From: Candidatus Krumholzibacteriia bacterium
GTDB lineage: Bacteria; Krumholzibacteriota; Krumholzibacteriia; LZORAL124-64-63
Direction: 5' to 3'
Length of the DNA stretch: 36,305 nt
Assembly: GCA_024763215.1 (NCBI GenBank)
Contig: JANTFX010000020.1
Location: 1 to 36,305 of the forward strand
Shown here one piece after another: positions 1 to 36,305 of the stretch. The position numbers and the translations under genes were made by a program. Each line of letters starts with the position of its first letter. Position 1 is the stretch's first letter. A model generated the notes under the pieces. It was not told the origin of the DNA. It was given only the letters and a program-made list of their open reading frames with translations, and did not search any database.

Positions 1-528
1 CTTCTCGACCCCGGAGACCCCGGCATCGGGCACCTTGTTGTGGGCTCCGCCCATGGCTTCCGCGCCGCCGCCGTGGGGGTTGGCCATCCCGCTCATGCCA
101 CCGGTCGGGTGCTCCGAACCGCTCGCCGAGGGGTGCTCGGACCCGGACGTGGGCATCTGACCCTCGGGATAGAACCCGCCCACGAACCAGATCTCGGCAA
201 AGGTCCGGTTCAGGGTGCTGCTGGGGAAGTCCTTCATCAGCATGCCCTGGGGCACCGAAACCTTCTGGCCGACTGCCACCTTGGTCTCGGGCGCCGCGGC
301 CCAGATCTTCTCCTTGCCGGTATCCAGGTGGATGTAGGTGTAGCCGCCGGCGTTCATGGTCTCGACGACCTCACCGGTCCAGCCGGCGGGCGCGGCGGGG
401 GCCGGCTTCTCCGCTGTGGCCTGGGTGGCCGGAGCGTTCCCGGCATCCTTCTCGTCGACCTTGTTGCAGGCGGCCAGCATCGTCATCAAGGCCACCGGCA
501 GCAGCATCAGCATGATCTTCCTGGTCAC
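1..528 (-). CDS. NrfJ-like lipoprotein, 3' end cut by the window edge
   Basis: The minus-strand frame is open from a GTG at 528 to base 1 (176 codons seen) and runs off the left edge. The GTG has an AAGGAG six bases upstream; an in-frame ATG at 513 is the alternative start. The N-terminus is a short lipoprotein signal with lipobox LAAC (Cys21). A low-complexity Ala/Pro linker follows. The folded part (about residues 49-119) contains ETMNAGGYTYIHLDTG, then KIWAA and LNRTF, the conserved pattern of the NrfJ/tRNA_anti-like small OB-type domain, often found near c-type cytochrome and nitrite-reduction genes. Beyond residue 120 the chain is rich in Gly, His, Met and Ser (HPTGGMSGMANPHGGG), a possible metal-binding tail. 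The fold assignment is by pattern memory and the function is unknown. An envelope redox or metal-related role is inference. Confidence 0.75.
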   Translation of the reverse strand, partial: MTRKIMLMLLPVALMTMLAACNKVDEKDAGNAPATQATAEKPAPAAPAGWTGEVVETMNAGGYTYIHLDTGKEKIWAAAPETKVAVGQKVSVPQGMLMKDFPSSTLNRTFAEIWFVGGFYPEGQMPTSGSEHPSASGSEHPTGGMSGMANPHGGGAEAMGGAHNKVPDAGVSGVEK

Positions 529-790
529 GATCCACTCCTTTGCATGACGGGGACCCCGGTCCCCGGTTCGATGTCACGAAATCGCCCGGCCAATATAATC
601 CCCGCCCTCCCCCTTGCGCTATGGAGATGTTACAAGCAGCAGATGCCCCGGCTGCCGGACAGACCGATGGGCCTTGTCGGGCCCGGGACAGGATGAACCC
701 GTTTCGCGGATAATCCGCAGCCCCTTTCCCTGAGGAAAGGGGCGAGGACATTCCGCGGGACGGGTTCATCCTGTCCTGAGGTGGTCTGGT
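529..790. other. Intergenic gap holding a large palindrome
   Basis: This non-coding gap lies between the lipoprotein start and the pgi stop, both on the minus strand. Apart from the nested palindrome at 686-776, listed separately, I see no convincing promoter or RNA gene. The lipoprotein promoter must lie in 540-685, but no clear -35/-10 pair stands out there. Confidence 0.5.
686..776. repeat. Nested long inverted repeat, 3' of pgi
   Basis: The arms 686-702 and 760-776 are a perfect 17-bp inverted repeat. They continue inward to about 711/751 with only two T:G-type mismatches, giving arms of about 25 bp. Inside sits a second perfect hairpin: a 9-bp stem at 721-729/734-742 with a 4-base loop. 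The whole 91-bp block could fold into one long stem with an apical hairpin. It ends 14 bases after the pgi stop codon on the transcribed strand and has no T-run of the classic kind. It could be a rho-independent-like terminator, an mRNA 3'-stabilising structure or a mobile palindromic element. Confidence 0.75.
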
Positions 791-2098
791 CTAGTCGGGT
801 CTGCCCAGCAGCCGGAACATCTCCTGCTTGTACATCTCCACGCCGGGTTGGTCGAAGGGGTTGACCTCCAGCAACAGGCCGCTGACCGCCACCGCCTTCT
901 CGAACAGGTAGATCAACGCGCCCACGGCCCCGGCATCCAGCCGTTCCAGTTCGAAGCTCATGCAAGGTACTCCGCCGGCGATGTGGGCGGTGCGGGTGCC
1001 CGCATAGGCCTTGGCGTTGATGTCGTCCAGCGAGGCCCCCTCCAGGTACCCCAGGCCGTCGGCCGCGCCTTCAGCGGCGGCCGGGACCTCGATCCGCGCC
1101 CCGCTGTGGCGGACGGTCAGGAAGGTCTCCAGCAGGTTCCGCCTTCCGTCCTGGATGTACTGCCCGAGGCTGTGCAGATCGGTGGTGAACACGGCCGAGG
1201 CCGGGAAGATCCCCTTGCCCTGCTTGCCCTCGCTCTCGCCGAACAGCTGCTTCCACCACTCCTGCAGCAGGCGCAGGTCGCCATGGAAGCTGCTGAGGAT
1301 CTCGGTGGTGAACCCCTTGCGGTACAGGCCATGCCGCACCGCGGCGTACATATGGGCGGGGTTGGCCGGCAGGTCCGGGGACAGGCAGACCTCGCGCATG
1401 CTGCGGGCGCCCGCCACCAGGCCGGCGATGTCGATGCCGGCCGCCGCCAGGGGCACCAGGCCCACCGGGGCCAAAACCGAGAACCGGCCCCCCACGTCGT
1501 CGGGGATGACGAAGGTCGCAAAACCCTCCTGGCCGGCCAGCTTGCGCAGAGCGCCCCGGCTGGCGTCGGTGATGGCCGTGACGTGCGCGGCCGCGTCGGT
1601 TCCGTAGCGCTCCTGCAGCTTCTGCCACAGGATGCGGAAGGCCACCGCCGGTTCCAGGGTGGTGCCCGACTTGGAGATCACGCAGACGTGGAAATCACGG
1701 TCGGCGATCCGATCCAGGACCCTCTGCAACGTCGCCGCGCACAGGCCCGTGCCGGCGAAGAGCACCTCCGGCCCCTGTCCGGCGGCCTGCGCGCCGTCGC
1801 GGCCAAGGGCCGCCAGCACCGCGTGCGCCCCCAGGTACGAGCCACCGATCCCGACGACCACCAGGACCGGCCCCTGGTCGGCGATGCGTCCTCCGTGGGC
1901 GGCCATGGCCGCCAGCTCGTCTTCGGCGACCACCGCCGGCAAATCGCGCCAGCCCAGGAAATCAGCGCCCGCGCAACGGCCCTGCTCCAGGTCGGCGGCC
2001 ACCTTCGCGGCCGTCCCGGCCAGCTCATCCAGCTCGCCCGGCGGCAGGAAATCCTCGGTCCCGGTGATGTCCAGCCTGATGCCCGGATACGCCTCCAT
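791..2098 (-). CDS. pgi: Glucose-6-phosphate isomerase
   Basis: The gene encodes 435 residues, the length of the short (about 450 aa) bacterial PGI class rather than the 550-aa E. coli class. The enzyme interconverts glucose-6-phosphate and fructose-6-phosphate in the cytosol for glycolysis and gluconeogenesis. Family motifs are in the expected order: VVGIGGSYLGAHAV, VISKSGTTLEP, GESEGKQGKG carrying the catalytic-region Glu, and the C-terminal signature NPFDQPGVEMYK. The ATG at 2098 is preceded by GGGAGG at eight bases. It is divergent from thiI with 117 bp between the start codons and looks monocistronic, since a long palindrome follows its stop. There are no missing key motifs. Confidence 0.95.
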   Translation of the reverse strand: MEAYPGIRLDITGTEDFLPPGELDELAGTAAKVAADLEQGRCAGADFLGWRDLPAVVAEDELAAMAAHGGRIADQGPVLVVVGIGGSYLGAHAVLAALGRDGAQAAGQGPEVLFAGTGLCAATLQRVLDRIADRDFHVCVISKSGTTLEPAVAFRILWQKLQERYGTDAAAHVTAITDASRGALRKLAGQEGFATFVIPDDVGGRFSVLAPVGLVPLAAAGIDIAGLVAGARSMREVCLSPDLPANPAHMYAAVRHGLYRKGFTTEILSSFHGDLRLLQEWWKQLFGESEGKQGKGIFPASAVFTTDLHSLGQYIQDGRRNLLETFLTVRHSGARIEVPAAAEGAADGLGYLEGASLDDINAKAYAGTRTAHIAGGVPCMSFELERLDAGAVGALIYLFEKAVAVSGLLLEVNPFDQPGVEMYKQEMFRLLGRPD

Positions 2099-2112
2099 GT
2101 CGCCCGCCTCCC

Positions 2113-2140
2113 TTGCCAGTGATCCCGTGTGCTGTATTAT
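2113..2140 (+). promoter_or_regulatory. Candidate sigma70-type promoter of thiI
   Basis: A -35 TTGCCA (2113-2118) and a -10 TATTAT (2135-2140) are separated by 16 bases. Each hexamer matches five of six consensus positions. A start near 2147 would leave a leader of about 70 bases before the thiI ATG. The assignment is by consensus reading only. Confidence 0.5.
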
Positions 2141-2215
2141 TCTGCGTTCACGGTCAGGATAACGCCCTTTGCCTTATCATCAACCCCCGTGTGCCATGCC
2201 GTCCAGGGAGCACCC

Positions 2216-3439
2216 ATGATCCAGGCCACCCCCGTCATCGTCGCCACCTATGCGGAGATCGCCCTGAAGGGGCGCAACCGCACCGTGTTCATGCGCAAGC
2301 TCATCAACAACATGCGCACCGCCCTCAAGGGCCTGCCGGTGGCCGACATCAGGCACGTCGAGAGCCGATTGCTGATCTCCCTGTCCGAACCCGAGGCGGC
2401 CACCGAGGTCGCCGCCAGGCTGAAGCAGGTCTTCGGGCTGCAGTGGATTTCGCCGGCGGTGCCCCTGCCGCGCGGGGACATCGAAACCGCCGCGCTGGCC
2501 GCGGTGGCGGCCGACCGGGAACCGGGCCTGGAGGAGGTTTGCGAGGCCGCGTGCGCCCTGGCGGCGGCCCACCGCGGGGAAGCCCGGCACTTCAAGGTCG
2601 CCACCCGGCGCAGCGACCGCAGCTTCGTCCTGGGCTCGCCGGACATCAACCGCATCGTCGGCGCGGCGGTCCACCAGGCCACCGGCCTGCCCGGCCGCAT
2701 GCACGCTCCGGATCTGGTGATCAACGTGCTGGTGCTCAAGGACGAGGTGCTGGTCTTCTGCGCCAAGGAAAAGGCCTACGGCGGGCTGCCGGCCGGCTCC
2801 AGCGGCCGGGTCATGGTCCTGCTCTCCGGAGGCATCGATTCGCCGGTGGCGGCCTGGCTGATGATGCGCCGGGGCTGCCGGCCCGACTTCGTCCACTTCT
2901 TCTCGGGCCGCACCGCCGCCGAGGCCGACACCGACAAGATCCGCCGGCTCGCCGCAGGCCTGAAGCCCTTTTCCCCCCTTCCTCTGCGCCTGCACCTGGT
3001 GCCGGTGGTCCCGTACGAGATGCGCGCCATGGGCGCGGTGCCCGACAGCTACGACATGGTCATGTTCCGGCGCTTCATGTTCAAGGCGGCGGCCCGCCTG
3101 GCCCGCGCCAACAAGTGCCGCGCCCTGGTCAGCGGCGACAGCCTGGGCCAGGTCGCCAGCCAGACCATCTTCAACCTGGGCGCCGTCGCCCCGGACATCC
3201 GCCTGCCCGTCTTCCGGCCCCTGATCGGCATGGACAAGCAGGAGATCATCGCCTGGTCCCGTGAGATCGGCCTGTTCGAGACCTCCATCCTGCCCTACCG
3301 GGACTGCTGCTCCATCCGCTCGCCCAAGCCCGTGCTGACGGCCCGCCCACGGGATCTGCTCCGGTACTCCGGGGCCATGGATCTGGACGCCGCCGTCCGG
3401 GAGGCCTGCGACGCAGCCACCCGCCTGGATATCGGCTGA
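2216..3439 (+). CDS. thiI: tRNA 4-thiouridine synthase ThiI (no rhodanese domain)
   Basis: The ATG at 2216 is chosen because AGGGAG lies five bases upstream and the ThiI N-terminus (YAEIALKGRNR) follows at once; upstream in-frame codons lack homology. The product is 407 aa. It has an N-terminal ferredoxin-like/THUMP region (about 1-165), then the PP-loop ATP site SGGIDSPVA (about residues 204-212) that adenylates tRNA uridine-8, and the C-terminal part with DCCSIRSPK. It ends without the C-terminal rhodanese domain of the E. coli enzyme, as in Bacillus-type ThiI, so sulfur must come from a separate sulfurtransferase or desulfurase. It is a cytosolic enzyme that also feeds thiazole synthesis in some bacteria. 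It is followed by a GC-rich hairpin and the response regulator gene. Confidence 0.93.
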   Translation: MIQATPVIVATYAEIALKGRNRTVFMRKLINNMRTALKGLPVADIRHVESRLLISLSEPEAATEVAARLKQVFGLQWISPAVPLPRGDIETAALAAVAADREPGLEEVCEAACALAAAHRGEARHFKVATRRSDRSFVLGSPDINRIVGAAVHQATGLPGRMHAPDLVINVLVLKDEVLVFCAKEKAYGGLPAGSSGRVMVLLSGGIDSPVAAWLMMRRGCRPDFVHFFSGRTAAEADTDKIRRLAAGLKPFSPLPLRLHLVPVVPYEMRAMGAVPDSYDMVMFRRFMFKAAARLARANKCRALVSGDSLGQVASQTIFNLGAVAPDIRLPVFRPLIGMDKQEIIAWSREIGLFETSILPYRDCCSIRSPKPVLTARPRDLLRYSGAMDLDAAVREACDAATRLDIG

Positions 3440-3498
3440 ATCCGGGGATTCCACTCAAGCCGGGATCGTGCCTGCCGATGGGAACAGGGAGCCGGCAT

Positions 3499-3517
3499 CC
3501 GCGGGAACTACCCGCGG
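3499..3517 (+). terminator. GC hairpin between thiI and the CheY-like gene
   Basis: A 7-bp perfect stem (3499-3505 with 3511-3517) has a 5-base loop and lies 60 bases after the thiI stop. No T-run follows, so it may attenuate rather than stop transcription into the response regulator gene. Confidence 0.35.
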
Positions 3518-3548
3518 GTCCCCTCAAATCCGCTGGGGAGGGATGATC

Positions 3549-3911
3549 ATGAAGATTCTGCTTGTTGATGATTCCCGGGCCATGCGCCGCATCGTGGCGC
3601 GCACCATCGAGCAGGCCGGATTCCAGGGCAACGAGATCATCGAGGCCGAGGACGGGCGGCAGGGATTGGAGATGGCCCGCCGGGAAAGCCCCGACCTGAT
3701 CCTCTCCGACTGGGAAATGCCCGAGCTGACGGGCATCGAGTTCCTGCAGGCGTTGAATGGGGAAGGGCTGGCCATCCCGTTCGGGTTCGTCACCTCCGAG
3801 AGCACCGCCGCCATGGTGGCCCAGGCCTCCACGGCCGGCGCCATGTTCCTGCTCGTCAAGCCCTTCACCACCGAGGACATGGCCCAGGTGCTGGGCACGC
3901 TGGTTTCCTGA
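3549..3911 (+). CDS. CheY-like single-domain response regulator
   Basis: The product is 120 aa, a bare receiver domain with no output module. It starts MKILLVDDSRAMRR, giving the acidic pair. The phospho-acceptor Asp is in ILSDWEMPE, the switch Thr/Ser in FVTSES, and the conserved Lys in LLVKPF. The second of two nearby ATGs (3549) is preferred because the GGAGGG lies seven bases before it but touches the first ATG (3543). It converges on the cheW-cheD-HDOD operon with only 14 bp between stop codons, so a chemotaxis-like role is likely by context. No cheA or flagellar gene is in the window. It may equally be a shuttle for another phosphorelay, such as the RpfC-like kinase. Confidence 0.9.
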   Translation: MKILLVDDSRAMRRIVARTIEQAGFQGNEIIEAEDGRQGLEMARRESPDLILSDWEMPELTGIEFLQALNGEGLAIPFGFVTSESTAAMVAQASTAGAMFLLVKPFTTEDMAQVLGTLVS

Positions 3912-3925
3912 ACCCGGTCCCGCGT

Positions 3926-4816
3926 TCAGGCACCCACCGGTTCGTGCTTCGCGCCGCTGCCGGCGGTCCGGGGCTGGAACAGGGTCTTGAGATCCTCCAC
4001 ACCCGACATGGTCTTGCTGATGATGAGCTCGGCGACCGGCGCCTCGATCCCCAGGCGAGTGGCCGCGGCGTGGTCGGCCTTGTAGCACAGCCCGTCGACG
4101 CCCAACCCCCAGCCCATGTCCAGGCACAGGATGTCCGCCACATGGATCACGTCCGCCAGTTGCTGGTACCGCGTGTCGCAGCGGCTGGGCGCGTGGTGCC
4201 AGCGCGCCGCTTCCACGACCTCCTCGGGTAGGCTCCAGGAGGACAGCATGACCGCGGCCACCTCGGCGTGGTCGATGCCCAGGACCATCATCTCGGCCTC
4301 GTTGAAGCTGAGGTGGTCCAGTTCCATGATCTCCTTGATGGGATCGTCGTCCACCTCCACGAAGGTACCCAGCACGATCTTGCCGATGTCGTGCAGCAGA
4401 CCCGCCGTGAATCCGTCCTCCACCTCTTCCAGGCCCAGCTCCTGCCCGATGGTCTCGGCGCAGATCGCCACGGCGATGGAATGCTCCCACAGGTCCGACG
4501 AATCCAGTCCGTACCCCTTGATGGGCTTGCGCACCAGCGGCGCCACCGACATGCACAGCACCATCTGGAAGATGCGGTTGGTCCCCAGGCGCGTGATCGC
4601 CTCCTTGACCGACTTGATGCTGCGCGCCCAGCCGAAATAGGCCGAGTTGGCCAGCTGCAGGACATTGGCCGTCAGGCCCGGATCATATTCGATGACCTTG
4701 GCCAGCTCGTCGAAGTTGACCTCGGGATCGTTGAGATACTGGCGGAGCTTCATCACGACCGACGGCAACGAGGGGATTTTCTTGGCCTGCACGAGGATGT
4801 CCAGCTTGTCCATCAT
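3926..4816 (-). CDS. HDOD-domain signalling protein (intact HD pair)
   Basis: The product is 296 aa. The HDOD domain (roughly residues 12-210) opens with KIPSLPSVVMKL and has the typical AN(S/A)AYFG segment near residue 56. It retains LLHDIGK (His142-Asp143), so the metal-binding HD doublet is partly preserved, unlike many HDOD proteins. HDOD proteins are regulatory scaffolds in chemotaxis, c-di-GMP and stress signalling, and catalysis is usually not shown. The start ATG overlaps the cheD stop as ATGA, with AGGAGG upstream, so it is translationally coupled as the last gene of cheW-cheD-HDOD. The two consecutive ATG codons make the exact start uncertain by one codon. Confidence 0.9.
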   Translation of the reverse strand: MMDKLDILVQAKKIPSLPSVVMKLRQYLNDPEVNFDELAKVIEYDPGLTANVLQLANSAYFGWARSIKSVKEAITRLGTNRIFQMVLCMSVAPLVRKPIKGYGLDSSDLWEHSIAVAICAETIGQELGLEEVEDGFTAGLLHDIGKIVLGTFVEVDDDPIKEIMELDHLSFNEAEMMVLGIDHAEVAAVMLSSWSLPEEVVEAARWHHAPSRCDTRYQQLADVIHVADILCLDMGWGLGVDGLCYKADHAAATRLGIEAPVAELIISKTMSGVEDLKTLFQPRTAGSGAKHEPVGA

Positions 4817-5334
4817 AGCTCCACCTCCTTTCCTTCATACTTCACCATGGTGCGACCGTCTTTCAGGTACAGGTAAAGGGACCGCGAACGGGTCCCGCCC
4901 ACATCCTCCCGGGCGATGGAGATATTGTTTTCTTCCAGGATCCTGCGCATGACCTGTTCGTTCCGCGAGCCGATCCCCAGGGCGCCCTCGCTGCCCCGGG
5001 GCGAGGCGCCTCCGGCCATCTTCGCCACCAGGTTCGGGTGCTGCCCCCCCTGGGCGAGGATCTCCTGCAGCAGGGCCTCGACTCCCGTATCGACGAACAT
5101 GCCCGGCTTGTCTCGGGCCTTGTCCGGATCGACTTCCGCCAGGGGCAGCATGCAATGCACCAGGCCCCCGACCCCTACCTGCGGATCAAAGACCGCCAGC
5201 CCCAGGCATGATCCCAGGTAGCGGGCCTCCAGGACCTGGGTCCGGCTCTTGCCCACGACCAGCTCGCCTCGCCTGACCAGGGTCGTCTTCATATGTTTCT
5301 CCGCTTGAGGGGAATCGGTCCGGGTTGCGGTCAT
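4813..5334 (-). CDS. cheD: Chemoreceptor glutamine deamidase CheD-like
   Basis: The product is 173 aa. CheD deamidates glutamines of methyl-accepting chemoreceptors and binds CheC in adaptation. The family core is visible: YLGSCLGLAVFDP with catalytic Cys43, then GGLVHCMLP with catalytic His60 at the same spacing (17) as in Thermotoga CheD, followed by the AGGAS and GIGSRN motifs. The position of the third triad residue (Thr21 in Thermotoga, six before the Cys) is Ala37 here. The ATG at 5334 has GGAGG five bases upstream and overlaps the cheW stop by four bases (ATGA). It overlaps the HDOD start in the same way. Activity as a deamidase is uncertain because of the Thr-to-Ala change. Confidence 0.88.
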   Translation of the reverse strand: MTATRTDSPQAEKHMKTTLVRRGELVVGKSRTQVLEARYLGSCLGLAVFDPQVGVGGLVHCMLPLAEVDPDKARDKPGMFVDTGVEALLQEILAQGGQHPNLVAKMAGGASPRGSEGALGIGSRNEQVMRRILEENNISIAREDVGGTRSRSLYLYLKDGRTMVKYEGKEVEL

Positions 5335-5870
5335 CGTGTTCCTCCGGTCGTCCTGCGGCCAGCCGGCGCGACCTGGTCCATGCGGCTCAGAGCCGCCAGT
5401 TCCTCATCGGTCAAGAGCATCTCCGCATCCAGCAGCGTGATCTTTCTTGCGCCGAGGCGGCCGGTGCCCAGCACCCCGGGGGCATCCGCGCCCGCGTGGG
5501 GTCCGGGCGCTGCCGTTTGGATCTGCTTTTCCCCGAGGGACACGACTTCGACCACCTCGTCCACCACCAGGCCCAGGGTCACCTCCGCGACCTGGTGGGG
5601 GATCTTGACCACGATGATGCTGGTCTTGGCCCCGTCCTCGACCGGATGCAGACCCAGCCGGGGCCGCAGATCGGCCACAGGGACATCCAGGCCGTACTGG
5701 TTGATCACGCCCCTGATGAAGGGCGGCGCCTTGGGATCGCGGGCCAGGCCCGCGGTGGAATTGACCTGATAGACCGAGAGGATCTCCAGTCCGTATTCCT
5801 GCTGCCCCAGGAGGAACGTGAGGTATTTCCCAGACTGGGCGGTTTTCGCGATACTCGTAACGACGGTCAT
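5331..5870 (-). CDS. cheW: CheW-like coupling protein
   Basis: The product is 179 aa. One CheW/SH3-like domain fills most of it: KYLTFLLGQQEYGLEILSVYQV at the N-terminus, then IRGVINQYGLDVPVADLR, then LGLVVDEVVEVVSL, all standard CheW landmarks. CheW couples chemoreceptors to the kinase CheA. The ATG at 5870 is preferred over 5873 because GGAGG lies six bases before it. Sequence further upstream is open but has no homology. It is the first gene of the cheW-cheD-HDOD operon, joined to cheD by ATGA. No CheA, receptor, CheB or CheR is seen in the window, so its kinase partner is elsewhere. Confidence 0.9.
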   Translation of the reverse strand: MTVVTSIAKTAQSGKYLTFLLGQQEYGLEILSVYQVNSTAGLARDPKAPPFIRGVINQYGLDVPVADLRPRLGLHPVEDGAKTSIIVVKIPHQVAEVTLGLVVDEVVEVVSLGEKQIQTAAPGPHAGADAPGVLGTGRLGARKITLLDAEMLLTDEELAALSRMDQVAPAGRRTTGGTR

Positions 5871-6136
5871 CATTTTCCTCCGGTTGGGCGGCATTTTTTT
5901 GACCGGTACCCGGTAAGGGATGCCTTCCTGCACGCATCCGGTCCGGTTCCTGATGAGTGTTGCCCTCCCCCTGGTCGCTGTGTCCTTACGGTCTAACATA
6001 TAGCCAAAACACATTTTACGACTTATCCAGGCTGGCCCGAAACTCCCCAGCAAAGCGCTGGGAATCACCGTATGCCCCCTTGGGGACATACCTTCAGCCG
6101 CGGAAAGGCAACATGCATGCCAGCTTCCCCTCGCAA
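5871..6136. other. Non-coding region between cheW and the long palindrome
   Basis: This non-coding stretch precedes cheW and follows the long palindrome. It holds two small hairpins: a 6-bp stem at 6046-6051/6057-6062, and a 22-base hairpin at 6070-6091 (GTATG/CATAC outside a CCCC/GGGG stem). On the minus strand these lie downstream of the NlpC gene and could help end its transcript. I could not place a convincing cheW promoter. Confidence 0.4.
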
Positions 6137-6396
6137 GCCCTTCGCTTGTACCTTGGAAATTGTGTCCGGGGATCTTGGCCGGACGGTCGATGCGGGGTTG
6201 AGATGCTGTAACTACCTGCCAAATGGCGTCCTGGAGGACCGGGAGCCATGGAGGGCGGACGGGCCGGAAGGCCGAGGCTGCCGGAGCCAGGAGGGCGTAG
6301 GCAGCCGTCCATTTGGCAGGTAGTTACAGCATCTCAACTTTATTGGCCGTCTCGGTCAGGTCTGAAAACACAGTTTCCAAGGCACAAGGGAAGGCC
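6137..6396. repeat. Long imperfect palindrome, about 260 bp, abutting the NlpC stop
   Basis: The inner arms 6197-6226 and 6309-6338 are a perfect 30-bp inverted repeat. Outer arms 6145-6165 and 6368-6388 match at 19 of 21 positions, and the stretches between are partly complementary with several G:T pairs. The whole unit could form one giant hairpin. The loop region 6240-6311 is shared with a second locus at 26341-26412. The element ends at the stop codon of the NlpC/P60 gene. No open frame or transposase is inside. It resembles a MITE/REP-type element or a highly structured 3' UTR. Confidence 0.8.
6240..6311. repeat. 72-bp dispersed repeat core, copy 1
   Basis: The block matches 26341-26412 at 64 of 72 positions with no gaps. 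Its 3' half is a stem, 6276-6282 pairing with 6300-6306 (GGCTGCC/GGCAGCC), around a 17-base loop that is unchanged between copies except at one position. The other copy has GGTTGCC/GGCAACC, a compensatory change that keeps the pairing. Confidence 0.85.
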
Positions 6397-7014
6397 TCAG
6401 GGAAGGGAATCCATCCTGCGCACGGCCTTGAGGCGGTACCGCCAGTACGCGTCATCGAGGTCATCGGTGCGCACAGGCTGGTACCGGCGCGGGGCGTGGA
6501 CGAATTTCCGGCCACCGATATAGATGCCCACATGGTTGATCCGGGGCCCGTCCAGGGCGAAGAACAGCAGATCTCCCGGCTGCATGCGTTTCCGTGATAT
6601 TTCCCGCCCTGCGGTCGCCTGCTCGCTCGAGACCCGCGGCAAGGGCACACCCAGGGCTCCGTAGACATAAAAAGCCAGGCCGCTGCAATCGAAACGGTCC
6701 GGACCGGCCGCCCCCCACTGGTAGGGTTTGCCCAGCTGCTCGCGCGCCAGTTCGGCGGCCCGCACGCCCAGGGTCACGTTCTCGGCCGTGGTCTCGGGCC
6801 CGTTCTCAGCCGGCGCCTGCTTTTCAGGTGTTACCTGTTCCCGCGGGGCCGGTGCCGTCGCCGCGGGGGCGGGGGCGGAGACCGGGGGCTCCTGCCGGGT
6901 ATTGATGACGCGCTTGGGTGCGCAGCCCGCAGGGAAAAGGCAGGCAAGGACCAGGGCCGCCAGCAGGACACTCATCCGACCCTGCGCATGGTTCTTTCCC
7001 AAGGTGCCCAACAT
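6397..7014 (-). CDS. NlpC/P60-family peptidoglycan hydrolase, lipoprotein
   Basis: The product is about 205 aa. The N-terminus has a hydrophobic signal ending in lipobox FPAGC, then an Ala/Pro-rich linker of about 45 residues, then an NlpC/P60 domain. The domain has the catalytic Cys in RFDCSGLAFYVYGALG, His in NHVGIYIGG, and the third polar residue region HAPRRY. Such enzymes cleave the gamma-D-Glu to diamino-acid bond of peptidoglycan stem peptides in the periplasm. The size and layout resemble Spr/MepS-type lipoproteins. Tandem ATGs at 7017 and 7014 share a GGAAAGG; 7014 is preferred on spacing. A shorter start at 6975 would also keep a signal peptide. It is divergent from rlmD, and its stop touches the long palindrome. 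Confidence 0.88.
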   Translation of the reverse strand: MLGTLGKNHAQGRMSVLLAALVLACLFPAGCAPKRVINTRQEPPVSAPAPAATAPAPREQVTPEKQAPAENGPETTAENVTLGVRAAELAREQLGKPYQWGAAGPDRFDCSGLAFYVYGALGVPLPRVSSEQATAGREISRKRMQPGDLLFFALDGPRINHVGIYIGGRKFVHAPRRYQPVRTDDLDDAYWRYRLKAVRRMDSLP

Positions 7015-7082
7015 CATCCTTTCCGGCCCGCAGGCCATCCCTGCTGGCCCACCGGGCCGCCAGGTGCTAGTTTAGCCCCACC

Positions 7083-8435
7083 ATGCCCAACCATGACACC
7101 GAAAATCGAGACACCGTACCGGAGACCCGTTCCCTCGATATCACCATCGAGAAGCTGGTGACCGGCGGGGAAGGCCTCGCCCGCCTGGACGGGCAGGCCG
7201 TCTTCGTGTCCCTGGCCGCGCCGGGCGACCATGCCCGCGTCCAGGTGCGCGAACAGCGCAAGGGGTTCATCCGGGCCGAGATCACCGAGTTGCTGAGCAG
7301 CGGCCCCGGCCGCCGTGAGGCGCCGTGCCCCCATTTCGGCGAATGCGGTGGTTGCGACCTGCAACACCTGGACGACGAGCACCAGCGCGGTGCCAAGGCG
7401 GCCATCGTTCAGGACTGCTTCCAGCGCCTGGGCAAGCTCGATGTCTCCGGGATCCTGGCCGGGCCGGAACCCGGCCCCGGCCTCGGCTACCGCAACCGCA
7501 TCCGTCTGACAGCCTCGCCCTCCGGTCCGTACGGCCTGCTGCGGCGCGGATCCCACGACGTGGTGCCCATCACCGAGTGCCTGATCATGCCCGAGCGCTT
7601 CAACCGGGACATCCTGCCCTGGCTGCGCATGCTGCCGCCGGTGGACCAGATCGTGGTGCGCCTGGACGGCCGGCCGGGCGATCAGGCGCGCTGGCTGATT
7701 TCCCTGTACGGCCCCCCGAACCGTCTGAAGGTGCTCAAGAAGATGATCGGCGCCCTGGATTCCGGAGAATCCCCCGCCCCCGGTTGCGCCGGCCTGATGT
7801 TCAACAATCTGCCCGTCTGGGGCCGCGACTACCTGCTGTACAGCGTCGCCGGGCACACCTTCCGTGCCGGAGCCCAGAGTTTCTTCCAGGGCAACCTCCA
7901 GGTGACCGAGCAGGCGGTGGCTCTGGCCCGCCGCTGGCTGGGCGAACTGCGCGAGCAGGGCACCCTCGGCGACCTGCTGGGCGACCTGTTCTGCGGGGTC
8001 GGCCTGTTCAGCCTGACCCTGGCCGATCTGTTCGGCAAGGTCATCGCCGTCGACAGCGACGCCGGGGCCTGCCGGGACGCCCAGAACAACGTGCACCGGG
8101 ACGAGGCCGCCCGCGGCAAGGTCAGCGTTCACACCGGACCCCTGGCCAAGGTGCTCGGCGAGCCCAACCTGGCAACAGGCGCGCTGTGGAAAGAGAGCCT
8201 GTGCGTGGTCGACCCCCCGCGCCGGGGCCTGGAAAAGGAGGGGATCGCCGCCCTGACCAAGGCCGCCCCCCGCCACATCCTGTACATGAGCTGCGACCCG
8301 GCCACCCTGGCCCGCGATACGGCGCGCCTGGCCGCCGCCGGGTACGAGCCACGCCGCCTGCAGGTGCTTGACATGTTCCCCCAGACCGCGCACATCGAAA
8401 GCCTGCTGCTGCTGGAACGCGGGCAAGAGCGGTAA
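7083..8435 (+). CDS. rlmD: 23S rRNA (uracil-5-)-methyltransferase RlmD/RumA family
   Basis: The product is 450 aa. It begins with a TRAM domain (about 15-72). A 4Fe-4S binding set follows, CPHFGECGGC (Cys82, 88, 91), with a fourth Cys further on. The SAM-binding DLFCGVGLFSLTLAD, the VVDPPRRGL motif and the nucleophile in MSCDPATLARD come next, and the base Glu is in TAHIESLLL. It methylates uridine in 23S rRNA (or tRNA in related subfamilies), and the exact target cannot be told from sequence. No good Shine-Dalgarno precedes the ATG, so translation may be leaderless or start slightly differently. It is followed 29 bp later by the dynamin-like gene. Confidence 0.92.
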   Translation: MPNHDTENRDTVPETRSLDITIEKLVTGGEGLARLDGQAVFVSLAAPGDHARVQVREQRKGFIRAEITELLSSGPGRREAPCPHFGECGGCDLQHLDDEHQRGAKAAIVQDCFQRLGKLDVSGILAGPEPGPGLGYRNRIRLTASPSGPYGLLRRGSHDVVPITECLIMPERFNRDILPWLRMLPPVDQIVVRLDGRPGDQARWLISLYGPPNRLKVLKKMIGALDSGESPAPGCAGLMFNNLPVWGRDYLLYSVAGHTFRAGAQSFFQGNLQVTEQAVALARRWLGELREQGTLGDLLGDLFCGVGLFSLTLADLFGKVIAVDSDAGACRDAQNNVHRDEAARGKVSVHTGPLAKVLGEPNLATGALWKESLCVVDPPRRGLEKEGIAALTKAAPRHILYMSCDPATLARDTARLAAAGYEPRRLQVLDMFPQTAHIESLLLLERGQER

Positions 8436-8464
8436 CGGCCACGCTTCCTGTGGAGGCAGCCTGA

Positions 8465-10252
8465 ATGGTCAGGGATCAACACAACCTGCCTTCTGGATCC
8501 TCCTCTCCCGCCGACGTCCTGAACCTGGCCGCCGATCTGATCGGCGACCTGGGGCCCGATTTCCAGGTTCCGGCCGCCCGGCTTGCCGATCTGCGGGAGC
8601 GGCTGCGCGCCGGCCGTTTCCACCTCGCGGTCCTGGGCCAGTTCAAGCGGGGCAAGAGCACCCTCTTGAACGCCCTGCTGGGCCAGGAGATCCTGCCCAC
8701 CGCCGTGGTGCCGTTGACGGCGATCCCCACCTGGATCCGGTACGGCTCCGAGCCCCGGGCCACCCTGTACTTCCAGGACGACCGCGAGCCCGAGACCAGC
8801 GCCGATGCCCGGCCGGCCACCGTCAACGCCTTCCTGTCCCGCTTCGCCACCGAGGCCGGCAACCCCGGCAACAGCCTCGGCGTCCTTCGCCTGGAGGTCG
8901 CCCACCCGGCCCCGATCCTCCGGGATTCGGTGGTGCTCATCGACACCCCGGGCGTGGGTTCGACCTTCAAGCACAACACCGAGGCAACCTTGAACTTCCT
9001 TCCCCAGTGCGACGCCGCCTTGTTTCTGGTCTCGGCCGACCCGCCGCTGACCGAGGTCGAGGTCGAGTTCCTCAAGCAGGCCCGGGCCAGAATCTCGCGC
9101 CTGTTCTTCGTCCTCAACAAGATCGACTACCTGGACGCCGAGGAATTGCAGGTCGCCCGCGGCTTCCTGCAACGAACCCTGGAGCAGAAGGTCGGGATCG
9201 GCCCGGACGATGCCATCCTGTGCGTGTCGGCGCGGCAGGGCCTGGCCGCCCGCCTCGCCGGCGACCCGGATCGCTGGCGCGGCAGCGGGATGGCCGCCCT
9301 CGAGCAGGAGCTCATCCGGTTCCTGGCCGCGGAGAAATCCCGGACCCTGGCCCACGCCGTGGCCGCCAAGGCCCGGGAAACCCTGGACGAGGTGATGCTG
9401 AGGCTGCAGCTGGCCGTCCGCTCCCTCCGGATGCCCCTGCACGACCTGCAGCGCAGGTTGGAGGTTTTCGAGCAATCCCTGACGGAGGTCGCCGCCCAGC
9501 GCGAATCCACCGGCGACCTGCTGGCCGGTGATCTGAAGCGGACCCTCGCCTACCTGGAGGAGCTGGCCGCCCGGCAGCGCACCGCCGCCCATGCCTTCCT
9601 GACCGACGCCCTCGACAAGGCCCTGGTCAACGGTGTGGAGAACGTGACCGACGACCAGGTGCAGGAAGCCCTGGCCGGGGTCATACCCGGGTACTTCGAA
9701 CACCAGAGCGGGGCCATGGCCGACCTGGTCGGCAAGAGGCTGACCCGGGTGCTGGGCGCGCACCAGGAGCGGTCGGACCAGCTCATCGGCGGCATCCGGC
9801 AGACCGCCGCCAACCTGTTCGAGATCCCCTACGCCCTGCCCGCCGCCGAGGACGCCTTCCACCTGGTCCAGCAACCGGACTGGGTGACCCACCGGTGGTC
9901 ATCAACCCTCAGCCCCATCCCGCGCAGCGTCTGGGAACGGCTGTTGCCCGGCCCCCTGCGGCGCCGCCTGCGGCTCAGGAGGATCGCCGGCCGCCTCGAC
10001 GACCTCGTCCTGCGCAACGTGGAGAACCTGCGCTGGGCCCTGTACCAGAGCATCAACGACTCGTTCCGGCATTTCGGCTCCGAGCTGGACGCGCGGCTGC
10101 GCGAGACGCGGGCCGCCACCAAGGACGCCATCACCGCCGCCATGCGACAAAGGCAGGAAAGGGGCGCTGCGGTGGACCAGGAGATCAAACGGCTGGAATC
10201 GGCCGGTGACAGGATCGCGGCATTCATCTCCGACCTTGATAAACAGGGGTGA
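8465..10252 (+). CDS. Bacterial dynamin-like GTPase
   Basis: The product is 595 aa. A dynamin-type G domain occupies about residues 50-300: P-loop GQFKRGKST (58-66), a switch Thr in the PTAVVPLT segment, DTPGVGS as G3, and LNKIDYL as G4. The remainder is predicted long helical (LRLQLAVRSLRMPLHDLQRRLEVFEQ and following), as in the stalk of bacterial dynamin-like proteins, with no clear transmembrane pair. Family members bind and remodel membranes or protect them under stress; the specific role here is unknown. GGAGG lies eight bases before the ATG. It is probably co-transcribed with rlmD. Its last codons overlap the promoter of the next gene. Confidence 0.88.
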   Translation: MVRDQHNLPSGSSSPADVLNLAADLIGDLGPDFQVPAARLADLRERLRAGRFHLAVLGQFKRGKSTLLNALLGQEILPTAVVPLTAIPTWIRYGSEPRATLYFQDDREPETSADARPATVNAFLSRFATEAGNPGNSLGVLRLEVAHPAPILRDSVVLIDTPGVGSTFKHNTEATLNFLPQCDAALFLVSADPPLTEVEVEFLKQARARISRLFFVLNKIDYLDAEELQVARGFLQRTLEQKVGIGPDDAILCVSARQGLAARLAGDPDRWRGSGMAALEQELIRFLAAEKSRTLAHAVAAKARETLDEVMLRLQLAVRSLRMPLHDLQRRLEVFEQSLTEVAAQRESTGDLLAGDLKRTLAYLEELAARQRTAAHAFLTDALDKALVNGVENVTDDQVQEALAGVIPGYFEHQSGAMADLVGKRLTRVLGAHQERSDQLIGGIRQTAANLFEIPYALPAAEDAFHLVQQPDWVTHRWSSTLSPIPRSVWERLLPGPLRRRLRLRRIAGRLDDLVLRNVENLRWALYQSINDSFRHFGSELDARLRETRAATKDAITAAMRQRQERGAAVDQEIKRLESAGDRIAAFISDLDKQG

Positions 10253-10265
10253 GTTTTGCTATAAT
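10236..10265 (+). promoter_or_regulatory. Sigma70-type promoter of the secreted FlgD-tailed protein
   Basis: A -35 TTGATA (10236-10241) lies inside the end of the upstream coding region, and a perfect -10 TATAAT (10260-10265) follows after 18 bases. The next ATG is at 10316. This is the cleanest promoter in the window and stands out as AT-rich within GC-rich DNA. Confidence 0.65.
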
Positions 10266-10315
10266 ATAACCTCAGTTGACCTATCAATCACATCTGACCC
10301 AGGGATCGAACGACC

Positions 10316-12373
10316 ATGAATAATCCTCGCCCCGTGGCCGGCCTCTTGAAGGCCGCCGGTATCTTGTTCTGCACCCTGCTCGTGACCCTCAGCCTGGCCG
10401 CCGGCCCGGCCCTGGCCCAGGGGTTGGATGTTTCGGGCTGGACCATCGAACAGGCCAACTCCACCTCCGTCTATACCATCCCCGCCGGGACGGTGATCCA
10501 GCCGGGCGGTTACCTGGTCCTGGGGCGCTACGCCGACCGGGCCTCCTTCGAGGCCTTCTGGGGGGTGAGCCTGGGCGCGAACGTGGTCTACCTGACCAAC
10601 GGGCAAGACGCCCCCGCCGTACCCATGATCAACGGCGACGAGACCTTCACCGTGAAGGACGGCGGCGGGGCGGTCATCGACGGTCCGACCCCCGCCTTCA
10701 ACACGGGCTACGTTTCCCATCAGCGCAACGATCCCGAGGCCGCGCCCTGGACCCTGGACAGCACCACCTCGACGCCCGGCTACGGGGTCGAGGCCCAGGA
10801 TGCCGTCTTCAGCGGCCTGGTGATCAGCGAGGCCAGCGACGGCCCCGGTTCGGGCAACTACATCTACGAGTTCGTCGAGCTGTACTATGACGCCGATGCC
10901 GGCGGCGGCGGCAACCTCGCCCCGCTGATCAGCGGCACGGCCGTCTCCCCGGCCAGCCCGGCCGTCGGGGACGACGTGACCTTCACCGCCACCATCACCG
11001 ACAGCGACGGGACCATCAGCCAGGCCCAGGTGCTTTACCGCTACAGCGGCGGAACCTTTACGGCCATGGGCATGACCGACGGCGGCGGCGGCGCCTACCA
11101 GGCCACCCTCTACGGCGTCCAGGGCAACACGACCCTCGAGTACTACATCCAGGCCCAGGACAACGACGGCGCGGTGACCACCGATCCCGTGGGTGCGCCT
11201 GCGTCCTACTACTCGGTTCCCGTTTCCGACGGCACCAGCCGGCTCATCGTGTTCGACCACGCCCACGACCAGGACGCCGGCAGCAGCGGCAACTGGCGCA
11301 TCGACGACAACTACCCCGATCCCTACCCGGCCGCCCCCACCAGCGAAACATCCTGGAACGGTCAGCTGTCGAGCTGGGGCTACGAACTGTACCTGCTCGG
11401 ACACACGGTGCGCAGCAACACCGCCGCCTTCACCAGTGCGTCGCTGGCCGGGGTCGATCTGCTGGTCATCCCCGAGCCCCAGAATCCGTTCACCGCCGCG
11501 GAGATCGAAGCCGTGCGCCAGTACGTCTTCGACGGCGGCTCGCTGTGCTTCATCGCCGACCACAACAGCAGCGACCGCAACGGCAACGGCTGGGACAGCG
11601 CCAGCATCTTCGGCGGCTACAGCGTCCCGCACATCAGCACCCCCATCGGGACTGACACCGAGACCTTCTGCGGCGCGCTGTTCGGCCTGCACGTGCACGT
11701 CAAGGACGAGGGCAACAACAGCATCAGCGGCACCTTCACCAACGTCCTGAACGATCCGTCCAACCCGGTCCTGCACGGACCCTACGGTGATGTCGCCAGC
11801 GTGGTCTACCACGTGGGCAACACCATCAGCCTGTGGCCGACGGCCAACGCGGACCTCAGCCAGGTCGGCGGTTTGGTATCGCTGGACGCGGGGGATCCCC
11901 ACTGCGCGGCCTGGTCCCTATACGGCAACGGCAAGGTCTTCGGGTACGGGGAGAGCTCCGACACCGCCGACGGTACCGGCAGCGAATCCCATGTGGACAA
12001 CTGGCACGAAGCCGACCACCGCGCCCTGTTCCTGAACGCCACCATGTGGCTGCTGGACAAGGGGCCCGTCTCGGGGGTGGGCGACCTGCCCGCACCCCTC
12101 GGCATCGCCCTGCGCACCTACCCCAATCCCTTCAACCCCAGCCTGACGGTGGCCTTCGCGCTGGATTCGGCACGGGACGTGGACCTGGGCGTTTACGATG
12201 TGGCCGGCCGCAAGGTGGCCACCCTGCACCGGGGCTTGCTGCAGGCCGGCCCCCAGCGCTTCACCTGGAGCGGCACCGACGATGCCGGCCGCACCGCCCC
12301 CAGCGGGATCTACCTGGTGCGGATCAGCGACGGGGTGACGGTGAGCATGAAGAAGGTCGTGCTGGCGAAATAA
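10316..12373 (+). CDS. Secreted multidomain protein: lamin-tail-like, Ig-like, GATase-like, FlgD-type tail
   Basis: The product is 685 aa. The signal peptide (1 to about 35) ends GPALAQ. Residues about 36-150 resemble a lamin-tail/LTD domain (VIQPGGYLVLGRY). Residues about 200-290 look like an Ig/Y_Y_Y-type beta domain beginning APLISGTAVSPASPAVGDDV. Residues about 300-560 resemble a class I glutamine-amidotransferase-like/DUF4350 fold (LIVFDHAHDQD, DLLVIPEPQNPF, GGSLCFIADHNSS), with no proven catalytic triad. The last 90 residues are a FlgD-like/T9SS type A-like sorting domain: YPNPFNPSLTVAF, VYDVAGRKV, GIYLVRISDG. It is thus exported and probably surface-anchored or secreted. It has its own promoter upstream and a hairpin after the stop. 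Function unknown. Confidence 0.85.
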   Translation: MNNPRPVAGLLKAAGILFCTLLVTLSLAAGPALAQGLDVSGWTIEQANSTSVYTIPAGTVIQPGGYLVLGRYADRASFEAFWGVSLGANVVYLTNGQDAPAVPMINGDETFTVKDGGGAVIDGPTPAFNTGYVSHQRNDPEAAPWTLDSTTSTPGYGVEAQDAVFSGLVISEASDGPGSGNYIYEFVELYYDADAGGGGNLAPLISGTAVSPASPAVGDDVTFTATITDSDGTISQAQVLYRYSGGTFTAMGMTDGGGGAYQATLYGVQGNTTLEYYIQAQDNDGAVTTDPVGAPASYYSVPVSDGTSRLIVFDHAHDQDAGSSGNWRIDDNYPDPYPAAPTSETSWNGQLSSWGYELYLLGHTVRSNTAAFTSASLAGVDLLVIPEPQNPFTAAEIEAVRQYVFDGGSLCFIADHNSSDRNGNGWDSASIFGGYSVPHISTPIGTDTETFCGALFGLHVHVKDEGNNSISGTFTNVLNDPSNPVLHGPYGDVASVVYHVGNTISLWPTANADLSQVGGLVSLDAGDPHCAAWSLYGNGKVFGYGESSDTADGTGSESHVDNWHEADHRALFLNATMWLLDKGPVSGVGDLPAPLGIALRTYPNPFNPSLTVAFALDSARDVDLGVYDVAGRKVATLHRGLLQAGPQRFTWSGTDDAGRTAPSGIYLVRISDGVTVSMKKVVLAK

Positions 12374-12390
12374 GCCTCAGCAATCCTTCC

Positions 12391-12422
12391 CCGGAGGCGG
12401 CTTCATATTTGACCGCCTCCGG
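12391..12422 (+). terminator. Hairpin 3' of the FlgD-tailed gene
   Basis: A perfect 10-bp GC-rich stem (12391-12400 with 12413-12422) with a 12-base AT-rich loop lies 17 bases after the stop codon. No T-run follows, so termination efficiency is unclear. Confidence 0.55.
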
Positions 12423-12682
12423 TCGGCATGGTAGCTTGCCCCCAATCCCCTTCCCGGGGACCCACCCTCTACCGGGAGAACCGTTCGTGACACTGTACCT
12501 TTTCCTCGGATTCACCTGAGCCCGCCGCGTGGACGCCGCCCGTGTCCAGGCGAGCGCAGTGTGACCGAGGAAGGTTTCCCGCCGGCCTCTCCCGTCTCCT
12601 GACCTCTTCCCTGACCCGGGCCCGCCACGCGGACAACGGTGCGTTGTTGTGCGCCCGCGGGCAGCCGCCCGCTCACCAAAAT

Positions 12683-12719
12683 CCGGACTATTGAATCGCT
12701 TCGCAATTCAATTATCCGG
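12683..12719 (+). promoter_or_regulatory. AT-rich hairpin in the leader of the dehydratase-family gene
   Basis: A 37-base imperfect palindrome has outer stem CCGGA/TCCGG, inner 7-bp stem ATTGAAT/ATTCAAT and a small GC apex. It lies 20 bases before the ATG and 9 bases before the GGGAGG. Its AT-richness is conspicuous in this DNA. It may be an operator for a dimeric regulator or an RNA hairpin controlling translation. Confidence 0.5.
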
Positions 12720-12739
12720 GTTAAACCAGGGAGGACACC

Positions 12740-14014
12740 ATGTCCCAGGATTACCGTTCCATGTGGGCCGAGCTAGGCCTGGACCTCGCCGCCCATGACC
12801 AGCTGCTGGCCGTCCTCGGCCAGGCCTACGCCGACATCTACCAGGCCCAGGCCGACCGGCCCGAGGCCATGAGCTACTTCGATTTCGTCATGAGCGAGGT
12901 CCACGGCCTGCGCATCAGGGAACTGCTCGACGCCCGCAAGGCCGGCCGCAAGGTGGTCGGCGCCTGGTGCGTGTTCGTGCCCGAGGAAATCGTCCTCGCC
13001 GCAGACGGCATCTGCGTGGGGCTGTGCGCCGGAGCCGACGTGGCCATGGACGAGGTCGAAAAGCTCCTGCCCCGCAACACCTGCGCCCTGATCAAGAGTT
13101 CGCTGGGGTTCAAGCTGGGCAAGTTGTGCCCCTACCTCGAGTCCGTGGACATGGTCGTGGGCGAGAACACCTGCGACGGCAAGAAGAAGATGTACGAGAC
13201 CTTCGCCGAACTCACGGAGAACCTCCACGTGATGGACGTCCCCCAGATGAAGTCGGCCGACGGCAGGCGGCTCATGCTGAACGAATACCGCCGGTTCCTG
13301 ACTGCGGTCGAGGAGCTGACGGGGGTCGAGATCACCGCCGAACGCCTGCGCCAGGGCATCCGGACGGCCAACGCCAAGCGCCGGGCCATGCACCGCCTGT
13401 ACTCCCTGCGCGCGGCCGACCCCGCCCCGATCAGCGGGCTGGACGCATTGCTCATCAACCAGATCTCCTTCTACGATGACCCCGAACGCTTCACCGCCTC
13501 GGTCGACGCCGTCTGTGACGAGCTGAAGGCCCGCAACGAAGCCGGCCGGGGCGCCGTTCCGGCCGGCGCCAAGCGCATCCTGGTATCCGGGTGCCCCATG
13601 GCCGTGCCCAACTGGAAGTTGCCCTGGATCGTCGAAGGGGCCGGCGCGGTGATCGTCGGGGAGGAGAGCTGCGTGGGTGAGCGCGGGCTGCGCAACCTTG
13701 TGGCCGAGGACGGCGGCACGGTGGATCAGCTCCTGGAAGCCCTGGTCGACCGGTACTTCCAGGTGGACTGCGCCATCTTCACGCCCAACCCGGACCGCCT
13801 GGCCCACATCAGGCAGATGGCCGCCGACTACCGGGCGGACGGGGTGATCCACTACGGCCTGAACTTCTGTCAGCCCTACCAGATGGAGGCCATCCCCGTG
13901 GCGGCCGCCCTGGAACAGGACGGCCTGCCCACCCTCCGCGTGGATACCGACTATTCCCAGGAGGATGTCGAACAGCTCAAGACCCGGGTGGAAGCGTTCC
14001 TGGAAATCCTCTAG
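12740..14014 (+). CDS. 2-hydroxyacyl-CoA dehydratase-family protein, likely double-cubane-cluster type (YjiM-like)
   Basis: The product is 424 aa and covers the HgdB/BcrC/YjiM domain (PF06050 type). Landmarks are GAWCVFVPEEIVLAAD, GENTCDGKKKMYE and SGCPMAVPNWKLPWIVE. Six well-spaced cysteines, Cys77, 115, 145 in the first half and 311, 344, 377 in the second, are candidate iron-sulfur ligands. Classical dehydratases need two different subunits, whereas only one is encoded here next to a single ATPase activator, the arrangement of the double-cubane-cluster protein (DCCP) and YjiM/YjiL pairs. DCCP carries an Fe8S9-type cluster and reduces small molecules in vitro; its natural substrate is not established. 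GGGAGG lies five bases before the ATG. Calling it DCCP rather than a dehydratase subunit is inference from gene content. Confidence 0.85.
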   Translation: MSQDYRSMWAELGLDLAAHDQLLAVLGQAYADIYQAQADRPEAMSYFDFVMSEVHGLRIRELLDARKAGRKVVGAWCVFVPEEIVLAADGICVGLCAGADVAMDEVEKLLPRNTCALIKSSLGFKLGKLCPYLESVDMVVGENTCDGKKKMYETFAELTENLHVMDVPQMKSADGRRLMLNEYRRFLTAVEELTGVEITAERLRQGIRTANAKRRAMHRLYSLRAADPAPISGLDALLINQISFYDDPERFTASVDAVCDELKARNEAGRGAVPAGAKRILVSGCPMAVPNWKLPWIVEGAGAVIVGEESCVGERGLRNLVAEDGGTVDQLLEALVDRYFQVDCAIFTPNPDRLAHIRQMAADYRADGVIHYGLNFCQPYQMEAIPVAAALEQDGLPTLRVDTDYSQEDVEQLKTRVEAFLEIL

Positions 14015-14066
14015 TTCCTCACCTGCGGGGTCCGTCGCGGCCCCGCCGCATACCAAGGATGGCGAC

Positions 14067-14810
14067 ATGATTGCAGCAGGCATCGACATCGGATCGCGCA
14101 GCATCGAGCTGGTCCTTCTGGATGGGGACCGCATCCTGGACGTCCGGCGCCAGGACACCACCTTCGATCCCCTGCGCCAGTGCCAGCGGCTGCTGGAAGG
14201 GGTGAGCTGGGACACCCTGGCGGCCACCGGGTACGGCCGGAAGCTCTTCAGCGAACGCTGGGGCGGCGACACCCTCACCGAGATCCGCGCGCACGCCGCC
14301 GGCGCCCGCTTCCTGCACCCGGAAGCCCGCACCGTGCTGGATATCGGCGGCCAGGACACCAAGGCCGTGGCCATGAACGAGGCCGGGCGCGTGGTCAAGT
14401 TCGAGATGAACGACCGCTGCGCCGCCGGCACCGGGAAGTTCCTGGAGTTCATGGCCACCGGCCTGCAGATCCCCCTGGCCGAATTCGGAACCTACGCCCT
14501 TTCCGGCGCCCGGGGCGTGGAGATCAGCAGCATGTGCACCGTTTTCGCCGAGACCGAGGCCACCTCGCTCATGGCGCGCGGCGTCCCGGGACCGGACATC
14601 GCCCGGGCCCTGCACATGTCCATCGTCACCCGCTCGGCCTCCATGCTGCGGCGTGTGGGCGTGGTCCCGCCGGTGGTGTTCACCGGCGGGGTGGCCCGCA
14701 ACCCCTGCGTCGTGGCCCTGATGGGGCAAATCCTGGATTGCCCCCTCGTGGTCCCCGAGAACCCGGACCATGTGGGCGCCCTGGGGGCGGCCCTGCACGC
14801 GCTCAGCTGA
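14067..14810 (+). CDS. BadF/HgdC-type ATPase activator of the preceding protein (YjiL-like)
   Basis: The product is 247 aa, an ASKHA-fold ATPase that hydrolyses ATP to drive a low-potential electron into its dehydratase or DCCP partner. Visible motifs are the N-terminal phosphate-1 loop GIDIGSRS, DIGGQDTK (92-99), RCAAGTGKF with Cys118, SSMCTVFAE with Cys157, and FTGGVARNP. The two cysteines are 39 residues apart, as in HgdC, where they bridge a 4Fe-4S cluster between two subunits. ATG 14067 has AAGGA seven bases upstream and fits the family N-terminus. It lies 52 bp after the partner gene, same strand, surely one operon. Confidence 0.92.
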   Translation: MIAAGIDIGSRSIELVLLDGDRILDVRRQDTTFDPLRQCQRLLEGVSWDTLAATGYGRKLFSERWGGDTLTEIRAHAAGARFLHPEARTVLDIGGQDTKAVAMNEAGRVVKFEMNDRCAAGTGKFLEFMATGLQIPLAEFGTYALSGARGVEISSMCTVFAETEATSLMARGVPGPDIARALHMSIVTRSASMLRRVGVVPPVVFTGGVARNPCVVALMGQILDCPLVVPENPDHVGALGAALHALS

Positions 14811-15005
14811 CGAAAAGTCCGGAGCAATGATAGAACCGCCGCGGTTTGGGATGGATTCGGCGCCAGATCGTGGTATCATTGCTTCGTTCGGTTGCACTGG
14901 GTGTTGGCCCCTCTCGCCCGCTTGGCCTTCAGCACCACCCGGCCGCCCCCGCCCTTTGGGCCTGCAGGATTTCCTGTGGCGACAGACGGCCTTGCGAGGA
15001 TTTCC

Positions 15006-15923
15006 ATGGTCAAGGATGACCGCTTCGTCGCCATCGCCAACGATTTCAAGCAGGTCCGCGTCCACTACGACCGCCTGCACGGCGCCTTGTGGTACACCAT
15101 CGACCCCCGGCCCCGCCCCTGCTTCAACCTGGAAATCCTCGCCGAATTGCGTCGGTTCCAGGAGGACCTGGTCCGCGTCAACCACACTGCCCTGGACCGG
15201 GGCCGGACCCCGCCGGTCCGCTATACCATCCTGGCCAGCCGCTCCCCCGGCATTTTCAACCTGGGTGGCGACCTGGAGCTTTTCCACGGCCTGATCACCG
15301 CCGGCGACCGCCAGGGGCTTCTGAACTACGCCACCGCCTGCATCGACGTCCTGTACCCCAACGCGGTTCACTTCGACCTGCCCGTGACCACGATCTCCCT
15401 GGTCCAGGGCGAGGCCCTAGGCGGCGGCTGCGAGGCCGCCATCTCCAGCAACGTCATCATCGCCGAACGCGGTGCGCGCTTCGGACTGCCGGAGATCATG
15501 TTCAACCTGATTCCGGGCATGGGCGCCTACAGCTTCCTGATCCGCCGCACCACGCCGGAGATCACCAAGCGGCTGATCACCACGGGCAAGGTTCTGACCG
15601 CCGCCCAGATGCACAAGCTGGGTTTGGTGGACATCCTGGCCGAGGATGGCCAGGGCCACATCGCGGTCCAGGAATACCTGGCCAGCTCCCACCGCCGCGC
15701 CAACGCCTACCACGCCCTGAACCGGGTGCGCCAGTGCGTCAACCCCATCACCTACGAGGAATTGATGGAGATCACCAGGGTGTGGGTGGATACGGCGTTG
15801 CAGCTGAGGCCGCGGGATTTGAAGATGATCTCCCGGTTGCTGAAGGCCCAGAAACGCCGGGCTGCGGAGGCGCGGACCAACGACGGCGGAAATCCCAGCA
15901 AGGTATTGAAAGGGAAGGGCTAG
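15006..15923 (+). CDS. rpfF: DSF synthase, RpfF-like crotonase
   Basis: The product is 305 aa (Xanthomonas RpfF is 289). RpfF turns 3-hydroxyacyl-ACP into cis-2-unsaturated fatty acid signals (diffusible signal factor) by dehydration and thioester cleavage. The crotonase fold is recognisable by FNLGGDLELF, VQGEALGGGCEAAI and GLPEIMFNLIPGMGAYSF, and the C-terminal ITRVWVDTALQL helix is an RpfF hallmark rather than a general enoyl-CoA hydratase feature. The two RpfF glutamates (141 and 161) correspond to Glu143 and Glu163, with the same spacing of 20. ATG 15006 is supported by GAGGA five bases upstream. It converges on an RpfC-like sensor gene with overlapping stop codons. Acyl-chain preference cannot be read. 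Confidence 0.9.
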   Translation: MVKDDRFVAIANDFKQVRVHYDRLHGALWYTIDPRPRPCFNLEILAELRRFQEDLVRVNHTALDRGRTPPVRYTILASRSPGIFNLGGDLELFHGLITAGDRQGLLNYATACIDVLYPNAVHFDLPVTTISLVQGEALGGGCEAAISSNVIIAERGARFGLPEIMFNLIPGMGAYSFLIRRTTPEITKRLITTGKVLTAAQMHKLGLVDILAEDGQGHIAVQEYLASSHRRANAYHALNRVRQCVNPITYEELMEITRVWVDTALQLRPRDLKMISRLLKAQKRRAAEARTNDGGNPSKVLKGKG

Positions 15924-17614
15924 ACCAGGGCCGGGGCGGGCCGGGCCGCCTTCTGCAGCACGGCCTCGGTGGTCGCGGCCAGGGAATCCAGGGTCAGGGG
16001 CTTGGCCAGGAAGCCGTCCATGCCCACTTCCCGGCAGCGCTCCTGGACCTGGCCGGTCGCATCGGCGGTCACGGCTATGATGGGCAGGCGGGAGCTTCCT
16101 GTTTCCTGGGCGCGGATCTTCAGGGTGGCCTCGTAACCGTTCATCACGGGCATGCGGATATCCATGAACACCACGTCGAAATCCTGTCCGGCGACCGCCT
16201 TGACCGCCTCGGCGCCGTTGTCCACCATGTGGGCGTCCATCTTCAGCATCCCCAGCAGCCGGGACATCACCGCCTGGTTGAACTTGTTGTCCTCGACCAC
16301 CAGGGCCTTCAGGTTGAAGCCGGACCGCGGAGTCACCGTCCTGGGTTGGGCGGCCTTGCTCGTGGCGGCGGGTTTCAGGGGCAAGGACACCGTGAAGGTC
16401 GAACCCTTGCCTTCGGTTGATGCGACCTCGATCTCGCCGCCCATCAGCTGGGTCAGTTGCTTGACCAGCCCCAGGCCCAACCCCATGCCCTCGTAGCGGC
16501 GGGTGGTGCTGTTGTCCCCCTGCTCGAAACCGCGGAACAGGGTTTCCAGCTTCCCTTGCGGCATGCCGATTCCGGTATCGGACACCGAGATGGTCACCCT
16601 GAAGTCCTGCTTCTGTTCACGGACACGGCAGTCGATCTGGACCGAACCCTGCTCGGTGAACTTGATGCCGTTGCTCAACAGGTGAAAAACAACCTGCCTG
16701 ATGCGCGCCTGGTCACCCAGGAACCGCAGGGGAGCATCTTGGGGATAGGTGAACCGCAAGTCGATGTTCCGCTGCGAGGCCGAAGTCTCCAGCAGCCTGA
16801 CCACGTCCTGCAGGGTGCGGTGCAGATCAAAATCGACAGTCTGAAGGGTCAGCTTCTCCGAGGTCATGCCCGCGTAGTCGAGGATGTCGCCGATGGTGCG
16901 CAGCAAGGATTCCACCGAGCTGGTGATGATCTGCAGCTGCTCCCGCTGGTCCCGGTCCAGGTCCGTCCGGCTAAGCGATTCGGCCATTCCCAGGACGCCG
17001 TTCATGGGTGTGCGGATCTCATGGCTCATGGAGGCCAGGAAACGATCCTTGGCCTTCTCGGCCAGCCTCGACTTGGCCAGCTCGACCTTCAGGTCGTTCA
17101 TCTTCCGCAGGCGGCGCAGGGCCCCCTGGTAGAAGACGGGCAACACCACCACCCCCAACAGCAGGCCCAGGCCCACATCCATATGACCACGCCAGTAGGG
17201 GTTGAAGTAAAGCACCGACCCGAAGCCCAGCCCGCCCAGGATGATGCCCCGTTGCAGGAACTCCTCGCCGAAACGGATTCCGTTGCCGATGATCACCCAC
17301 AGGAAGATGGGGTAGTAGGTGGCCACCTCGCCACCGCCCAGATGGAACCAGGCGGTCATGATCCCCAGGTCCGCAACCAGGGAGATGTTCCGGCGCCAGG
17401 GGGCGCGGTCGGGGTAACGTTTGACGATCTCGAACCAGACCGTCGAAAAGGCCAGGTAGGCCAGGATGGTGGCCAGCCCCTTGTTCATCAGGTCGGACCC
17501 ATGCATGCCCTTGATCCAGGACATGACCAGGAAACCCGCCAGGGAGATCCAGCAGATCACGACCCGGGCCTTGCTCTGGGCCTTTTCTTCGTTGATGAGT
17601 GCGAAGGCGGACAT
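15920..17614 (-). CDS. rpfC: RpfC-like hybrid sensor histidine kinase
   Basis: The product is 564 aa. Five or six hydrophobic segments fill residues 16-165, followed by HisKA with SHEIRTP (His198), HATPase_c (N-box Asn315, DTGIG at 346-350, GMGLGLG loop), and one receiver domain with phospho-acceptor Asp485 (VVFMDIRMP) and Lys538. The membrane module shows features I associate with RpfC of Xanthomonas: WVIIGNGIRFG, a following NPYW, and GLLLGVVVLP just before the kinase. Unlike Xanthomonas RpfC there is no C-terminal HPt domain. Start 17614 is chosen because an upstream ATG (17695) has no ribosome site; the SD here is weak (GGGGA at ten bases). Function as DSF receptor is inferred from homology and from the adjacent synthase. 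Confidence 0.87.
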   Translation of the reverse strand: MSAFALINEEKAQSKARVVICWISLAGFLVMSWIKGMHGSDLMNKGLATILAYLAFSTVWFEIVKRYPDRAPWRRNISLVADLGIMTAWFHLGGGEVATYYPIFLWVIIGNGIRFGEEFLQRGIILGGLGFGSVLYFNPYWRGHMDVGLGLLLGVVVLPVFYQGALRRLRKMNDLKVELAKSRLAEKAKDRFLASMSHEIRTPMNGVLGMAESLSRTDLDRDQREQLQIITSSVESLLRTIGDILDYAGMTSEKLTLQTVDFDLHRTLQDVVRLLETSASQRNIDLRFTYPQDAPLRFLGDQARIRQVVFHLLSNGIKFTEQGSVQIDCRVREQKQDFRVTISVSDTGIGMPQGKLETLFRGFEQGDNSTTRRYEGMGLGLGLVKQLTQLMGGEIEVASTEGKGSTFTVSLPLKPAATSKAAQPRTVTPRSGFNLKALVVEDNKFNQAVMSRLLGMLKMDAHMVDNGAEAVKAVAGQDFDVVFMDIRMPVMNGYEATLKIRAQETGSSRLPIIAVTADATGQVQERCREVGMDGFLAKPLTLDSLAATTEAVLQKAARPAPALV

Positions 17615-18016
17615 GTGCGGAAAATCCCCAATGGCCTGGTCATGGCAACGACGGTCACCGCCCGCGAAGCGGGACCATCTTCTGGAACCGGTCATACTGG
17701 GGGGTTATCGGAGGAAATCGGCTGGGCTTGATGGGAATTTTCCGGAAGGATTCAGCCAAGGTTTCAGGGATGGGTTGCCACCCCCACCAGGCACCTCGCC
17801 CTGATGCCCTTAATCGGCGGGGGTGACAACTCCCTACCTTCTGCACCAGGAAATTTTCGCAAAAAATGGGAAAGATCACAAATGAATGGAGTCGAATCCC
17901 CTTGAAATCAGTTGAAATGGGCGTAAAATTTTTTATTGGTTCTGGTTACTGGGTCAACGTGTTCTTTCCGAGCCCCATCACCGGGGCCTGCTTTCCAAAT
18001 TTCACGGAGCATGTAA
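17615..18016. other. Divergent intergenic region between the RpfC-like gene and the XRE-FG-GAP gene
   Basis: About 400 bp without a supported gene. It becomes distinctly AT-rich from about 17850, where the promoter for the plus-strand gene lies. The minus-strand promoter for the kinase must also be here, but I could not choose one. No clear dyad operator was found. Confidence 0.5.
17902..17929 (+). promoter_or_regulatory. Candidate promoter of the XRE-FG-GAP gene
   Basis: TTGAAA (17902-17907) and TAAAAT (17924-17929) are spaced by 16 bases in an AT-rich patch, about 85 bases before the TTG start codon. Confidence 0.45.
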
Positions 18017-19354
18017 TTGAAAAACTCAAACCAGAACATCAATATCGAAAGCTGGGACCTGCCCCAACGCCTGAAATCCCTGCGCGAAGATCGCCACTGG
18101 TCCCAATCCGACCTGGCCAAGGAGACGGGGCTTTCCTACCGTACCATCCACGATCTTGAGCTGGGGAAGCGTAACCGCATACAGGAAAAGACCTTGATGC
18201 TTCTGGCGCAGGCTTTCGAGATCACCCTGCCGGAATTGACGGGAATTCCCAACGGGAATGACCATCAGACCGTGACCACCGACAAACCACGCAACCACCT
18301 ACCCTGGAAATGGATCGCTCCGGTTCTTCTGGCCCTGTTGCTTGCGGCAGGGCTGTCGATGCGGCACTGGGCCCTGACCCATGCCCGCTGGGAGATCCGT
18401 GACCACCACCTGGTTGTCCGGGACGGCGTCCTCGGATCCAGGCTGTGGGAAATCGGTGCTCCGCCCGGCCCCAAGTATTGCCTCGTCGCCCCCTGGTCCG
18501 ACCGGATTCTCATCTTGGGCTTTTCCGGGACGACACCCCGGGGCCGGAACATCATGGCCCTGGATCGCTCCAGCGGCCGGATCATCTGGACCGCACAACC
18601 GGATCTGGCGGCGGTGCGTGCCGCCTTCGGCCCTGACGTCCTCTCCGGGGGCAACCTGTTTTGCGAGAACCTCTTGACCGTAGACCTGAATCGGGACGGC
18701 CGCGGGGAGATCCTGGCCTTGTTCCACCACACCTCGAACTATCCCGGCATCCTCTGCTGGATCGACCAGGACGGTCGCCTGCTGGGCCAGTACGCCAACC
18801 ACGGCCAGTTCAACGACATCTTGGAGACCGACCTGGACGGTGACGGCAGGAACGAGATCATCGCTTCGGGTACGGACAACGCCCCTGTCTACGCCGGCGC
18901 CACCGTGGTCATCCTGGATGAGGATCATTTCCGGGGCGCCTCGGTGGATTCGCTGAACCACCCCCGGTCCCTGGAGCCGGATTCCTGCCTCGTGCGCCTG
19001 GTCGTTCCCAACTGGCCGCAGCCCTACATGACCAGCCTGCAGGCCAAGCGGTTCCATGCCCGCAAGATCACGGTGTACACCGACCCCGAGGGCCGGAAAG
19101 AACTCGCCTTCGAATTCGGCCCCATCAATAACCTGATCGGAACCCTGCGCGTGGACCGGCGGCTTGTCCCGCTGGGGCTGGGGTTGCAGGATTATTTCAT
19201 CGAGACCCTGGCCCAAAATTTTCCGCCTGAATTGATCACCGATACCGGCCCGACCGATCCCGCCTGGCTGGCCACCTGGCTGGCCGGGTATCTGCGGTTC
19301 GGAGCCGTGATTGAGCAGCTGGCATCTCATCCTGTGGCCACATCATCCCGTTGA
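18017..19354 (+). CDS. Membrane-tethered XRE-family regulator with FG-GAP-like outer domain
   Basis: The product is 445 aa. Residues about 18-75 form an XRE/Cro helix-turn-helix (LKSLREDRHWSQSDLAKETGLSYRTIHDLELG). One transmembrane helix follows at about 97-115. The rest should lie outside the cytoplasm and contains two calcium-loop-like repeats of the FG-GAP/VCBS kind, DLNRDGRGE (223-231) and DLDGDGRNE (272-280). The start is the TTG at 18017, supported by GGAG seven bases upstream; no ATG fits the reading frame before the HTH. The layout suggests a one-component sensor that transmits an envelope signal to DNA, as RodZ-like topology would allow. Ligand and targets are unknown. It is transcribed divergently from the RpfC-like gene. 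Confidence 0.8.
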   Translation: MKNSNQNINIESWDLPQRLKSLREDRHWSQSDLAKETGLSYRTIHDLELGKRNRIQEKTLMLLAQAFEITLPELTGIPNGNDHQTVTTDKPRNHLPWKWIAPVLLALLLAAGLSMRHWALTHARWEIRDHHLVVRDGVLGSRLWEIGAPPGPKYCLVAPWSDRILILGFSGTTPRGRNIMALDRSSGRIIWTAQPDLAAVRAAFGPDVLSGGNLFCENLLTVDLNRDGRGEILALFHHTSNYPGILCWIDQDGRLLGQYANHGQFNDILETDLDGDGRNEIIASGTDNAPVYAGATVVILDEDHFRGASVDSLNHPRSLEPDSCLVRLVVPNWPQPYMTSLQAKRFHARKITVYTDPEGRKELAFEFGPINNLIGTLRVDRRLVPLGLGLQDYFIETLAQNFPPELITDTGPTDPAWLATWLAGYLRFGAVIEQLASHPVATSSR

Positions 19355-19386
19355 ACACGAATTCCAGATGATAGGCGGAAAAGAGA

Positions 19387-19408
19387 GGGCCGGGTTGAAA
19401 CCCGGCCC
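19387..19408. terminator. Intrinsic terminator between convergent genes
   Basis: A perfect 10-bp stem GGGCCGGGTT/AACCCGGCCC (19387-19396 with 19399-19408). On the minus strand it is followed by CTCTCTTTT, so it fits best as the terminator of the small exported protein gene. On the plus strand it lies 32 bases after the XRE gene stop. Confidence 0.75.
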
Positions 19409-19443
19409 CTTAAGGAGCAGATCCCCATTTTCATGACCACTTC

Positions 19444-20088
19444 TCAACGGTAAAGAGCCTTGAGATGGCTCCAGGATGCTTCTTCCCCAGGCACGGTAGG
19501 GTTCGCATAGAGAGCGCTCGGACAACATTCCCCATCCCAGAAGATATGCACCCGACCACCGGTATCGGTTGGTTCCTCGATCTTCAAGATCAAGGCTTCA
19601 CCGTTCAACGCGAACGTGACCATCCCGAAATCGAAGGTGTACGGGAAGCCACAGCTGATGTTCCCCGAGCTGGAAATGGTGCCGGTGACCGGGGCGGTCA
19701 AAGGAACGAAGCTGGCCGGATTTCCCGGGGTGCCCTTCCCGAGGGTGACCGTCACCGCTTCCTGGTACCCAAGGTACATGTTGTCGAAATAGATCTCCGC
19801 CCAGAAATGCGTTGTCGGGTCCCCCTCTTCGTAGACCTGGGTCGACGCCCAATACGGTTGGTAGTAGCTATCGCTCATCATGTCGGTGTAGGTGCAAACC
19901 GTATCCCCCGGCGCAATGGCGTCCTGGCCCATCCATTCCCAAAAAGGCCCGATCGAATCGTCTGACCACCAGTAGCCCGTTGCGGAAGGTCCGTCATTGA
20001 AATACCACACCTGGGCCGCAGATAAGGAGGGTATGGCCAGCAAGAAAAGAAACGCCACGGCCAGCCAGTTCATGTTCGTTTTTTTCAT
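19444..20088 (-). CDS. Small exported protein of unknown function
   Basis: The product is 214 aa. A signal peptide MKKTNMNWLAVAFLFLLAIPSLSAA is followed by a mature chain rich in Tyr, Trp, Thr and Gly (VWYFNDGPSATGYWWSDDS), suggesting a beta-sandwich fold. Cysteines are few (Cys65, CGFP, GECCPS) and may form disulfides. I recognise no family. The ATG has GGAGG a few bases upstream. The gene is visibly less GC-rich than its neighbours, which together with its isolated setting could mean recent acquisition. It has a candidate promoter upstream and a terminator downstream, so it is a single-gene unit. Confidence 0.75.
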   Translation of the reverse strand: MKKTNMNWLAVAFLFLLAIPSLSAAQVWYFNDGPSATGYWWSDDSIGPFWEWMGQDAIAPGDTVCTYTDMMSDSYYQPYWASTQVYEEGDPTTHFWAEIYFDNMYLGYQEAVTVTLGKGTPGNPASFVPLTAPVTGTISSSGNISCGFPYTFDFGMVTFALNGEALILKIEEPTDTGGRVHIFWDGECCPSALYANPTVPGEEASWSHLKALYR

Positions 20089-20131
20089 TGTTCCTCCCCC
20101 TTTTTGAATGAAAAGGAAATTCTCTTTTCAC

Positions 20132-20159
20132 TTTATCCGATAACACATCGAACTGTCAA
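20132..20159 (-). promoter_or_regulatory. Candidate promoter of the small exported protein gene
   Basis: A perfect -35 TTGACA on the minus strand (20159-20154) with a weak -10 GATAAA (20137-20132) at 16-base spacing. TAAAGT at 18 bases is an alternative -10. It lies about 45 bases before the ATG in an AT-rich leader. Confidence 0.5.
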
Positions 20160-20194
20160 GGGGGCCGGGCAGGTTGTGGGGGCCGGGCAGGTTG
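20160..20194. repeat. Two tandem 17-base direct repeats
   Basis: The unit GGGGGCCGGGCAGGTTG occurs at 20160-20176 and again at 20178-20194, with one base between (period 18). It sits between the exported-protein promoter and trmJ. It could be a double regulator site or simple slippage. Confidence 0.7.
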
Positions 20195-20270
20195 CCAAGC
20201 CGGTGCCCATCAGGCATTATTCCTCCACATTCGATTCTCGCAACATTTCCATCATCATGAAGGCCCAACC

Positions 20271-21179
20271 ATGACCCAGGATCCCCGAACCCTCGCTGAC
20301 GATCAGGGCCCACCCGACCTGGACAACATCATCGTGGTGCTGAGCCGCACCACCGAGCCCATGAACATCGGGGCGGCCTGCCGGGCCATGAAGACCATGG
20401 GGCTGAAGCACCTGCGGTTGATCTCGCCGCTGAACCCCAAGGGGCGCAGCGCCTACTCCCTGGCCCACGGTTCCGAGGACATCCTGGATAACGCCGAGGT
20501 CGTGGATGATCTGATGGACGCCATCGGTGACTGCACCACCGTCTGCGGCACCACCGCCCGCCCGCGCCAGCTGCGCAAGGACGCCCTGCTGGCTCCGGCG
20601 GATCTGGCCGGCCTGATCGTCGACCACAGCCGCACCGGCAAGGTGGCCCTGCTGTTCGGCACCGAGCGCACGGGCATGACCAACGACGAGGCGGACATCT
20701 GCCGCTACCTCTCGACCGTCGACACCGCCCCGGACCAGCCCTCGCTGAACCTCTCCCAGGCGGTGATGTTGTACGGTTGGGAGATCCGCCAGGCCTGGCG
20801 CAACGCCGGCGGCGTGGACGATCCCGATACGGTGGTGCGCAAGCCCCAGGGCGAGCTGGCGCGCCCGGGCGGTGTGGTCCGCCGGCCCGAGATGAAGGTT
20901 CGCCACCCCCACCGTTCCACGCGCCTGCCGACCCAGCATGAGCTGGACAACATGTACGCCCATCTGGCCCATGCCATGAGCGCCATAGGCTACTCGGATC
21001 GCGAACGCTACAAGTTCCTGACCTATCTGCGGCAGCTGCACATGCGCGCGGGCATCGTCAACTGGGAGACTCACATCTACCACATCCTGAGCCACCGCAT
21101 CCTCAAGGCCACCGGCAGCCCCCGGTTCACGGGCCTGCGCGAAGGCACGGAGTTCCCCGACGATGACCCAGATCTTTGA
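20271..21179 (+). CDS. trmJ: tRNA (cytidine/uridine-32-2'-O)-methyltransferase TrmJ-like
   Basis: The product is 302 aa, SPOUT/TrmH superfamily. The three SPOUT motifs are clear: LSRTTEPMNIGAACRAMKTMG near the N-terminus, ALLFGTERTGMTNDE in the middle, and PSLNLSQAVMLYGWE, which makes the trefoil-knot SAM site. A helical C-terminal extension (about 220-285) is the TrmJ-type tail. TrmJ methylates ribose 32 in the anticodon loop of tRNA. A related 2'-O-methyltransferase with another target cannot be excluded. It ends with a good terminator before the convergent HPt gene. Confidence 0.88.
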   Translation: MTQDPRTLADDQGPPDLDNIIVVLSRTTEPMNIGAACRAMKTMGLKHLRLISPLNPKGRSAYSLAHGSEDILDNAEVVDDLMDAIGDCTTVCGTTARPRQLRKDALLAPADLAGLIVDHSRTGKVALLFGTERTGMTNDEADICRYLSTVDTAPDQPSLNLSQAVMLYGWEIRQAWRNAGGVDDPDTVVRKPQGELARPGGVVRRPEMKVRHPHRSTRLPTQHELDNMYAHLAHAMSAIGYSDRERYKFLTYLRQLHMRAGIVNWETHIYHILSHRILKATGSPRFTGLREGTEFPDDDPDL

Positions 21180-21190
21180 CCTCAAACAAA

Positions 21191-21218
21191 CGACCCCGGA
21201 CCAGCCGGCCCGGGGTCG
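21191..21218. terminator. Bidirectional intrinsic terminator between trmJ and the HPt gene
   Basis: A perfect 9-bp stem CGACCCCGG/CCGGGGTCG (21191-21199 with 21210-21218) is followed on the plus strand by a T-rich stretch (AATTTTATTT) and on the minus strand by TTTGTTTGAG. It serves both convergent genes. Confidence 0.85.
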
Positions 21219-21238
21219 TGATCAGAATTTTATTTCGG

Positions 21239-21622
21239 TCAGTGCTCGACGCCCACGTTCTGCAGCTGGGCACACACCGCGGCGTACTCCTGTTTGAACA
21301 CGTCCAGGACCTCCCGGCAGCGGTCCAGGTCGCCGGCCTTGGCGCTCAGCTCCAGGATCTTGCAGACCTGCGACAGCCGCGACGCGCCGTAGGTGGCGCA
21401 GGCGCCCTTGAAGCTGTGGGCGTCCTTGCCCAGGACATCGGCGTTGCAGGTCTCGATGGCGGCCAGGATCGACTCGTACATGGGCGGAGCATGCTCCAGA
21501 AACAGCTCCCGAAGTTCGTCCAGGATCTCCTGGTTGCCGCCGAATTCCGCCAGCAATCTCTCCGCGTCCACGACCGGCACTTCGGGCCCCGGCAGGTTCA
21601 GGTCGTTACTCAAGATCCTCAT
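21239..21622 (-). CDS. Free-standing histidine phosphotransfer (HPt) protein
   Basis: The product is 127 aa, all-helical, with the HPt signature DAHSFKGACATYGA; His69 is the phospho-acceptor. HPt proteins carry phosphate between a hybrid kinase receiver and a final response regulator. ATG 21622 is preferred over the in-frame ATG at 21649 because AAGGA lies close upstream and the extra codons have no family match. The only hybrid kinase in the window is the RpfC-like protein 3.6 kb away, which lacks the HPt domain its Xanthomonas relative carries, so the two may be partners. This is inference. A terminator follows the gene. Confidence 0.88.
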   Translation of the reverse strand: MRILSNDLNLPGPEVPVVDAERLLAEFGGNQEILDELRELFLEHAPPMYESILAAIETCNADVLGKDAHSFKGACATYGASRLSQVCKILELSAKAGDLDRCREVLDVFKQEYAAVCAQLQNVGVEH

Positions 21623-21640
21623 CCTTTCCTTGCATGCTCT

Positions 21641-21668
21641 GAAAATCATTCATGGGTTGCTGATTTTC
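21641..21668. promoter_or_regulatory. Dyad symmetry upstream of the HPt gene
   Basis: A perfect 8-bp inverted repeat GAAAATCA/TGATTTTC (21641-21648 and 21661-21668) with a 12-base spacer lies about 19 bases before the HPt start, in the region shared with the divergent porin gene. It could be an operator or a leader hairpin. Confidence 0.4.
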
Positions 21669-21802
21669 GGCAGCCGGGGTGCGGATCTTGAGCAAAAACG
21701 AAACTGCTTGACGCCCGGGCCGGTTCGGCACGACCATGGTCTCATGCAGAAATGCGGGACGGATCCCGCTCATGACCTGACCCTCGAGCAAGGAGTGCTC
21801 CC

Positions 21803-22588
21803 ATGAAACGCCTGCTGTTGATCCTCTCGGCCCTGATGCTGCTGGTATACGCCGACCCCTCCGCCGCGCTGGGACCGATCGATGCCTCGGCCAGCGCCGG
21901 CCTGTTCAGCAAGTACGTCTGGCGGGGCATGATCGTGACCGACGACCCGGTCCTGCAGCCGGACCTGTCGGTGAGTGTCATGGGTTTCGGGGCCGATATC
22001 TGGGGCAACATGGACCTGACGGATTATCACCGCACCAGCGAGGATCCCGACGGCCTGGGCGGCCAGTTCTACGAAATGGACTACTCCCTGAGCTACGGCG
22101 TCTCCCTGCCCTTGTTGAAGCTGGGCGCCGGCCTGATCTACTATGATTTCCCCAACACCCACGACAGCGCCACCACCGAGCTCTATATCTCGGCCGCGGC
22201 GGATGTCCTGTTTTCGCCTTCGGTCGCCATGTACTACGATGTCGACGAAATCGACGGTGGCTACCTGCAGCTTGCAGCAGGTTACGCTGTCGAGATGAGC
22301 CCCGGCACGGATCTGGACCTGGCCGCGAGCCTCGGTTACGGCAGCGCCGACTACGTGCAGGGTTACTTCGCCGGTCTGGTTCCCGACAAGGCCCTGACCT
22401 CCCTGGACGCCGGCCCCACCGATCTGCAGCTGACCGCGGAAATCCCGTACCATCTATTGCCCATGGTGACGGTCACCCCGTCGGTGACCTACAGCACCCT
22501 GCTGGGCGACGCCAGCGATGCGGCCGACGCCGGCAACGCCGATACCGACGCCTTCTTCCTGGGCCTGACCGCGGGCTTGAGTTTCTGA
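21803..22588 (+). CDS. TorF/Gcw_chp-family putative porin
   Basis: The product is 261 aa. A signal peptide ends about PSAAL. The first strand region GLFSKYVWRGMIVTDDPVLQPDLS carries the family hallmark (FSKYVWRG). Alternating hydrophobic strands follow throughout, and the protein ends in Phe (LTAGLSF), as expected for an outer-membrane beta-barrel recognised by BamA. It is probably a channel of unknown substrate. The start has AAGGAG seven bases upstream, set in a tiny hairpin (GAGCA-loop-TGCTC, 21786-21800) that exposes the AGGAG in its loop. It is followed after 74 bp by the propeller gene on the same strand. Confidence 0.85.
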   Translation: MKRLLLILSALMLLVYADPSAALGPIDASASAGLFSKYVWRGMIVTDDPVLQPDLSVSVMGFGADIWGNMDLTDYHRTSEDPDGLGGQFYEMDYSLSYGVSLPLLKLGAGLIYYDFPNTHDSATTELYISAAADVLFSPSVAMYYDVDEIDGGYLQLAAGYAVEMSPGTDLDLAASLGYGSADYVQGYFAGLVPDKALTSLDAGPTDLQLTAEIPYHLLPMVTVTPSVTYSTLLGDASDAADAGNADTDAFFLGLTAGLSF

Positions 22589-22662
22589 CTGCGGGAACTC
22601 CACGGCCGCAGGCGGCGTAGACCCGTGGCCGCCTTGACGGCCCTTTCACTCAACCGGGAGTC

Positions 22663-23910
22663 ATGACCTTGAACCGTATACCGGCCCGCCTGATGACCTG
22701 GGTCCTGTTGCCGGCGACCCTGGGGAGCCTGCCCGCCCTGGCCAATGACTTCGCCCTGCCCGCCCAACCACCCGCCCAACGCACCGTCAGCCCCACCGAG
22801 CAATGGCGCATCGGCGGCGAGGACGACGAGGACATCTTGCTGGGCATGATCGGCGGCGCGGTCCAGGGCCCCGACGGCAACACCTACCTGCTGGACTCCC
22901 AGCTCTCGCAGGTGCTGGTCATCTCGCCCGACGGCGAACTGGTCACGACCCTGGGCCGCGAAGGCGACGGCCCCGGCGAACTGCGCCGACCCCACGGCCT
23001 GTTCTTCAAAGATGAAGACACCCTGGGCATCGTCCAGGGCTTCCCGGCCAAGATCACCCTACTGGAATTGGACGGCACCCCCGCAGGCACAATCGCCGTC
23101 GGCGGCGAGGCCGACGAGGGGGGCTTCAACTTCCTGAACAAGGCCATGACCGCGGCGGGTAAGCTCGTGGTGCAGAAAGGCCGGGGTACCTTCGACCCCG
23201 AGACCTCCAAATCCTTCCGGGTGGCCACCCTGTCGGTACTGGACATGGAAGGGACCGAGCTGGCCACCATCTGCACCAAGGAAAGCGAGAATGATTTCTC
23301 GCACCGGGTCTACGACGAGGCCAAGGACTTCTCGGAAATGAACGTGTGGACCCTGTCTCCTGCCGGGATCATCTACACCGCACCCGAGCGTGATGCCTAT
23401 GCCGTCAACGCCTACGATCTGGACGGGAAGTTGCTGCATACCCTGCGGCGCCCCTTCTCCCCGCGCAAGCGCACCGCCGAAGACAAGAAGAAGATGGAAA
23501 ACGGCGTCAACATGATCATGAACGGCCGCCGCCTGGACGTCGAAACCCACTTCCTCGACACCGATCCCGACATCAGGAGTCTGCAGGGCACCGCCGACGG
23601 CCGCCTGTTCGTGGCCAGCAGCCACGACCTACTCGAGAATCTGCCTGCGGGTATCGGCGCCCGCTACGACGTGATCTCTCCGGAAGGGGAATTCCTGGAG
23701 GAACTGTCCCTGCGCATCCCGAACTTCGATGCCGCGAACGACCGGCTCATGTTCCTCGACGGGGAGCATTTCCTGCACCTGCGCAACATCCAGTCCGCCA
23801 TCGAGGCCGCCCGGGCCGCCTTCGGAGGAAACAACGACAAGAGCACCAAGGACGATGAAGATCAGGGCGAAGCCGAACCCATGGAGGTCGTCCTCTACCG
23901 CCTTTCCTGA
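22663..23910 (+). CDS. Exported 6-bladed beta-propeller (NHL-like) protein
   Basis: The product is 415 aa. A signal peptide ends about PALAN. The body is a propeller of repeating strands with motifs such as GPDGNTYLLDSQLSQVLVISPDGE, GREGDGPGELRRPHGLFF and RYDVISPEGEFLEE. Such NHL-like proteins are common, usually exported, and of unknown ligand. The last 30 residues are charged and low in complexity. It may be co-transcribed with the upstream porin, and a strong terminator follows. Confidence 0.83.
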   Translation: MTLNRIPARLMTWVLLPATLGSLPALANDFALPAQPPAQRTVSPTEQWRIGGEDDEDILLGMIGGAVQGPDGNTYLLDSQLSQVLVISPDGELVTTLGREGDGPGELRRPHGLFFKDEDTLGIVQGFPAKITLLELDGTPAGTIAVGGEADEGGFNFLNKAMTAAGKLVVQKGRGTFDPETSKSFRVATLSVLDMEGTELATICTKESENDFSHRVYDEAKDFSEMNVWTLSPAGIIYTAPERDAYAVNAYDLDGKLLHTLRRPFSPRKRTAEDKKKMENGVNMIMNGRRLDVETHFLDTDPDIRSLQGTADGRLFVASSHDLLENLPAGIGARYDVISPEGEFLEELSLRIPNFDAANDRLMFLDGEHFLHLRNIQSAIEAARAAFGGNNDKSTKDDEDQGEAEPMEVVLYRLS

Positions 23911-23939
23911 CCCTGGTGTCGGGAGGGCATGAAGGCCGA

Positions 23940-23970
23940 GAAAGCCCCCAACAGGATGTTGGGGGCTTTC
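23940..23970. terminator. Strong bidirectional terminator hairpin
   Basis: A perfect 14-bp stem (23940-23953 with 23957-23970) with a 3-base loop runs from GAAAGCCCCC to GGGGGCTTTC. The A-rich left arm and T-rich right arm let it act for both convergent genes. Confidence 0.9.
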
Positions 23971-24008
23971 GTCCCTGCAAACAGGGGGTCGTTGTAGGGA
24001 GGGAAGAA

Positions 24009-24863
24009 TCAGACCAGGTAGAGATCCGCCAGCACCGCCGCGAGCAGCGCCATCCCGATCCAGGAATTGATGGTGAAGAACGCCTTGTCGATGTGGGTCA
24101 GGTCCCCACCCCGCACCAGGGCCTGCTCCCAGGCCAGCAGGGCGCCCATGACCACCACTCCCATCAGTGACACCATGCCCAGGAGTTCGGCCCGCCGGAA
24201 CGCCCCGGCCACGAAGCCCACCGCAAGCACGTGGAACACCCTGGACAGCAGCAATGCCCGTTCCACCCCGAACCGGGCCGCCAGGGAATGCAGCCCGACC
24301 CGACGGTCGAAACCCACGTCCTGGCAGCCGTAGATGGTGTCGAAACCGGCCACCCAGAACATCACCCCGGCGGCCAGCCACAGGGGGAAGGCGGCGAACG
24401 CCCCGGTGACCGCAAGCCACGCCCCCACCGGAGCGATGGCCAGGCCCAGACCCAGCACCAGGTGCGACCAGTGCGTCACGCGCTTCATGTGTGAATAGCC
24501 CAGCACCACCAGCAGGGCCACCGGACTGAGCTTGAAACACAGGGGATTCAACTGCCAGGCCGCGACCACCAGCAGGGCGCAGGAGAGCACCACGAACACC
24601 GCCGCCCCGGCCACCGAGACCCGGCCCGCGGGCAGGTCGCGATCCGCGGTGCGGGGGTTGGCCGCGTCCAGTTTGCGGTCGGCCAGGCGGTTGTAGCCCA
24701 TGGCCGCGCTGCGGGCGCCGACCATGGCGACCAGCACCCAGCCCAGCACCGGCCAGGGTGGCCGGCCGCCGGCCGCGACCAGCAACGAGATCAAGGCGAA
24801 CGGCAGTGCGAAGATGGTGTGTTCGAACTTGACCAGGGAAGCGTAACGGGCGATCAGATTCAC
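24009..24863 (-). CDS. UbiA-family prenyltransferase, probably menaquinone (MqnP-type)
   Basis: The product is 284 aa and has about eight to nine transmembrane helices. The two Asp-rich sites for the prenyl diphosphate are present: NRLADRKLD (58-66), and DVGFDRR around 182-188 following the conserved FDTIYGCQ segment. It attaches a polyprenyl chain to an aromatic acid in the membrane. The UbiD, UbiX and UbiE homologues nearby on the same strand suggest the futalosine route of menaquinone synthesis, where this class is called MqnP. The other mqn genes are not in the window, so ubiquinone-type UbiA is not excluded. It is the last gene after the octahaem cytochrome, with 115 bp between. Confidence 0.88.
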   Translation of the reverse strand: MNLIARYASLVKFEHTIFALPFALISLLVAAGGRPPWPVLGWVLVAMVGARSAAMGYNRLADRKLDAANPRTADRDLPAGRVSVAGAAVFVVLSCALLVVAAWQLNPLCFKLSPVALLVVLGYSHMKRVTHWSHLVLGLGLAIAPVGAWLAVTGAFAAFPLWLAAGVMFWVAGFDTIYGCQDVGFDRRVGLHSLAARFGVERALLLSRVFHVLAVGFVAGAFRRAELLGMVSLMGVVVMGALLAWEQALVRGGDLTHIDKAFFTINSWIGMALLAAVLADLYLV

Positions 24864-24978
24864 GGACTTCCTTTCGTTGCGGGGGGCGCCGACCCGCCGA
24901 AACTACACCGCCCCGCCACCATCAGCAAGAACGGGGGCGACTGCGCCCCCGCTCCTCCTGGGTTGTCCTGGAATATCG

Positions 24979-26214
24979 TTACTTGCCCGCGGCGGCCCTC
25001 ATGTTCGCGGCCATCTCGCGGATCTCCACCAGATCCTTCTTCATCTTGGCGAACCCGTACCAGGTCGCGTAGTCGGGATTCATGTGGAACGTGGCCTGGA
25101 AGGCCTTCATGCGATGGTCCATGAACATCTCGTAGAGGGTCTCCTCCACCTCGGTGTCCACGTCGTAGAAGGTCAGCAGGTCGGGGTACTTCGCTCCCGG
25201 CCGTTCGGGATTGGTGATGAGCCCGTCCTGGTAGAGGCCGGCCACGATCTCGATGGCCTCGGCGAACAGTTTGTCCCCCTCCTTGACCATCTGATCGGCG
25301 TTCTTGAAGTTCTCGGCCACGAAGTTGGGGGTGTGGCACTTCTCGCACGCGGTGATGAAATGCTGGCGCTCCTCCTGGAAGCTCTCGGCCGTCAGCCGCA
25401 CCACGTTGCCGGCCTTGACCACGTCCAGACGACCGGTGGGGTTGCCTTCGGGATCCAGCACGCCCAGGCCCTTGAGGATCACGGCCTGGTAGCCCATCCA
25501 CTCGGGATCTTCCTCGGGCAGGCGCAGAGCCAGGAAACCCCAGGCAGACATCGCGCGGTGGTTGCCCTCCTGCATGTGGCAATCCTGGCAGGTAGGTGCG
25601 CGGTGGCGGTTATCGGGGTCGATGTCGCGGTTCATCAGGTAGGTCACGCCGTGCTTGCTGCCCGACCACATCTCCCACTGGGCGTGGTCGAAACCGGTGT
25701 GGCAGGTCTGGCAGGCCTCGGGCTCCCTGGCTTCGGCCTTGCTGAAGGCGTGGCGGGTATGGCAGTTCTGGCAGTCCATCCCGTACTTGTAGTACTTGCG
25801 ACCCTCGGATTCACGCTTGGTCTCGTCGGTCAGCCCCAGGGTGTGGCAACCGCCGCAGCCCTTCTGTCCGGCCATGAAGGCCCTGGGCTGCATGTGCGAA
25901 TACGGCATGGCGTCCAGGGCGATCTGCCCCAGGGCGTGCTTGCCGGACAGGTACTGCTCCGCCTGCTCCTCGTGGCACTCGGCGCAGGTTGCGATGGTCG
26001 GCAGCGTGGCCTTGTCCACGTCGTCGTTGCCGGTGTGGGCGTCGCCGTGGCAGCCTGTGCAATCCATCTCCTTGGACATGACGCCGCGGTTGAAATCCTT
26101 GACGAGCATGGGCGTGATCTTGGCGTGGCAATCCTCGCAGGTCGAGGGGGTGGCCAGGACCGGGCCGGCCAGCAGCAGGCACAGGACACAGCCCAAGGAC
26201 AGGGATCTCAACAT
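24979..26214 (-). CDS. Octahaem c-type cytochrome of the hydroxylamine oxidoreductase (HAO) family
   Basis: The product is 411 aa. A signal peptide (1 to about 21) exports it to the periplasm. There are exactly eight CxxCH haem sites, at residues 26, 52, 77, 120, 148, 168, 209 and 290. The stretch EACQTCHTGFDHAQWEMWSGSKHG and the C-terminal FHMNPDYATWYGF resemble the HAO/HAO-like family, in which haem 4 (here Cys120) is the active site. Family members oxidise hydroxylamine or hydrazine, or, in forms without the Tyr cross-link, reduce nitrite or hydroxylamine. Which applies here cannot be told without aligning the cross-link Tyr. GGAGGAGG lies before the ATG, and a good promoter lies upstream. 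It may share its transcript with ubiA. Confidence 0.88.
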   Translation of the reverse strand: MLRSLSLGCVLCLLLAGPVLATPSTCEDCHAKITPMLVKDFNRGVMSKEMDCTGCHGDAHTGNDDVDKATLPTIATCAECHEEQAEQYLSGKHALGQIALDAMPYSHMQPRAFMAGQKGCGGCHTLGLTDETKRESEGRKYYKYGMDCQNCHTRHAFSKAEAREPEACQTCHTGFDHAQWEMWSGSKHGVTYLMNRDIDPDNRHRAPTCQDCHMQEGNHRAMSAWGFLALRLPEEDPEWMGYQAVILKGLGVLDPEGNPTGRLDVVKAGNVVRLTAESFQEERQHFITACEKCHTPNFVAENFKNADQMVKEGDKLFAEAIEIVAGLYQDGLITNPERPGAKYPDLLTFYDVDTEVEETLYEMFMDHRMKAFQATFHMNPDYATWYGFAKMKKDLVEIREMAANMRAAAGK

Positions 26215-26254
26215 GGGGTTCCTCCTCCAGGGTTAGGCGAATCGCAACGAACGA

Positions 26255-26283
26255 ATTGTATCCGGGAGAGGGTATCAATTCAA
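26255..26283 (-). promoter_or_regulatory. Sigma70-type promoter of the octahaem cytochrome gene
   Basis: On the minus strand, -35 TTGAAT (26283-26278) and -10 TACAAT (26260-26255) are spaced by 17 bases. A very AT-rich tract just upstream (26284-26318) could serve as an UP element. This makes the cytochrome-ubiA unit independent of the ubiX transcript. Confidence 0.6.
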
Positions 26284-26324
26284 GATATTTTTATCCAGAT
26301 ATATAGATTCTAGTTAGGAAATCA

Positions 26325-26472
26325 TGTCCGCCGCATGGCCCGGGAGCCAAGGAGGGCGATAGGGCCGGAAAGCCGAGGTTGCCGGAGCCAGGAGGGCGCA
26401 GGCAACCGTCCAGGGGAGGGGTCCCCAGGGTCAATCAGGCTTCCCTTGGTCCTCTGTGAGAAACGGCGGACA
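26325..26472. repeat. Palindrome-bounded block 3' of ubiX
   Basis: Terminal arms TGTCCGCCG (26325-26333) and CGGCGGACA (26464-26472) bound a 148-bp non-coding block that ends three bases after the ubiX stop. Inside are the 72-bp repeat core (listed separately) and a small GGGGA/TCCCC hairpin at 26413-26426. Confidence 0.7.
26341..26412. repeat. 72-bp dispersed repeat core, copy 2
   Basis: Same-orientation copy of 6240-6311, 64 of 72 bases identical, no gaps. The stem is 26377-26383/26401-26407 (GGTTGCC/GGCAACC), differing from copy 1 by one compensatory base pair. The flanking palindromes of the two copies are different sequences. Confidence 0.85.
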
Positions 26473-26475
26473 CGA

Positions 26476-27081
26476 TTAATCAGCCATCTCATCCCACCGT
26501 GGCACCAGATCCACTTCCACCCCCAGATGGTCGCACACCCTCTGCACGATGAAGTCCACAAGGTCCTCGATGGACCTTGGCCGGTGATAGAAACCCGGGG
26601 CGGCGGGGATGACCAGCGCGCCCAGCTCGCTCAGGCGGGCCAAATTCTGCAGATGGTGGGTGGCCAGGGGAGCCTCGCGCGGCACCAGGAGCAACGGGCG
26701 GCGCTCCTTCAGGCACACATCCGCCGCGCGCAGCAGCAGGGTCTCGCTGGTGCCGGCCAGGATGCGGCCAGCCGTGCCCATGGTGCAGGGTATGATCACG
26801 AAGGGCCCGCCGCGGGCCGAACCGCTGGCCACAGGGGCGGTGAACTCCCGCAAGCCGTATACCCGCAGACTACCCGGACCGAGGCCCTGCAGATAGGCCA
26901 CGACCTCGTCCACCGGCTGGTCCAGTTCCACCGGCGCCGTCTGGGACACCGCCGCGGAGATCACCAGGCTCACATCCCGTCCGGCCTGCAAAAGGACCTC
27001 CACCAGGCGCACCCCGTAGATCAGGCCGCTGGCCCCGGTCCAGCCCACGCCCACGGCGGGAAAATTTTCGGCGGCGCTCAT
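26476..27081 (-). CDS. ubiX: Flavin prenyltransferase UbiX (MqnM-type)
   Basis: The product is 201 aa. UbiX makes prenylated FMN, the cofactor of UbiD decarboxylases, from FMN and dimethylallyl phosphate. Family features are GWTGASGLIYGVRLVEVL at the N-terminus (FMN phosphate loop), PCTMGTAGRILAG, RRPLLLVPREAPL and PAAPGFYHRP. The ATG at 27081 overlaps the ubiE stop by one base (TGATG), with GGAGG just upstream; an in-frame TTG one codon earlier is less likely. It is the third gene of a coupled ubiD-ubiE-ubiX set. The start VGVGWTGASG has Trp where many members have a smaller residue. Confidence 0.92.
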   Translation of the reverse strand: MSAAENFPAVGVGWTGASGLIYGVRLVEVLLQAGRDVSLVISAAVSQTAPVELDQPVDEVVAYLQGLGPGSLRVYGLREFTAPVASGSARGGPFVIIPCTMGTAGRILAGTSETLLLRAADVCLKERRPLLLVPREAPLATHHLQNLARLSELGALVIPAAPGFYHRPRSIEDLVDFIVQRVCDHLGVEVDLVPRWDEMAD

Positions 27082-27839
27082 CAAACCCTCCTGGCCCCGA
27101 CGATGTGGGCGATGCCGAAGGTCTGGCGGTCGATGAACGCCCCCTGGAAACCGCTCTCATCGAGCAGGGCGGCGAACTCGCTGGGGGTCATGAAGGCGCC
27201 CATGCTGTGGCTCAGATAGCTGTAGGCCGATCCGTCCCGGCCCACCAGCTTCCCCATCTTGGGCACAAGGGTGTTCAGGAGCCAGCGCAGCGGCAGGGCC
27301 ACACCCTTCGCCTGCCCCTTGCCCCTCGGATCATCACGGAAGAAATCCAGGACCAGCAGCTGCCCTCCCGGCCTGAGCACCCGGGCGATCTCCTCCACGC
27401 CCCGCTTCACGTCCGCAAAATTGCGCACGCCGAAGCCCACGGTCACCGTATCGACGCTGCCGTCGCCCAGGGGCAGGACCATGGCGTCGGCCGCGGTCAG
27501 GACCAACTTTTCGGCACCCTTTTTTCCTCGCGCGGCGACCAGCATTTCCGGGCAGAAATCCGCCGCGATCCAGGCCCGCCCCCGCCCCGAGCGCATGATC
27601 TCCAGGGCCAGATCCCCCGTCCCCGCACAAAGATCCAGCACCTGCGTGGTGTCATGGTCGGTCAGGGCGGCCACCCGGCGGCGCCAGGTGCGGTCCCGGT
27701 TCAGGCTCAGCAGGTGGTTCATGAAGTCGTACACGCCGGCGATGCGGGCGAACATGGTGCGCACTGTCCGGCTGTGCGCCGTGCGGTCGCGCACGGCCCA
27801 GGACTCGTCCCGCCCGTGGATGTCCTCGAAGCCGGTCAT
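27081..27839 (-). CDS. ubiE: Demethylmenaquinone/ubiquinone C-methyltransferase
   Basis: The product is 252 aa. It is a class I SAM methyltransferase: YDFMNHLLSLNRDRTWRR near the N-terminus and VLDLCAGTGDLALEI as the SAM motif, then DAMVLPLGDGSVDTVTVGFGVRNF and RVLRPGGQLLVLDFF, all signature UbiE/MenG segments. It adds the ring methyl group in the last step of menaquinone synthesis. The start codon overlaps the ubiD stop (ATGA) and its stop overlaps the ubiX start. Frame upstream of 27839 is open but belongs to the ubiD shadow and was not used. Confidence 0.94.
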   Translation of the reverse strand: MTGFEDIHGRDESWAVRDRTAHSRTVRTMFARIAGVYDFMNHLLSLNRDRTWRRRVAALTDHDTTQVLDLCAGTGDLALEIMRSGRGRAWIAADFCPEMLVAARGKKGAEKLVLTAADAMVLPLGDGSVDTVTVGFGVRNFADVKRGVEEIARVLRPGGQLLVLDFFRDDPRGKGQAKGVALPLRWLLNTLVPKMGKLVGRDGSAYSYLSHSMGAFMTPSEFAALLDESGFQGAFIDRQTFGIAHIVGARRV

Positions 27840-29386
27840 GCGCGGTGCCCTTGCAGGCGGGCCAGCAGGTCGGCCCAGCGCCGGCCCACCATCGCGTCCA
27901 CTTCCGGATCCATCTCCACGGTCGGCGGCCACTTGCGCTCGAACCCCATCTCGCCGGGCAGCTTCCGCGTGGCGTCGATGCCCATCTTGGCGCCGTAACA
28001 GGCCAGGTTGGTCGCGTGGTCGAGCTGGTCCACCGGACCCTCGCTGAAGAACACGTCCCGGCCCGGTTCGATGCTGCCGGTCACCCGCCACAGAACCTCG
28101 TTCATATCGTGCACATCGACATCCTCGTCCACGACCACGATGATCTTGGAGAACATGATCTGGCCCGTGCCCCACAAGCCCTGGCACACCTTCCGCGCGT
28201 GGCCGGGGTAGCTCTTCCTGATGGCCACGACCACCAGGTTGTGGAAGCATGCGGCCACCGGCAGGTGGTAATCCGTGACCTCCGGCAACGGGACCTGCAG
28301 CAGCGGCAGGAAAAGCCGTTCGGTGGCCCAGCCCAGCCAGCCGTCCTCCATGGGCGGCTTGCCCACGATGGTCGCCGGATAGATGGGCGCGCGGCGGCTG
28401 GTGATGGCCGTCACATGGAAGACGGGGAATTCCTCGGCCAGGCTGTACCAGCCCGTATGGTCGCCGAAATCGCCCTCGAGGCGCCTCTCGCCCGGCTCGA
28501 CGTAGCCCTCGATGACGAATTCCGCCTCGGCGGGCACCTCCAGGTCGCAGGTCACGGCCCTGGTCATGGCCACGGGCCGGCCCGTCAGGAATCCCGCGAA
28601 CAGGGCCTCGTCCACATCCGGCGGCAGGGGCGCCGTCGCCGCGTAGGTCAAGGCGGGCGCACCGCCCAGGGCCACGCACACCGGCATGCGCTCTCCCTTC
28701 TCCTCGTAGCGGGCGTGGTGCGCGGCGCCGGTCTTGTGGATCTGCCAGTGCATCCCCGTGGTCAGCCCGTCGAAGACCTGCATACGGTACATGCCGATGT
28801 TGCGGCGGCCGTTTTCAGGGTTCCGGGTGATCACCAGGGGCAGGGTGATGTACGGCCCGCCGTCTCCGGGCCAGGTCGTCAGCACGGGCATGGCCTCCAG
28901 CAGGCCGCTCCGCTGCAACTGCTCCCCCTGGATCACGACTTCCTGGCAGGGCGCGCCGGTGACCGTGCGCGGCGTCGTGCCGCCCCAGTCCTTCAGCTTA
29001 CCCAGCATGCGGACCTTGTCCCACAGGCCCTTGGGCGGGGCCATCTGCAGGGGCTCGCGCACCCGCGCGACAGCTTCCTCGAGATCTTCGCCGCCCAGGG
29101 CCCAGGCCATGCGCCGGCGGCCGGCGAACAGATTGATCAGCACCGGCACCGGTTTGCCGTCCGGACCGACCGCCTGGCTCGTCAGACCGCGCGCCGCGCT
29201 CAACTCGCCGCGCACCGGGTTCTCGAACAGCAGGGCCGGATGCTCGCCCGCCTTCACGAAACGATCGGCCAGTGCCGGAATTTCCAGGCAGGGGTCGGCC
29301 GGCTCGGGGATCCGGATCAGCTCGCCGCGCTGCTCCAGGAACCGGACGAAGGAGTGCAGATCGCCGGTGGGAATGGTTTGGTTCAT
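27836..29386 (-). CDS. ubiD: UbiD-family prenyl-FMN-dependent decarboxylase (MqnL-type)
   Basis: The product is 516 aa. The family core is visible: NIGMYRMQVFDG (196-207) at the prenyl-FMN and metal site, GEFGDH-like LEGDFGDHTGWYS (303-315) containing the catalytic Glu region, and IVGKPPMEDGWLG and QIMFSKIIVVVDEDVDVHDMNEV further on. It removes the ring carboxyl group from the prenylated quinone precursor. It is joined to ubiE by an ATGA overlap. Clustering with UbiX, UbiE and UbiA favours the futalosine-route MqnL role over a catabolic decarboxylase. Confidence 0.93.
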   Translation of the reverse strand: MNQTIPTGDLHSFVRFLEQRGELIRIPEPADPCLEIPALADRFVKAGEHPALLFENPVRGELSAARGLTSQAVGPDGKPVPVLINLFAGRRRMAWALGGEDLEEAVARVREPLQMAPPKGLWDKVRMLGKLKDWGGTTPRTVTGAPCQEVVIQGEQLQRSGLLEAMPVLTTWPGDGGPYITLPLVITRNPENGRRNIGMYRMQVFDGLTTGMHWQIHKTGAAHHARYEEKGERMPVCVALGGAPALTYAATAPLPPDVDEALFAGFLTGRPVAMTRAVTCDLEVPAEAEFVIEGYVEPGERRLEGDFGDHTGWYSLAEEFPVFHVTAITSRRAPIYPATIVGKPPMEDGWLGWATERLFLPLLQVPLPEVTDYHLPVAACFHNLVVVAIRKSYPGHARKVCQGLWGTGQIMFSKIIVVVDEDVDVHDMNEVLWRVTGSIEPGRDVFFSEGPVDQLDHATNLACYGAKMGIDATRKLPGEMGFERKWPPTVEMDPEVDAMVGRRWADLLARLQGHRA

Positions 29387-29493
29387 GATTTCACCCGGGA
29401 AAACCGTGGTCAGTCCATGCGTGGGAACACTGGTGACAAGCTAGCAGAAGCGGTGCGGTGAAACAAGGTTCCGGCCGGCCCGTCCCGGTTCCG

Positions 29494-31020
29494 TCACCGG
29501 TCGGGATCCTGCTTGGGGACCATGACGCTCACCTCGCCGATCTGAAGATCCAGCCGGTAGTTCCGCTTCAGGTCCGCGAGCAGGTCCACCAGCTCCTGCT
29601 GGCCGATCCGGGAATTGATCTCGTGCATCCAGCCCCCCAGGACCACGACGGCGGGGGTGCGGGCCCGGAAAAGCTCGGCCAGCAGATCCTTGCCCACGAT
29701 GTGATAACGCTGCCGTTGCCGCGGCGTCAGCACCGACGAGACCCCCAGGGCGAAGTGGTTTTCCATCCCCGGCGCCCACACCCGGTTCGCCAGGAACGGA
29801 TACCCGGACCAGAAGGCCAGCACCATGTCCTGCGGCTGCGATCTTTCCCGGATGGCCCGGGCCACCTCCGGTTGCCTCCGCATGGACCACACCGGGTCCA
29901 TGTCCATCCCCGTGTGGGCCACGCCCAGCATCACCGCCGCGTAGATGCCCAGCCCCACCGGCACGGCCCCCATGACCAACCCGCGCAAGGACGCGCGGCG
30001 CAACAGATCCGCCAGCCCGGCCAGGCTCAACGGCGCGAACAGGGGCGACCACGTGGCCGTGAAATACTGCGCGTAGACAGGGTCGGGCAGCAGGCAGACC
30101 AGCACCAGCGCCAGCACCCCCGCGGCCCAGATCCGCATCAGCATCGCGCCGGGGTCCCTGTCCCGCCGCCGGCTGTACAACCCCCACGCCGCCAGCCCCA
30201 GCAGCAAGATCAGATACGGATCCCGAGCCAGGGTCCCGCCCAGAACGCCCAGGGCATCGGCCAGGCGCACCCCCCAGCCCGCCCCCGCGGCCTTGTGCAC
30301 GCTGAAACGCAAGGCGTGATAACGCAGGTTGTTGAACAGGAAGCGATCCGGATCGGCAAGGAAGAAGAACAGCATGGGGGCCAGGCCCAGGGCCAGACCC
30401 GCGGTCCACGATCCGAGGATTCGCAACAACCGGTCCCGCCGGCGGGCCTGGGTGATCAGGATCGCCAACCAGAGGGCGCCCGCCCAGGCCAGGTAGAAGA
30501 GCCTGACCCCGGCGACCAATCCCGCCACCATCCCTGCCAGCAGCAGGTACCGCCGCGAGCTATCGGTCCAGCCCCGATGCAGCAGCCACAGGACCGCCAG
30601 GACGCCCAGATTGGTCAGGGCGTAGGTCTTGATCACCACGTTCCAGGTCAGGAAGTGGGGGTCGGCCGCGACCAGCAGCACCCCCAGCGCCGCCAGGGCG
30701 GGTTCCCCGCCGTGGCGGCTGGAAAAATACGAGCCCAGGCACCACAGCCCCAGGGCCGCGCACAGCACCGAAAAGATCCGCAAGGCGCCGAGGGACGAGC
30801 CGGCCGCCATCTGCGGCAAGGCGTAGGCATACGGCAGCAGCGGCGCCTGGGGGTAGAAGAAATCGGCATAGGGCGTGTTGCCCTCGGCGACCAGCCGGGC
30901 CGCGCTCGCGTAATAGCCCTCATCCCCGTCCACGGGCCGGACCTGGGCCAGCCACAGCCCGAGGACCGCGAAGCCCAGGACGACGAGGATCCAGATTTTC
31001 CGGCGCGGCACGGCCACCAT
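29494..31020 (-). CDS. GT-C membrane glycosyltransferase (ArnT/PMT-like)
   Basis: The product is 508 aa with many transmembrane helices. The first outer loop has the acidic motif VDGDEGYYASAARLV, matching the DE active-site motif of GT39/ArnT-type polyprenyl-phosphate-sugar transferases. A hydrophilic C-terminal part (about 380-508) follows. It probably moves a sugar from a lipid carrier onto a lipid, glycan or protein at the outer face of the inner membrane; donor and acceptor are unknown. The ATG at 31020 is preferred over an in-frame TTG at 31044 because GGGTG lies six bases upstream. It is divergent from the HDOD-REC-GGDEF gene. Confidence 0.82.
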   Translation of the reverse strand: MVAVPRRKIWILVVLGFAVLGLWLAQVRPVDGDEGYYASAARLVAEGNTPYADFFYPQAPLLPYAYALPQMAAGSSLGALRIFSVLCAALGLWCLGSYFSSRHGGEPALAALGVLLVAADPHFLTWNVVIKTYALTNLGVLAVLWLLHRGWTDSSRRYLLLAGMVAGLVAGVRLFYLAWAGALWLAILITQARRRDRLLRILGSWTAGLALGLAPMLFFFLADPDRFLFNNLRYHALRFSVHKAAGAGWGVRLADALGVLGGTLARDPYLILLLGLAAWGLYSRRRDRDPGAMLMRIWAAGVLALVLVCLLPDPVYAQYFTATWSPLFAPLSLAGLADLLRRASLRGLVMGAVPVGLGIYAAVMLGVAHTGMDMDPVWSMRRQPEVARAIRERSQPQDMVLAFWSGYPFLANRVWAPGMENHFALGVSSVLTPRQRQRYHIVGKDLLAELFRARTPAVVVLGGWMHEINSRIGQQELVDLLADLKRNYRLDLQIGEVSVMVPKQDPDR

Positions 31021-31158
31021 GGATAGCACCCAGAATTTGATCAAGAAGACGGCGATTGTGGCGATAGAAAGCCAGGGGATCGCCTATCCGTCCCCGATGA
31101 TTTGCGAGCCGGGATCATACCCGTGGCCTCGACGACGGTCAAACCAGGAAGGGACACC

Positions 31159-33126
31159 GTGGACAAGATCGACACCTCGTTTCTGACGGAGATGAAAGCT
31201 TCCGGACGTCTGCCCTCGCCCACCGGGGTGGCCTTGACCATCCTCGAACTGACGCGGAACCCCGACACCAGCACCGAAGATCTGGCCGAGGTGCTCAAGG
31301 GCGACCCCGCCCTGGCCGGCCAGGTGCTCAAATTCGCCAATTCGGCCGGGATGGGTGCCAGGACCGAGATCACCTCCCTCAACGACGCTCTGGTGCGTCT
31401 GGGCATGGGCATGGTCCGCCAGCTGTGCCTGGGGTTTTCGGTGCTGTCCAGCGCGCGCAGCGGCCCCTGCGCCCGCTTCGACTACCAGCGCTACTGGACA
31501 CGATCCCTGGCCACCGGCGTCGGTTGCCAGATTCTCAGCCGCCGCATCTCGTCGGTCAGCCCCGACGAGGGCTTTACCTGCGGGCTCCTGGGGCACATCG
31601 GAAGCCTGGCCATGGCCAGCGTCTACCCCGATGAGTACGCCCAGATCCTCGCTACCTGGAACTCGGGAACCAACGCCCAGTTGCACGCCCTGGAGGAACA
31701 GGCCCTGTCCCTGAACCACCACCAGGTGACCGCCGCCATCTTCCAGGACTGGGGCCTGCCCGCCTACTACCAGGAAGCCACCTTGAACCAGGACGACCAC
31801 GAGTGGATCCACGCCGAAGAATCCACGCGCGCCAGGAAGCTCGCCAACCTGCTCAACATCGCCGACCTGGTGGCGGAGATCTGCCTGGAGGACGGCCCCG
31901 AAAGGCACCGTCTGGTGCTGGATTTCATGCAGATCGGCCAGCAACTGGAGATTCCCGAGAACGAGTGGATGGCCCTGTACGACGACATCATGCAGGAGTG
32001 GAACCGCATGGGCGGGGTCCTGGACATCCTGACCAGCAACCTGCCGGCCATGGAAAACCTGGTACGCCGGGCGCGCGCCTACGACAAGCCCATCGACGAT
32101 TCCGGCAATGGTCCGCAGGCTGCGGTCGGCGGCGAGGCCGCGAATCCAGCCTCGGAGCTGGGTCTGGAGATCCTGCTGGCCACCGACAGCCCCGTGGACC
32201 AGCGCATGCTGCAGAAGAAGCTGACCGACGCCGGACACCACGTGACCGTGGCAAACGACGGCCAGCAGGCCCTCGAACTGGCCCTGGCCACCAACCCCCA
32301 GCTCATCCTCACCGACTGGATGATGCCCAAGATGGACGGGCTGGAGCTTTGCCGAACCCTGCGCAGGTCCGATCTGGCCGGACGCTGCCACATGCTGATC
32401 ATGACCTCCAACGACAGTCAGAAGGATCTGGAGGAGGGCTTTGACGCCGGTATCGACGACTACCTCATCAAACCCCTGAATCACCGCATCCTCATGGCCA
32501 AGGTCCGGGCCGCCGGGCGGGTCATCAAGCTCCAGGTCCAGTCCGAACAGGACAAGAAGGCCATCGAGCGCCACCTGAAGACCCTCGGCCGTCAGAAGCG
32601 GGAACTGGACAAGATGTACGAACAGGTCAAGACCCTGGCCATGGAGGACCAGCTGACCAAGCTGCCCAACCGTCGGGCGGGGCTGTCCCAGCTGGACAAG
32701 GTGTGGGCCGAATCCAGCCGCAACGGCAACCCCATGCTGGTCATGATCATGGACATCGACAAGTTCAAGAACGTCAACGATACCTACGGCCACGACGCCG
32801 GGGACGTCGTGCTGCGCTCGACCGCCGCGGTCATGCGCAACACCATGCGCGAGTACGACGTCGTCGCCCGTTTCGGGGGCGAGGAATTCCTGGTGGTCTG
32901 CCCGGGGGCGGACATCGAGGTGGCCAAGGATCTGGGCGACCGCATCCGCAGGGCCGTGGAGAGCAACCATATCGAGACGCCCGAATTCACCGGCAGCATC
33001 AGCATTTCCATCGGGGTCTCGGTCCGCAACGACACCCACACCAAGCCCCAGGAGATGATCAAGGAGGCGGACGAAGCCCTCTACGCGGCCAAGGAAGCGG
33101 GCCGCAACCTGGTCTGCATCGCCTGA
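31159..33126 (+). CDS. HDOD-REC-GGDEF signalling protein (putative diguanylate cyclase)
   Basis: The product is 655 aa. An HDOD domain (about 15-220) comes first: GRLPSPTGVALTILEL, and FANSAG; its HD doublet reads LLGHIG, so the metal site is lost. A receiver domain follows (about 335-455) with the phospho-acceptor Asp in LTDWMMPKMDG and Lys in YLIKPL. A coiled linker then leads to a GGDEF domain with intact RFGGEEFLVV active site and an upstream RxxD (REYD) inhibitory site five residues before it. It should make cyclic di-GMP under phosphorylation control. The GTG at 31159 is chosen because AGGAAGGG precedes it; an earlier TTG (31102) has no ribosome site. Its cognate kinase is not adjacent. 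Confidence 0.9.
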   Translation: MDKIDTSFLTEMKASGRLPSPTGVALTILELTRNPDTSTEDLAEVLKGDPALAGQVLKFANSAGMGARTEITSLNDALVRLGMGMVRQLCLGFSVLSSARSGPCARFDYQRYWTRSLATGVGCQILSRRISSVSPDEGFTCGLLGHIGSLAMASVYPDEYAQILATWNSGTNAQLHALEEQALSLNHHQVTAAIFQDWGLPAYYQEATLNQDDHEWIHAEESTRARKLANLLNIADLVAEICLEDGPERHRLVLDFMQIGQQLEIPENEWMALYDDIMQEWNRMGGVLDILTSNLPAMENLVRRARAYDKPIDDSGNGPQAAVGGEAANPASELGLEILLATDSPVDQRMLQKKLTDAGHHVTVANDGQQALELALATNPQLILTDWMMPKMDGLELCRTLRRSDLAGRCHMLIMTSNDSQKDLEEGFDAGIDDYLIKPLNHRILMAKVRAAGRVIKLQVQSEQDKKAIERHLKTLGRQKRELDKMYEQVKTLAMEDQLTKLPNRRAGLSQLDKVWAESSRNGNPMLVMIMDIDKFKNVNDTYGHDAGDVVLRSTAAVMRNTMREYDVVARFGGEEFLVVCPGADIEVAKDLGDRIRRAVESNHIETPEFTGSISISIGVSVRNDTHTKPQEMIKEADEALYAAKEAGRNLVCIA

Positions 33127-33159
33127 CGGAACGACCGGCCGGAGCGCCGGAGCCCCGGG

Positions 33160-33639
33160 CTAACCCTTGGCCTGGAACCTCCGGCGCAGATCCAGGTGGA
33201 AATCCGTGGTCGTGCCCACATCCTGATCCACCCCCAGCACCTGCTTGGCCTTCTGGAAGTCCCCGGGATGCACGTGCAGGATGTAGCGGTAGCCCCCCCG
33301 GCCATCGGTGATGCCGTTGGAGCTCGAAACGTTGATGTCCGCGTCGCAGAGCTTGCGGTGGATGTTCACCAGGGCGCCCAGCTCATCGTCGCCATGGACG
33401 ATGAAGGCGTGGTGGGGGCCGACCAGCTCCAGCCCCTCGTGGCGCGCAAGCTGCCCCAGCCAGATGGGATTCAGGGGATAGATCACAAGCTGGGTCGTGT
33501 CTTTCCCCACGGGGAACGCGTTGAAGGCCAGCAGGTTGACCTCTTCGGCGGCCAGGGTTTCCAGGAACCGGCACCCCTGTCCGGGGGCATCCTTGACCGT
33601 CGTGTAGTAGTAGTCGGCGGAGTAGATGGTGGCCGGCAT
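33160..33639 (-). CDS. Tandem ACT-domain protein
   Basis: The product is 159 aa. Two ACT-like halves are suggested: about 8-75 (YYYTTVKDAPGQGCRFLETLAAEEVNLLAFNAFP) and about 80-150 (FIVHGDDELGALVNIHRKLCDADINVSSSNGITDGRGGYRYILHV). ACT domains bind amino acids or other small effectors, and a stand-alone protein of this kind is usually a sensor or partner of an enzyme. No enzyme domain is fused. AAGGAGG lies before the ATG, and a structured leader and good promoter lie upstream. Ligand unknown. Confidence 0.8.
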   Translation of the reverse strand: MPATIYSADYYYTTVKDAPGQGCRFLETLAAEEVNLLAFNAFPVGKDTTQLVIYPLNPIWLGQLARHEGLELVGPHHAFIVHGDDELGALVNIHRKLCDADINVSSSNGITDGRGGYRYILHVHPGDFQKAKQVLGVDQDVGTTTDFHLDLRRRFQAKG

Positions 33640-33666
33640 GATGGGCCTCCTTGGCTTGTGCCGGGC

Positions 33667-33694
33667 CCGCCGGACCAGCCGGCGGACAGCCGGC
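33667..33694 (-). promoter_or_regulatory. Mutually exclusive leader hairpins before the ACT-domain gene
   Basis: Read on the minus strand, stem B pairs 33694-33689 with 33683-33678 (GCCGGC, 5-base loop), and stem A pairs 33685-33679 with 33673-33667 (7 bp, 5-base loop). They share bases 33679-33683, so only one can form. The Shine-Dalgarno follows 14 bases later. This looks like an attenuator or translational switch, although no T-run or leader peptide was found. Confidence 0.45.
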
Positions 33695-33738
33695 GCAATT
33701 GTGGGGTTGGTTCCGGGCCAGGTACCCGGGACATCCTC

Positions 33739-33767
33739 ATTGTATCACAAAGCAGGCATCCTGTCAG
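33739..33767 (-). promoter_or_regulatory. Sigma70-type promoter of the ACT-domain gene
   Basis: Minus-strand -35 CTGACA (33767-33762) and -10 TACAAT (33744-33739) are 17 bases apart; both hexamers match five of six positions. The -35 overlaps the stop codon of the upstream AIM24 gene. Confidence 0.6.
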
Positions 33768-34525
33768 TCCCCGCTGATGATCCCCTTGAGCAGCCCCCCG
33801 CCCAGGCCCGCCACACCGCGGTGCTCGCCCTGGTTGCGGCCCACGGCCGCCCTGATGCGGTCGGCCAGCCTGCTGAACGGCAGGGTCTGCAGGTACACCC
33901 GGCCGGGCCCGCGCAGGGTGGCCAGGAAAAGCCCCTCCCCGCCGAACAGGGCGTTCTTGAAGCCGCCCACCATCTGGATGTCGTAATCCACCGACTCCTG
34001 GAAGGCCACCAGGCACCCGGTGTCCACGCGCAGGGTCTGCCCCGCGGCAAGATCGTGCTGCATCACGGCGCCGCCGGCGTGGGCGAAGGCCAAACCGTCC
34101 CCCTGCAGCTTCTGCAGGATGAAGCCCTCGCCCCCGAAGATGCCGGCGCCCAACCGCTTGGTGAAGGCGACGGAGATCTCCGTACCCTTGGCCGCGCACA
34201 GGAAGGCGTCCTTCTGGCACAGCATGGCGCCACCCAGGGCCCGCAGGTCCAGCGGCACGATCCGGCCGGGATAGGGGGCGGAAAATGCCACGTGGGCCTT
34301 CCCCTGGCCGGTGTGCGTGAAGCTGGTGATGAAGAAGCTCTCTCCGGTGAAGATCCGTTGCAGGCCCTTGACCACCCCGCCCTCGGTGCCCGTATCCATC
34401 TTGATGGCGTCTTCCATGTACAGCATGGCGCCGGCCTCGGCCACCACGGCCTCACCGGGATCCAGCTCCACCACCACCGCCTGCATATCGTCACCGATGA
34501 TCTCGTAGTCGATCTCGTGCGCCAT
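33764..34525 (-). CDS. AIM24/TIGR00266 family protein
   Basis: The product is 253 aa. The family pattern is clear: [30 protein letters not shown] at the start, [17 protein letters not shown], then [31 protein letters not shown] and [22 protein letters not shown]. These proteins form trimeric beta-barrel-like folds and are common in bacteria, archaea and mitochondria, but their biochemical role is not known. ATG 34525 is preferred to a GTG at 34540 on ribosome-site spacing. It begins 11 bp after the UshA-like gene stop, so the two form an operon. Confidence 0.88.
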
Positions 34526-34536
34526 GGCCTTACCCC

Positions 34537-36111
34537 TCACTTCCTGTCTGGTTCGTTTGCCGTATCCAGCCGCCTGATCCGCCCTTCGAGGGACGCCGTG
34601 ACCGTGCCCGCCTTCTTCACCGCGTCGACGACCACCCGGGTCAGGGTCTCACCCAGGTCATGCAAGGGCGGCACCTCGATGTCCAGGTAGACGTGGGACA
34701 TGGCCGCCACGTAATCGGGCAACGCTACCGTATAGACGGCGGTGGTGTTCAAAGGTTGCCCGCCCACGCTGATTTCCTCCACGACCGCGGATTTGCCGTC
34801 GGGCGCGGCCCGGTAGGCGTAGCTCAGACCGGATACCTGCAGGATCCCGTGGTCCCGCCGGATATCCGCATCCGCGTTGCGCTGGACGATCCTGGCCAGC
34901 TGCCGGCCGGAGATCTCGATGGTCACCAGCTCGTTGGAGAACGGCAGGATCTCGTGGATGTCCAGGGCCGTCAGCGGGCCCTTGAGCAGCTCCTTGCGGA
35001 TGCCGCCGGTGTTGATCAGGGCCACGTCGCTGCCCGCGCGGGCCCGCAGCACGTCGGCCAGCCAGTTGCCCAGCAGGGTCTCGCCCCGGCCCTTGCGCAG
35101 GTCCACGGCCAGGGTCCCGATGCGCTGCCCGAACTTCTCCTGCACCTGCCCGGCGTACCTGTCCACCGCCGCGTTCAACGCGGGGTCCGCCACGGCGCCG
35201 TCGGCCCACAGCGTCACCAGCCCACCCCGGTAGGTCTTGACCTGGTCGTCCTCGACGTCCAGATCCAACCGGCCCAGGTTCGTCAGCTTCGAGCCGGCCT
35301 GGACGATGAGGATGCCGCCTACCAGCAGGGGTTCCTGCAGCCGCGTGTGGCTGTGGCCGCCCACGATGACATCCACCCCCGAGCCGGCCAGCCTGGCCGC
35401 CAGTTCCTTGTCGCGCCCGACGCCGTTGTGGCTCAGCAGTACGATCAGGTCGGTCGCCGGATCCAGGTCGACAAGTTGCCGGCGGATCTGGGCCTCCTGG
35501 TCGATCATCCTCAGACCGGCGAACCGCGCGGGCGAGACCAGGTCCTCCATATCCCCGCAGGAGATGGCCATGATCCCGATGCGCAAGCCGTTTCTGGTGA
35601 TCACCAGCGGGCCCGGATCGAACAGGGGCCGGCCCGCACCGTCCAGGATGTCCATGGCCATGACCGGATACCCGAAAAGGGGCACGAGCCGTTTCAGGTT
35701 CCGGACCCCGATGTCGAACTCGTGGTTGCCGATCACCCCCGCGTCGTAGCCCAGCAGGGTCATCATGTCGGCGACGGCATACCCGGGCACCCCGTCCCGC
35801 TCCAGATCGCACACCGGGTTGCCGGTCATGAAATCGCCGCCGTCGACGAATATGTCCGCCGTCGAGGTGAGCCGCTGCTCGGCCAGGTGCCAGGCCAGCG
35901 GGATGACCCCTCCGACCATCCTGCCGTCGTCCCGCCAGCTCGCCGGGCGGGGCAGGAAATGGCTGTGGCCGTCGTTGGTGTGGTAGATGGTCAGGTTGAA
36001 AGGACCGTCGCCCGGCACCGGGGCGGCCTGGGCCCCTTGCCGGCTCGACGGCACTGCCAGCATGACGGGGATGGCCGCGGCAAATAACCACCGCGTCAGG
36101 ATCTTTTTCAT
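34537..36111 (-). CDS. UshA-like 5'-nucleotidase / 2',3'-cyclic phosphodiesterase, exported
   Basis: The product is 524 aa. A signal peptide (1 to about 29, ends AQAA) sends it to the envelope. The metallophosphatase domain has HTNDGHSH (44-51), [18 protein letters not shown] and [10 protein letters not shown]; the first Asp motif is DGGD rather than the more usual DAGD. The C-terminal 5'-nucleotidase domain follows with [11 protein letters not shown] and LINTGGIR, which shapes the nucleoside pocket. It dephosphorylates extracellular nucleotides to salvage nucleosides and phosphate. ATG 36111 is supported by GGGAG six bases upstream and by the signal peptide. Confidence 0.9.
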
Positions 36112-36205
36112 GTTAAACTCCCTGTGTGAACATGCTGAACTGTTCCGGAACCAAGCCTTTGCAATCAGGCGATATTGGAATTGCCCCCCTGGGCACCCAC
36201 CGCTT

Positions 36206-36305
36206 ATGTTGGCGGGCACCATGAACAAGATCCAGATCCACGGACCCGTTTTCCTGTGGCTGCAGGGCCTGACCTTCGCGTGCTTCGGCTACCTCATGCG
36301 CACGC
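36206..36305 (+). CDS. Start of a possible membrane protein, cut by the right edge
   Basis: A frame opens at ATG 36206 (or 36221) and stays open to the end (33 or 28 codons). The readable chain includes MNKIQIHGPVFLWLQGLTF followed by a continued hydrophobic stretch, like a first transmembrane helix. No good ribosome site is visible. It is divergent from the UshA-like gene. Too short to name a family. Confidence 0.4.
   Translation, partial: MLAGTMNKIQIHGPVFLWLQGLTFACFGYLMRT

Follow-up and report, generated by a model that had tools for sequence, protein, structure and literature searches.

The 72-bp core that occurs at 6.2 and 26.3 kb in the window (the whole stretch of 36,305 nucleotides analysed here) is part of a structured core of about 85 nt with three hairpins, and this core caps a long hairpin, the arms of which repeat the local sequence in inverted orientation. 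The core is dispersed and its helices covary, whereas the arms are specific to the locus; they include inverted coding ends, they differ between orthologous sites by mirrored substitutions, and the core can be found inverted between them. Taken as a whole, this is probably a dispersed, non-autonomous palindromic element with a TwoAYGGAY-type core and template-switched arms. What is new here is the frame, i.e. inverted arms which often differ at each locus, while the dispersed structured core itself resembles the known TwoAYGGAY.

An earlier note on this DNA had described the 72-bp core as two copies of the same orientation and 89% identity. The alignment of positions 6239-6310 with 26340-26411, both on the plus strand, gives exactly this identity. 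The change of one stem pair from C-G to T-A with pairing kept, which the note had also pointed out, can be read in both sequences (GGCTGCC..GGCAGCC at 6.2 kb and GGTTGCC..GGCAACC at 26.3 kb, in hairpin P3), and the two copies do lie 3' of minus-strand genes, coding for an NlpC/P60 protein and a UbiX-like flavoprotein. The note was right that the palindromic frames of the two copies differ, but it missed that these frames are inverted copies of local sequence. The frame of the 6.2-kb copy is a perfect 29-bp palindrome, and this copy folds far better than shuffled sequences (z = -11.3 and -12.0 for the two strands). The frame of the 26.3-kb copy is eroded (13/14 bp) and contains an extra stretch on one side. 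The features of the window are as follows.

6146..6167, plus strand: outer terminal inverted repeat TTGTACCTTGGAAATTGTGTCC of the 6.2-kb copy, common to other copies and to a 1.2-kb IS-like element
6198..6226, plus strand: 29-bp left arm of the 6.2-kb copy, fully complementary to 6309-6337 (sequence and fold)
6226..6310, plus strand: structured core, copy 1, full-length covariance-model match (101.2 bits, E 1.6e-15), holding the 72-bp core
6245..6256, plus strand: hairpin P1, GCC-ATGGAG-GGC, loop type ANGGAN (sequence)
6262..6273, plus strand: hairpin P2, GGCC-GGAA-GGCC (fold and loop tally)
6276..6306, plus strand: hairpin P3, GGCTGCC..GCC-AGGAG-GGC..GGCAGCC, site of the C-G to T-A change (sequence, fold, covariation)
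6309..6337, plus strand: right arm of the 6.2-kb copy (sequence and fold)
6364..6387, minus strand: opposite, degenerate outer terminal inverted repeat of the 6.2-kb copy (sequence)
6397..7038, minus strand: NlpC/P60 gene, 3' end facing copy 1, stop 87 nt from the core
23898..23974, plus strand: decayed third copy, mainly P2/P3 (covariance model 35.4 bits, E 0.0027), at the 3' end of a plus-strand gene
26320..26333, plus strand: left arm of the 26.3-kb copy, 13/14 bp with 26464-26477, seen by eye and missed by the automatic arm search
26340..26411, plus strand: structured core, copy 2, truncated at its 5' end (89% identity; covariance model 87.8 bits over 26327-26411)
26464..26477, plus strand: right arm of the 26.3-kb copy, its outer end overlapping the UbiX-like stop codon (sequence)
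26476..27084, minus strand: UbiX-like flavoprotein gene, 3' end facing copy 2, stop 65 nt from the core

The third copy forms a strong GC-rich hairpin immediately behind its gene. Similar P3-only remnants, which have the appearance of reused terminators, are present at L185 and L186.

A search with a 73-nt core query located 12 places in the genome of the window at E <= 1.4e-9, and a covariance model built from 11 copies located 20 at E < 0.01, including the third copy of the window; these genome-wide statements come from searches of a draft that is 94% complete. Such a covariance search, seeded from the copies, had been called for in the earlier note, which envisaged that it might turn up only two copies or further ones with no conserved pairing. 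Instead, there are about 20 copies in this genome and 110 distinct ones in the family, with strong covariation. Among 98 related genomes 21 had matches, every one of them in the same bacterial family and none outside it, with a maximum of 35 matches per genome; these copy numbers are lower bounds, because many of the related draft contigs end near a copy (L100, L102, L125, L133 and others). The sample examined below consists of 114 fetched matches from this family, representing the 110 distinct copies. The presence of the element varies between orthologous sites. With the number of copies and the covariation, this variation supports two of the readings put forward in the earlier note, a structured RNA and a non-autonomous element typical of the genome. 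An exact-pattern scan of viral contigs matched only three stretches.

The pairing of the core is under selection. The earlier note had drawn this from its two copies, which are too few for the purpose; the conclusion was right, and it is the 110 distinct copies that establish it. The modelled helices are 93.8% paired over these sequences, a percentage that leans towards the model since the alignment was fitted to it, but the double-change counts leave a clear result, as does the slide control: 446 cells have both partners changed, compared to 131 +/- 10 in shuffles and 53-89 when the structure was slid along the alignment. The loops are conserved as well. The P1 loop contains GGA in 113 of the 114 copies, and the P3 loop contains either GGA (62 copies) or CGA, of the ACGA type (52 copies).

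The mismatches tolerated in the helices give an indication of the strand that folds. On the plus strand the core helices hold about 60 G-U cells for 8 A-C cells, a ratio from which two sets of positions are omitted: the closing pairs of columns 74-110 and 75-109, which are poorly supported and in many copies read A-C, and the short helix P2 (columns 66-67 paired with 72-73), where 16 cells are G-U and 8 A-C. As the core favours G-U over A-C to this extent, the plus strand is the folding strand, either as RNA or as single-stranded DNA; we infer that the functional form is RNA. This strand of the core is usually antisense to the nearest gene. The arms, with 140 G-U and 117 A-C cells, have no clear strand preference, and because the bias is found in the core and not clearly in the arms, the two parts appear to be under different rules. 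The conserved and selected part of the element would be the plus strand of the core, with its three hairpins, two of them with (A)NGGA or ACGA loops.

No Rfam family matches the window at its gathering threshold. The top match is TwoAYGGAY (RF01731), which aligns on the plus strand over its full length, arms included, at positions 6187-6348 (36.2 bits, E = 1.9e-4), below the cut-off of 43. Full-length matches at L037 and L093 (39.9 and 38.5 bits) and to several Marinobacter copies (up to 40.3 bits) are likewise under the cut-off. As all scores, ranging from 33.0 to 40.3 bits, stay short of the curated gathering score of 43, we treat the element as a relative of TwoAYGGAY. TwoAYGGAY, which belongs to clan CL00106, goes back to a 2010 proposal based on sequence from the human gut, gammaproteobacteria and clostridia (PMC2864571); CsrA binding was predicted for it in 2014, in a paper that describes its external stem as poorly conserved (PMC4333381). 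Our element shares with it the strand and a long, poorly conserved outer stem, present here in 102 of 110 copies and in the full-length model alignments. Of the two AYGGAY-like terminal loops that TwoAYGGAY has on one strand, P1 provides an (A)NGGA loop and P3 does so in part of the copies. It differs by an additional GGCC-GGAA-GGCC hairpin and by the ACGA loop found in half of the P3 hairpins. Neither of the two TwoAYGGAY papers (PMC2864571, PMC4333381) mentions dispersal in tens of copies or arms copied from local coding sequence, and our literature search, in a collection with few subscription journals, yielded no paper on dispersed TwoAYGGAY copies; among the hits listed for the sequence motif, the papers were unrelated.

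The plus strand of the core is probably a protein-binding RNA, for which CsrA appears to be the best candidate partner. CsrA (PF02599) is encoded in 32 of 38 genomes of the family, that of the window included, but it is also encoded in element-free genomes and so does not discriminate between the two. Its near-universal presence in the family permits a role for CsrA rather than demonstrating one. Moreover, since half of the P3 loops read ACGA and not AGGA, CsrA binding may be weakened at some copies.

For the arms, we scored the sequence upstream of each core against the reverse complement of that downstream of the same core, with the flanks of different copies as control: 102 of the 110 copies have self-complementary flanks (score of at least 15), compared to 5% of the cross-paired flanks. 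The mismatch rate of the arms is 2-11% up to about 30 nt from the core and about 25% beyond. In 61 of the 110 copies the arms are unlike those of any other copy. Part of the family nevertheless carries its own arms, as a related arm is common to many copies in genus g6, and several copies in the genome of the window lie in a common outer frame bounded by terminal inverted repeats of 22 bp. Over most of the family the arms contain little conserved sequence, and their complementarity would be made and maintained at the DNA level.

The copies are found mostly at gene ends. The earlier note had proposed a check of whether they always follow stop codons, and this is largely though not always the case: the gene on the 3' side of the core reads toward it in 81 of 108 cases, with a stop codon usually 15-90 nt away. 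Within 100 nt of the core, 73 copies have a stop codon on the 3' side and 26 have one on the 5' side, and in the 36 convergent settings the 3'-side stop is the nearer one in 31; as ORFs were called by a simple rule of length and codon position, individual cases may be mistaken. The loops of terminator hairpins are targets for some introns and insertion sequences. The element could have behaved in the same way, its arms being pre-existing long terminators of the host, and both the location just behind stop codons and the preferred orientation would be expected from this. In addition, orthologous sites can hold ordinary terminators (L198, L213), or a long hairpin with another tip, as at L218, behind infB of G002. 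We nonetheless find this explanation quite improbable, on two grounds. Four element-free orthologous sites (L189, L190, L191 and L192) show no palindrome, and in 28 of 65 gene-adjacent copies the palindrome reaches at least 9 nt into the ORF, where native terminators do not extend.

The distal arm of L147 is an inverted copy, at 42 of 44 positions, of a stretch with codons for the conserved C-terminus DDITLVVIRRRD, the stop codon and the nucleotides that follow. In G000 and G003 the orthologous genes encode the same protein end with neither core nor palindrome beside it. The same pattern is seen when L143 is compared with L191 and L192. L093 and L151 adjoin related genes whose last codons differ, the distal arm agreeing at each locus with the gene beside it. 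At L139 the coding end is inverted at 40 of 43 positions. We had taken this locus for a new insertion and have withdrawn that reading, since two of its orthologs retain P3 remnants; L139 therefore speaks for the copying of the arm alone. Similarly, some apparently empty orthologs (L185, L186 and L197) represent losses and not pre-insertion sites, because decayed remnants are present there.

The infB 3' end is occupied at the same site in several species and genera (L075, L092, L094, L217, L223, L224), mostly with very different arms, which suggests a long-lived insertion. The long palindrome of L218 (G002:C84) stands behind infB with its different tip where the relatives have the element.

Once formed, the arms change together. 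In 12 closely related orthologous pairs, which include triplets and are not all independent, we counted 12 mirrored arm differences and 14 one-sided ones, and no site at which both arms had changed and disagreed. Several sites distinguish the arms of L124 from those of L129, and at both loci the arms are still perfect. Furthermore, the core was found inverted inside the same arms at two loci, L062 with L153 and L120 with L110 and L211 (L120 lies near a contig end). Homogenisation of arms and inversion of the spacer are the documented outcomes of template switching at inverted repeats (PMC8604942, PMC8794818), a process that has been put forward as a way in which RNA stems arise and are maintained (PMC8794818). 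The present element resembles the template-switch mutations of quasipalindromes in both respects (PMC8794818, PMC8604942), but differs from them by its dispersed structured core, which forms a spacer of about 85 nt between arms of about 30 nt, and by the very large number of loci. From these sequence comparisons, we consider it likely that the arms were made, and are kept matching, by polymerase template switching. At the hairpin, a switch of template would copy one flank of the core into the other. With a gene end beside the core, the stop codon and the last codons would be copied in inverted form, and the same process would occasionally flip the core.

The genomes compared are species apart, which leaves room for compensatory selection behind the mirrored changes. 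The element could be an ordinary structured RNA, whose arms form an RNA stem under such selection with no special copying. The poorly conserved external stem described for TwoAYGGAY (PMC4333381) would agree with this, as would the arms of the Marinobacter copies, which are uniform in length (27-30 nt), partly conserved in their inner sequence and free of gene overlap. However, the G-U preference of the core is not clearly found in the arms; mirrored changes in the arms are nearly as frequent as one-sided ones; and compensation one step at a time would hardly lead to inverted copies that span many codons. We thus regard the ordinary RNA explanation as doubtful, and retain template switching as the likely origin of the arms.

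How the core itself spreads is a separate matter. The earlier note had considered a REP-like family and proposed looking for a RAYT. The likeness is real insofar as the element is dispersed, palindromic and extragenic, lies 3' of genes and is sometimes found in inverted pairs; REPs and REPINs with RAYT, including CGTC-tagged REPs, are short palindromic extragenic repeats behind genes, and some REP dimers lie inside longer palindromes (PMC3733652). Yet in the drafts searched neither the genome of the window nor any high-copy relative has a Y1 transposase (Y1_Tnp), and only 3 of 38 genomes of the family do. The architecture does not agree either. REPs consist of a 20-40-bp palindrome with an unpaired GTAG or CGTC tag; here the structured core is much longer, about 85 nt in three hairpins, and the arms are not family-specific. 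The GCGTC at the 5' end of the core is not adjoined by a stem of 8-9 bp, as it is in CGTC REPs, and length and tags are unlike those of both the GTAG and the CGTC families (PMC3733652). Mobilisation of a REP/REPIN-type repeat by a RAYT is therefore highly improbable, and the REP-like reading falls with it.

A more general possibility is that an enzyme inserts the core, either a transposase or a reverse transcriptase that is primed by the gene strand and copies the core RNA, and that snap-back copying then yields the arm. The order observed, gene end followed by the complement of the 3' end of the core, is the one that target-primed copying of the plus-strand RNA would give. Several copies in the genome of the window are moreover framed by terminal inverted repeats common to a 1.2-kb IS-like element with a 392-aa ORF, as in a MITE. 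The terminal inverted repeats of this element (L374 1501-2725, G000:C1:119885-121109) are those that bound the outer frame of the 6.2-kb copy; its ORF gave a sub-threshold helix-turn-helix match and no confident Pfam match. It could move those copies that carry the outer repeats. In all, the outer repeat occurs at 13 places in the genome, the IS-like element included, but it is missing from most copies, which on this point are unlike a MITE. The enzymes searched for are also missing where copies abound: neither a Y1 transposase nor an RVT_1 reverse transcriptase was found in G000, G003, G008, G025, G031 or G006, all of them rich in copies. As RVT_1 is absent from most high-copy genomes, we rejected a reverse transcriptase as the mover. 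An enzyme-driven insertion followed by snap-back copying is, on this evidence, unlikely, and a dispersed element with template-switched arms remains our preferred reading.

We also looked for a transposase between inverted core pairs and rejected this candidate, the intervening sequence being short and without a transposase; the 1-kb gap on G000:C126 holds a cysteine-rich ORF. In genus g8 (L090, L091, L092, L093, L094) inverted core pairs occur about 150-240 bp apart, each core with its own palindrome, repeatedly behind the same genes.

Relatives of the element exist in other bacteria. An exact search of genomes for an 18-nt motif gave matches mainly in Marinobacter, Halospina and their relatives, and also in planctomycetes and a spirochaete, where the matches may be of a different kind. 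In Marinobacter, Halospina, Halomonas and others (L225-L343) cores with two ANGGAN hairpins are abundant, with arms that vary between loci. Like the family of the window, this type combines one hairpin, here GCC-ATGGAT-GGC, and a second ANGGAN hairpin with near-perfect, locus-specific arms. Arms were found in 118 of 129 copies tested; the core measures 53-58 nt and the arms mostly 27-30 nt. It differs in that the inner arm end is semi-conserved, genes are hardly ever overlapped and neither orientation is preferred (40 vs 38). Because Marinobacter-type arms avoid genes, the inverted copying of gene ends is a feature of the window's family and not of all such elements. A description of these cores as a repeat family was absent from the literature searched, which included few subscription journals.

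We tentatively propose, at somewhat less than even confidence, that TwoAYGGAY-type elements are RNA hairpins that move and form an outer stem of their own from host sequence. Upon landing behind a gene, the hairpin would have the gene's 3' end copied, by template switching at the core during replication, into an inverted second arm, giving a locus-specific hairpin that stays matched to itself as the host evolves. Since 2010 TwoAYGGAY has had the status of a candidate RNA with no assigned function. The finding that its relatives are high-copy and dispersed, in the window's family as in Marinobacter-like bacteria, shifts the question from the regulated gene to the means of spread and the partner of the core. 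The arms would provide many natural replicates of template switching in which coding sequence marks the direction of copying internally. They also carry a warning, as covariation in a long stem can arise from DNA copying without selection on RNA; the comparison of G-U with A-C cells by strand can separate such arms from a core.

Finally, another repeat, of the form CCCGCAGNGGTAACCCGGAGG..GCAAAGTCGGGC, is present twice in tandem at L096 (G002:C56).
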